Shown here in pieces: positions 1 through 37,243 of a stretch of DNA of 37,243 nt. Positions within the stretch are counted from its first letter, which is position 1. Each line of letters begins with the position of its first letter. A program made the translations under genes and the position numbers. A model generated the notes under the pieces. It ran no database searches. It saw only the letters and a program-made list of their open reading frames with translations, and was not told the origin of the DNA. Location: the NCBI GenBank assembly GCA_902801375.1, contig CADCIB010000026.1, positions 1 through 37,243 of the forward strand. Direction: 5' to 3'. Source of the DNA: an uncultured Prevotellaceae bacterium. GTDB lineage: Bacteria; Bacteroidota; Bacteroidia; Bacteroidales; Bacteroidaceae.

Positions 1-8
1 TGATGCAC

Positions 9-162
9 AAAGATGGTGTTTTGTGCTGGAAAATGCCATCTTTCAGGCGCTCAGCGATTAGGTCTGAGCCGCTTAGAGATGGCATTTCACGCTGTGATCA
101 GACGCAAATCACGAGATGAAGTGACGCAAATCACGAGGTGAAGTGACGCAAATCACAAAAAC
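9..162. repeat. Degenerate 22-bp periodic repeat array (7 units)
   Basis: Seven consecutive 22-bp units can be laid end to end with no phase slip (starts 9, 31, 53, 75, 97, 119, 141). The last three share the core GACGCAAATCAC and differ by only a few bases; earlier units are more degenerate, for example one beginning AGAGATGGCATTT at 75. The array lies downstream of the hydrolase gene that ends at 296. A related array with the same period is at 33127-33236. The function is unknown. Positions 163-295 hold nothing else that I can recognise. Confidence 0.7.
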
Positions 163-295
163 AGTAGACTGAAACGAAGATTTCCTTCCGCTCCGTTCTC
201 CAGAATTGCAGAAATCCCTGATGCGGTTTTGTAAAACAAATTCAGCGGAATTTCGCGACTTTTCACTAAGCAAAAGCAGTTGTAAATGTTTTGTG

Positions 296-1318
296 TCAGA
301 AGCGGGAACCTTTTCTCCACGCCCTGGTCCTCACGGCGAAGTTGCGCTGCAGGCATTCGCTATAGAGCCACGGTTCGCAGCTATGGATGTCGCCAACGTT
401 GATGAAGTTGCGATAGGGATGATATTCCGCTCCGCTATAGCCCTCCACCACCAAGACATGCTGCGAGGGCGCAAGCGTCACGGTGATGCTGTCGTGGAGC
501 ATGGCGGGGGTAGCATCTGTTCGCCAATTCACGGGGTTTATGCCCATGCAGGTGGCGGCAATGACAGGATTCACGTATTTCACGTCCTTCACGGTGTTGT
601 AGCAAATGGTGACGCCCGTGTCGTCCTCTGCCTGCGCAGGGCGAATACGAGGGCAGACGGTGGTGTCTTCTGGGGTCACCTTATAGCCTAACACATAGGC
701 GGCAGCCATCTGACGATAGGTCTCATCGCTCATGTGCTTCAGCAATTCCACCACGGCGATGCCACCCTGGCTGAACCCTGCGAGGATGAACGGACGACTG
801 CTGTCGCGTATCTGAACGAAATGGTCGAAGGCGGCACACACATCGTCCATCGCAAGGCGCACACGGCGGCGGATGGTGTCTTCATCCATCGTGAGGAAAG
901 CGTCGATGGTGGCATGACGGTAATAGGGGGCATAGAAACGGTTTCCTGGCGACATGTATTTCGCCACACCACTGATCTCCGTCTGCATGTGGCTTCGATG
1001 GACGGGATTCCACACATCGGCATAATGAATGACATGGCCCTGAGCGTCGGTCCAATCTTCCTCCCACGTGGAGACTATATAGAAGATGTCGGCGCCCAGG
1101 CCCGCAGTGTCGCCATTCGCGGTGTGCCACATCATGGGGTCGGCATAGTCGGGAGCCTGCGGAATAATCTCCACAACGGAATCCGTTGGCTCGCTTCTCT
1201 CGGTCTGTCCCACCTTGGGAGGACAGCAGGGGACCTTTCGCCCGGCATTGTCTGAGGGGTATCCCCCAAAAGCAGCCAGCCCGCAAAGCAGGCTGGCCAT
1301 CAATATGATTATTCTCAT
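296..1318 (-). CDS. DUF3089-like alpha/beta hydrolase, exported
   Basis: A 340-aa protein with an N-terminal hydrophobic segment (residues 3-18) that looks like a signal peptide. The nucleophile elbow GFSQGG puts the likely catalytic serine at residue 183, preceded by a strand reading PFILA. A later segment AAYVLGYKV and the overall arrangement resemble the DUF3089 family of alpha/beta hydrolases, whose substrates are not known to me. Asp and His of the triad cannot be placed with certainty; D314 and H316 near the C-terminus (VGDIHS) are candidates. It starts 15 bp after the coiled-coil lipoprotein gene on the same strand, so the two are probably cotranscribed and both act in the envelope. 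Family assignment is from memory of motifs; substrate is unknown. Confidence 0.75.
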   Translation of the reverse strand: MRIIILMASLLCGLAAFGGYPSDNAGRKVPCCPPKVGQTERSEPTDSVVEIIPQAPDYADPMMWHTANGDTAGLGADIFYIVSTWEEDWTDAQGHVIHYADVWNPVHRSHMQTEISGVAKYMSPGNRFYAPYYRHATIDAFLTMDEDTIRRRVRLAMDDVCAAFDHFVQIRDSSRPFILAGFSQGGIAVVELLKHMSDETYRQMAAAYVLGYKVTPEDTTVCPRIRPAQAEDDTGVTICYNTVKDVKYVNPVIAATCMGINPVNWRTDATPAMLHDSITVTLAPSQHVLVVEGYSGAEYHPYRNFINVGDIHSCEPWLYSECLQRNFAVRTRAWRKGSRF

Positions 1319-1333
1319 TATTTATTCTCTTTC

Positions 1334-2182
1334 TTATTTCACCTGAACCACCAAGTATTTACTCGTGCTCCAGAACAGCTGAGGATTGCTGATGCGCAGG
1401 CTGTACTGCTTGTTGGCATCCCTCACGAGCTGATAGCTGCTCGAAGGATGGGTCGTCAGCAGTTTCACATCCTTGGAATACAACTTCAGGTCGCTGAACT
1501 GACGGATGTCGACCTTCGTGAAATAGTTCTTGTTGAAGTTGCCGCGAAGCACCTGACCTTCGTTCAGCACGCCTTGTTCCTTCAACTCCTTCTTGGTTCC
1601 AAAGACATACCAAGCGGTGTTCAGCTGCTTGTCCTGTGTGTTGATGGTCTGCGTTTTCTGCTCGCCTTCTGTGCGCAGGTTCTCCACGTCGGTGTTCAGG
1701 TTGGCAATCGTCTCGTCAAGCTCCGCAATATGAATGTCTTTCTTGTCGAGCTCATCGCGCAACTGGGTCAGCTGCGTGTCCTTATCCTGAAGTTCCTGAG
1801 TGAGGTTATCAATGGCTTTCTGCAACTGATCGCCCTTCAGGGTGCTGCCGTTCAACTGCTCTTTCAGCTTTTTCAGCAACTCACGGTTCTGGGCCATGCG
1901 CTGAGAGATGAACTGGATGTTCTCACGAATCAACTGAGCCTTGTCGGCACGCTCGCCTGCTTTGGCGACACTCACACGACCTTCGGCTTCGTTGATTTCA
2001 CGGAAACCTTCCTGAATCTCGTTCAGCGTTGCCATAATCTCGTTGATCTCATTGTCTTTCTGCTCAATAATCCGCTGCAGCGAATCGTTCTGACCTCCGT
2101 CCGGCATCACCGGCATGGGTTTTTCGTTGTTGCAGGCCACCAAGGCAGCCATACTCATTGCAAAGACTAAAAGTTTTTTCAT
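1334..2182 (-). CDS. Coiled-coil lipoprotein of unknown function
   Basis: A 282-aa protein beginning MKKLLVFAMSMAALVAC, a lipoprotein signal with the lipobox cysteine at residue 17. Residues roughly 35-195 are rich in E, K, Q and N with regular hydrophobic spacing and predict a long coiled coil. The C-terminal 90 residues, beginning near TAWYVFGTKKELKEQG, form a compact non-coiled domain with several predicted strands. Proteins of this layout are common hypothetical lipoproteins in Bacteroidales; I know no function. It is the first gene of a two-gene unit with the hydrolase at 296-1318. No TAnnTTTG promoter is apparent in its AT-rich upstream region. Confidence 0.75.
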   Translation of the reverse strand: MKKLLVFAMSMAALVACNNEKPMPVMPDGGQNDSLQRIIEQKDNEINEIMATLNEIQEGFREINEAEGRVSVAKAGERADKAQLIRENIQFISQRMAQNRELLKKLKEQLNGSTLKGDQLQKAIDNLTQELQDKDTQLTQLRDELDKKDIHIAELDETIANLNTDVENLRTEGEQKTQTINTQDKQLNTAWYVFGTKKELKEQGVLNEGQVLRGNFNKNYFTKVDIRQFSDLKLYSKDVKLLTTHPSSSYQLVRDANKQYSLRISNPQLFWSTSKYLVVQVK

Positions 2183-2214
2183 AATTCTCTCTTTATTTGA
2201 ATTCGTACGTTTTT

Positions 2215-2336
2215 TTTGACGTTACAATACCTATATTGTTTAATTCTTTAATACTATAATTTTTTTAATTGTTTAATTCTATATTTTTTTAATTGTTTAA
2301 TTCTTTAATCTTTGAATTCTTTAATTCTATAATACT
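2215..2336. repeat. AT-rich low-complexity repeat tract
   Basis: The space between the lipoprotein gene and rsmI is almost entirely A and T and is made of reiterated TTGTTTAATTCT and TTCTTTAAT words; TTGTTTAATTCT occurs three times. This looks like a decayed tandem repeat formed by slippage. No hairpin terminator for rsmI stands out in it. Confidence 0.6.
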
Positions 2337-3011
2337 TCAACCCTTCTTCCCTGCCACAACGATGACGAACTCGCCACGTGGCTCTTTTTCCTGGAAATGG
2401 GCAATCACCTCCGACAGCGTGCCGCGCACACTCTCCTCATGAACCTTGGAAATCTCACGGCAACAGCTCACAAGGCGGTCGCTGCCGAAATGCTCGGCCA
2501 ACTGCTGTAATGTTTTCAATACGCGGTAGGGGGACTCGTAGAACACCATGGTGCGATCTTCCTCGCTCAGACGCTCCAGACGGGTCTGCCGACCTTTCTT
2601 CTGAGGCAAGAATCCTTCAAACACGAAACGGTCGCACGGCAGTCCGCTGTCGACAAGGGCGGGCACAAAGGCGGTGGCTCCAGGAAGACATTGCACCGTG
2701 ATGCCAGCAGCAACGGCTTCACGAACGAGGAAGAACCCCGGATCGCTGATGCCCGGAGTACCTGCGTCACTGATCAAAGCGATGTCTTGCCCAGCCTTCA
2801 ACCGCTCTACAATGCCGGCTGAAGTGCCGTGTTCGTTGAACTTATGGTGCGACATGAGATGGTTCTTGATGTCGAAATGTTTCAGAAGAACGCCCGAAGT
2901 GCGGGTATCCTCAGCAAGAATCAGGTCGACCTCTTTCAGCGTCCTAATGGCTCGCAACGTCATGTCTTCCATATTCCCCACGGGAGTGGGAACGATGTAT
3001 AATATGCCCAT
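2337..3011 (-). CDS. rsmI: 16S rRNA (cytidine-1402-2'-O)-methyltransferase RsmI
   Basis: A 224-aa protein of the tetrapyrrole-methylase fold. It carries the RsmI signatures MGILYIVPTPVGN at the N-terminus, the AEDTR segment, HHKFNEH, and the glycine-rich ISDAGTPGISDPG motif of the SAM pocket. RsmI methylates the ribose of C1402 in 16S rRNA together with RsmH, in the cytoplasm. The start was set at the methionine that begins the conserved strand (3011) rather than an upstream in-frame start at 3047, because the extra 12 residues are not family-like. A TAnnTTTG element at 3020-3027 lies just upstream. It is divergent from tdk. Confidence 0.95.
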   Translation of the reverse strand: MGILYIVPTPVGNMEDMTLRAIRTLKEVDLILAEDTRTSGVLLKHFDIKNHLMSHHKFNEHGTSAGIVERLKAGQDIALISDAGTPGISDPGFFLVREAVAAGITVQCLPGATAFVPALVDSGLPCDRFVFEGFLPQKKGRQTRLERLSEEDRTMVFYESPYRVLKTLQQLAEHFGSDRLVSCCREISKVHEESVRGTLSEVIAHFQEKEPRGEFVIVVAGKKG

Positions 3012-3019
3012 TCGAGGGG

Positions 3020-3027
3020 CAAATGTA
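3020..3027 (-). promoter_or_regulatory. Bacteroidetes -7 promoter element for rsmI
   Basis: Reads TACATTTG on the minus strand, matching TAnnTTTG. It lies 8 bp upstream of the chosen rsmI start, implying a leaderless or very short leader mRNA. If a longer leader exists the site is not the promoter. Confidence 0.45.
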
Positions 3028-3112
3028 AGAAGAATTGGACAAACCACAAAATTTTTTCACGATATTTTAAAAAATTCTTCTTTCATCGTTCTTCTTTATT
3101 CATTCTTTTTCG

Positions 3113-3120
3113 TACCTTTG
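3113..3120 (+). promoter_or_regulatory. Bacteroidetes -7 promoter element for tdk
   Basis: TACCTTTG followed by CA, a strong match to the Bacteroidetes -7 consensus, 32 bp upstream of the tdk start. Confidence 0.75.
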
Positions 3121-3152
3121 CAAGCCATAACATCAATTAAGAAGAACAAACC

Positions 3153-3761
3153 ATGACAGACTATACGACAGGCGAAAGCCACCGCCCTGGAAGAATCGAA
3201 GTGGTGTGCGGCTCGATGTTCTCAGGTAAAACCGAGGAACTGATACGTCGACTCAAGCGGGCGAAGTTCGCCAAACAGAAAGTGGAGATCTTCAAACCCT
3301 CCATCGACGTACGCTACAGCGAACAGGACGTGGTGAGCCACGACCAGAATTCCATACCCTCCACCCCCATCGACTCTTCGTCGTCGATCCTGCTCCTGGC
3401 TGGCGACAACGATGTCATCGGCATCGACGAGGCACAATTCCTAGACAACGGGCTTGTCGATGTGTGCAACCAGTTGGCCTATCGGGGCATCCGCGTCATC
3501 ATCGCCGGCCTCGACATGGACTTCAAGGGTGTGCCATTCGGTCCTATTCCTGCTCTTTGCGCCATTGCCGACGAAGTAACCAAGGTTCACGCCATCTGCG
3601 TAAAATGCGGCTCACTGGCATATATCAGCCACCGACTGGTCAACAGCGACAAGCGCGTGCTGCTCGGAGAAACTCAAGAATACGAACCTCTCTGCCGAGA
3701 ATGCTATAGCAAAGCGCTAAAAGCCGAAGAAGCGCCCCAAAATGGCTCATTATTTTCATAA
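3153..3761 (+). CDS. tdk: Thymidine kinase
   Basis: A 202-aa type II thymidine kinase that phosphorylates thymidine to dTMP in the nucleotide salvage pathway. Residues 20-27 (GSMFSGKT) are the P-loop, followed by the lasso/Walker B region VIGIDEAQF and the AGLDMDFKG segment. Four zinc-binding cysteines appear as CVKC and CREC in the C-terminal half, as in the human TK1/bacterial family. Its length is normal. It is transcribed alone from a clear promoter at 3113 and is divergent from rsmI. Confidence 0.95.
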
Positions 3762-3819
3762 CAAAGGTTAAACCTCTGAATAATCCTTAATTATTAAACC
3801 GTAATTCTTAATTCTTTTG

Positions 3820-3827
3820 TACCTTTG
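3820..3827 (+). promoter_or_regulatory. Bacteroidetes -7 promoter element for tRNA-Lys
   Basis: TACCTTTG, followed by CA, 27 bp upstream of the mature tRNA 5' end. Confidence 0.75.
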
Positions 3828-3854
3828 CACCCGCTTTTAAACATAGCGCAGGCT

Positions 3855-3930
3855 GATCCGCTAGCTCAGTTGGTAGAGCACAACACTTTTAATGTTGGGG
3901 TCTTGGGTTCGAGCCCCAAGCGGATCACCA
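3855..3930 (+). tRNA. tRNA-Lys (anticodon UUU)
   Basis: A 76-nt cloverleaf. The acceptor stem pairs GATCCGC with GCGGATC. The D arm contains AGCTCAGTTGGTAGAGC. The anticodon stem pairs CAACA with TGTTG around the loop CTTTTAA, giving anticodon TTT. The T arm pairs TTGGG with CCCAA around TTCGAGC. The discriminator A and CCA are encoded. A promoter precedes it and a terminator follows. Confidence 0.97.
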
Positions 3931-3935
3931 AAGAG

Positions 3936-3958
3936 AGAGGTCGCAAGACCTCTTTTTT
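3936..3958 (+). terminator. Rho-independent terminator of tRNA-Lys
   Basis: A 7-bp stem AGAGGTC/GACCTCT with a GCAA tetraloop, followed by a run of T residues, starts 6 nt after the tRNA CCA. Confidence 0.9.
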
Positions 3959-4100
3959 ATTGGCTAACATTGTAGTCATTTATCATCAACAGCAAGCTCA
4001 AAGATAACAAACAACGGGCTGTTTAGATAAAAAACAATAAAACAAGTTAAATAACCAACAACAAAAGTGAATTTCCACCTTATAACTCCTAATTATTTTG

Positions 4101-4108
4101 TACCTTTG
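4101..4108 (+). promoter_or_regulatory. Bacteroidetes -7 promoter element for rplS
   Basis: TACCTTTG followed by CA, about 90 bp upstream of the rplS start, so the mRNA has a leader of roughly 85 nt. Confidence 0.75.
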
Positions 4109-4199
4109 CAGCCGCTTTTTCGACGTAACCGATGGAAGGAAGAAGAGTAGCCTGTCTATGTTGCGCGAAACTATTACAAATTCAAACCGTTATAATAAA

Positions 4200-4568
4200 A
4201 TGGATTTAATTAAAGTTGCTGAAGAAGCATTTGCAACCGGTAAGAAATTCCCCGAGTTCCGTTCGGGCGACACCATCACCGTTGCTTACAAGATTATTGA
4301 GGGTTCCAAGGAGCGTATCCAGCTCTACCGTGGCGTAGTGATCAAGATTTGTGGTCATGGCGAAAAGAAGCGCTTCACGGTTCGTAAGATGTCTGGCACC
4401 GTAGGTGTGGAGCGTATCTTCCCCATCGAGAGTCCGAACATTGAGAGCATCGAGATCAACAAGTACGGTAAGGTGCGTCGCGCCAAGCTGTATTACCTCC
4501 GCAAGCTCACCGGTAAGCGTGCCCGCATCAAGGAGCGCCGCGTGAACCTGAAGAAGGACGAAGCTTAA
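4200..4568 (+). CDS. rplS: 50S ribosomal protein L19
   Basis: A 122-aa basic protein starting [11 protein letters not shown], with the L19 signatures [43 protein letters not shown] and a C-terminal [20 protein letters not shown]. It sits at the 30S/50S interface. The methionine at 4200 begins the conserved region; an upstream in-frame start at 4098 overlaps the promoter and is discarded. It is monocistronic, with its own promoter and a terminator at 4631. Confidence 0.97.
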
Positions 4569-4630
4569 CAACCTGCGCACAAGCGGGGATTATCTCCAGC
4601 GAAAGTGCGCCCTTCAAAATCGACAACAAA

Positions 4631-4670
4631 AGCATTGCCTGCAGAATCTGGGCAATGCTTTTTCTTTTTT
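4631..4670 (+). terminator. Rho-independent terminator of rplS
   Basis: A 9-bp perfect stem AGCATTGCC/GGCAATGCT followed by a T-rich tract, 62 bp after the rplS stop codon. Confidence 0.9.
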
Positions 4671-4852
4671 ATTTCCCGTCAAGGAGCCCCTGAAAGATGC
4701 TTTTGGATCATAATTTGAGCCACAAAACATCCACTTTCTCTCAATTTGCGCATTTTCGCAAACCATTGATTATCACCATATTTAGCAAAAACAACTCTTC
4801 CACTTTATCCACTTTCTTGCCAACAGGCCCATGCCGTTCAAGAAAAAAGCGT

Positions 4853-4860
4853 TATCTTTG
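4853..4860 (+). promoter_or_regulatory. Bacteroidetes -7 promoter element for the PUL operon
   Basis: TATCTTTG followed by CA matches TAnnTTTG, about 54 bp upstream of the susC-like start. This is the only clear promoter seen for the genes from 4914 to 17913. The preceding 180 bp holds no recognised gene. Confidence 0.7.
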
Positions 4861-4913
4861 CACCGCAAAACTGCCTATCAAAACATAATATATTTTTTAT
4901 TAATTTTTTAAGT

Positions 4914-7900
4914 ATGAATAAAGGAAGGTTTCTAACGATGCTTACGGCACTGTTTATGGCTGTAGCATCTCATGCCCAGGGAATCTTGGGCACAGTGACT
5001 GACGACATGGGAGAGCCCATTATCGGAGCTACCGTTGTCGAGAAATCGAACCCTCAGAATGCCACCATTACCAATATGGATGGTCAGTTTACCATTAAGG
5101 TAAGCGAGGGTAAGACTCTGGTTATTTCCTTTGTGGGTTACACCACTCAGGAGGTGAGTGCAAAGAACGGCATGACCGTCGTACTGAAAGACGACGCCCA
5201 GTTGCTGCAAGACGTGGTGGTGATTGGTTACGGTGTGCAGAAGAAGAGCGTGGTGACGGCCTCTATCGCCAAGGTGAGTGCCGACGACCTCGACGGCAAG
5301 ACACGTCTGCGCGCAGAGGATGCCCTGAAGGGTATGGCCGCTGGTATCAACGTCACTTCGGCTTCGGGTCAGCCTGGTTCGAAGTCTATGATCCGTATTC
5401 GTGGTAATGGTACCATCAATGCCGACAAGGACGGACCTCTTTATATTATAGATGGTATGCCCACCAACCAGGACGGTATGGAAAGCGTGAACCCCTCTGA
5501 CATCGAGTCGATCGAGGTGCTGAAAGACGCTGCCTCGGGTGCCATCTATGGTGCACGTGCCGCCAATGGTGTGATTCTCATCACCACCAAGAAAGGAAAG
5601 CAGGGCAAGGCTCAGATCAACTACAACTTCTCTCACGGCTGGCAGTCGGCTTGGAAGAGGCGCGACGTGACGGGTGCCGTGGATTACGCCATTCTGCAGA
5701 ACGAGCGCCGTGTGGAAAAGGGCATGCCGATTCTCTATGTCGACCCATACGACCTCACTGACGACAACGGCGACAAGGTGGTGGGCTTCGGTACCGACTG
5801 GCAGGACCTCGTTTTCAACGACAACGCGCCCATCCAGCAGCATGACCTCAGTGTCAGCGGTGCTTCTGAGAAGGTGAACTACTACCTCTCGCTGGGCTAC
5901 TTCACCCAAGAGGGTATCGTGGGTGGCAACTACGGACAATCGAACTACGATCGTCTGACGCTGCGCTCAAACAACCAGTTCAACTTGTTTGATGTCTCGA
6001 ACGAACGTAATTTCTTGAACAAGCTGGACTTGGGTGCCAACATCTCTTACATGCGTGTTCACAATACAGGCATCGATGCCAACTCCACTTGGGGTTCGGT
6101 GTTGGGTAGTGCCCTCTATCTGGCTCCCACGCTGCCTGTAACGCTGCGCGGCACCATTGCCGACAAACAGATTAATCAGTATCCGCAGTTTGACCTCTAT
6201 ACCGATGCTTCCGGCAATCCTTATACAATCCCTAACTTCATCGGATCGTATCAGGAGCAGAACAACCCGGTGGCCATGCTGCACGGCAACCCCAACCGCA
6301 ACTGGTCGCATAAGTTCATGCCGAAGTTCTCGCTCGACCTCCAGATTTGGGACGGACTGTCGTACCACTTCACTTGGAGCGCAGAGCAGTCGTTCTGGGG
6401 CTACAATGCCGCAACGCTGCAAGAGTATTACCTCTCTGGCAACAACAACGCCGACCACACATCGGCCACAGTCTACAAAGGCAACAACTCTACCTGGCAG
6501 GTGGAAAACACACTGACCTACGACAAGCAGTTTGGCAAGCACTCCATCGGCGTGGTACTCGGTCAGTCGGCCTTGAAGTCGAAGGGCGACGAACTGGGTG
6601 CCGGCCACTGGTACCTGGTTAACCGCGACAAGCCTTACCTGAACTACACCACTGGTGGCGACATCGAGTTCTCTTACGACGACAAGGGCGTGATGACCGG
6701 TGCCAAGAGTCTCGTCAGTGGATGGGGTGGCCCGTATGTGGAGCATCGCGTATCTTCGCTTTTCGGACGTATCAGCTATAACTACGACGAGCGTTACATG
6801 GTTCAGGCAACCATCCGCCGCGACGGTTCCAGCCGTTTCGGTTCAAACAACAAATATGGTACGTTCCCCTCATTCTCACTGGGTTGGAACATCATGAACG
6901 AGCAGTTCATGGAGCAGACACACGACTGGCTGTCGAACATGAAGCTGCGCTTCTCATGGGGTAAGAACGGTAACGACAATATCGGCGACTTCGCCTATAC
7001 CACACTGACATCGCTTGGTGGTTCGAGCAACTACTACTTCGGACAGACGGCAGCGATGATGTATGGCTCGAAAGCCAACCGCCTGGCCAACGAAGACCTG
7101 AAGTGGGAGGAGAGCGAACAGACCGACCTCGGACTCGACCTCGGCTTCTTCAACAACGCGCTGACCTTCTCTGTGGATTACTTCATCAAGAAGACCAACG
7201 GCATGATCATCGAGATGCCTATCCCGAGCTATGTCGGTGAGGCTCGCCCGCTGGCCAACGTCGGCGACATGGAGAACAGTGGTGTGGAGTTTGAGTTGGG
7301 TTACAAGTGGAACATCCGCGACGCTCGCTTTGCCGTGAAAGGCAATGCCTCCTATCTGCACAACAAACTGAAGAATCTGGGTAACGACACTGGTTTCCTC
7401 AACTACGGCATCAGCCAGTTCTCAGGTGGCGGCACACGCGCCGAAAACGGACAGCCCTTCCCCTTCTTCTATGGCTACAAGACCGACGGCATATTCCAGA
7501 CGACAGCCGAGGTAAACAGTTATACCAACGCCACGGGTGGTCTCATCCAGCCCGATGCCCGTCCGGGTGATGTCCGCTTCGTGGATGTCAACGGCAACGG
7601 CATAATCGACGAGGACGACCGTACCAACATCGGTAACGGCACGCCGACATGGACCTTCGGTCTGAACTTCGACGCTGAGTGGAAAGGCTTTGACCTGAGT
7701 GTCTTCTTCCAGGGCGTATCGGGCGCAGACGTCTTCGACGCTACATTCCGTCAGGACATCGAGTCGGCCAACTATCCCACATGGGTACTCGACCGCTGGA
7801 CAGGTCCTCACACATCGAACAAGGTGCCCACCATCGGCGATTCAAAGAACTGGGTGGTCAGCGACCTCTACATTCAGGACGGTTCCTACCTGCGCCTGAA

Positions 7901-8117
7901 GAACATCACCTTGGGTTACACCCTGCCGCGCCAGCTGACACAGAAGGTGAGCATCAGCCGTTTGCGCCTCTATGTACGTGCAGAGAACCTCTTCACATGG
8001 ACCAAGTACTGGGGCTTCGATCCTGAAATCGGTACCAGTGGCACAGGACTTGGCGTCGATTATGGTGTCTATCCGCAGGCACGCACATGGACCATCGGAT
8101 GCAACATCTCCATTTAA
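4914..8117 (+). CDS. SusC/RagA-family TonB-dependent outer-membrane transporter
   Basis: A 1067-aa outer-membrane transporter that imports oligosaccharides with TonB energy. Order of parts: signal peptide (residues 1-21, ending SHAQ); carboxypeptidase-D-like regulatory domain from GILGTVTDDMGEPIIGATV to SFVGYTTQEV; the SusC hallmark DVVVIGYGVQKK; the plug domain with MIRIRGNGTI, PLYIIDGMP and the ESIEVLKDAASGAIYGARAA motif; then a beta-barrel finishing in alternating aromatic residues ARTWTIGCNISI. It is followed after 38 bp by the SusD-like gene, as in essentially all such loci. No anti-sigma-interacting N-terminal extension is visible. Substrate is inferred as a beta-glucan oligosaccharide from the adjacent GH16, GH5 and GH3. 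Confidence 0.95.
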   Translation: MNKGRFLTMLTALFMAVASHAQGILGTVTDDMGEPIIGATVVEKSNPQNATITNMDGQFTIKVSEGKTLVISFVGYTTQEVSAKNGMTVVLKDDAQLLQDVVVIGYGVQKKSVVTASIAKVSADDLDGKTRLRAEDALKGMAAGINVTSASGQPGSKSMIRIRGNGTINADKDGPLYIIDGMPTNQDGMESVNPSDIESIEVLKDAASGAIYGARAANGVILITTKKGKQGKAQINYNFSHGWQSAWKRRDVTGAVDYAILQNERRVEKGMPILYVDPYDLTDDNGDKVVGFGTDWQDLVFNDNAPIQQHDLSVSGASEKVNYYLSLGYFTQEGIVGGNYGQSNYDRLTLRSNNQFNLFDVSNERNFLNKLDLGANISYMRVHNTGIDANSTWGSVLGSALYLAPTLPVTLRGTIADKQINQYPQFDLYTDASGNPYTIPNFIGSYQEQNNPVAMLHGNPNRNWSHKFMPKFSLDLQIWDGLSYHFTWSAEQSFWGYNAATLQEYYLSGNNNADHTSATVYKGNNSTWQVENTLTYDKQFGKHSIGVVLGQSALKSKGDELGAGHWYLVNRDKPYLNYTTGGDIEFSYDDKGVMTGAKSLVSGWGGPYVEHRVSSLFGRISYNYDERYMVQATIRRDGSSRFGSNNKYGTFPSFSLGWNIMNEQFMEQTHDWLSNMKLRFSWGKNGNDNIGDFAYTTLTSLGGSSNYYFGQTAAMMYGSKANRLANEDLKWEESEQTDLGLDLGFFNNALTFSVDYFIKKTNGMIIEMPIPSYVGEARPLANVGDMENSGVEFELGYKWNIRDARFAVKGNASYLHNKLKNLGNDTGFLNYGISQFSGGGTRAENGQPFPFFYGYKTDGIFQTTAEVNSYTNATGGLIQPDARPGDVRFVDVNGNGIIDEDDRTNIGNGTPTWTFGLNFDAEWKGFDLSVFFQGVSGADVFDATFRQDIESANYPTWVLDRWTGPHTSNKVPTIGDSKNWVVSDLYIQDGSYLRLKNITLGYTLPRQLTQKVSISRLRLYVRAENLFTWTKYWGFDPEIGTSGTGLGVDYGVYPQARTWTIGCNISI

Positions 8118-8155
8118 TGACAAGAAACATCGTAATAACGTAATATCGAATTCAT

Positions 8156-9670
8156 ATGAACAAGAATCAATCAATCATAGCAGGTGTGTTTGCCGCATCA
8201 TTGATGCTGGCCTCCTGCAGCGATGACTTCCTCGAGGTGAAGAATCCGACGGGTGAGCCTCTTGAGGAATACTATACCACCGACGAGCATCTGAACGAGG
8301 CCCTCACCTCGGCCTATGCTCCCCTGCACTGGCCCGACTGGGACAACTCTGCCTACAACGACCTGACTGTCGATGCTGAAATCTTGGGCGACGACTTCTG
8401 GCCGGGTGGCGCTTCAAATACCGACAACGAACACTGGCACAAGCTCTTCAACTTCGAAGGCAGTGGTAACTACACCCTTGCTACGCTCTGGGGCGACTTC
8501 TACAGTGGCATCAAGCGTTGCAACGACTGCATCAAGTATTGTTCTTGGGGTGGTGGCTCTGCAAGCAAACGTAGCTCCTACGAGATGCAAGCCCGCCTCC
8601 TGCGCGTGTACTATTATAATATATTGTGGCACTACTATGGCAACGTGCCTTTCTATCTCGAGAACCTCACTATTCCTTACACTGCTCCGCAGCTGAAGGC
8701 CGACGAGATCTACGCCGAGCTGATGCCTGAGCTGGAGGCTATCATCGAGTCGAAGGTGCTCCCCCTGCGCTGGGATGCTGCTAATGCAGGACGCGTCTCA
8801 CAGGCTATGGCCTACATGCTCTATGCCGAAATGGTAATGTACCAAAAGGATACTGCACGCTATCCGCAGGCTCTCAGTTTCATGAAGGAGATTATCGCAT
8901 CGAGCGACTATAACCTCATGAACGACTATGCCGCCCTGTGGGAAGAGAGTGGTGAGTGGTGCCAGGAGTCGATCTTCGAGATCAACTACAACGACGACCA
9001 AGGCCAGCGCGACTGGGGTGCAGCTGCCCTGAACGCAGGTGGCAGTGTGCTGCCCACGCTCATCTCGCCCAACTCGTGGCCTGGTGGTGACGGCTGGGAT
9101 GCCGGTATGGATGGTTGGGGATTTCTGCCCGTCCGTCTGGAGACCTACAACATGTTTGCTGAAGGCGATGTGCGTCGCGATGCCACCATCTGGGATGTAC
9201 GCGGCGTGACTTATACCGAACGCTACCAAGACACCCACCTCTGGCTGAAGAAGTATCGTCCGCAGACAGCCAACTGTCAGGACAACCCAGGCTCAAAGAA
9301 CCTGAACTACAACAACAACAAGCGCATCTACCGCTATGCTGAGACACTGCTCAACGCTGCCGAACTGCTGCTTGCCACAGGCGGAAGCGCTTCCGAGGCT
9401 CTGGGTTATCTGAACCAGGTGCGCAACCGTGCCGGATTGGAAGGCTATGCCGACTGCAACCTCGACAACATCCTGAACGAACGCCACATGGAGTTCTGCG
9501 GCGAAGGTAAGCGCTACTTCGACCTCGTGCGTACCGACCGTGCTGCCACGACTTTGGTTCCGGACAACTATGGTTATCGCACCAACTCTTGGACGCCCAG
9601 CAAGAAGCACATTCCGTTGGCTCAGTCAGAACTCGATGCCGACCCGACTCTCGTGCAGAACAACTATTGA
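8156..9670 (+). CDS. SusD/RagB-family surface glycan-binding lipoprotein
   Basis: A 504-aa lipoprotein with the signal MNKNQSIIAGVFAASLMLASC (lipobox cysteine at 21) and the typical SusD opening DDFLEVKNPTGEPLEEYYTTDEHLNEALTSAY shortened in place. The helical TPR-like scaffold is recognisable (for example RLLRVYYYNILWHYYGNVPFYLE and YRYAETLLNAAELLLA), as is the C-terminal NERHMEFCGEGKRYFDLVRT. SusD proteins form a lid over the SusC barrel at the cell surface and help capture glycan. It starts 38 bp after the susC-like stop codon and is part of the same operon. Confidence 0.95.
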   Translation: MNKNQSIIAGVFAASLMLASCSDDFLEVKNPTGEPLEEYYTTDEHLNEALTSAYAPLHWPDWDNSAYNDLTVDAEILGDDFWPGGASNTDNEHWHKLFNFEGSGNYTLATLWGDFYSGIKRCNDCIKYCSWGGGSASKRSSYEMQARLLRVYYYNILWHYYGNVPFYLENLTIPYTAPQLKADEIYAELMPELEAIIESKVLPLRWDAANAGRVSQAMAYMLYAEMVMYQKDTARYPQALSFMKEIIASSDYNLMNDYAALWEESGEWCQESIFEINYNDDQGQRDWGAAALNAGGSVLPTLISPNSWPGGDGWDAGMDGWGFLPVRLETYNMFAEGDVRRDATIWDVRGVTYTERYQDTHLWLKKYRPQTANCQDNPGSKNLNYNNNKRIYRYAETLLNAAELLLATGGSASEALGYLNQVRNRAGLEGYADCNLDNILNERHMEFCGEGKRYFDLVRTDRAATTLVPDNYGYRTNSWTPSKKHIPLAQSELDADPTLVQNNY

Positions 9671-9739
9671 TTTTCGACCACGAATTTCAAGGATTACACG
9701 AATGTTTTTCAACAACGTATTAAATGAATTTCACAAATT

Positions 9740-12178
9740 ATGAATAAGAAGATATATCAATTATTCTGCGCAGGCTTGGTAGGCTTCGGTCTTGCAGCCT
9801 GCTCGCCTGACGAATTCAACGGTGCCGATCCCAACGGGCTACCCTCTCTCTCAGGTGAAGACTTCACGCTGATTGTCGACCAGGAGGTGAACCAGATTCA
9901 GGTGAGCTTCCCTGAGAAGGATGGCGTGTACCCTGTCTGGATCTTCAATGGTGCGACCTACTCCACGCTGAACAATGCAGGATGGGCCAACACAGATCAA
10001 GGCACCTATACAGTTGAGATGAAACTCGGCAACCGCAATGGCATCAGCCAGAGTAGCATCACCAAGACCTTCACCTTCAATGAGACCAAGGTGAACTGGA
10101 CCAACTACTTCAACCGTATCACTGGCAAGGAGTGGCGCATCGACTATAGCGAGCGGGCACACCTGGCTTGCGGCGAACTGGGTAGCGACGGCACCAACTG
10201 GTGGGCTGCAGCTCCCGAGGAGAAAAAGGGCTTCGGTGTTTACGACGACCGCCTGACATTCACTGCTGACAACAACAAGGGCGGCACGTTCATCTACAAT
10301 CCCGGACCCGACGGCATGACTTACGTCAACACGGGCACCACGTTCTGGGGACATGGGGATGCCGACTTCGATACTCCTACACAAGAGCAGGTGTCGGGCT
10401 ACCACTTCGAACGCGACACTTGGACCGACTCCGAGGGACAGGAAGTTTCCGTAGACTACCTGGTGCTCGACGACAACACGCTCTTCCCCTACATCAGTAG
10501 CGACTTGCAGTATGCCAAACCGCGCTTCCGCATCGAGACCCTCACAGCTTCGAAGATGGTGCTGCTCTTTGAGAACAACACTGCCAACATCACATGGCGC
10601 TTCATCCTGACAAGCAAGGACGAGGTAAAGGCCTTCGAAGGCTTCGACCCGAACAGCGACTTCAATATGTGGAAGAACGTGGAATACACGATGTCCTACT
10701 ACTATGCTCCCAACTGGAATCAGATTGCAGATCCCGACTTCCAGGCTGTAGGCAACGACTACACCGTTACACTGCCTGAGGCAACCTTCGACCAGTGGCA
10801 GGCACAGGTGGCCTTCAAGACCACGAACATCAGCACATCGGCTGCCCACAACTACGACTTCTCGTGTATCCTCACCCCGACGATGGATATCAACGGTGTG
10901 ACCGTGAAGCTCGTGATGGATGGCGACGACGGTGTGTTCTACTTCGCCGACCGCGTTGACCTGAAGTCTGGTCAGGACTACATCTTCTGGAAGAGCGACA
11001 TGCCCGGTATCGACATGGAACGTGTGAACCTCTTCTTCGACTTTGGTGGCAACCCTGCCGGTGAGGTCATCAACATCCGCAACATCGTGTTGAAGGATCA
11101 TGCCAACGACGATGGCACCGTACTGCCTGAAGATGGACCAGCTGAACCAGAAGCTGTGGTCGACTGGAACGAGAACTCCGCCGCCAACCTCTGGAAACCC
11201 GTGGAAGACGGAACAGCCTTCATCAGCGTCACACCGTGGTTTGCCGATAATGGCTGGAGCCAGATTGCCGATCCGGAATGGAAACACGAAAACGGTGTAT
11301 GGGAAGTGACCATGCCCGAAGGAATGGGTGGTTCACAGTGGCAAGGCCAGTTCCCCATCAACACCTCGCTCAAAGCCAGCCTTGACAAGAAGTACAACTT
11401 CTACTGCGTCATCGAGTCTGACTACGACCTGCCGGGTGTCACCATCAAGCTCACGGAGACCGACGATCCCGACGGCACCAAGCACGACGGCAACTTCTTC
11501 TTCGCCGACCGCCACGACATCAAGGCCGGTAAGCAGTTCGTCTACAAAGCAGAGGGCGTTCAGCTCATCCAGAACGATGCCCATGCTCTGTCGCTCTTCT
11601 TCGACTTTGGCGGATCGCCTGTCGGAGCCACGGTCAGCATCAGCAAAATCTACTTCGAGGAGGCTGTTGAGATGAACTACAACGATGCCGACAACCTTTG
11701 GAAGAGTGTCGATGAGGGTTCCGCTTTCATCAGCATCACGCCGTGGTTCGCCAACGACAGCTGGGCACAGATTGCCGACCCCGAATGGAGCCATAGTGGC
11801 AGCAAGTGGGAACTCACCATTCCTGAGGGTATGGGCGGTTCGCAGTGGCAGGGACAGTTCCCCATCAACACCACGCTCACCGCTGCCCTTGCCGACAGCT
11901 ACAATTTCCAGTGCACTGTGGAATCTGAGAACGACATTGCCGGCGTGACCATCAAGCTCACAGAGACCGACGATGCCGATGGCACCAAGCACGACGGCAA
12001 CTTCTTCTTCGCCGATCGTCACGACGTGAAGGGCGGAGAGCCGTTTGTCTACAAGGCAACGGGCGTTCAGCTCATCCAGAACGATGCCCATGCTCTGTCG
12101 CTCTTCTTCGACTTCGGTGGGGCTCCTGCCGGAACGAACATCGTCATCAGCGACATTATCTTTGAGAAAGTGAAATAA
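9740..12178 (+). CDS. Surface glycan-binding lipoprotein with three repeated C-terminal domains
   Basis: An 812-aa lipoprotein; the signal ends GLAAC (cysteine about residue 21). Residues about 40-120 form a beta-sandwich-like segment, and 120-300 a second, unrecognised beta-rich domain. Three homologous domains of about 170 residues follow, starting near residues 309, 483 and 652. Each begins N-L/M-W-K-x-V, has QIADP-E/D-W/F, a QWQ(G/A)Q strand, FFFADR or FYFADR, and ends in LFFDFGG. These resemble galactose-binding-like CBM domains (CBM4/9-type), inferred from strand pattern only. Domains 2 and 3 are nearly identical in DNA, with an exact 507-bp offset. Position after SusD is typical of SusE/SGBP-B proteins that hold glycan at the surface. 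Confidence 0.85.
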   Translation: MNKKIYQLFCAGLVGFGLAACSPDEFNGADPNGLPSLSGEDFTLIVDQEVNQIQVSFPEKDGVYPVWIFNGATYSTLNNAGWANTDQGTYTVEMKLGNRNGISQSSITKTFTFNETKVNWTNYFNRITGKEWRIDYSERAHLACGELGSDGTNWWAAAPEEKKGFGVYDDRLTFTADNNKGGTFIYNPGPDGMTYVNTGTTFWGHGDADFDTPTQEQVSGYHFERDTWTDSEGQEVSVDYLVLDDNTLFPYISSDLQYAKPRFRIETLTASKMVLLFENNTANITWRFILTSKDEVKAFEGFDPNSDFNMWKNVEYTMSYYYAPNWNQIADPDFQAVGNDYTVTLPEATFDQWQAQVAFKTTNISTSAAHNYDFSCILTPTMDINGVTVKLVMDGDDGVFYFADRVDLKSGQDYIFWKSDMPGIDMERVNLFFDFGGNPAGEVINIRNIVLKDHANDDGTVLPEDGPAEPEAVVDWNENSAANLWKPVEDGTAFISVTPWFADNGWSQIADPEWKHENGVWEVTMPEGMGGSQWQGQFPINTSLKASLDKKYNFYCVIESDYDLPGVTIKLTETDDPDGTKHDGNFFFADRHDIKAGKQFVYKAEGVQLIQNDAHALSLFFDFGGSPVGATVSISKIYFEEAVEMNYNDADNLWKSVDEGSAFISITPWFANDSWAQIADPEWSHSGSKWELTIPEGMGGSQWQGQFPINTTLTAALADSYNFQCTVESENDIAGVTIKLTETDDADGTKHDGNFFFADRHDVKGGEPFVYKATGVQLIQNDAHALSLFFDFGGAPAGTNIVISDIIFEKVK

Positions 12179-12193
12179 CCTTTTATAGCCACT

Positions 12194-12229
12194 GAGGGTG
12201 TGGCGGACCATAGATTCCGCCACTCCCTC
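12194..12229 (+). terminator. Intra-operon hairpin between SGBP and GH16 genes
   Basis: GAGGG and GTGGCGGA pair with TCCGCCAC and CCCTC (13 bp with one T/T mismatch) around an 8-nt loop, followed by TTTTCTATTTG. It could be a partial terminator or an mRNA-stabilising 3' end that makes the binding proteins more abundant than the enzymes. The role is inference. Confidence 0.6.
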
Positions 12230-12243
12230 TTTTCTATTTGCTT

Positions 12244-13347
12244 ATGAAGAATAGATATTTTATGTTAGGATTGTTGCTCTCCGCCATGTCGATGATGGCC
12301 TGCGGGGGCAGCGACGACGAACCTACGACGACAACTATCAGCATCACGGCATCGCCAGAGGCCATCGCGGCACCGACAGTTGGTGGCAGCTACTCCATCA
12401 ACGTCACGACGACGGGTAAGGAGTGGGGCGCCTATTCCAACGACGAGTGGATCAAGGTGGTGGCCAACGGTACGACGACAGCATCAGGAACGGTCAGCAT
12501 CACCATCGCTGAGAATCCTAACACAGAGGAGCGCACAGGCACCGTCGTCCTCATGTCGGGTACTGCTCGCAAATCCGTCAACGTCACGCAGGCAGCAGCC
12601 GAAAAAGAGCTCTATCCAGCTCCCGAAGGCTATAAGTTGGTGTGGCAGGATGAGTTCAACAGCGGCTCTGAGCTCAACGGCAACGACTGGGCCCACGAGG
12701 TGAAGAACAGCGGATGGGTGAACAACGAGCGACAGAACTATGTGAACCACAAAACGCCCGGCGGCGAGTTGGTCACAGAGGTGAAGAACGGAACACTCCG
12801 CATCCACTGTCTGAAAGAAAACGGCAAGGTCTACTCTGGTCGCGTCTACGCCAAAGTAAAGGAAGGATGGACCTACGGCTATATCGAGGCCAGCATCAAA
12901 CTGCCAAAGGGCAAAGGCACTTGGCCCGCCTTCTGGATGATGCCCGTGAACTTCAAGTCATGGCCTGCCGACGGCGAGATAGACATCATGGAAGAGGTGG
13001 GCTACCACCCCAACTACGTGTCATCGTCGCTTCACGCCAATGCCCACGTACACTCTAACGGCACGCAGGTGACCCACGAGATGTACTGCGCTGGCGCTGA
13101 GGGCGAGTTCCACACCTATGCCATCGAGTGGCGGCACGACAACATCACTACCTACGTTGACGGTAAGGTGCAACTCAACTACGATAACCGCGGACTAGGC
13201 CGCGACGATTGGCCCTACGACGACCCGTTCTATGTCATCTTCAACCTCGCGTGGGGCGGCGATTGGGGTGGTGCCCAGGGGGTCGACGAGTCAGCTCTGC
13301 CCGTCACGATGGAAGTGGACTACATCCGCGTATTCCAAAAGAAATAA
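12244..13347 (+). CDS. GH16 endo-beta-glucanase (laminarinase/lichenase type), lipoprotein with BACON-like domain
   Basis: A 367-aa lipoprotein; the signal ends SMMAC. Residues about 30-120 form a BACON-like domain (GSYSINVTTTGKEWGAYSNDEW, then WIKV and a closing VNVTQAA). The GH16 domain starts at YKLVWQDEFNSGSELNGNDW, has the catalytic signature GEIDIMEE with E245 as likely nucleophile, D247 and E250 as acid/base, and ends EVDYIRVFQKK. GH16 enzymes of this type cut beta-1,3 or mixed-linkage beta-1,3/1,4 glucans internally with retention. A TTG six bases upstream in frame is not used as the start because ATG at 12244 begins a normal signal peptide. It likely acts at the cell surface and makes oligosaccharides for SusCD. 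Confidence 0.93.
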   Translation: MKNRYFMLGLLLSAMSMMACGGSDDEPTTTTISITASPEAIAAPTVGGSYSINVTTTGKEWGAYSNDEWIKVVANGTTTASGTVSITIAENPNTEERTGTVVLMSGTARKSVNVTQAAAEKELYPAPEGYKLVWQDEFNSGSELNGNDWAHEVKNSGWVNNERQNYVNHKTPGGELVTEVKNGTLRIHCLKENGKVYSGRVYAKVKEGWTYGYIEASIKLPKGKGTWPAFWMMPVNFKSWPADGEIDIMEEVGYHPNYVSSSLHANAHVHSNGTQVTHEMYCAGAEGEFHTYAIEWRHDNITTYVDGKVQLNYDNRGLGRDDWPYDDPFYVIFNLAWGGDWGGAQGVDESALPVTMEVDYIRVFQKK

Positions 13348-13348
13348 C

Positions 13349-14587
13349 ATGCAAAAAACTATTCTATACTTAATTGTTTTCCTTTTGGTTGCCTGTTCCG
13401 CCACGAACAGGCAGCCACAGGAAGGCTTTGTCACCATTCAGGGGACCGACCTAATAAAGCCCAACGGTGAGAAGCTGTTCATCCAAGGCACGAATCTTGG
13501 CAACTGGCTCAACCCCGAAGGCTATATGTTCGGATTCAGTCGCACCAATTCGGCTTGGATGATCGACCTGCTCTTCAAGGAGGCAGTCGGACCTGATGTC
13601 ACGGCTCGTTTCTGGCAGGCGTTCAAGGACAACTACATTACCCGTGCCGACATCGACTTCATTGCCGCTCAGGGTGCCAACACCATCCGCCTGCCCTTCA
13701 ACTACAAACTCTTCACCGATGAGGACTACATGGGACAGACCGGTCAGAAAGACGGCTATGCCCGTATCGACTCTGTGGTGAACTGGTGCAAAGCCAACCG
13801 CCTGTATCTCATCCTCGACATGCACGACTGTCCTGGCGGTCAAACGGGCGACAACATTGACGACGGCTACGGCTACCCTTGGCTCTTTGAGAGTGAGGCT
13901 TGCCAGCAACAGTTCTGCGACATCTGGCGCGAGATAGCCGATCGCTACCACAACGAGACCACCATCCTGGGCTACGAACTGATGAACGAGCCCATTGCCC
14001 ACTATTTCCAAAACAAGGACTCGCTCTATCAGCTGCTTCAGCCATTATACAAACGGGCGGTGGCAGCCATCCGCGAGGTGGACAAAAACCATATCATCCT
14101 GTTGGGCGGCGCCCACTGGAACAGTTTCTTCTGGATGCTCAACGACACCACCTACGACGATAAACTGATGTACACTTGCCATCGCTACGGTGGACCCGCC
14201 ACCCGCGAGGCCATCACGCACTATATCAACTTCCGCGACTCCACTAACCGCCCCATGTACATGGGAGAGTTCGGCCACAACACCGACGAGTGGCAACGCG
14301 ACTTCGTCGATGTGCTGAAAGCGGTGAACATCGGCTACACGTTCTGGCCCTACAAGAAAGTCGACAATTCGTGCATGTCCGCCATCCAGCGGCCAGAAGG
14401 ATGGGACTCCGTCGTTGTGAAGTATTCAGAAACTTCACGCAACACCTATCAGGAATGGCGCGAGGCACGTCCCAACCAGCAACGCTTCCAAGACCTGCTC
14501 ATGCAATTCGCCAAGAATTGCCGTTTTGAAAACTGCCAGCCTCAGAAGGACTATATCCAGACGATGGGGCTGAAAGACAAACGCTAA
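13349..14587 (+). CDS. GH5-family glycoside hydrolase, lipoprotein
   Basis: A 412-aa protein with lipoprotein signal MQKTILYLIVFLLVAC (cysteine 16). The GH5 (beta/alpha)8 barrel is clear: GTNLGNWLNPEGYMFG near the N-terminus, NTIRLPFNYK, LILDMHD, the acid/base in ELMNEP (E214) and the nucleophile in YMGEFG (E307), then YTFWPYKK. GH5 enzymes are retaining beta-glycanases. The subfamily cannot be fixed by eye; with GH16 and GH3 partners a beta-glucanase or exo-beta-1,3/1,6-glucosidase role is plausible. It begins 1 bp after the GH16 stop codon, so the two are tightly coupled. The ATG at 13349 is preferred to a frame-open start inside the GH16 gene. Confidence 0.92.
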   Translation: MQKTILYLIVFLLVACSATNRQPQEGFVTIQGTDLIKPNGEKLFIQGTNLGNWLNPEGYMFGFSRTNSAWMIDLLFKEAVGPDVTARFWQAFKDNYITRADIDFIAAQGANTIRLPFNYKLFTDEDYMGQTGQKDGYARIDSVVNWCKANRLYLILDMHDCPGGQTGDNIDDGYGYPWLFESEACQQQFCDIWREIADRYHNETTILGYELMNEPIAHYFQNKDSLYQLLQPLYKRAVAAIREVDKNHIILLGGAHWNSFFWMLNDTTYDDKLMYTCHRYGGPATREAITHYINFRDSTNRPMYMGEFGHNTDEWQRDFVDVLKAVNIGYTFWPYKKVDNSCMSAIQRPEGWDSVVVKYSETSRNTYQEWREARPNQQRFQDLLMQFAKNCRFENCQPQKDYIQTMGLKDKR

Positions 14588-14599
14588 CGATCAAACGAA

Positions 14600-16912
14600 A
14601 TGAAAAAAACACTATTGACCGCTGTGCTGTTAGGCACAACCCTGATGGCACAAGCACAGACCCGACCGCTATATCTCGACGACACGAAGCCCATCGAAGA
14701 GCGTGTCGAAGATGCACTGAAGCGCATGACACTCGACGAGAAGATAGCTGTCATTCACGCTCAAAGTAAGTTCTCCAGCCCAGGTGTGAAGCGCCTTGGT
14801 TTTCCTGATTTCTGGACCGACGACGGGCCTCACGGTGTACGCCCCGATGTGCTTTGGGACGAATGGGAACAGGCAGGACAATCGAACGACTCTTGTGTGG
14901 CCTTCCCTGCCCTTACCTGTCTGGCAGCCACATGGAATCCCTCGATGGCACGTCTCTACGGCGAGAACCTCGGCGAGGAGGCTCTCTACCGCAACAAAGC
15001 CATGATTCTGGGTCCTGGTGTGAACATCCTGCGTACTCCGCTGGGGGGCCGCAACTTTGAGTATATGGGCGAAGACCCCTATCTCGCCTCACGCATGGTG
15101 GCGCCTTACGTGCAGGGACTGCAGTCGAAAGGTGTGGCAGCCTGCGTGAAGCACTACGCCATGAACAACGATGAGGAGTATCGCCATCAGGTGAACGTCA
15201 TCCTCTCCGACCGCGCCCTCCACGAAATCTATCTGCCCGCCTTCAAGGCTGCAGTCACTGAAGGACACGTCTGGGGACTCATGGGTGCCTACAACCTCTA
15301 TCAGAACGAGCATAACTGCCACAACCAGAAGCTGCTCAACCAGATACTGAAAGGCGACTGGCAGTACGACGGTGTGGTGGTGAGCGACTGGGGCGGTGCC
15401 CACGACACGGAGCAAGCCATCCGCAACGGTCTCGATATGGAGTTCGGCACATGGACCAATGGTCTGTCGGCAGGCACCAAGAATGCCTACGACAACTACT
15501 ATCTGGCCTACCCCTACAAACAGCTCATCCAGAGCGGAAAGTTCACAGAGAAGGAGCTCAACGACAAAGTGCGCCGCGTGCTGCGCCTGTTCTTCCGCAC
15601 CACGATGAACCGCAACCGCCCGCACGGTTTCCTCTGCTCTGAGAGTCACTACGCGGCAGCCCGAAAGATTGCCTCTGAGGGCATTGTGCTGCTAAAGAAC
15701 AGCCCACTCCCAACCTCCCCCAAGGGGGGAGAGAAGCTACTCCCGCTGACTCCAGAGAAGCTCCAACGCCTCGCCGCATCTTCTCCCCTTGGGGGGGATA
15801 AGAGGGGGGCCACCATTCTCGTCGTCGGCGAGAATGCCATCAAGCCTATGACCGTGGGCGGTGGTTCTTCTTCGCTGAAGGTGCAGCACGAGATTTCTCC
15901 GCTCGACGGTCTGAAACGAGCTATGACATCCCTCGCACCCTCGCACCACCAAATCGACTTCGCTCGCGGCTATGTAGGCGACACCACCTCTTTCTATAAT
16001 GGTGTGCAGATGCACGTCGACCTGCGCGAGTATCGTCCCGCCGACGAACTCATAGCCGAAGCCGTGGAGAAAGCCCGTCAGGCCGATGTGGTCATCTTCT
16101 TTGGCGGCTTGAACAAGAGCGACTATCAGGATGCAGAGGATCACGACCGCAAGGAATATGGTCTGCCCTACGGACAAGACCAATTGATGGAAGCGCTGCT
16201 CAAAGTCAACCCCAACATCGTCTACGTCAGCATCTGCGGAACACCCACCGAACTGCCGTGGGTCAGCCGTGTGCCCGCCATCGTGCAGGGTTGGTACATT
16301 GGTTCTGAGGCAGGAACGGCATTGGCCAATGTTCTCATCGGAAAGACTAATCCCTCAGGCAAATTGCCCTTCACCTGGTATGCTAAGCTCAACGACTGTG
16401 GTGCCCATGCGCTGAACACCTACCCTGGTACGTGGCGTGAAGGTCATCAGATTATCGACGAGGAGTACAAAGAGGACATCTTCGTAGGCTATCGCTGGAC
16501 CGACCGTCAGAAACAGAAGCCCACCTTCGCCTTCGGGCACGGTCTCTCTTACACCACGTTTGCCTTAGGCAAGGCCACTGCCGACAAGAAGACGCTCACC
16601 GCCGATGAGACCATCTCCTTCACCGTCAACGTGAAGAACACGGGCGATGTGGCCGGTTCTGAGGTCGTGCAGCTTTACGTTTCCGACCTGAAGTCGTCGC
16701 TGCCCCGACCCGTGAAAGAGCTGAAGGGTTTCCAGAAGGTATTCTTGCAGCCTGGCCAAAACCGCGACATCACCATCACCCTCGACCGCTCTGCCCTCTC
16801 CTACTACGACGACACGCGTCAGGAATGGGTATGCGAACCTGGCGACTTCGAAGCCCTGATCGGCACCGCCAGCGACCGCATCTCCTCAAGGGTGAAGTTC
16901 ACGCTGCGTTGA
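14600..16912 (+). CDS. GH3-family beta-glucosidase with an inserted palindromic-repeat segment
   Basis: A 770-aa protein with cleavable signal peptide (MKKTLLTAVLLGTTLMAQAQ), so probably periplasmic. The N-terminal barrel has FWTDDGPHGV, GPGVNILRTPLGGRNFEYMGEDP, the KHYAMNN motif, and nucleophile D263 in VVSDWGG. The second domain (LLKN, VGGGSSSLKV, VVIFFGGLNKSDYQDAEDHDR) and the C-terminal fibronectin-III-like domain (FTVNVKNTGDVAGSEVVQLYV) are intact. It should remove terminal glucose from imported oligosaccharides. Unusual: between GIVLLKNS and TILVVGEN, where relatives have a short linker, residues 369-378 and 392-404 are translated C/G-rich repeats (see the repeat entry). The gene remains in frame. 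It starts 12 bp after the GH5 stop codon. Confidence 0.94.
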   Translation: MKKTLLTAVLLGTTLMAQAQTRPLYLDDTKPIEERVEDALKRMTLDEKIAVIHAQSKFSSPGVKRLGFPDFWTDDGPHGVRPDVLWDEWEQAGQSNDSCVAFPALTCLAATWNPSMARLYGENLGEEALYRNKAMILGPGVNILRTPLGGRNFEYMGEDPYLASRMVAPYVQGLQSKGVAACVKHYAMNNDEEYRHQVNVILSDRALHEIYLPAFKAAVTEGHVWGLMGAYNLYQNEHNCHNQKLLNQILKGDWQYDGVVVSDWGGAHDTEQAIRNGLDMEFGTWTNGLSAGTKNAYDNYYLAYPYKQLIQSGKFTEKELNDKVRRVLRLFFRTTMNRNRPHGFLCSESHYAAARKIASEGIVLLKNSPLPTSPKGGEKLLPLTPEKLQRLAASSPLGGDKRGATILVVGENAIKPMTVGGGSSSLKVQHEISPLDGLKRAMTSLAPSHHQIDFARGYVGDTTSFYNGVQMHVDLREYRPADELIAEAVEKARQADVVIFFGGLNKSDYQDAEDHDRKEYGLPYGQDQLMEALLKVNPNIVYVSICGTPTELPWVSRVPAIVQGWYIGSEAGTALANVLIGKTNPSGKLPFTWYAKLNDCGAHALNTYPGTWREGHQIIDEEYKEDIFVGYRWTDRQKQKPTFAFGHGLSYTTFALGKATADKKTLTADETISFTVNVKNTGDVAGSEVVQLYVSDLKSSLPRPVKELKGFQKVFLQPGQNRDITITLDRSALSYYDDTRQEWVCEPGDFEALIGTASDRISSRVKFTLR
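15703..15811. repeat. Inverted pair of C/G-rich palindromic repeats inside the GH3 coding sequence
   Basis: Two arms (15703-15730 and 15782-15811) are each nearly self-complementary (CTCCCCCAAGGGGGGAG and CTCCCCTTGGGGGGGA) and are also imperfect inverted copies of each other. They flank about 50 bp that encodes ordinary GH3 linker (LLPLTPEKLQRLA). Together they add about 22 residues and keep the frame. Related palindromes lie at 33280-33462 and 37068-37100. Confidence 0.75.
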
Positions 16913-16944
16913 CTCCCAATCTTTCAAATCAACAACTGGAAACA

Positions 16945-17913
16945 ATGGAGAAATACTTAGCCAATCCTCTGCGCTACGACAGAGGAATGAATTACGACAG
17001 GTGCGGCCGTAGCGGTGTGCTGCTGCCACGCCTATCGTTAGGTTTCTGGCATAACTTTGGTGGCGTTGACCCCTATGAGCGCAGTCGCGCCATCACTCGT
17101 TATGCGTTCGACCAAGGTGTGAACCACTTCGACCTGGCCAACAACTACGGTCCTCCCTACGGCTCTGCGGAAGAGACGATGGGCCGACTCATGGACGACG
17201 ATTTCCGTCCTTATCGCGATGAACTGTTCATCTCGACCAAGGCAGGCTACGACATGTGGCCTGGTCCTTACGGCAATTGGGGGTCGCGCAAGTATCTCAT
17301 GGCTTCGCTCGACCAGTCGTTGCGCCGTATGCACCTGGACTATGTGGACCTGTTTTATTCCCATCGCTACGACCCCAATACGCCCCTTGAGGAGACTCTT
17401 CAGGCGCTGGTCGATGTGGTGCGTATGGGCAAGGCCCTCTATGTGGGCATTTCGAGCTGGCCTCTTGAGGCCACACGCTTTGCCTTCAGCTATCTCAAAG
17501 CTCACGATGTGCCCTGCCTCATCTATCAAGGCCGTCTGAACCTGCTCGACCGCAAACTGCAGCAGGAAGGCATCCTCGACCTTTGTGCGGAGCAGGGTGT
17601 GGGCTTCATCAGTTTCTCGCCATTGGCACAGGGGTTGCTCACCGACCGCTATCTGAACGGCATTCCCAGCGACTCGCGCATGTCGAGGGGAAAATCGTTG
17701 AAGGAAAGCGTGCTCACCGACGAGCTGTTGCAGAAGCTAAAGGCTTGGAACAGCTTGGCTCACGACCGCGGCGAAACGCTTGCTGAGATGTCGCTGGCGT
17801 GGGTGCTTGCCCAGCGAGGAGTGACGTCAGTGCTCGTCGGAGTCAGTTCTGTGGAACAACTGCAGAAGGACCTCAAATGCATTAGTGCCAAACCGTTTGC
17901 GCAAGAGCTATGA
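16945..17913 (+). CDS. Aldo/keto reductase, YghZ-like
   Basis: A 322-aa cytoplasmic NADPH-dependent aldo/keto reductase of the YghZ/L-glyceraldehyde-3-phosphate reductase subgroup. The catalytic tetrad can be read as D63 and Y68 in HFDLANNYGPPYGSAEE, K99 in FISTKAG and H140 in FYSHRYD. The LSLGFWHNFGG start and the C-terminal GVSSVEQLQKDL cofactor segment fit the family. The start at 16945 begins a normal N-terminus and lies 32 bp after the GH3 stop; an open upstream start would overlap the GH3 gene. It may be cotranscribed with the PUL and reduce a sugar or aldehyde, but its substrate cannot be read from sequence. Confidence 0.9.
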   Translation: MEKYLANPLRYDRGMNYDRCGRSGVLLPRLSLGFWHNFGGVDPYERSRAITRYAFDQGVNHFDLANNYGPPYGSAEETMGRLMDDDFRPYRDELFISTKAGYDMWPGPYGNWGSRKYLMASLDQSLRRMHLDYVDLFYSHRYDPNTPLEETLQALVDVVRMGKALYVGISSWPLEATRFAFSYLKAHDVPCLIYQGRLNLLDRKLQQEGILDLCAEQGVGFISFSPLAQGLLTDRYLNGIPSDSRMSRGKSLKESVLTDELLQKLKAWNSLAHDRGETLAEMSLAWVLAQRGVTSVLVGVSSVEQLQKDLKCISAKPFAQEL

Positions 17914-17949
17914 TGGAAGATTTCGATAAATGCTGATACTCGCTGTGAG

Positions 17950-18006
17950 GGGTGTATCAAAACTCTGCCCCTACCTGTGGACTGCATTTAGTGTTTTGAC
18001 ACACCC
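17950..18006. mobile_element. Possible MITE-like remnant with 14-bp terminal inverted repeats
   Basis: GGGTGTATCAAAAC at the left and GTTTTGACACACCC at the right are inverted copies with one mismatch and bound a 57-bp segment with no coding capacity. The ends resemble terminal inverted repeats of small insertion elements. It could equally be a transcript hairpin after the aldo/keto reductase gene. No target-site duplication is obvious. Confidence 0.4.
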
Positions 18007-18055
18007 TCGAACATGGAAACTTGCTGATTGAAGCCAAAGCATAAGGAATAAGAGC

Positions 18056-18123
18056 AACTCCTTCCCTCCTCTGACTCCGTAGACAACAAAATGCTGCGGA
18101 GCCAGGGAGGGAAGGAGTTTTTT
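18056..18123 (+). terminator. Long rho-independent terminator after the PUL operon
   Basis: AACTCCTTCCCTCC pairs with GGAGGGAAGGAGTT (14 bp), with a second inner stem CTCCGTAG/CTGCGGAG, followed by a T run at 18118-18123. It is 143 bp after the aldo/keto reductase stop codon. The T run suits the plus strand; the opposite end also shows As, so it may work for the minus-strand antitoxin gene as well. Confidence 0.85.
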
Positions 18124-18171
18124 ACTCATTCAGCCGAATAAAAAAAATCGGTTCTGGTCATCTCACGGGTG

Positions 18172-18480
18172 TTATAGAATCGTTAGGCTTACCCTTCGTC
18201 CCAATCCATGGAATATCTTGAACAGGGTGGATACCTGTATGTCTGCATGACCATTCTCCACACGTGATATGTAGCTTTTCTTAGTACCAATCTTCTCGGC
18301 AAGCTGTTCTTGTGTAAGCCCTGCTTTCCGACGTTCTTCTTTCAAGTGCTCCCCCAAGATAAATGCATCTACCTCTGCATCAAATATCATTCTGATGGGA
18401 GTTCCTTCTGCACCAAAATCTTCTTCTATTAAATCTTCTATCGGCGTAAGATTCAATCTTTTCATTTCTACTCTTGTCAT
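18172..18480 (-). CDS. HigA-like antitoxin with XRE-type HTH
   Basis: A 102-aa protein. The C-terminal half is an XRE/Cro helix-turn-helix: LKEERRKAGLTQEQLAEKIG, then KKSYISRVENGHADIQVSTL. The N-terminal 40 residues are acidic, as in HigA-type antitoxins that wrap the toxin. Its ATG overlaps the TGA of the upstream toxin reading frame (ATGA), the usual toxin-first order of HigBA operons. It would bind HigB and repress the operon from the site near 18857. It looks intact although its toxin gene is broken. Confidence 0.85.
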   Translation of the reverse strand: MTRVEMKRLNLTPIEDLIEEDFGAEGTPIRMIFDAEVDAFILGEHLKEERRKAGLTQEQLAEKIGTKKSYISRVENGHADIQVSTLFKIFHGLGRRVSLTIL

Positions 18481-18840
18481 ATTATTTGCCCTTTCTTATT
18501 TTCAAAGTAATCTTTCATGATTCGTTTTGCCTTGTCAATCTCATTCTGCGGTGTCTTTTGCGATTTCTTTTGGAAGCCATTGAATAAGACAACAAGATTG
18601 CCCTCGTCAAAACAACAGAAAATCCGGAATATATTGCCCTCATCCTCAACCCTGATTTCGTAAAAGCCCAGACACTCCTGAAATGGATCTTAAGAATGAA
18701 ACTGGTACAACATCCAAGGTCATGATATAGAGGAAAACCTGGTATATTTTCTTCAAAGTCCGCAGGGACAAAGTCTTTTTGAACTCCTTAAAGTAGTCCT
18801 TGTATATTACCAACTGCCTTTTGTATTCTTTCTTTGACAT
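18477..18840 (-). pseudogene. Frameshifted HigB/RelE-like toxin gene
   Basis: Read from 18840, the first frame gives MSKKEYKRQLVIYKDYFKEF and runs to SISGVSGLLRNQG before an early stop at 18646. The next frame then continues as FYEIRVEDEGNIFRIFCCFD, LVVLFNGFQKKSQKTPQNEI and DKAKRIMKDYFENK to a TGA that overlaps the antitoxin ATG. Joined at about 18672-18680, the two parts make a full-length (about 120 aa) Gp49/HigB-type mRNA interferase. The total length is one base more than a multiple of three, so a single inserted base, perhaps in the GGG run, explains the break. Programmed frameshifting or a sequencing error are the alternatives. Confidence 0.8.
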
Positions 18841-18856
18841 GCATCTAAGTTTCCTG

Positions 18857-18864
18857 CAAAGGTA
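18857..18864 (-). promoter_or_regulatory. Bacteroidetes -7 promoter element for the toxin-antitoxin unit
   Basis: Reads TACCTTTG followed by CA on the minus strand, 16 bp upstream of the toxin start at 18840. Confidence 0.75.
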
Positions 18865-18953
18865 ACTAATTAGTAAACATTCTCCAAATTATTCTTCTAA
18901 AAAGTGCATGAAATAAATACTTTTAACACTTGTACCAGAAAAAGAAATCATTT

Positions 18954-21077
18954 CTACCAATGAATCTGAACGTGGACACCCTCAGGGTCGTTCTCGAAGC
19001 GCAGAAGCAGGGTGTGGCTGCCAGCATCCCATTGGTGGGTGCTGGCAGTAGTTGTTTGGATGGTCTTTGGCTCGCGGGGCAGCAGGATGCGCATCACATT
19101 GTCGGTGTTGAGGGGCGAACGGGCAACGAACGAGAAACTACGTCGACCGACAAGCTCGTTCTCCTGTCGCGAGGCGGCAGCAAGCACCTGCGGACGGCGA
19201 CGATGGCTCACCTTGTCGAGGTCGAGCAGGAAGGCTTGTTCACCAGGCATCACAACCTTCTCTCCTACTATGGGGAGCGACGGGTCGAAGAGGTCGATGA
19301 AGCGGCCGTTCAGCAGCAGAGGCTCATCGCTGACAGCTCCCTCGTCGACTACGGCAGCCATCAGGTAAGGTCCGCGCCGCAGCATGTAGTTGTTTTTTGT
19401 CTGAAGGCCTCCAGCAGCATTTTTCAGAACATCCAACAGCAGGCTTTCCAGCTCAGCATTCGCAGCAAACTCGCAAGGATTGGTTCTCAGCACGTAGATA
19501 TGCCCTCGGCCGAAACGGTAATGCCCGTCGGCAGGTGTTTCGGGCATGTTCATCAACGCGAAGAGATGCTGCGAGGGAGCCTCATAGTGAAAACCACCCT
19601 TGTTCCACCATTGGGAAATATGCTGAAACGCATCGTCGTCGCGCCCGCAATAGACGAGCGTACCGCCATCTTTCACCCATCGGGCGATGTGCTCATGGGC
19701 TTCGGGCTGGAGAGGTTTCATGTGGGCATAGCTCATCAGCAGGACGCTGACATCGCGCCACGTGTCCTCAAAGCCGACATTCTCCAAATGGGTGATACCC
19801 ACGGGGATGCCTCGCTTGACGAGTGGCAGGGTGAGCCCAAAGAAATTGGAAAGGCAGGAGTCGCGCAGCCCCTCAATGGGTTGCTGAAACATGATGGAAT
19901 TGGCCATAAGCACGCTGAAGCCCTGCTGTCCGCTGACGCGGTTGCGCGAGACAGGCATCTGCCCCAACGCGTTGATCATCACCTGCATCTGCGTGGAATA
20001 CGGACGCGGAATGAGGCTCTGCTCCTCGCTCTTGCCACTGACGCGATACAGCCGTTCGTAGATACGGTCGGGCCACGGCATCACCTCATAGTCGGCCACC
20101 GTGGGATAGAGCAACTGAGCCGTGAAAGTGGCCTGATAGTTGCGGCGATAGTCGTCCCAATCCACCACACCATCTTCGATAGGGTCGGTCAGGAAGAACA
20201 TTTTCCTACCCGTCAGGCGCGTCATCGATTCCATGCAACCATATTCCAGAAAAGCGGTCTCAAAGACACGTTCACGATGCCTGCCCTGGAAGAAATTCGC
20301 AGCCCGCGAGGTGCCCGTCCACACCTGGGCGATATAGCCGTCGCAGCTCTCCAACGAAGCCAACGACGCCTCTGGCGACACGATGCCCCACTGGGCATAA
20401 TTGATGAGCGAATGGGTGGGCACGTAGCAGCGCACGTTCATGCCCCGTTCGCGACCATAGCGCTTGGCGTAGGTGAAGACGCTGTCCAGCGCACGATAAT
20501 AGAGATGGTATTTCAGATGGTTCGAGAGATACATGTTCTCGGCCGACGCATGCTGAGGTCGCCAGTCGAAGCCATAATAGTCGCGCCACTCACGCTTGAA
20601 AGCCTCGCTGTAGCCGCCCCTCATCCAGAACTCAGGCTCCTCAAGGAAGAGGGCATCAATGCCTGCGTCGATGGCCGGTCGGATGTGCCGTTCGCACAAA
20701 TAGCGGAGATAGTTAAGCGTGGGAACAATGTAAGGTACCGATGGCCCGTGCATGATGGTGTCGCCCTGACGAGTCCGCTGCCCCTCGTCCATGTGTGGCC
20801 GCCCATCCCATTGGCCCGTGAAGTAGTCCTGATAGCCTCCCCAGGCAATGCCCGTCATGAAGTGGGTGGTATAGCCGTGATCGCGCCACGACTGCACACG
20901 TTGCCGGAAAGTGCGTTCCGGATGGTCGTTGGCACCATAGACCATCACCACATCGGCGCGCACATCGGTGGTGGGTTTCCACTGACTGCTTGTCTGGAAA
21001 GTGGTCTTCTCTCTCTGCGCAGCCACCTGTAAGGCAGCCATCAGGAGAAGCATCAGTACAAAGCTCTTCGTTTTCAT
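18954..21077 (-). CDS. Large exported protein, possible uncharacterised glycoside hydrolase with GATase-like domain
   Basis: A 707-aa protein with signal peptide MKTKSFVLMLLLMAALQVAAQ. The first 400 residues look like a (beta/alpha)8 barrel: VVMVYGANDHPERTF, the segment AGIDALFLEEPEFW with adjacent acidic residues that could be catalytic, and a later DYEVMPWPDRIYERLY. Residues about 390-560 resemble the class I glutamine-amidotransferase-like domain of GH42-type enzymes (DVSVLLMSYAHMKPL, HEHIARWVKDGGTLVYCGRDDDAF). The end is beta-rich (HTLLLRFENDPEGVHVQIHW). I cannot assign a known family. It has its own promoter at 21101 and faces the PUL. The methionine at 21077 begins the signal peptide, so upstream in-frame codons are ignored. 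Confidence 0.8.
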   Translation of the reverse strand: MKTKSFVLMLLLMAALQVAAQREKTTFQTSSQWKPTTDVRADVVMVYGANDHPERTFRQRVQSWRDHGYTTHFMTGIAWGGYQDYFTGQWDGRPHMDEGQRTRQGDTIMHGPSVPYIVPTLNYLRYLCERHIRPAIDAGIDALFLEEPEFWMRGGYSEAFKREWRDYYGFDWRPQHASAENMYLSNHLKYHLYYRALDSVFTYAKRYGRERGMNVRCYVPTHSLINYAQWGIVSPEASLASLESCDGYIAQVWTGTSRAANFFQGRHRERVFETAFLEYGCMESMTRLTGRKMFFLTDPIEDGVVDWDDYRRNYQATFTAQLLYPTVADYEVMPWPDRIYERLYRVSGKSEEQSLIPRPYSTQMQVMINALGQMPVSRNRVSGQQGFSVLMANSIMFQQPIEGLRDSCLSNFFGLTLPLVKRGIPVGITHLENVGFEDTWRDVSVLLMSYAHMKPLQPEAHEHIARWVKDGGTLVYCGRDDDAFQHISQWWNKGGFHYEAPSQHLFALMNMPETPADGHYRFGRGHIYVLRTNPCEFAANAELESLLLDVLKNAAGGLQTKNNYMLRRGPYLMAAVVDEGAVSDEPLLLNGRFIDLFDPSLPIVGEKVVMPGEQAFLLDLDKVSHRRRPQVLAAASRQENELVGRRSFSFVARSPLNTDNVMRILLPREPKTIQTTTASTHQWDAGSHTLLLRFENDPEGVHVQIHW

Positions 21078-21100
21078 TGTCGTGAATCCTTTCTTTGTTG

Positions 21101-21108
21101 CAAAGTTA
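21101..21108 (-). promoter_or_regulatory. Bacteroidetes -7 promoter element for the 707-aa gene
   Basis: Reads TAACTTTG followed by CA on the minus strand, 23 bp upstream of the start at 21077. Confidence 0.75.
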
Positions 21109-21267
21109 CAACAAAAATAGCGAAACGCCAATATCTGATTACCTAAAAAATAATGATTTTACAGATTAGTACATAAGTATTTGTATTAAGACAATCATAT
21201 TAATTATTTGTATTTCGCTTATAACCAACAACTTAAAACAAACAACAATACCAACGGCGGTTTGATT

Positions 21268-21371
21268 GGCGCGAAAAAACGCATTGTCCATTTGTCACAA
21301 TTGTCACGCTTGAATTTCAGGCGCGAAAAAACGCATTGTCCAATTGTCACAATTGTCACGCTTGAATTTCA
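21268..21371. repeat. Two tandem copies of a 52-bp repeat
   Basis: Copies at 21268-21319 and 21320-21371 differ at a single base. Each contains GGCGCGAAAAAACGCATTGT and the internal doublet TTGTCACAATTGTCACG. A third, partial copy of 40 bp is at 33551-33590. The sequence lies in the 376-bp gap (21132-21508) between the 707-aa gene and the island promoter; apart from these repeats I see no gene in that gap, which is AT-rich. Confidence 0.85.
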
Positions 21372-21508
21372 GTAGGGCTTTTGTTAAAGAACAAACCACT
21401 TAGATTCGATTATAAAGAATTTGGATTGTTAAATCGTTCCAAAATGCAAAAATCGTCAAAAAACAAACTTTTTCTTCGATAGTAGGTTATAATATCACAA
21501 AGATTTTG

Positions 21509-21516
21509 TAATTTTG
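21509..21516 (+). promoter_or_regulatory. Bacteroidetes -7 promoter element for the structured leader and island operon
   Basis: TAATTTTG followed by CA matches TAnnTTTG. The first hairpin of the leader starts at 21521, so transcription probably begins near 21522. The methylase ATG is about 375 nt downstream. Confidence 0.7.
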
Positions 21517-21520
21517 CATC

Positions 21521-21896
21521 GTTCATATCCAAGCCTTATGGCTTAGGGATTGAACTGCGACATATTGGAAAGCGTCATTGATGCTTTGTTTTTGGCTATC
21601 TGAAACTTCCACAATACAGAAAACCAGTCAAGAACAATAGCAGAGATGAATGCTACGGGTGTAGTATATACTCCCGGAGTGTGCAGAGGGCTGAGAGTTC
21701 CCTCATGCACACTTTTCGGGGAGTTAATAATACTGACTAACGTGGGTATTCAAACTCTGTTCGTTCACTGGTTAGGCTGTGGAAGGCCCCAGATAGCAGG
21801 ACGAGCAGATGTGGATACCCCGTTTTTTGAATGCCGTTATCTGTTTATTAATCATCTGACTTATGGGTATCAGTCAGGATTAGTAATTACTGACCG
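21521..21896 (+). ncRNA. Highly structured leader RNA (or separate ncRNA) upstream of the methylase operon
   Basis: The segment has several strong complementary pairs. (1) 21521-21555: GTTCA, ATCC and AAGCC pair with GGCTT, GGAT and TGAAC around a TTAT loop. (2) 21569-21587: AAAGCGT/ATGCTTT. (3) 21670-21724: a long arm with ACTCCC/GGGAGT, AGTGTGCA/TGCACACT and GAGGG/CCCTC around CTGAGAGTT. (4) A long-range pair GGTATTCAAA (21745) with TTTGAATGCC (21826), ten pairs with one G-T, enclosing a smaller fold. (5) Near the methylase start, CTGAC/GTCAG (21856-21877) competes with a GGT-CAGT/ACTGACC pairing (21866-21895) next to the ATG. The fold is read by eye. I do not recognise a named RNA family. 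An 89-codon open frame (21646-21915) crosses the hairpins and looks like a by-product. Confidence 0.65.
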
Positions 21897-22850
21897 ATGC
21901 CTCAAAACACGGTAGTAAAGAATAGTTTTTTCGAAGCTAAGCCTTTTGTCAAATGGGCTGGTGGCAAGAGAAACCTACTTAAGAAGCTGGAAGCGCTGCT
22001 ACCTGCTCGTTTTGACGATCTTCAGGATGTAACTTATATTGAGCCTTTTGTCGGTGGAGGTGCGATGCTCTTCCACATGTTATATAATCATAAATGTATA
22101 AAACGAGCGGTCATCAATGATATAAACCAAGACCTTATTCATTGTTATCAACTGATAGCAAATACCCCCAATATTCTAATAGACAGACTGAGGATTATTG
22201 AGAACAATTATTATAGTGTTGGGTTCCCTTCAAGAAAGGAGTTGTATTATGCCTATCGTGACCAATATAATAGTGTTGGAGTTCATCCTGATGAACGGGC
22301 TGCCCTTTTTATTTTTTTGAATCATACTTGTTTTAATGGACTATATAGAGTGAATGCAGCAGGCAAATTCAATGTTCCATATGGACGATACAAAAAGCCA
22401 GTTATATGTAATGAAAAATTGATAATGGCAGACCATTATCTGCTTAATTCCGTTGAATTGGTCATTCGTCAGCCAGGCGACTATAAGTTTGTCAGAAATA
22501 ATCTCAGCAGGAAACATGTGAACTTTGCCTATTTTGATCCTCCCTATCGACCTTTAAGTGTTACATCGTCATTTAGGGAATACTCAAATAGTCCCTTTGG
22601 TGACAAACAACAGAATGAGTTAAAAGTGTTCTGTGACAATTTGTCAGCAAGAGATTGTCTGATTATGCTAAGCAATTCTGACAGCAAGACTGAATTTGGA
22701 GATTCGTATTTCGAGGCGTTATATGAGGGATATCATATTCAACGGATATTAGCGCCACGTTTTATTAATGCTTATGGTGAAAAACGTGAGCAATTGAAAG
22801 AAGTAGTTATCACAAATTATAATTGCCAAAAACATGCTGAAAAAAAATAA
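21897..22850 (+). CDS. D12-class (Dam-type) DNA N6-adenine methyltransferase
   Basis: A 317-aa methylase with the D12-class order of motifs: FVKWAGGKR (residues 17-25, binds SAM with the next motif), EPFVGGGAMLF (49-59), NDINQDLI, and catalytic DPPY at 214-217. Members such as Dam and M.DpnIIA methylate the adenine of GATC; the target here is unproven. It is the first gene of the AT-rich island operon and overlaps the helicase gene by 17 bp, implying translational coupling. As it sits with restriction-type genes, I infer that it marks self DNA. The start at 21897 lies directly after a possible RBS-masking hairpin of the leader. Confidence 0.93.
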   Translation: MPQNTVVKNSFFEAKPFVKWAGGKRNLLKKLEALLPARFDDLQDVTYIEPFVGGGAMLFHMLYNHKCIKRAVINDINQDLIHCYQLIANTPNILIDRLRIIENNYYSVGFPSRKELYYAYRDQYNSVGVHPDERAALFIFLNHTCFNGLYRVNAAGKFNVPYGRYKKPVICNEKLIMADHYLLNSVELVIRQPGDYKFVRNNLSRKHVNFAYFDPPYRPLSVTSSFREYSNSPFGDKQQNELKVFCDNLSARDCLIMLSNSDSKTEFGDSYFEALYEGYHIQRILAPRFINAYGEKREQLKEVVITNYNCQKHAEKK

Positions 22851-24885
22851 ATACAAACCCATTTATAGGACACATAAAGATTCAATTGATAAAGATTTTT
22901 ATGTTCCATGTTTTAGTGAAAGCATTAAGCTTAATAGAGCTGCTGGTTATTTTTCGCTTCACTCTTTAGTATTGTCAATTGATGGGATAATTAGGTTTAT
23001 ACGCAAAGGAGGTATAATAAATCTAATATGTAGCCCAGACCTTTCACAAGTTGACGCGGAACTTATTGATGCAAGTATAAGTCTTGACAAAGATCATATT
23101 ACGAAATCTTTATTAGAATGTATTATAGGGAAAGAACTCACTGATGAAGAACTGTTGCAGCTTGATATTGTATGCAATATGCTGACAGAAGGCAAATTGG
23201 TAATAAAGATTGCATATCAGCCCTTGGGTATATTCCATGAAAAGTTTGGTATTTTTATTGATGAAAAGAATAACAAAGTATATTTTAATGGTTCTCTAAA
23301 CGAGACAAAACGAGCTTTTGTTCACAATCAGGAAAGTATCCGAGTTAATTATTCTTGGCAGAGCGAATTCACATCAAGTTTTATAGAAAGTGAATTACGC
23401 TACTTTGACAGTTTATGGAATAACAAAGAAGAATCGGTTGTTGTAATTGATTTTCCGGAAGCAGTTGAAAAAGAACTATTGAGTTTTTACAAAAGAAGTG
23501 ATACTCTTGAGTCCGCAATAGACAATTATATCTCCACGCATATTACGAAAGGAAAGAAGACCCTCTACTCATATCAAGAAGAAGCCATCAGACAGTTTTG
23601 TGATAATGGATATCAACATTTTTATGAGATGGCTACAGGTACTGGAAAAACCTTTACTTCTGTCAAAACTATCCAAGTATTAGAGAATGCGTGTGAAGAG
23701 AATTTGTTTGTGGTCATTTGTGTTCCACAGGTAGATCTACAAATGCAATGGGCGAGAGCACTTAATGATGAGGGATACAATAAAGTATATTTGTTTGGTG
23801 GGAATGGAAAAGCGTTTGACCAAACAATAGCAGAAGCTACTATCGATTATTATTCTGGAGAAAGAAATGTGATATGTGTTGCGGTTTTTGATACTTTTTT
23901 CACAAAAGTGTATCATAGAATTAATCGCATAACATCCTTGTTTATAATCGTAGATGAGGCTCATAATCTGACTAAGAGTAATCTTTCAGCATTGGTTGAA
24001 CTCAATCCAAAATATAAACTAGGGCTTAGCGCGACCATTCAACGATTCAATGAAAGCGAATCTGAAGCAATTGCCAAATTCTTCACACCTGGCGATACGT
24101 TCTATTATGGCATTGAAGATGCTATTAATAATAACTTCCTGTCAAAATACGAATACCATCCAATCTTTGTGCATCTAAATGAAGATGAGAACGAAAAATT
24201 CTTATTCAAAAGCAAATTGCTTGCTCAAGAATTGAATAAGGAAGACCCTGATCCTGAAATTATAGACAAATTACGCCGAGAACGAAGTCTAATTCTGAAA
24301 CAGGCTGCCAATAAGTTAGTTAAATTAAAAGAATTGACAGAAGAAAGCTACAATTTCGTAAATTCTGTAGTCTATTGTGGTCAAGGAAAAGACAATGAAG
24401 GCGAGTCCATCATCGATTCTGTGACTAGAATTTTGTATGAAAAAGGTCTTGTCGTCTCACAGTTTACCAGCCATACGCAGGATCGCAAAAAAGTATTATA
24501 CGAATTTGAACATAGTTTCTTTGATACTTTGGTTGCCATAAAATGTTTTGACGAAGGTGTTGATGTTCCCAAACTTGACAAGATATATATTATGGCAAGT
24601 GATAGCGCACTCAGGCAGACCGTTCAACGTAGAGGCCGTGTATTGAGAAAATGCAAAGAAAGTGGTAAAACCATTGCCTACATCTACGATATGGTGGTGC
24701 TTCCTGCGATTGAAGCTGGTACATTCGGGTGTGAAGGGTTGCTTAAGATTGAACTTTCGCGGGCAAGAGAATACAATCGCCTAGCATTGAATAAGGAAGA
24801 AAATGAATTCGTATTCTGCGATATAGAGAATAAATACCATATAACAATAGATAATATCACTGACTATGAAACAGAACCCAATTGA
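22834..24885 (+). CDS. PLD-nuclease/SF2-helicase fusion resembling phosphorothioation-linked restriction enzyme
   Basis: A 683-aa protein. Residues 20-200 are a phospholipase-D-like nuclease domain with H135, K137, D143 and the G153-S154-x-N156 signature (FHEKFGIFID, NGSLNE). Residues 243-680 are a superfamily 2 helicase: YSYQEEAIRQF (Q-motif region), MATGTGKT (266-273), VDEAHN (373-378), LSAT (398-401), and QRRGRVLR from 598. The helicase part, including YYGIEDAINNNFLSKYEYHPIFVHL, reminds me strongly of the family annotated as DNA phosphorothioation system restriction enzyme; this is memory, not a search. I infer that it translocates on and cleaves unmodified or invading DNA. Only one HKD half-site is visible, so a dimer may form the nuclease site. 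The gene overlaps both neighbours. Confidence 0.9.
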   Translation: MLKKNKYKPIYRTHKDSIDKDFYVPCFSESIKLNRAAGYFSLHSLVLSIDGIIRFIRKGGIINLICSPDLSQVDAELIDASISLDKDHITKSLLECIIGKELTDEELLQLDIVCNMLTEGKLVIKIAYQPLGIFHEKFGIFIDEKNNKVYFNGSLNETKRAFVHNQESIRVNYSWQSEFTSSFIESELRYFDSLWNNKEESVVVIDFPEAVEKELLSFYKRSDTLESAIDNYISTHITKGKKTLYSYQEEAIRQFCDNGYQHFYEMATGTGKTFTSVKTIQVLENACEENLFVVICVPQVDLQMQWARALNDEGYNKVYLFGGNGKAFDQTIAEATIDYYSGERNVICVAVFDTFFTKVYHRINRITSLFIIVDEAHNLTKSNLSALVELNPKYKLGLSATIQRFNESESEAIAKFFTPGDTFYYGIEDAINNNFLSKYEYHPIFVHLNEDENEKFLFKSKLLAQELNKEDPDPEIIDKLRRERSLILKQAANKLVKLKELTEESYNFVNSVVYCGQGKDNEGESIIDSVTRILYEKGLVVSQFTSHTQDRKKVLYEFEHSFFDTLVAIKCFDEGVDVPKLDKIYIMASDSALRQTVQRRGRVLRKCKESGKTIAYIYDMVVLPAIEAGTFGCEGLLKIELSRAREYNRLALNKEENEFVFCDIENKYHITIDNITDYETEPN

Positions 24886-25039
24886 AGATGTTTTAGAAGA
24901 ACTTCATTTTACTGATGTTCAGAAAGAAGGTTTTTGGAAGTTCTTAAACTATGCCAAAACCTGTCAAGAAACAGGAAATAACAAACAGTTGAAATCACAG
25001 CTTGAAATGGTTGTGAAGGAAGTTGTTGCTAAATCTTAA
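24866..25039 (+). CDS. Small 57-aa protein between helicase and SMC ATPase
   Basis: The frame opens MKQNPIEDVLEELHFTDVQK and ends VVKEVVAKS. Its ATG lies 20 bp inside the end of the helicase gene in another frame, and its stop is 4 bp before the SMC start. The overlap and spacing match the rest of the operon, which supports real translation. It is predicted mostly helical with a single tryptophan and no known motif. It could be an adaptor subunit joining the helicase and ATPase; that is inference. Confidence 0.7.
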   Translation: MKQNPIEDVLEELHFTDVQKEGFWKFLNYAKTCQETGNNKQLKSQLEMVVKEVVAKS

Positions 25040-25043
25040 CGTC

Positions 25044-27146
25044 ATGAAGATCAATTATATCAAATATCATAACTACCGATGTTTTAAGGATGTTGTCATT
25101 CGATTTGACACGACTGAAAAGAAAAACATTTCACTTGTTTTAGGTGTCAATGGTTCTGGTAAAACAGAAATGTTGTTTTCTTTTCAGTGGGTGCTTTACG
25201 GTTTCGATTTTAAAAGCCTGCGTGAAAAAGAAGAAACGCCTTACTCTTTGAACTCGACTCTTTATCACCGACTCGAAGTTAATAAGCATGCAAATTCCGT
25301 TGATTGCTGGGTAGAACTTTCGTTTACGAACAAGGATAGTATTACAAATAATTGTATTGACTATTATGTAAAACGCACGGAAACTTTTATGCGTATAAAT
25401 GACAAAATTTCTTCAATGGTGAAAGTGGAGCTAAGCCATACAGAGCCGAATGGTGAGCGTACCACACCTGAGACAAACTTAGATGTGATTGAAGGATTGC
25501 TTTCAAGAATCATTCCAAAATCAATTTTAGAAGGGATTACTTTCGATGGTGAGCGAATGAAAAAGCTAAATTTCGTTGGTGAGCAATCGAAAGAAACCAT
25601 AAAAAACGTCATTTCTCTTGTAACCAACGAAAAGTTATTTGAACTGTGTACTGCAGAAATAAAGGATGTGAAATCTGATATTCACAAAATGCGTAAGCGA
25701 ATAAACAAAAGCAACGGAAATGTAACTGCAGAAGGATTGGAAAACGAAATAGTAGATCTGGAGGATGCGATAGAAGATAAAGAAATAGAACTAAGTGCAA
25801 TTTCAAAAAACAAAGAAAAAATAGAATCGAGAATAAATGAGATTTCTTTGAAGTTTTCACAACTTGAAGAGGCTCATAAACTCGAGCAAAAACGAAAAGG
25901 ATTAGAAAGAGATTTTGTTACAGCAAAAAAGCAATTTGAACAAAATACAGATTTGTTCTATAAACGACTTCTAGATGGATATGCATTAGTTACAGACAAA
26001 TTGGTTGAAGACGTAAAGAACTCAATTGAAAATGTCGATGTGCCAACAGGTCTTACTGTTGAAGCAGTTAGAAGCATTCTAAAAAGGCCCAAATGCATCT
26101 GTGGGCACGATATGGATGAAGAAGCCGTTAAAACACTTACTGATATGATTGCTGCTTTGCCACCTGACAATATTAGCAGTACGCTTCTTTATATGGCTAA
26201 TCAATTTGAGGGAGAAAAGAAAAGAGCAAAAAATGAACTCAAAGAGAGTTATAATGCAATGAAGAATAGCGAAGAAGAAGTAGCAAGGATTAAAAATGAA
26301 TTATCAGACATCTCTTCGTCGTTAATTTCAAATGTGTCAGAAACTATTAAACGACTTGAAATGGAGAGGAGGGAAAATGATGAGCAGATGGGGCGTTTGA
26401 AAGGAAATGAGGAAAGATGTAAGGCAACGATAGAGAGAGATAATAAGCGTCTTAAAGAGGCAAGGAAAGAACTTGAAGATGTATCTGATAATCAAGAACA
26501 GATTAAGGCTTTAGGTTCGGAGCAAGATGTTTTAGAACTATTCTCGAATGCAATAAAGAAGATTGGTGAGAGGAACAACGAGTTATCTTTAGAAAGCATT
26601 AATAGATACTTGACTGATGCCTACACACTATTGAGTGAAGATACTGGTCGGCGCATTTATCTGTGCCAATACAATAATAAGGAGAAATATCGATTGGTGA
26701 CTTATGTTAAGAGTAAATATGATGAATTGAAGTCTTCATGGATCAATAGCGGACGTATCAAAACACTTGAAGATGAAAATTTAAGTGAAAGTGAAATACA
26801 TGAGAGAATTGTTCTTGAGGTGGTTGAAGGTAAATCTACCGGACAGAGTAAGGTAAACTCACTAGCTTTTGCTAAAGCAATCTTAGACTACTCAAATGAA
26901 GATAGGACAACCGATAAACTAAGGGTTACACACGACTACCCATTCTTGATAGACTCACCCTTTACTGAATTGAGTGGAGAGAATCCGGCTAATGTGGCCA
27001 ATAACTTACACAGATTCGCCAATCAGATTATCCTTATGGCTGATGAAGTAAGCTACGGCGGAGTAGAAAGATGGGTATCTCCTTCTGTATGCTCAAAAAC
27101 AGAATTACTTAAAGATATGAATGAAGGTATAACATACATAAAATAA
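25044..27146 (+). CDS. DndD-like SMC/Rad50-type ATPase
   Basis: A 700-aa ATPase. The N-terminus MKINYIKYHNYRCFKDVVI and P-loop GVNGSGKT (residues 34-41) are of the Rad50/RecF/DndD type. A long coiled coil runs from about 210 to 560, interrupted at the apex by KCICGHD (C351, C353), a zinc-hook-like CxC rather than the usual CxxC. Toward the end are QSKVNSLAFAKAIL, in the place of the ABC signature, and Walker B YPFLIDSPF with D637, then an LSGENPANVANNLHRFANQI segment as in DndD. DndD works in phosphorothioate systems as a DNA-dependent ATPase. Here no other Dnd modification gene is present. The start at 25044 is preferred to an earlier in-frame codon at 25023 that overlaps the small gene. Confidence 0.88.
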   Translation: MKINYIKYHNYRCFKDVVIRFDTTEKKNISLVLGVNGSGKTEMLFSFQWVLYGFDFKSLREKEETPYSLNSTLYHRLEVNKHANSVDCWVELSFTNKDSITNNCIDYYVKRTETFMRINDKISSMVKVELSHTEPNGERTTPETNLDVIEGLLSRIIPKSILEGITFDGERMKKLNFVGEQSKETIKNVISLVTNEKLFELCTAEIKDVKSDIHKMRKRINKSNGNVTAEGLENEIVDLEDAIEDKEIELSAISKNKEKIESRINEISLKFSQLEEAHKLEQKRKGLERDFVTAKKQFEQNTDLFYKRLLDGYALVTDKLVEDVKNSIENVDVPTGLTVEAVRSILKRPKCICGHDMDEEAVKTLTDMIAALPPDNISSTLLYMANQFEGEKKRAKNELKESYNAMKNSEEEVARIKNELSDISSSLISNVSETIKRLEMERRENDEQMGRLKGNEERCKATIERDNKRLKEARKELEDVSDNQEQIKALGSEQDVLELFSNAIKKIGERNNELSLESINRYLTDAYTLLSEDTGRRIYLCQYNNKEKYRLVTYVKSKYDELKSSWINSGRIKTLEDENLSESEIHERIVLEVVEGKSTGQSKVNSLAFAKAILDYSNEDRTTDKLRVTHDYPFLIDSPFTELSGENPANVANNLHRFANQIILMADEVSYGGVERWVSPSVCSKTELLKDMNEGITYIK

Positions 27147-27151
27147 CGACT

Positions 27152-27607
27152 ATGCCAATCACTGTAGATAATACTTATCGTATAAATCGAAATCTCGACC
27201 AAGATGAACAAATGCGATATCTAGTGAGAGATCTTAAAATCTTCAACGGTTATCCGCAGATTTTGACCATTTCGGCTCTTATTGGATATGCTAATCATGC
27301 GTATGTGCCTTTCCAAAACAGGGCTGAACCTGTTCAAACTACATTCTTTGAAAACAGAGAAAAAGACATAATGATTTTTATGGCTTACTTGAAAGAAGGT
27401 AATCAAACGATACTTCGCGAGAAGCCAAAAGATGACCCCGATAGAAACAAAATGTACCAAGCTTTCGAGTATTATGCTAATGGAGGCTTCCCCATCTTAT
27501 GCAAAAAGTTAGGGGTTGATTTTCTTGATAAGAGCAAGAATGATAGATACACCATCCTGCACAATTATTATAACATGTTACTTTCAAACGATTTAATGGA
27601 TATTTAG
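27152..27607 (+). CDS. Protein resembling Dnd-system-associated protein 4
   Basis: A 151-aa protein that starts 5 bp after the SMC gene. The middle reads IFNGYPQILTISALIGYANHAYVPF and the end AFEYYANGGFPILCKKLG. This arrangement, with an early hydrophobic A-L-I-G-Y helix and a late Y-A-N-G-G, matches my memory of Dnd-system-associated protein 4, a small family found beside dnd genes. No catalytic motif is visible. In context it is probably a partner of the DndD-like ATPase. A profile search is the decisive test; until then the assignment is moderate. Confidence 0.65.
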   Translation: MPITVDNTYRINRNLDQDEQMRYLVRDLKIFNGYPQILTISALIGYANHAYVPFQNRAEPVQTTFFENREKDIMIFMAYLKEGNQTILREKPKDDPDRNKMYQAFEYYANGGFPILCKKLGVDFLDKSKNDRYTILHNYYNMLLSNDLMDI

Positions 27608-27612
27608 TCCCC

Positions 27613-28050
27613 ATGAAGAAACTACTTCCCCAGGCAAATACACTTGCAACAGTTATCAGAACATTCAAGCTGATTGGTAATACAAAGAATTGCACATTGA
27701 ATGATATTGCCAGTTTCAATGGATTTGATGTCCGGCAGGCTGCTTATTATTCGAAAGCTTGCTTCTTTCTGGACCTGATAGATGAGAACTTGAATCTTAC
27801 ACCATTAGGAATAGATATCATGCAGGAACCAAAGCGTGCCAAAGTCAGAATCTATGAGCAGATTATCAAGAATGAGTTGATTGGGCAGCTCTTTGCAAAG
27901 ACAGCTCTCTATTCTAAAAGAGTGGCGGTGAAAGAAGGTAAGGAAATTGTAAAGAATCTGTATCCAGAATATGGTGAAGCCGTTATTGATCGAAGAACTA
28001 AATGTTTGATAGGATGGTGTGAAGAGATTCTTGACTATCTGAAATCTTAG
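27613..28050 (+). CDS. Winged-helix-like protein of restriction-system type
   Basis: A 145-aa protein starting 5 bp after the preceding stop codon. Residues about 10-70 look like a winged helix: TLATVIRTFKLIG, TLNDIASFNGFDVRQAAYYSKACFFLDLI, then a LTPLGIDIM wing. The rest is helical and ends in EAVIDRRTKCLIGWCEEILDYL, a pattern I associate with small domains found in restriction-modification and phage-defence loci (a DUF7226-like domain, uncertain). It may bind DNA to control the operon or be a specificity subunit. It precedes the sigma-like gene by 10 bp. Confidence 0.6.
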   Translation: MKKLLPQANTLATVIRTFKLIGNTKNCTLNDIASFNGFDVRQAAYYSKACFFLDLIDENLNLTPLGIDIMQEPKRAKVRIYEQIIKNELIGQLFAKTALYSKRVAVKEGKEIVKNLYPEYGEAVIDRRTKCLIGWCEEILDYLKS

Positions 28051-28060
28051 GAAATTCACA

Positions 28061-29605
28061 ATGAGTGATTTAGAGAGAATTTATTCGTTGTTGTTGCATG
28101 GTAAAGGTCTTAGCATTCGGGCTATTTCAAAAGAGCTCAAATTGGACAAATACTATGTTGCAGAAATACTGTTCTCTGTACAAAATATTGCCTATTGGTT
28201 TCAAGACGATGATTCCTTATGGTATGCAAAAGAAGGTACAATGCAGATTGAGGAACATGAAGATGATAAACTTACATGTCCACTCAAAACGCCAAAGGTG
28301 TTTAGCATCGATCGGTATATTCAAGATCATTCAAGTTCTGCACTTCGTACATACTTACAACGCTTGTCATCATATAGAACATATTCTGATGAAGACATAG
28401 TAGAATTGTTTAGAATGTTTAGAAACGGTGATGAAAAAGCCTATGACTTAATTGTAAAAAGCCAACAAAAACTGGTTTTGGGCATAGCTAAACTATATAG
28501 AAAACACGATATTCCATTGGAGGATATTATCCAAGAAGGGAATGTTGGGCTAATTAAAGCCATTCAACGTTTTGACTATGAACATTTTCGCAGTTTTCCT
28601 AAATATGCAAAAGGGTGGATACTTCAAGCTATTTCAAATTCTATGACATACTTGCCATATATGATAAGATTACCTTTAAATCAATTACCTAATTATAGAA
28701 AAATACATAGATTTAAGGAAAAATATGAGCAATTGAATGGTTATGAACCTGCTATATATGATATAGAAATTGATGGGTTGGATAATAAAAAAATCGCCTG
28801 TCTGAGCAAGTTACCAGATAGGCTTAGTGAAATGACCATACAGGTTGATGATCTAGACGTTTTTGAAAGCCATTCGAACCCAACAATCGAGTTAATAGAG
28901 AAGGAGCATAATTCATATTTCATAAACGAACTGATTCATTGTTTGAACGAAAGAGAAGCTTTTATTATTAAAACGTATTTTGGTATTGGCAAGAAACAAA
29001 AAACTTTAGACTCCATAGGTGAATACCTCAACATAACACGTGAAAGGGCAAGACAAATTGCAGGTAGGTCTTTAAAAAAAATGCAAGAATATTCAGGTTT
29101 TCATGTAGAAACGATAAAAATCGGAGAATATATACAGTTATCTTCAACTGGCAGCATAGGAAGGGTAATTGATGTGAAGAAGACAGTCCTGGGCTCAACT
29201 CTGATTACATTAAGAATGAATGAAGGTCCTGTAAGAGAGATTGTCGAAGAAGAAACTTCGTTTATCGTTTTGAAAAATAATTACCAGCAGAAAGGAACAC
29301 CCCAATACCTACATAATAGTATAGTAGATGAAAATGGGTCGTCTATGCCTTTTTTTATGTTATCCTCAAAACAAGATTTGCAGCATGAAGAAACAGATTA
29401 TAATGACTTAGAAGTGGGAGACAAGATATATTATAAAAAAAGGTATTGCACTGTGAATAAAATAACAGGAAAAGGAAAGAACTCAAAACTTTATATCGAA
29501 TATGCTAATGGTGTAATGGATGTTGTGCTCAATAACAAATCAAGATACGAAAAGATATCTCATGATCGCGATTTAAATAAAAGCAATCACAAAAAAATGC
29601 GATAA
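28061..29605 (+). CDS. Sigma-70-family factor with N-terminal HTH and C-terminal beta-rich extension
   Basis: A 514-aa protein. Residues 1-60 contain a helix-turn-helix (GKGLSIRAISKELKLDKYYVAEIL). Residues 83-200 match sigma regions 1.2-2: SIDRYIQDH, YDLIVKSQQKLVLGIAKLYR, LEDIIQEGNVGLIKAIQRFD, then FPKYAKGWILQAIS. A region-3-like helix includes IRLPLNQLPNYRKIHRFKEKY. Region 4 is LNEREAFIIKTYFGIG and TLDSIGEYLNITRERARQI (to 333). Residues 355-514 are unlike sigma factors and appear to hold two small beta-barrel domains (IGEYIQLSSTGSIGRVIDV and VGDKIYYKKRYCTVNKITGK). It is the last gene of the island operon. It may redirect RNA polymerase to island or host promoters during infection; this is inference. 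Codon use and AT content match the island. Confidence 0.9.
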   Translation: MSDLERIYSLLLHGKGLSIRAISKELKLDKYYVAEILFSVQNIAYWFQDDDSLWYAKEGTMQIEEHEDDKLTCPLKTPKVFSIDRYIQDHSSSALRTYLQRLSSYRTYSDEDIVELFRMFRNGDEKAYDLIVKSQQKLVLGIAKLYRKHDIPLEDIIQEGNVGLIKAIQRFDYEHFRSFPKYAKGWILQAISNSMTYLPYMIRLPLNQLPNYRKIHRFKEKYEQLNGYEPAIYDIEIDGLDNKKIACLSKLPDRLSEMTIQVDDLDVFESHSNPTIELIEKEHNSYFINELIHCLNEREAFIIKTYFGIGKKQKTLDSIGEYLNITRERARQIAGRSLKKMQEYSGFHVETIKIGEYIQLSSTGSIGRVIDVKKTVLGSTLITLRMNEGPVREIVEEETSFIVLKNNYQQKGTPQYLHNSIVDENGSSMPFFMLSSKQDLQHEETDYNDLEVGDKIYYKKRYCTVNKITGKGKNSKLYIEYANGVMDVVLNNKSRYEKISHDRDLNKSNHKKMR

Positions 29606-29650
29606 AAAAGTAAGCATTCGAGCAAATACAGTTATCCCTCTATCAACAAT

Positions 29651-29688
29651 AACAGCAGCTACATCTTTTTCAGGTTGTAGCTGCTGTT
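29651..29688. terminator. Hairpin terminator between convergent sigma-like and exported-protein genes
   Basis: AACAGCAGCTACA pairs perfectly with TGTAGCTGCTGTT (13 bp) around a 12-nt loop. It lies between the stop codons of two convergent genes, and probably acts in both directions. The T tract on the plus side is weak. It also marks the switch from AT-rich to GC-rich DNA. Confidence 0.75.
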
Positions 29689-29722
29689 GTCATTTGTTCT
29701 ATCGAAAGCAGTCGATGGATGC

Positions 29723-30208
29723 TTACTCCTTTTCGTCCCACTGCTTGAGGACTTTGCGGGCGCGCTTCAGGTGCTTGCGGTCGCGGCGGCCGCGCTTGTC
29801 GAGCATGCGTCCGAGGTCGAAGGAGAGCAAGGAGGGATGGGTGGGAGCCGAGAGAATCTCTTCGCGGCGCTGGCGCAGCTGCTTGAGCAGATGGGGCGAC
29901 AGACCCACGACCACCACTTCGTCGAGCATAAAGTCTTTGGCGAAGAGATACATGGTGTCCGTGATTTCCTCGCGGGCGAGCTTCTCCTTGCCATATTTCA
30001 GGTGGCTGAATGTGATGCTGTCGAAGGGCTCCATGACGAAGACCACACCCAGTTCGTTGGTTTTCTTGGCCTCGAGGGAGTCGACGACTACGGAAACGCC
30101 TTCGATGGGGAAGCCCGTCTCGAAGTCGAGGACGGCAATCTTGCGCTGTGCCAGCACGGCGGAGGTACACACGATATAGAAAAGGAAAAGCCCGAAAATT
30201 CTCTTCAT
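29723..30208 (-). CDS. Exported carboxypeptidase-D-like regulatory-domain protein
   Basis: A 161-aa protein with signal peptide MKRIFGLFLFYIVCTSAVLAQ. Residues about 22-100 form a carboxypeptidase-regulatory-like beta-sandwich: IAVLDFETGFPIEGVSVVVD, TNELGVVFV, DSITFSHLKYGKEKL. A conserved-looking DFMLDEVVVVG follows, similar to the linker found ahead of SusC-type plugs. The C-terminal 50 residues are very basic (RGRRDRKHLKRARK). The start at 30208 is chosen for its signal peptide; an upstream in-frame ATG lies beyond the promoter. Function is unknown; probably periplasmic or surface. It is divergent from hutI. Confidence 0.75.
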   Translation of the reverse strand: MKRIFGLFLFYIVCTSAVLAQRKIAVLDFETGFPIEGVSVVVDSLEAKKTNELGVVFVMEPFDSITFSHLKYGKEKLAREEITDTMYLFAKDFMLDEVVVVGLSPHLLKQLRQRREEILSAPTHPSLLSFDLGRMLDKRGRRDRKHLKRARKVLKQWDEKE

Positions 30209-30236
30209 AATGGGTTGCGAAATTGAAATTACGGTG

Positions 30237-30244
30237 CAAAAATA
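30237..30244 (-). promoter_or_regulatory. Bacteroidetes -7 promoter element for the 161-aa gene
   Basis: Reads TATTTTTG followed by CA on the minus strand, 28 bp upstream of the start at 30208. Confidence 0.65.
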
Positions 30245-30287
30245 CGTTTTTTTCATCGGATTGCATGGTCGTATAACTTATTTTTCG

Positions 30288-30295
30288 TATTTTTG
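30288..30295 (+). promoter_or_regulatory. Bacteroidetes -7 promoter element for hutI
   Basis: TATTTTTG followed by CA, 38 bp upstream of the GTG start of hutI. With the site at 30237 it forms a compact divergent promoter region. Confidence 0.7.
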
Positions 30296-30333
30296 CAACT
30301 TGTAAAATTAAAATATCGAAAAAGAGAATTACC

Positions 30334-31587
30334 GTGAAACAGACATTAGTGAAGAACATCGGCTGTCTGGCAGGCATTCTGCCAGAGGGCACGGAGCGTC
30401 TCTGCGGCAAGCAGATGGCTATCCTGAACACCATAGAGAACGCGTGGCTGCTCATCGAGGATGGGCGCATCAAGGACTTTGGGGAAGCACCCTTCCCGTG
30501 CCCCCAAGAGGTGGAGGCTTCAGAAACCACCGTCATCGATGCCGAAGGCGGCACCGTGATGCCTTCGTTCTGCGACAGCCACACCCACATCGTCTATGCC
30601 GGCAGCCGCGAGCAGGAGTTCGTTGACAAAATCAACGGTCTGAGCTATGCTGAGATAGCCCGCCGAGGGGGAGGCATCCTGAACTCTGCCGACCGTCTGC
30701 ACGAGCTTTCTGAGGACGAGCTCTACCGCCAGGCGATGCGCCGTGTGAACGAGATTGTCAGCAAGGGAACGGGTGCGGTGGAAATCAAGAGCGGCTACGG
30801 ACTGACCACTGAGGACGAACTGAAGATGCTGCGCGTGATTCGCCGCATCAAGGAAACGGCTCCCTTAGAGGTGCGCAGCACTTTCCTGGGCGCCCATGCT
30901 GTGGGTCGCGCCTACGCGGGCAGGCAGAAAGAATATGTGGACTTGGTGGTGGAGGAGATGATTCCTGAGGTGGGTTGTCAGGGATTGGCCGACTTCGTGG
31001 ACGTGTTCTGCGACGAGGGATTCTTCACCGTCGAGGAGACTTCCCGCATCCTCGAGGCTGCTGCCCAATGGGGCATGCGCCCGAAGATTCACGGTCAGGA
31101 ACTGGCCGACTCTGGCGGCGTGGAGGTGGCCGTGAGGCACAACGCCCTGTCGGTGGACCACTTGGAAAGCATGACGGAGCGCGACATCGAGCTGTTCAAG
31201 ACAGCCCAGACGATGCCCACGTCGCTGCCCGGCACTTCGTTCTTCCTGAACATGCCCTTCGCCTTAGGGCGCAAGATGATTGACGCAGGCTTGCCAATGG
31301 CTATTGCCAGCGACTACAACCCAGGTTCCACCCCGTCGGGCGACATGAAGTTTGTGGTGTCGTTGGCTTGCATCAAGATGCGCCTCCAGCCCGCTGAAGC
31401 CCTCAATGCCGCCACCATCAACTCGGCAGCCGCAATGGACGTGAGCCGCGATTTCGGCTCCATCACGCGCGGCAAGGTGGCCAACTTCTTCATCACGGAG
31501 CCGATTCCTTCCATCGACTTCATCCCCTACGCCTACACCTCGCCCATCATCCGCCGCGTGTTCCTGCGGGGAGAGGAGATTGTTTAA
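30334..31587 (+). CDS. hutI: Imidazolonepropionase
   Basis: A 417-aa amidohydrolase that opens 4-imidazolone-5-propionate to N-formimino-L-glutamate in histidine degradation. The metal site is in CDSHTHIVYAGSREQEF (H83, H85), followed by YAEIARRGGGILNS, KSGYGL, STFLGAHAV, KIHGQELADSGG and the late ASDYNPGS. Length and motif order are normal for HutI. The start codon is GTG; no better ATG lies in frame near the promoter at 30288. No other hut gene is in the window, so the pathway must be completed elsewhere. Confidence 0.95.
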   Translation: MKQTLVKNIGCLAGILPEGTERLCGKQMAILNTIENAWLLIEDGRIKDFGEAPFPCPQEVEASETTVIDAEGGTVMPSFCDSHTHIVYAGSREQEFVDKINGLSYAEIARRGGGILNSADRLHELSEDELYRQAMRRVNEIVSKGTGAVEIKSGYGLTTEDELKMLRVIRRIKETAPLEVRSTFLGAHAVGRAYAGRQKEYVDLVVEEMIPEVGCQGLADFVDVFCDEGFFTVEETSRILEAAAQWGMRPKIHGQELADSGGVEVAVRHNALSVDHLESMTERDIELFKTAQTMPTSLPGTSFFLNMPFALGRKMIDAGLPMAIASDYNPGSTPSGDMKFVVSLACIKMRLQPAEALNAATINSAAAMDVSRDFGSITRGKVANFFITEPIPSIDFIPYAYTSPIIRRVFLRGEEIV

Positions 31588-31690
31588 GAGAGGAGAGAGA
31601 AGAGAGGAGAGAGGAGAGAGAAATGATCTTTTCGAGGAGAGAGGAAATCTTTTAAGAGAGGAGAGAGGAGTGAGGAGTGAGATATTAGGA
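31588..31690 (+). repeat. Purine-rich GAGAG repeat tract
   Basis: After the hutI stop codon the plus strand is almost only G and A, with AAGAGAGGAGAGAG blocks repeated at 31585 and 31651. It looks like a degraded microsatellite. It separates hutI from the DUF3822 gene. No terminator hairpin is visible in it. Confidence 0.65.
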
Positions 31691-31713
31691 TTGCGAACTT
31701 TGAAGTATGAATT

Positions 31714-32520
31714 ATGACCAATGAACTTAGCAGGCAAGCCCGCCTGACGATACGGATAGACGGCTATGCGCTGGCCTTTTCCGCCGTTGCCCCGCAGACA
31801 GAGCAGGGCGTGGTGTACAGTCCCTATACGGTGAAGAGCACCATGTCGATAGCTGCCAACCTGCGACAAGCCCTGAAAGAAGCCGACTTGCCCAACGATG
31901 GCGAGTGGAAAAGGGCGCATGTGATGCTGGGCACGCCCGTGATGTTGGTGCCCACAGAAGAGTTCCAGCGCGAACAGGCATCGCTGCTCTACCAGCACAC
32001 CATCACCGGTATGGAGGGCCACACCGTCATTTCCAACGTCATCCCGCCGCTGAATGCGGTGGCCGTCTACTCCATCCACAAGGACTTGCGCACGGTGATA
32101 GAAGACCACTTCGAGGACGTGAAGTACAACCACCTGTGCATACCCGTGTGGAACAACCTCCACCGGCGCAGCTTCACGGGGCAGCGACGCAAGCTCTACG
32201 GCTACTTCCACGGCAGGCAGCTGGAGGTGTTCGCCTTCCAGCAAAACCGCTTCCGCTTCTTCAACAGCTATCAGGTGCCGAGGATGAAAGACGCGGTCTA
32301 CTTCCTGATGTACGTCTGGAAACAGCTGGGCATGGACCAGCTGAAGGACGAGCTGCACCTCGTGGGAACCATCGCCTATCGCGACGAGCTGCTGACAGAG
32401 CTGCATCAGTATGTGCAGAACGCCTTCGTCATCAATCCCACGGCAGAGTTCAATCGCGCTCCCATCACGCAGGTCAAGGATATGCCCTACGACCTGATGG
32501 CTTTCTATTTGAAGAGTTAG
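31714..32520 (+). CDS. DUF3822-family protein
   Basis: A 268-aa protein with the layout of DUF3822: LTIRIDGYALAFSAV at the start, MLGTPVMLVPTEEF, a middle SIHKDLRTVIEDHF, and GYFHGRQLEVFAFQQNRFRFFNSY. The fold resembles an actin-like ATPase family (inferred from family memory). In Bacteroidetes the gene is regularly placed directly before rsmD, as here (34 bp apart). Function is unknown; no signal peptide, so it is cytoplasmic. Confidence 0.85.
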   Translation: MTNELSRQARLTIRIDGYALAFSAVAPQTEQGVVYSPYTVKSTMSIAANLRQALKEADLPNDGEWKRAHVMLGTPVMLVPTEEFQREQASLLYQHTITGMEGHTVISNVIPPLNAVAVYSIHKDLRTVIEDHFEDVKYNHLCIPVWNNLHRRSFTGQRRKLYGYFHGRQLEVFAFQQNRFRFFNSYQVPRMKDAVYFLMYVWKQLGMDQLKDELHLVGTIAYRDELLTELHQYVQNAFVINPTAEFNRAPITQVKDMPYDLMAFYLKS

Positions 32521-32554
32521 GAGCTTGTCATAGTTGCAGAAAAGGACGAACGAC

Positions 32555-33085
32555 ATGAGAATCATCACAGGACAATACAAAGGACGGCACTTCGACATAC
32601 CGCGGACGTTCAAGGCGCGCCCAACGACCGACTTCGCCAAGGAGAACATCTTCAACGTGCTCACGGCCTATCTCGACTGGGAAGACGCTGAGGCGCTCGA
32701 CCTCTTCTCCGGCACGGGGAGCATCAGCCTGGAGCTGGTTTCGCGCGGGTGCCGCCACGTGGTGAGCGTGGAAGCCGACCGCGACCATCATGCCTTCATC
32801 AAGCAATGCCTCTCACGACTCGGCACCGACCGCTGCGTGGCCATCCGCGGCGACGTGTTCCGCTTCCTGAAATCGTGCCACCAGCAGTTCGACTTCATCT
32901 TTGCCGACCCGCCCTACGCGCTGCCCAAGCTCACCGACATCCCCGACCTCGTCTTGAATGGCGACCTGCTGAAGGAGGGCGGCATCTTCGTGTTCGAGCA
33001 CGGCAAGCAGAACGACTTCTCCGCCCATCCGCGCTTCCTGGAGCACCGCAGCTACGGCAGCGTGAACTTCACCCTCTTCCGCTGA
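32555..33085 (+). CDS. rsmD: 16S rRNA (guanine-966-N2)-methyltransferase RsmD
   Basis: A 176-aa SAM-dependent methylase that modifies G966 of 16S rRNA. It opens MRIITGQYKGRHFDIP, then RPTTDFAKENIFNVL, SAM motif ALDLFSGTGSISLELVSRG (residues 47-65), and the catalytic DPPY at 118-121. The methionine at 32555 begins the conserved strand; an earlier in-frame start at 32534 would add seven unlike residues. It follows the DUF3822 gene in the same orientation. Confidence 0.95.
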   Translation: MRIITGQYKGRHFDIPRTFKARPTTDFAKENIFNVLTAYLDWEDAEALDLFSGTGSISLELVSRGCRHVVSVEADRDHHAFIKQCLSRLGTDRCVAIRGDVFRFLKSCHQQFDFIFADPPYALPKLTDIPDLVLNGDLLKEGGIFVFEHGKQNDFSAHPRFLEHRSYGSVNFTLFR

Positions 33086-33126
33086 GCATTCCCTTTCCCC
33101 CCACCCCACTCGACTGCCTTTCTGTG

Positions 33127-33236
33127 AGCGATGCTGTTTGGCATCCTCAGCGATAGCATTTGGCGCCCTCAGAGATAGCATTTGGCGTGCAAGGAGCTAT
33201 CAATGGACCTGCAAAGAGCTATCGTTTGGCGAGCAT
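33127..33236. repeat. Degenerate 22-bp periodic repeat array (5 units)
   Basis: Five units in exact 22-bp phase start at 33127, 33149, 33171, 33193 and 33215. The core is AG-GATAGCATTTGGCG (some units have GCTATC in place of GATAGC). The third unit, AGAGATAGCATTTGGCG, is close to the fourth unit of the array at 9-162, so both belong to one family. The array is 41 bp downstream of rsmD. The whole space 33086-33714 has no gene I can support. Confidence 0.7.
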
Positions 33237-33279
33237 GGAGACTAAGAATAATTAGAACTGAGCATAGAAACTTATCAGT

Positions 33280-33462
33280 CCCCCTGTAGGGTTATGCGAC
33301 CCCCTCTAACTCCCCCTGTAGGGGGAGGAATGGTTAGAACAGAGCGCAGAAACTAACCTGTCTCCCCTCCTACAGGAGGTAACAAAACTAACCAGTCTCC
33401 CCTCCTACAGGAGGTAACAACTAACCAGTCTCCCCTCCTACAGGAGGGGTTAGGGGGAGGTC
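33280..33462. repeat. Cluster of C/G-rich palindromic repeats, partly tandem
   Basis: The left end (33298-33328) reads CCCCCTCTAACTCCCCCTGT then AGGGGGAGG. The right end (33430-33462) is its imperfect inverted copy, CTCCCCTCCTACAGGAGGGG then TTAGGGGGAGGTC. Between them is a tandem array with period about 35 bp (33351, 33386, 33419), each unit holding AACTAACC and the palindrome CTCCTACAGGAG. The arrangement matches the inverted pair inside the GH3 gene. Confidence 0.75.
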
Positions 33463-33550
33463 ATGAATGTCAATTGCTATATGATACACAATAATAATTC
33501 TTCAATTCTCTAATTCGTGATTAAAAAACTATTCTCGGGCTCCATCCTTA

Positions 33551-33590
33551 GCGCGAAAAAATGCATTGTCCCATTGTCACAATTGTCACG
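33551..33590. repeat. Dispersed copy of the 52-bp repeat of 21268
   Basis: Matches the 21268 and 21320 copies over 40 bp with only a few differences: GCGCGAAAAAATGCATTGTC then CCATTGTCACAATTGTCACG. The TTGAATTTCA tail is missing. It is a second location of a repeat family in this genome. Confidence 0.8.
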
Positions 33591-33604
33591 CATATAGACG
33601 CAGA

Positions 33605-33670
33605 CATCCCCTCCCCGAAGCCGCCCTGCCCCTGGGAGAGGGGCTGGGGGTGAGGCTGGGGAGGGGATGC
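33605..33670. repeat. Nested C/G-rich palindrome downstream of the large minus-strand gene
   Basis: CATCCCCTCCCC at 33605 pairs perfectly with GGGGAGGGGATG ending at 33669. Inside it GCCCCT pairs with AGGGGC. It lies 45 bp beyond the stop codon of the minus-strand gene and could terminate that transcript, but it lacks a T tract and more likely belongs to the repetitive palindromes of this genome. Confidence 0.65.
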
Positions 33671-33714
33671 CTACGGGGTCCGGCCTATCAGGCTTATGAA
33701 CCACCTGCAGAGTG

Positions 33715-36700
33715 CTACTTCTCCGTAACGGCGTAGTTCACGACAGGATACACGCCGCCTTCGTCCTTCACATAGAACCAGACGATGTTCCAGTTGAACT
33801 GCGGATGCTCCGGGTCGTTGAGCGAAGGCAGGCCAGGAACAGTTCCCGAAACGGCAAACTCCTTGCCGATGGTGTGGGTGTTCTCGTTGGTGTGGTTATA
33901 GTTGAAGCCCACACCGGCCTTCACGCCATTCACGGTTGCCACAAGTTCCATTTCAACACCGATTTCCACGCTGGTCGTCTGCGATTTGTTCTTTTGTAAG
34001 CTGATGAAACGGGTGGTGGTGCCACCTGTGCCTGCCCCCTCAAAAGTATTGGTACCATCGATGGCCTGGCCCTGCAGGAACGGATGGTCGTCATCGACAA
34101 AGTAGAGAGAAGAATTTGGATTGTAGAGCGGCGGATAGCTGAATGGCACACCCGGTGTGGCTGTCAGGTACCGCTGTGGTTTCGACACACCCTTCTGGCT
34201 GCCCATCAATCGCACATAGTCCTCCAGTTTGAGTGGCATGAAACGTCGTGTGCGCGGCATCGACACGATAAACTCCATGCCTATCTCATCGGGGTTGTCG
34301 CTGGCGATAATCTCATAGCGGTAGGTGTCGAACGGGGTAGCTTGCATCACCACTATGTGGTCTTGTTTAGCGTCATAGCTCGAACCGTAACTGGTGGTCA
34401 CCTCATGCTCGGTGGTGATACCGGCAGCCGCACTTACTGTCGTCGTGAATTCCACACCACCTTTCGCGATGAACGGGATGCTGTAATCGTACTCATAGCC
34501 GGCAATGATCGATCCGCCCCACGAATCGGATGTGGCGGTGCTCTGACCGACCGAAGACGTCTTGCCCCATGAACTCGTTGCATCGCCTGACCCTTCGAGT
34601 CCTTCGTAATAAGGTGCAGCGGCAATGGCGGCATAGATGCGCGGCTCGCTGAATGTCAGCTCGTGCGAGATAAAGCGGAAATGCTTGGACTGAGTGCGGT
34701 CGGCAAACTTGCAGAGTACGGGATGGCTGTTTCTCTCATTGCCGTCACTCATATTCGTCAGCATTGTTTTCGTTAATTCCAAATTCTTATTTCCATCCCA
34801 TAATTGTCCATTGGTTCCCCATCCGAAATAGACAGAATTAAAGTCTAATCTCAACGTGGAACTATTCCCATCTTCTGACAGCCACATCTCGCCGAGTTCC
34901 GAAAAGGTGCGACAAAAGCCATCGTTTCTACCCAACTGACGACTCCAAATAAAAGACAAGACTTCTTTTCCATCAGCGTCAGAGGCTTGTACAGCTGCGA
35001 TAGCATCGGCAGGAATTGTACGACTGTTGATTTTCGTACTTTCCAGTACTATGAATTTAAATACAGGTTTCACCTGTGCATCATCCCAGCGCCACAGACC
35101 GTCGCCCACGATTAAGTCTTGATTGTAGCTGTGGCCACGGAAATAGCCGAACACAAGGTCCATGTTGCCCAGATGGGGGCGAACGTTCGAATCGCTTGTT
35201 GAGAAACAGTCGACACTTGTCTGCGGCAGGCAGACTGTCTCCGTCAGTTGCAGGTTGTCGTTGTAGCCCAGTCGGTAAACGTAGAGGAAGCCTTTTTGAG
35301 TCAGCAAATCGTTCCTTCCGCTTTCCAAACCTCGTGTCAGGACGGCAATCTCCGGCAGGTCATGACCACTCATGACGCCTACCTTCACATCGCAGAACAG
35401 ACAAGACGAAGGGATCGTCCTCGTGAAAACCGGCTCCTCGTCGATGTTGCCCTGGCTGTAAACTTGCAGACTGCCTTCGCCTTCCAGGCAATTGAGAAGC
35501 AGGACGATGTCGTCATAGCCGTCGCCGTTCACATCGGCCACGTCGTAGCGCAGGTTGGGTATACCGATGTAGCTGCCCTTGTCTTCAAAGGTACGTTCAC
35601 GAAGGCAGCGGAGCGATACACCGTCGAACACGGCAATCTTGTTGGCCACATTCATCACGATTTCCTCCACACCGTCGCCCGTCAGGTCCTGAATGCACTT
35701 GAGATTGAAGGCACGGGCAAAGTATTCGCTTCTGATATCCGACATATAATCTCCATTTACTCCATACATTTTGCGAGAAAGCTTACCATTGTTGAAGGAA
35801 GGCATAGCCCATTGGTAATCATTGCCTTGCGCATCGAGCAGCGGCCGGCTGTCGTAGCCATCAATGATGGCATTATTCTTCGTAGAGTCGCCATAGATGG
35901 TCACGTTTACCACGCCTTGGCCCATCACGGCTGCCACCTCGGCGACCGCTCCTTTTGTCGTTCCATCGGTGAACACACGGAACGGTTTGCTCCACGATGC
36001 GTAGACCACATTCTCGTAGTCAGATGCATTGCCCTGGGCGGTCACTTTTCTGAGATGACGAATAATGTCTGCTCCGTTGACATCTGCATTCACAAAACAC
36101 TTGTTCGTGAAAATCCAGCCGTTTTCTGCCTCAGGCTTGTAGAGCATTCCTGAACGCTGCTCGGGAGGAGCATCACCACCCCATTGTTGACCAGAATAGT
36201 CGAAGAACACACTGCTTCGGTCAGCACCATAGGTGTAGTAGCTGCCAAGCGGACCGTTGCTGTTGACCAGCTGCATCGGCATCTTTCTCGGAGCGGAAGC
36301 TGCTTCACTATCCGAATGAAATGCCTGCTGCAACATTTCCTGATAAACCGAAGGTGCGGGGCGGCAGCCTCGTATGGCGAAGCCGAAGCCCCTGCCGTGC
36401 TTCACATTCGGATAGAATTCGGATGTGGTGGCATTGATCTCGAAAGTGGCAGGGTGACCACGATCCACCGTGGTGCGCGTAGCCCATGCACCAATCAGAC
36501 CGTCGTCCTGTAGTTCGCCATCTTTATCCACATATCCGTTGGCTCTCAGGTTCAGGTGGATGGTGTCGGGACCTTCAGTCAGCGCCAAAGGCCAGTCGCA
36601 GTCGCGGTCTTTCATGAAGTCGCCCAGAATCGCCGTTTTGGCATTCAGCTCCTTGATGAAAGCATAGATCTCGTCGATGCTCGGCATTTCCCATCCCTCG

Positions 36701-37243
36701 GGCAGCGCTAAGCGGGCACCCGGAACGGTGTAATAGGCTTTGTCGCCAACGACAAACTCGGCGGCGCCTAACTCGTCGACTCCCTTCCAGATAGTCTTAC
36801 TGTCTGTCTTGACTACACCGTTGATTCTCAGCGGGCGCAGGTCTTCCATCATCCAGAGCATGTCGCCGGCGCGCACAATCGGGTAGTTGTAGCCGTCAGC
36901 GTCCTCACACTTGAAGAAGTCGAAGAACACGTCGTGGGAGCTTTCAGGACTGATGTGCAGGAGGGTACGCATCTGGCCGCTCGTACCGTCGAAACGCAGG
37001 ATGTCACCCTCGTGGAAGTTCATGCGCACCACGTTGGCGCCCTCAGCGGCGTGATAGCCGTTGGTGAGACCTCCCCTATCCCCTCCTGCAGGAGGGGTAC
37101 TGGTTTGCCAGGGAGCAGCGAAGGGCAGCGAGACGTTGGCCCATTGCGCAGCACCGCCCAGGGCGATGTGGCTGCCCGACTTCGAGCCGCCGCAGATCCA
37201 GCGCGCACTCGACTTCAGACCCTTGCCCTCTATATTAACAAGG
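33715..37243 (-). CDS. Large FISUMP/FG-GAP-like protein, 5' end beyond the window
   Basis: The frame is open from the stop at 33715 to the right edge (1175 codons seen), so the start lies outside. A GTG at 37032 is only an internal codon: upstream in the same frame one reads KSSARWICGGSKSGSHIALG and then APWQTSTPPAGGDRGG before NVVRMNFHEGD. In the N-terminal part seen, YPIVRAGDMLWMMEDLRPL and LPEGWEMPSIDEIYAFI resemble the FISUMP domain. Two FG-GAP/VCBS-like calcium loops follow (DLTGDGVEEIV, DVNGDGYDDIV). The last 300 residues are beta-rich with many T, S and G residues, with no recognised fold. Probably a secreted or surface protein. A palindromic repeat is translated in frame near the right edge. 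Confidence 0.8.
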   Translation of the reverse strand, partial: LVNIEGKGLKSSARWICGGSKSGSHIALGGAAQWANVSLPFAAPWQTSTPPAGGDRGGLTNGYHAAEGANVVRMNFHEGDILRFDGTSGQMRTLLHISPESSHDVFFDFFKCEDADGYNYPIVRAGDMLWMMEDLRPLRINGVVKTDSKTIWKGVDELGAAEFVVGDKAYYTVPGARLALPEGWEMPSIDEIYAFIKELNAKTAILGDFMKDRDCDWPLALTEGPDTIHLNLRANGYVDKDGELQDDGLIGAWATRTTVDRGHPATFEINATTSEFYPNVKHGRGFGFAIRGCRPAPSVYQEMLQQAFHSDSEAASAPRKMPMQLVNSNGPLGSYYTYGADRSSVFFDYSGQQWGGDAPPEQRSGMLYKPEAENGWIFTNKCFVNADVNGADIIRHLRKVTAQGNASDYENVVYASWSKPFRVFTDGTTKGAVAEVAAVMGQGVVNVTIYGDSTKNNAIIDGYDSRPLLDAQGNDYQWAMPSFNNGKLSRKMYGVNGDYMSDIRSEYFARAFNLKCIQDLTGDGVEEIVMNVANKIAVFDGVSLRCLRERTFEDKGSYIGIPNLRYDVADVNGDGYDDIVLLLNCLEGEGSLQVYSQGNIDEEPVFTRTIPSSCLFCDVKVGVMSGHDLPEIAVLTRGLESGRNDLLTQKGFLYVYRLGYNDNLQLTETVCLPQTSVDCFSTSDSNVRPHLGNMDLVFGYFRGHSYNQDLIVGDGLWRWDDAQVKPVFKFIVLESTKINSRTIPADAIAAVQASDADGKEVLSFIWSRQLGRNDGFCRTFSELGEMWLSEDGNSSTLRLDFNSVYFGWGTNGQLWDGNKNLELTKTMLTNMSDGNERNSHPVLCKFADRTQSKHFRFISHELTFSEPRIYAAIAAAPYYEGLEGSGDATSSWGKTSSVGQSTATSDSWGGSIIAGYEYDYSIPFIAKGGVEFTTTVSAAAGITTEHEVTTSYGSSYDAKQDHIVVMQATPFDTYRYEIIASDNPDEIGMEFIVSMPRTRRFMPLKLEDYVRLMGSQKGVSKPQRYLTATPGVPFSYPPLYNPNSSLYFVDDDHPFLQGQAIDGTNTFEGAGTGGTTTRFISLQKNKSQTTSVEIGVEMELVATVNGVKAGVGFNYNHTNENTHTIGKEFAVSGTVPGLPSLNDPEHPQFNWNIVWFYVKDEGGVYPVVNYAVTEK
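37068..37100. repeat. C/G-rich palindromic repeat inside the large minus-strand gene
   Basis: CCCCTCCTGCAGGAGGGG is a perfect 18-bp palindrome, flanked by CTCCCCTAT on the plus strand. Read on the minus strand within the open frame it gives STPPAGGDRGG, close to the ASSPLGGDKRGA produced by the GH3 copy. It belongs to the same family as 33280-33462. Confidence 0.75.

Follow-up and report, generated by a model that had tools for sequence, protein, structure and literature searches.

What kind of system is encoded by a compact cluster of seven genes that begins with an adenine methylase and ends with a sigma-70-family protein? The cluster lies in a 37,243-nucleotide stretch of DNA (hereafter the window) from an uncultured Prevotellaceae bacterium. 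ORF calling yielded seven tightly packed frames at 21897–29605, all on the + strand, with neighbouring frames overlapping by 17–20 bp or separated by gaps of 5–10 bp. The GC content is 0.33–0.39 across 21–29 kb and 0.41 at 29–30 kb. Most of the remaining window has a GC content of 0.52–0.59, with further low parts at 18–19 kb (0.397) and 2–5 kb (0.43–0.48). These data bear out a first-pass annotation that had described tightly packed same-strand genes in an AT-rich island.

Judged by their sequences, five of the seven genes belong to known types, namely a D12 methylase resembling Dam and DpnM and the four members of a PbeABCD set. The first gene (21897–22850) encodes a predicted D12-class N6-adenine DNA methylase (TIGR00571, 2e-74; PF02086, 3e-50). 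Its closest solved structure is DpnM (2dpm, 1.5e-49), and it carries a DPPY motif and the target loop FNGLYRVN...FNVPYGRY. The second gene, pbeA (22834–24885), is overlapped by the methylase gene by 17 bp and encodes a PLD (HKD) nuclease half joined to an SF2 helicase. It matched the PADLOC model PbeA at 1.7e-171 and TIGR04095 below the cut-off of the latter, and its HKD, Walker A, DEAH and QRRGR motifs are present in all 10 full-length sequences, including that of the window. A 57-aa protein (24866–25039) occupies the PbeB position, as judged by position and size. It matched no PADLOC or NCBIfam model and is the most conserved product of the cluster, with 80–100% identity among clusters. PbeC (25023–27146), a CxC-type ABC ATPase, matched the PADLOC model PbeC at 1.6e-59 and the DndD equivalog below the cut-off. 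The likely ATG of PbeC is at 25044, leaving a 4-bp gap to the 57-aa frame instead of an overlap. Its Walker A motif and C-I-C hook (residue 358) are found in 10 of 10 sequences and its Walker B motif in 9 of 9 full-length ones, the window included in each case. PbeD, or DNA phosphorothioation-associated protein 4 (27152–27607), matched TIGR04062 at 1.1e-11, below the cut-off. A PbeD profile searched against the PDB recovered no DndE of ribbon-helix-helix fold, but ferritins and one designed protein at non-meaningful E values of 0.2–0.7; PbeD is equated with DndE in PMC10853773.

The profile matches to PbeA, PbeC and TIGR00571 thus agree with the earlier identification of Dnd-type restriction parts beside an adenine methylase. 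However, the accompanying proposal of an undescribed defence system was rejected, because its four-gene core is the published PbeABCD (PMC6459918) and pairing with a methylase appears in PMC6459918 and PMC10853773. PbeABCD has the same order of PbeA, small protein, ABC ATPase and PbeD of about 150 aa, and PbeA and PbeC are the best PADLOC models here. The window cluster differs from it in that no dndC was found, a D12 methylase gene stands in front, and genes for a DUF7226 protein and a sigma-type protein follow behind. The CxC ABC ATPase-DndE systems (PMC10853773) share the HKD plus SF2 protein, the small protein, the CxC hook, the DndE cognate and a linked methylase. The methylases named for those systems are cytosine methylases and MTaX1, whereas the term "D12" is absent from the main text of that paper, and "sigma" appears there once, for a helix-turn-helix insert in some DndH.

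What could serve as the self mark in this cluster? Phosphorothioation-dependent PbeABCD systems have DndCDEA, whereas a DndC model, the only one of these searched, had no match in the window's own genome, which is 96% complete. Among nine related genomes, no match was above the cut-off and one weak match scored 26 of 290 bits. The first-pass annotation had found none of DndA, B, C or E in the window; this holds for DndC across the genome but was wrong for DndE, given the equation of PbeD with DndE. The archaeal Pbe requires phosphorothioation, linked to GATC (PMC6459918), so that the cluster might be a solitary Pbe remnant awaiting phosphorothioation from elsewhere. We consider this highly improbable in view of the DndC results and the intact reading frames and motifs. 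Methylation in place of phosphorothioation beside a Dnd-free Pbe is an already published idea (PMC6459918, PMC10853773). Of 320 solitary Pbe pairs, Xiong et al. (2019) reported 155 with candidate genes for base modification no more than 10 kb away, and they considered that Pbe might be paired with methylation (PMC6459918).

The cluster is conserved as a unit. In a check that the first-pass annotation had called for, the seven genes were found in identical order in all seven related loci with long enough contigs; three further loci reach contig ends inside PbeD, PbeC or PbeA and keep the order until there. The D12 gene adjoins pbeA in 10 of 10 close loci. A second adenine methylase was found in five relatives, in four as open reading frames and in L068 by DNA alignment. 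The best plasmid match of the second methylase of L061, among the matches listed, is on pSRQ700 (56% over 59% of it), next to a D12 methylase and a type II endonuclease. Plasmid pSRQ700 encodes a GATC DpnII-type system. The cluster shares its D12 methylase type with DpnII-type restriction-modification (DpnM; pSRQ700), to which relatives add the pSRQ700-like second methylase, but has Pbe parts in place of the restriction enzyme and the DUF7226 domain alone. From this likeness, and from the tie of archaeal Pbe to GATC phosphorothioation, we infer that GATC, or a site related to it, is what the DpnM-like methylase marks.

Would such a Pbe cut unmarked DNA? An alternative is that Pbe causes suicide or replication arrest upon a trigger, with the small protein or the sigma-type protein as sensor and the methylase as a brake on self damage. 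A suicide alternative was proposed along with the CxC-ATPase/DndE systems with cytosine methylases (PMC10853773), and the archaeal Pbe was reported to block replication with no DNA cleavage seen (PMC6459918). The conserved HKD and helicase motifs and the constant presence of the methylase speak against this alternative, neither decisively, and we regard it as unlikely.

The sixth gene (27613–28050) encodes a DUF7226 protein (PF23871, 7e-14). It aligns to the C-terminal third of a DUF6996-DUF6997-DUF7226 protein (L081:6662-7960) adjoining a D12 gene, and is homologous to the C-terminal domain of this predicted type II restriction enzyme. A DUF7226 profile searched against the PDB returned only a pentatricopeptide protein at a non-meaningful E value of 0.41, and our literature search found no printed description of DUF7226 or of a standalone DUF7226 protein in a Pbe-type cluster. 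Could this protein read the exact methylase site? This idea was weakened by L061 and L062, whose DUF7226 proteins are 99% identical while their D12 methylases share 77% identity and differ in the target loop. The D12 target loop differs in both L060 and L062, and PbeD of these two loci is 90–99% identical to that of L061, which argues against PbeD, as well as DUF7226, reading the exact site.

The last gene (28061–29605) encodes a sigma-70-family protein with both region 2 (PF04542, 1e-11) and region 4 (PF04545, 1e-9) above the Pfam cut-offs. An N-terminal helix-turn-helix-like part of about 60 aa, recognized by eye, is followed by the sigma core and a C-terminal extension of about 170 aa. A profile of the protein aligned with SigA chains over positions ~91–350, where regions 2 and 4 follow each other in the usual order and at normal spacing, and the extension had no PDB match in a profile search. 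The first-pass annotation knew of no defence system with a sigma factor. This is incorrect in general, since MzaA is a sigma factor belonging to a defence system (PMC9523054), although our literature search found no description of one within Pbe systems. The window protein matched a single PADLOC model, that of MzaA (2.8e-29), but the match covers about the last third of the model, and the NCBIfam match (1e-38, 133 of 800 bits) is below the cut-off. No other Mza model was among the matches listed for the seven proteins (for PbeC, the best 25 of 53). The cluster thus lacks the MZA gene set MzaA-E, one gene of seven giving a partial match.

Is the sigma gene a true member of the cluster? It might be a passenger acquired by the ancestor of one clade, as it is the least conserved of the seven genes (mean pairwise identity 51%, against 67–87% for the others) and its C-terminal extension is absent in L064 and L065. 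However, it is kept with an open frame in 7 of 7 relatives, and among 70 more distant Pbe loci, 12 have sigma-type proteins in PbeA orientation. Pfam region 4 was above the cut-off in 10 of these 12 and below it in L072; L130 was outside that scan. In L082 and L122, a distant full sigma-like protein directly follows, on the 3′ side, a 125-aa protein in the PbeD position. A mere passenger is thus quite improbable. The sigma profile used was built from the window protein, those of five relatives, L122 and L082, so that 7 of its 20 matches are its own members; the 82 entries searched include the duplicates L058 = L066 and L059 = L069. A protein judged sigma-like by eye (L136:1675-2535) was not matched by this profile. 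A comparison with chromosomal sigma factors took in 12 of 14, L003 and L232 being left out for lack of an open reading frame, and a comparison with viral contigs confirmed no relative.

The sigma alleles have moved between lineages. DNA identity drops abruptly inside the sigma gene in two cassette pairs whose identity is 84–99% over the part running from pbeA through the DUF7226 gene, and the trees are discordant. The tree tests used LG+G4, a simpler model, and clades named after the identity tables were seen. This variability suggests a part in phage conflict rather than housekeeping. The mosaicism extends beyond the sigma gene, to D12 between L061 and L062 and to PbeC between L060 and L062. 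A like exchange of D12 alleles between lineages was considered and set aside, as grouping the window D12 with L061, L062 and L064 was not rejected (p = 0.14); the one sign of D12 exchange between L061 and L062 is a drop in DNA identity between them.

A regulatory role is another reading, in which the sigma protein, on infection, guides RNA polymerase to promoters belonging to the operon or to a small regulon. The protein has a full sigma core with normal region spacing, its region 4 TRERxRQI helix is intact in 8 of 8 sequences, it has the N-terminal helix-turn-helix-like part, and its gene is 10 bp from the preceding one. However, the WW pair of region 2 is found in none of eight aligned sequences and the next R in one of eight; these are residues that we take to matter for sigma function. 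The fastest change among the members is also unexpected for a regulator.

The promoter bears on this reading as well. A −7 box, TAnnTTTGC, lies at 21509–21517 (+ strand) and has what we take to be the consensus of the Bacteroidota −7 element, thus of housekeeping type. Such a box precedes 8 of 9 Pbe leaders (not that of L064) and 47 of the 58 leaders studied elsewhere, whereas 3% of shuffled sequences have one. Its wide occurrence argues against the regulatory reading. Apart from a deletion, the leaders of L061 and L062 share 97% identity, but the DNA upstream of the −7 box differs (windows of 66% and 49%), as do their sigma cores. The idea that the operon promoter is independent of the sigma allele is therefore not upheld, and the promoter may follow its sigma. 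Taken together, a regulator is possible, though short of probable.

The structured 5′ leader RNA (21518–21896, + strand; fold z = −6.3) contains terminator-like hairpins at 21569–21593, 21678–21716 and 21744–21828, with a T run after each of the three. A further hairpin, at 21866–21901, encloses the D12 start codon. Compensatory changes were found in 14 of 49 consensus pairs over 24 sequences, in an alignment that left out L168, L173, L179, L180 and L062. Rfam gave no significant match, with two chance-level ones far below their gathering scores in one search and none in another, and our literature search found no printed description of the leader. Of nine aligned relatives, all but L065 have the leader in front of D12. 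A search listed 83 places, three of them at the Pbe clusters of this clade, and 59 of the other 80 were examined, the 20 weakest and one at a contig end being left out. L173, a partial match, was dropped, and L168 and L218 are without a downstream gene. A methylase gene was found downstream at 28 of 56 such loci, against 0 of 88 control ORFs; the methylase profiles were partly built from the first leader set (11 of 18 positive), and the independent second set gave 17 of 38. At the other half of the leader loci, the profiles used found no downstream methylase gene. The leader RNA would thus be a candidate for a switch that restriction-modification genes of Bacteroidales have in common.

How might the parts work together? 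The parts, their conserved order and the lack of a match to a sulfur-transfer gene are read directly from the sequence, and from them we infer functions. The cluster is probably a restriction-like anti-phage system of the Pbe kind, with self DNA adenine-methylated and the sigma-type protein as a variable sensing or targeting subunit. Self DNA would be marked by the DpnM-like methylase, and PbeC with PbeD would scan DNA, helped in DNA reading by the restriction-enzyme-derived DUF7226 protein. PbeA would attack or block unmarked DNA, and the small protein may restrain or couple the parts. The sigma-like protein would bind either promoter-like DNA or the RNA polymerase, where phages attack, rather than serve as the operon's own initiation factor. 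Expression would start from the housekeeping-type promoter and be held back by the leader terminators. A more specific version is tentative and somewhat unlikely: the captured sigma may be a hypervariable specificity or sensing subunit that keeps watch over promoters or RNA polymerase, both seized by phages, and then brings in the Pbe helicase-nuclease. The terminator-bearing leader, common to many Bacteroidales restriction-modification operons, would time expression.

A compact dndC-free Pbe would allow a direct test of methylation as the self mark and of DNA cutting by Pbe; both questions, whether a methyl mark replaces phosphorothioation and whether Pbe cuts, stem from the 2019 and 2024 papers. 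Sigma-type proteins appear to be recurrent and, here, fast-changing Pbe parts, a hint that transcription is what some defences monitor.

As to the insertion site, hutI adjoins a homologue of the 3′ neighbour in the relatives L145 and L146, where the 5′ neighbour was not found. One related locus is in the sequenced strain Prevotella sp. MA2016.

The first-pass annotation had presented the cluster (window 21897–29605, plus strand) as a candidate undescribed system. Its core is instead of a known kind, the methylase-paired Pbe (phosphorothioation-linked restriction parts), and the newness rests on what the window cluster adds to this kind: the pairing of an adenine D12 methylase with a DUF7226 protein, a fixed but hypervariable sigma protein, and a shared leader RNA. 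No printed description of the solo DUF7226 protein, of a sigma factor as a Pbe member or of the leader was found in the open-licence literature, outside of which most subscription journals lie. Any mechanism beyond the parts list is one that we infer from sequence. The seven open reading frames were all found in the ORF listing of the window where the first reading had placed them, on one strand; the tight packing (overlaps of up to 20 bp or gaps of 5–10 bp) and the AT-rich island (33–39% GC against mostly 52–59% around) were likewise borne out. Profile searches identified a Dam-family D12 adenine methylase (gene 1), PbeA with PLD nuclease and SF2 helicase (gene 2), PbeC, an ABC ATPase whose C-I-C hook was seen in a motif check (gene 4), PbeD, that is, Dnd-associated protein 4 (gene 5), the DUF7226 protein (gene 6) and a sigma-70-family protein (gene 7); the 57-aa product of gene 3 matched no model. 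The window is a complete contig (C26) of a 3.48-Mb genome in 57 contigs. Another AT-rich segment, likewise short (39.7% GC), lies 5' of the cluster at window 18001–19000, flanked by GC-rich genes.

A PbeA scan over one genome per species gave 144 loci, and the best 80 were retained; among these, ten close loci (L060–L069) with PbeA identities of 70–86% were found in what the record titles give as Prevotella and other Bacteroidales, for the most part rumen MAGs. The proposed co-occurrence of the seven genes in other genomes was confirmed, in identical order, in all seven close loci on sufficiently long contigs; the remaining three are truncated by contig ends and agree up to there. Apart from contig-cut proteins lacking their ends, PbeA, PbeC and D12 keep their motifs across the close loci, save the D12 target loop in some (pattern unmet in L060 and L062, off by one residue in L063). 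L063 (CACYBS010000381.1), a Prevotella-type cluster piece with 81% PbeA identity, belongs to a MAG that bears the name Erysipelothrix rhusiopathiae; this is probably a binning error, or else gene transfer. Within 301 genomes of the family, clade-type PbeA was detected in the genome of origin, G281 (70%) and G222 (86% over 299 aa, cut by a contig end), with weaker matches in 21 further genomes. Sigma matches occurred in 280 of the 301, and among the matches listed, whole-length ones, also top-ranked, came from the genome of origin and G281 only.

Adenine methylation had been proposed to replace phosphorothioation as the self mark. Consistent with this, searches covering DndC alone, the sulfur-transfer enzyme, gave no match in the genome of origin and none above cut-off in nine related genomes; a single weak match was seen in G301 (26 of 290 bits needed). 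The closest solved structure to the window D12 protein in a structure-database search is DpnM, and the DpnM/Dam-type target loop is retained. An eighth gene, encoding a second adenine methylase, was observed directly 3' of the sigma gene in L061, L062, L066 and L067, and L068 aligns with it at the DNA level; no such gene stands at this place in the window, L064 or L065. Among plasmids, the L061 copy is best matched on pSRQ700 (56% over 59% of the query), where a D12 methylase and a type II endonuclease accompany the match in tandem, in an operon that we take to be DpnII-type, for GATC. PMC6459918 links archaeal Pbe to phosphorothioate at GATC. On these grounds, and purely by homology, the target of the window methylase is likely to be GATC or a relative.

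Beyond the close clade, D12 genes were found near Pbe directly before PbeA (L132) and on the opposite strand within a few kb (L081, L109), with a weak partial match in L084. In alignment, the window DUF7226 protein corresponds to the C-terminal part of a DUF6996-DUF6997-DUF7226 protein of 432 aa from L081 (Oceanobacillus); this larger protein adjoins a D12 gene and was called a type II restriction enzyme by PADLOC (6e-86). L081 also contains a second, solo DUF7226 gene just 5' of pbeA; thus, D12, solo DUF7226 and Pbe meet in two phyla. At L081:14735-16918, 3' of the PbeD gene, the position of the sigma protein in other loci is occupied by a protein of 727 aa that has a ribbon-helix-helix-like end and gives several weak HTH-type matches.

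Sigma-profile matches on the PbeA strand were found in 12 of the 70 more distant Pbe loci (from the best 80 of 144), and elsewhere in distant Pbe loci none was found at E 1e-3. In L082 and L122, a full sigma-like protein lies directly 3' of a 125-aa protein in the PbeD position; 5' of PbeA, L122 carries an N6/N4 methylase and an MTaX1 protein (Pfam), and L082 carries look-alike ORFs. Proteins of 760–945 aa with sigma region 4 are encoded in PbeA orientation in diverse bacteria (L072, L093, L115, L116, L117, L125, L128, L129, L130 and L136), several also having an RNA polymerase alpha-CTD-like domain.

The window sigma can be aligned to SigA-type factors over a span that starts before region 2 and runs through region 4, and its regions are normally spaced. 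All eight sigmas retain the recognition helix TRERxRQI, none has the region 2 WW pair, and in seven the next R is L. Over the eight complete clusters (28 pairs), sigma is the least conserved gene, at 50.8% mean pairwise identity, against 67.4 for D12, 77.4 for PbeC, 78.0 for PbeA, 81.8 for DUF7226, 84.2 for PbeD and 87.0 for the small protein. Measured in 300-bp windows, L061 and L062 DNA is 91–99% identical from pbeA to the sigma start, drops inside sigma to 73, 70, 54, 50 and 50%, and returns to 86–87% in the next gene; L067 and L068 show a drop of this kind as well. Other parts are also mosaic, namely D12 (68–82%, L061 versus L062) and PbeC (72–76%, L060 versus L062). With clades picked after the identity tables had been seen, sigma-core trees reject L061+L062 (p = 0.0003) and L067+L068 (p = 0.016), and the PbeA tree rejects L061+L067 (p = 0.00016), a pair joined by sigma. 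All eight sigmas group in a single clade (97% support), separate from 12 sampled chromosomal sigmas.

The ~380 nt of the leader RNA (window 21518–21896) separate a housekeeping-type promoter box from the start of D12. DNA before this -7 box is unlike between L061 and L062, so the promoter may follow its sigma, as a plain regulator would have it; however, the box, TAnnTTTGC, precedes eight of nine Pbe leaders and 47 of the 58 found elsewhere, compared with 3% of shuffled sequences, and being common to both, it favours initiation of the operon by the housekeeping factor. On balance, a sigma taking part in conflict would suit these sequence data better than a plain regulator.

The predicted fold of the leader is much stronger than that of shuffled sequences (z = -6.3), with compensatory changes in 14 of 49 predicted pairs (24 sequences). 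Rfam gave two chance-level matches for the window leader, far under gathering scores, and none for leaders of four other loci. Leader-like DNA was found in 65 of the 301 family genomes, the genome of origin included, and 3 of the 83 listed leader places are Pbe clusters of the window's clade. A covariance model of part of the leader detected it in the genome of origin and in 7 of the 294 other genomes from the order, spread over four further family codes. From the 80 other places, 59 were retrieved, 58 counted and 56 had a downstream gene; a DNA methylase was among the first two such genes in 28 of 56, to which the independent second set contributed 17 of 38. Of 88 ORFs lying upstream or on the opposite strand, 0 were methylases. 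In the other half, methylase profiles did not recognize the downstream genes, some plainly not restriction genes. The last leader hairpin contains the D12 start codon, and the T-run-ended hairpins suggest transcription attenuation as a putative function. The L062 leader (L062:2072-2260) has a deletion (87 gap positions versus L061) with loss of one terminator-like hairpin, the aligned remainder of that 300-bp window being 97% identical.
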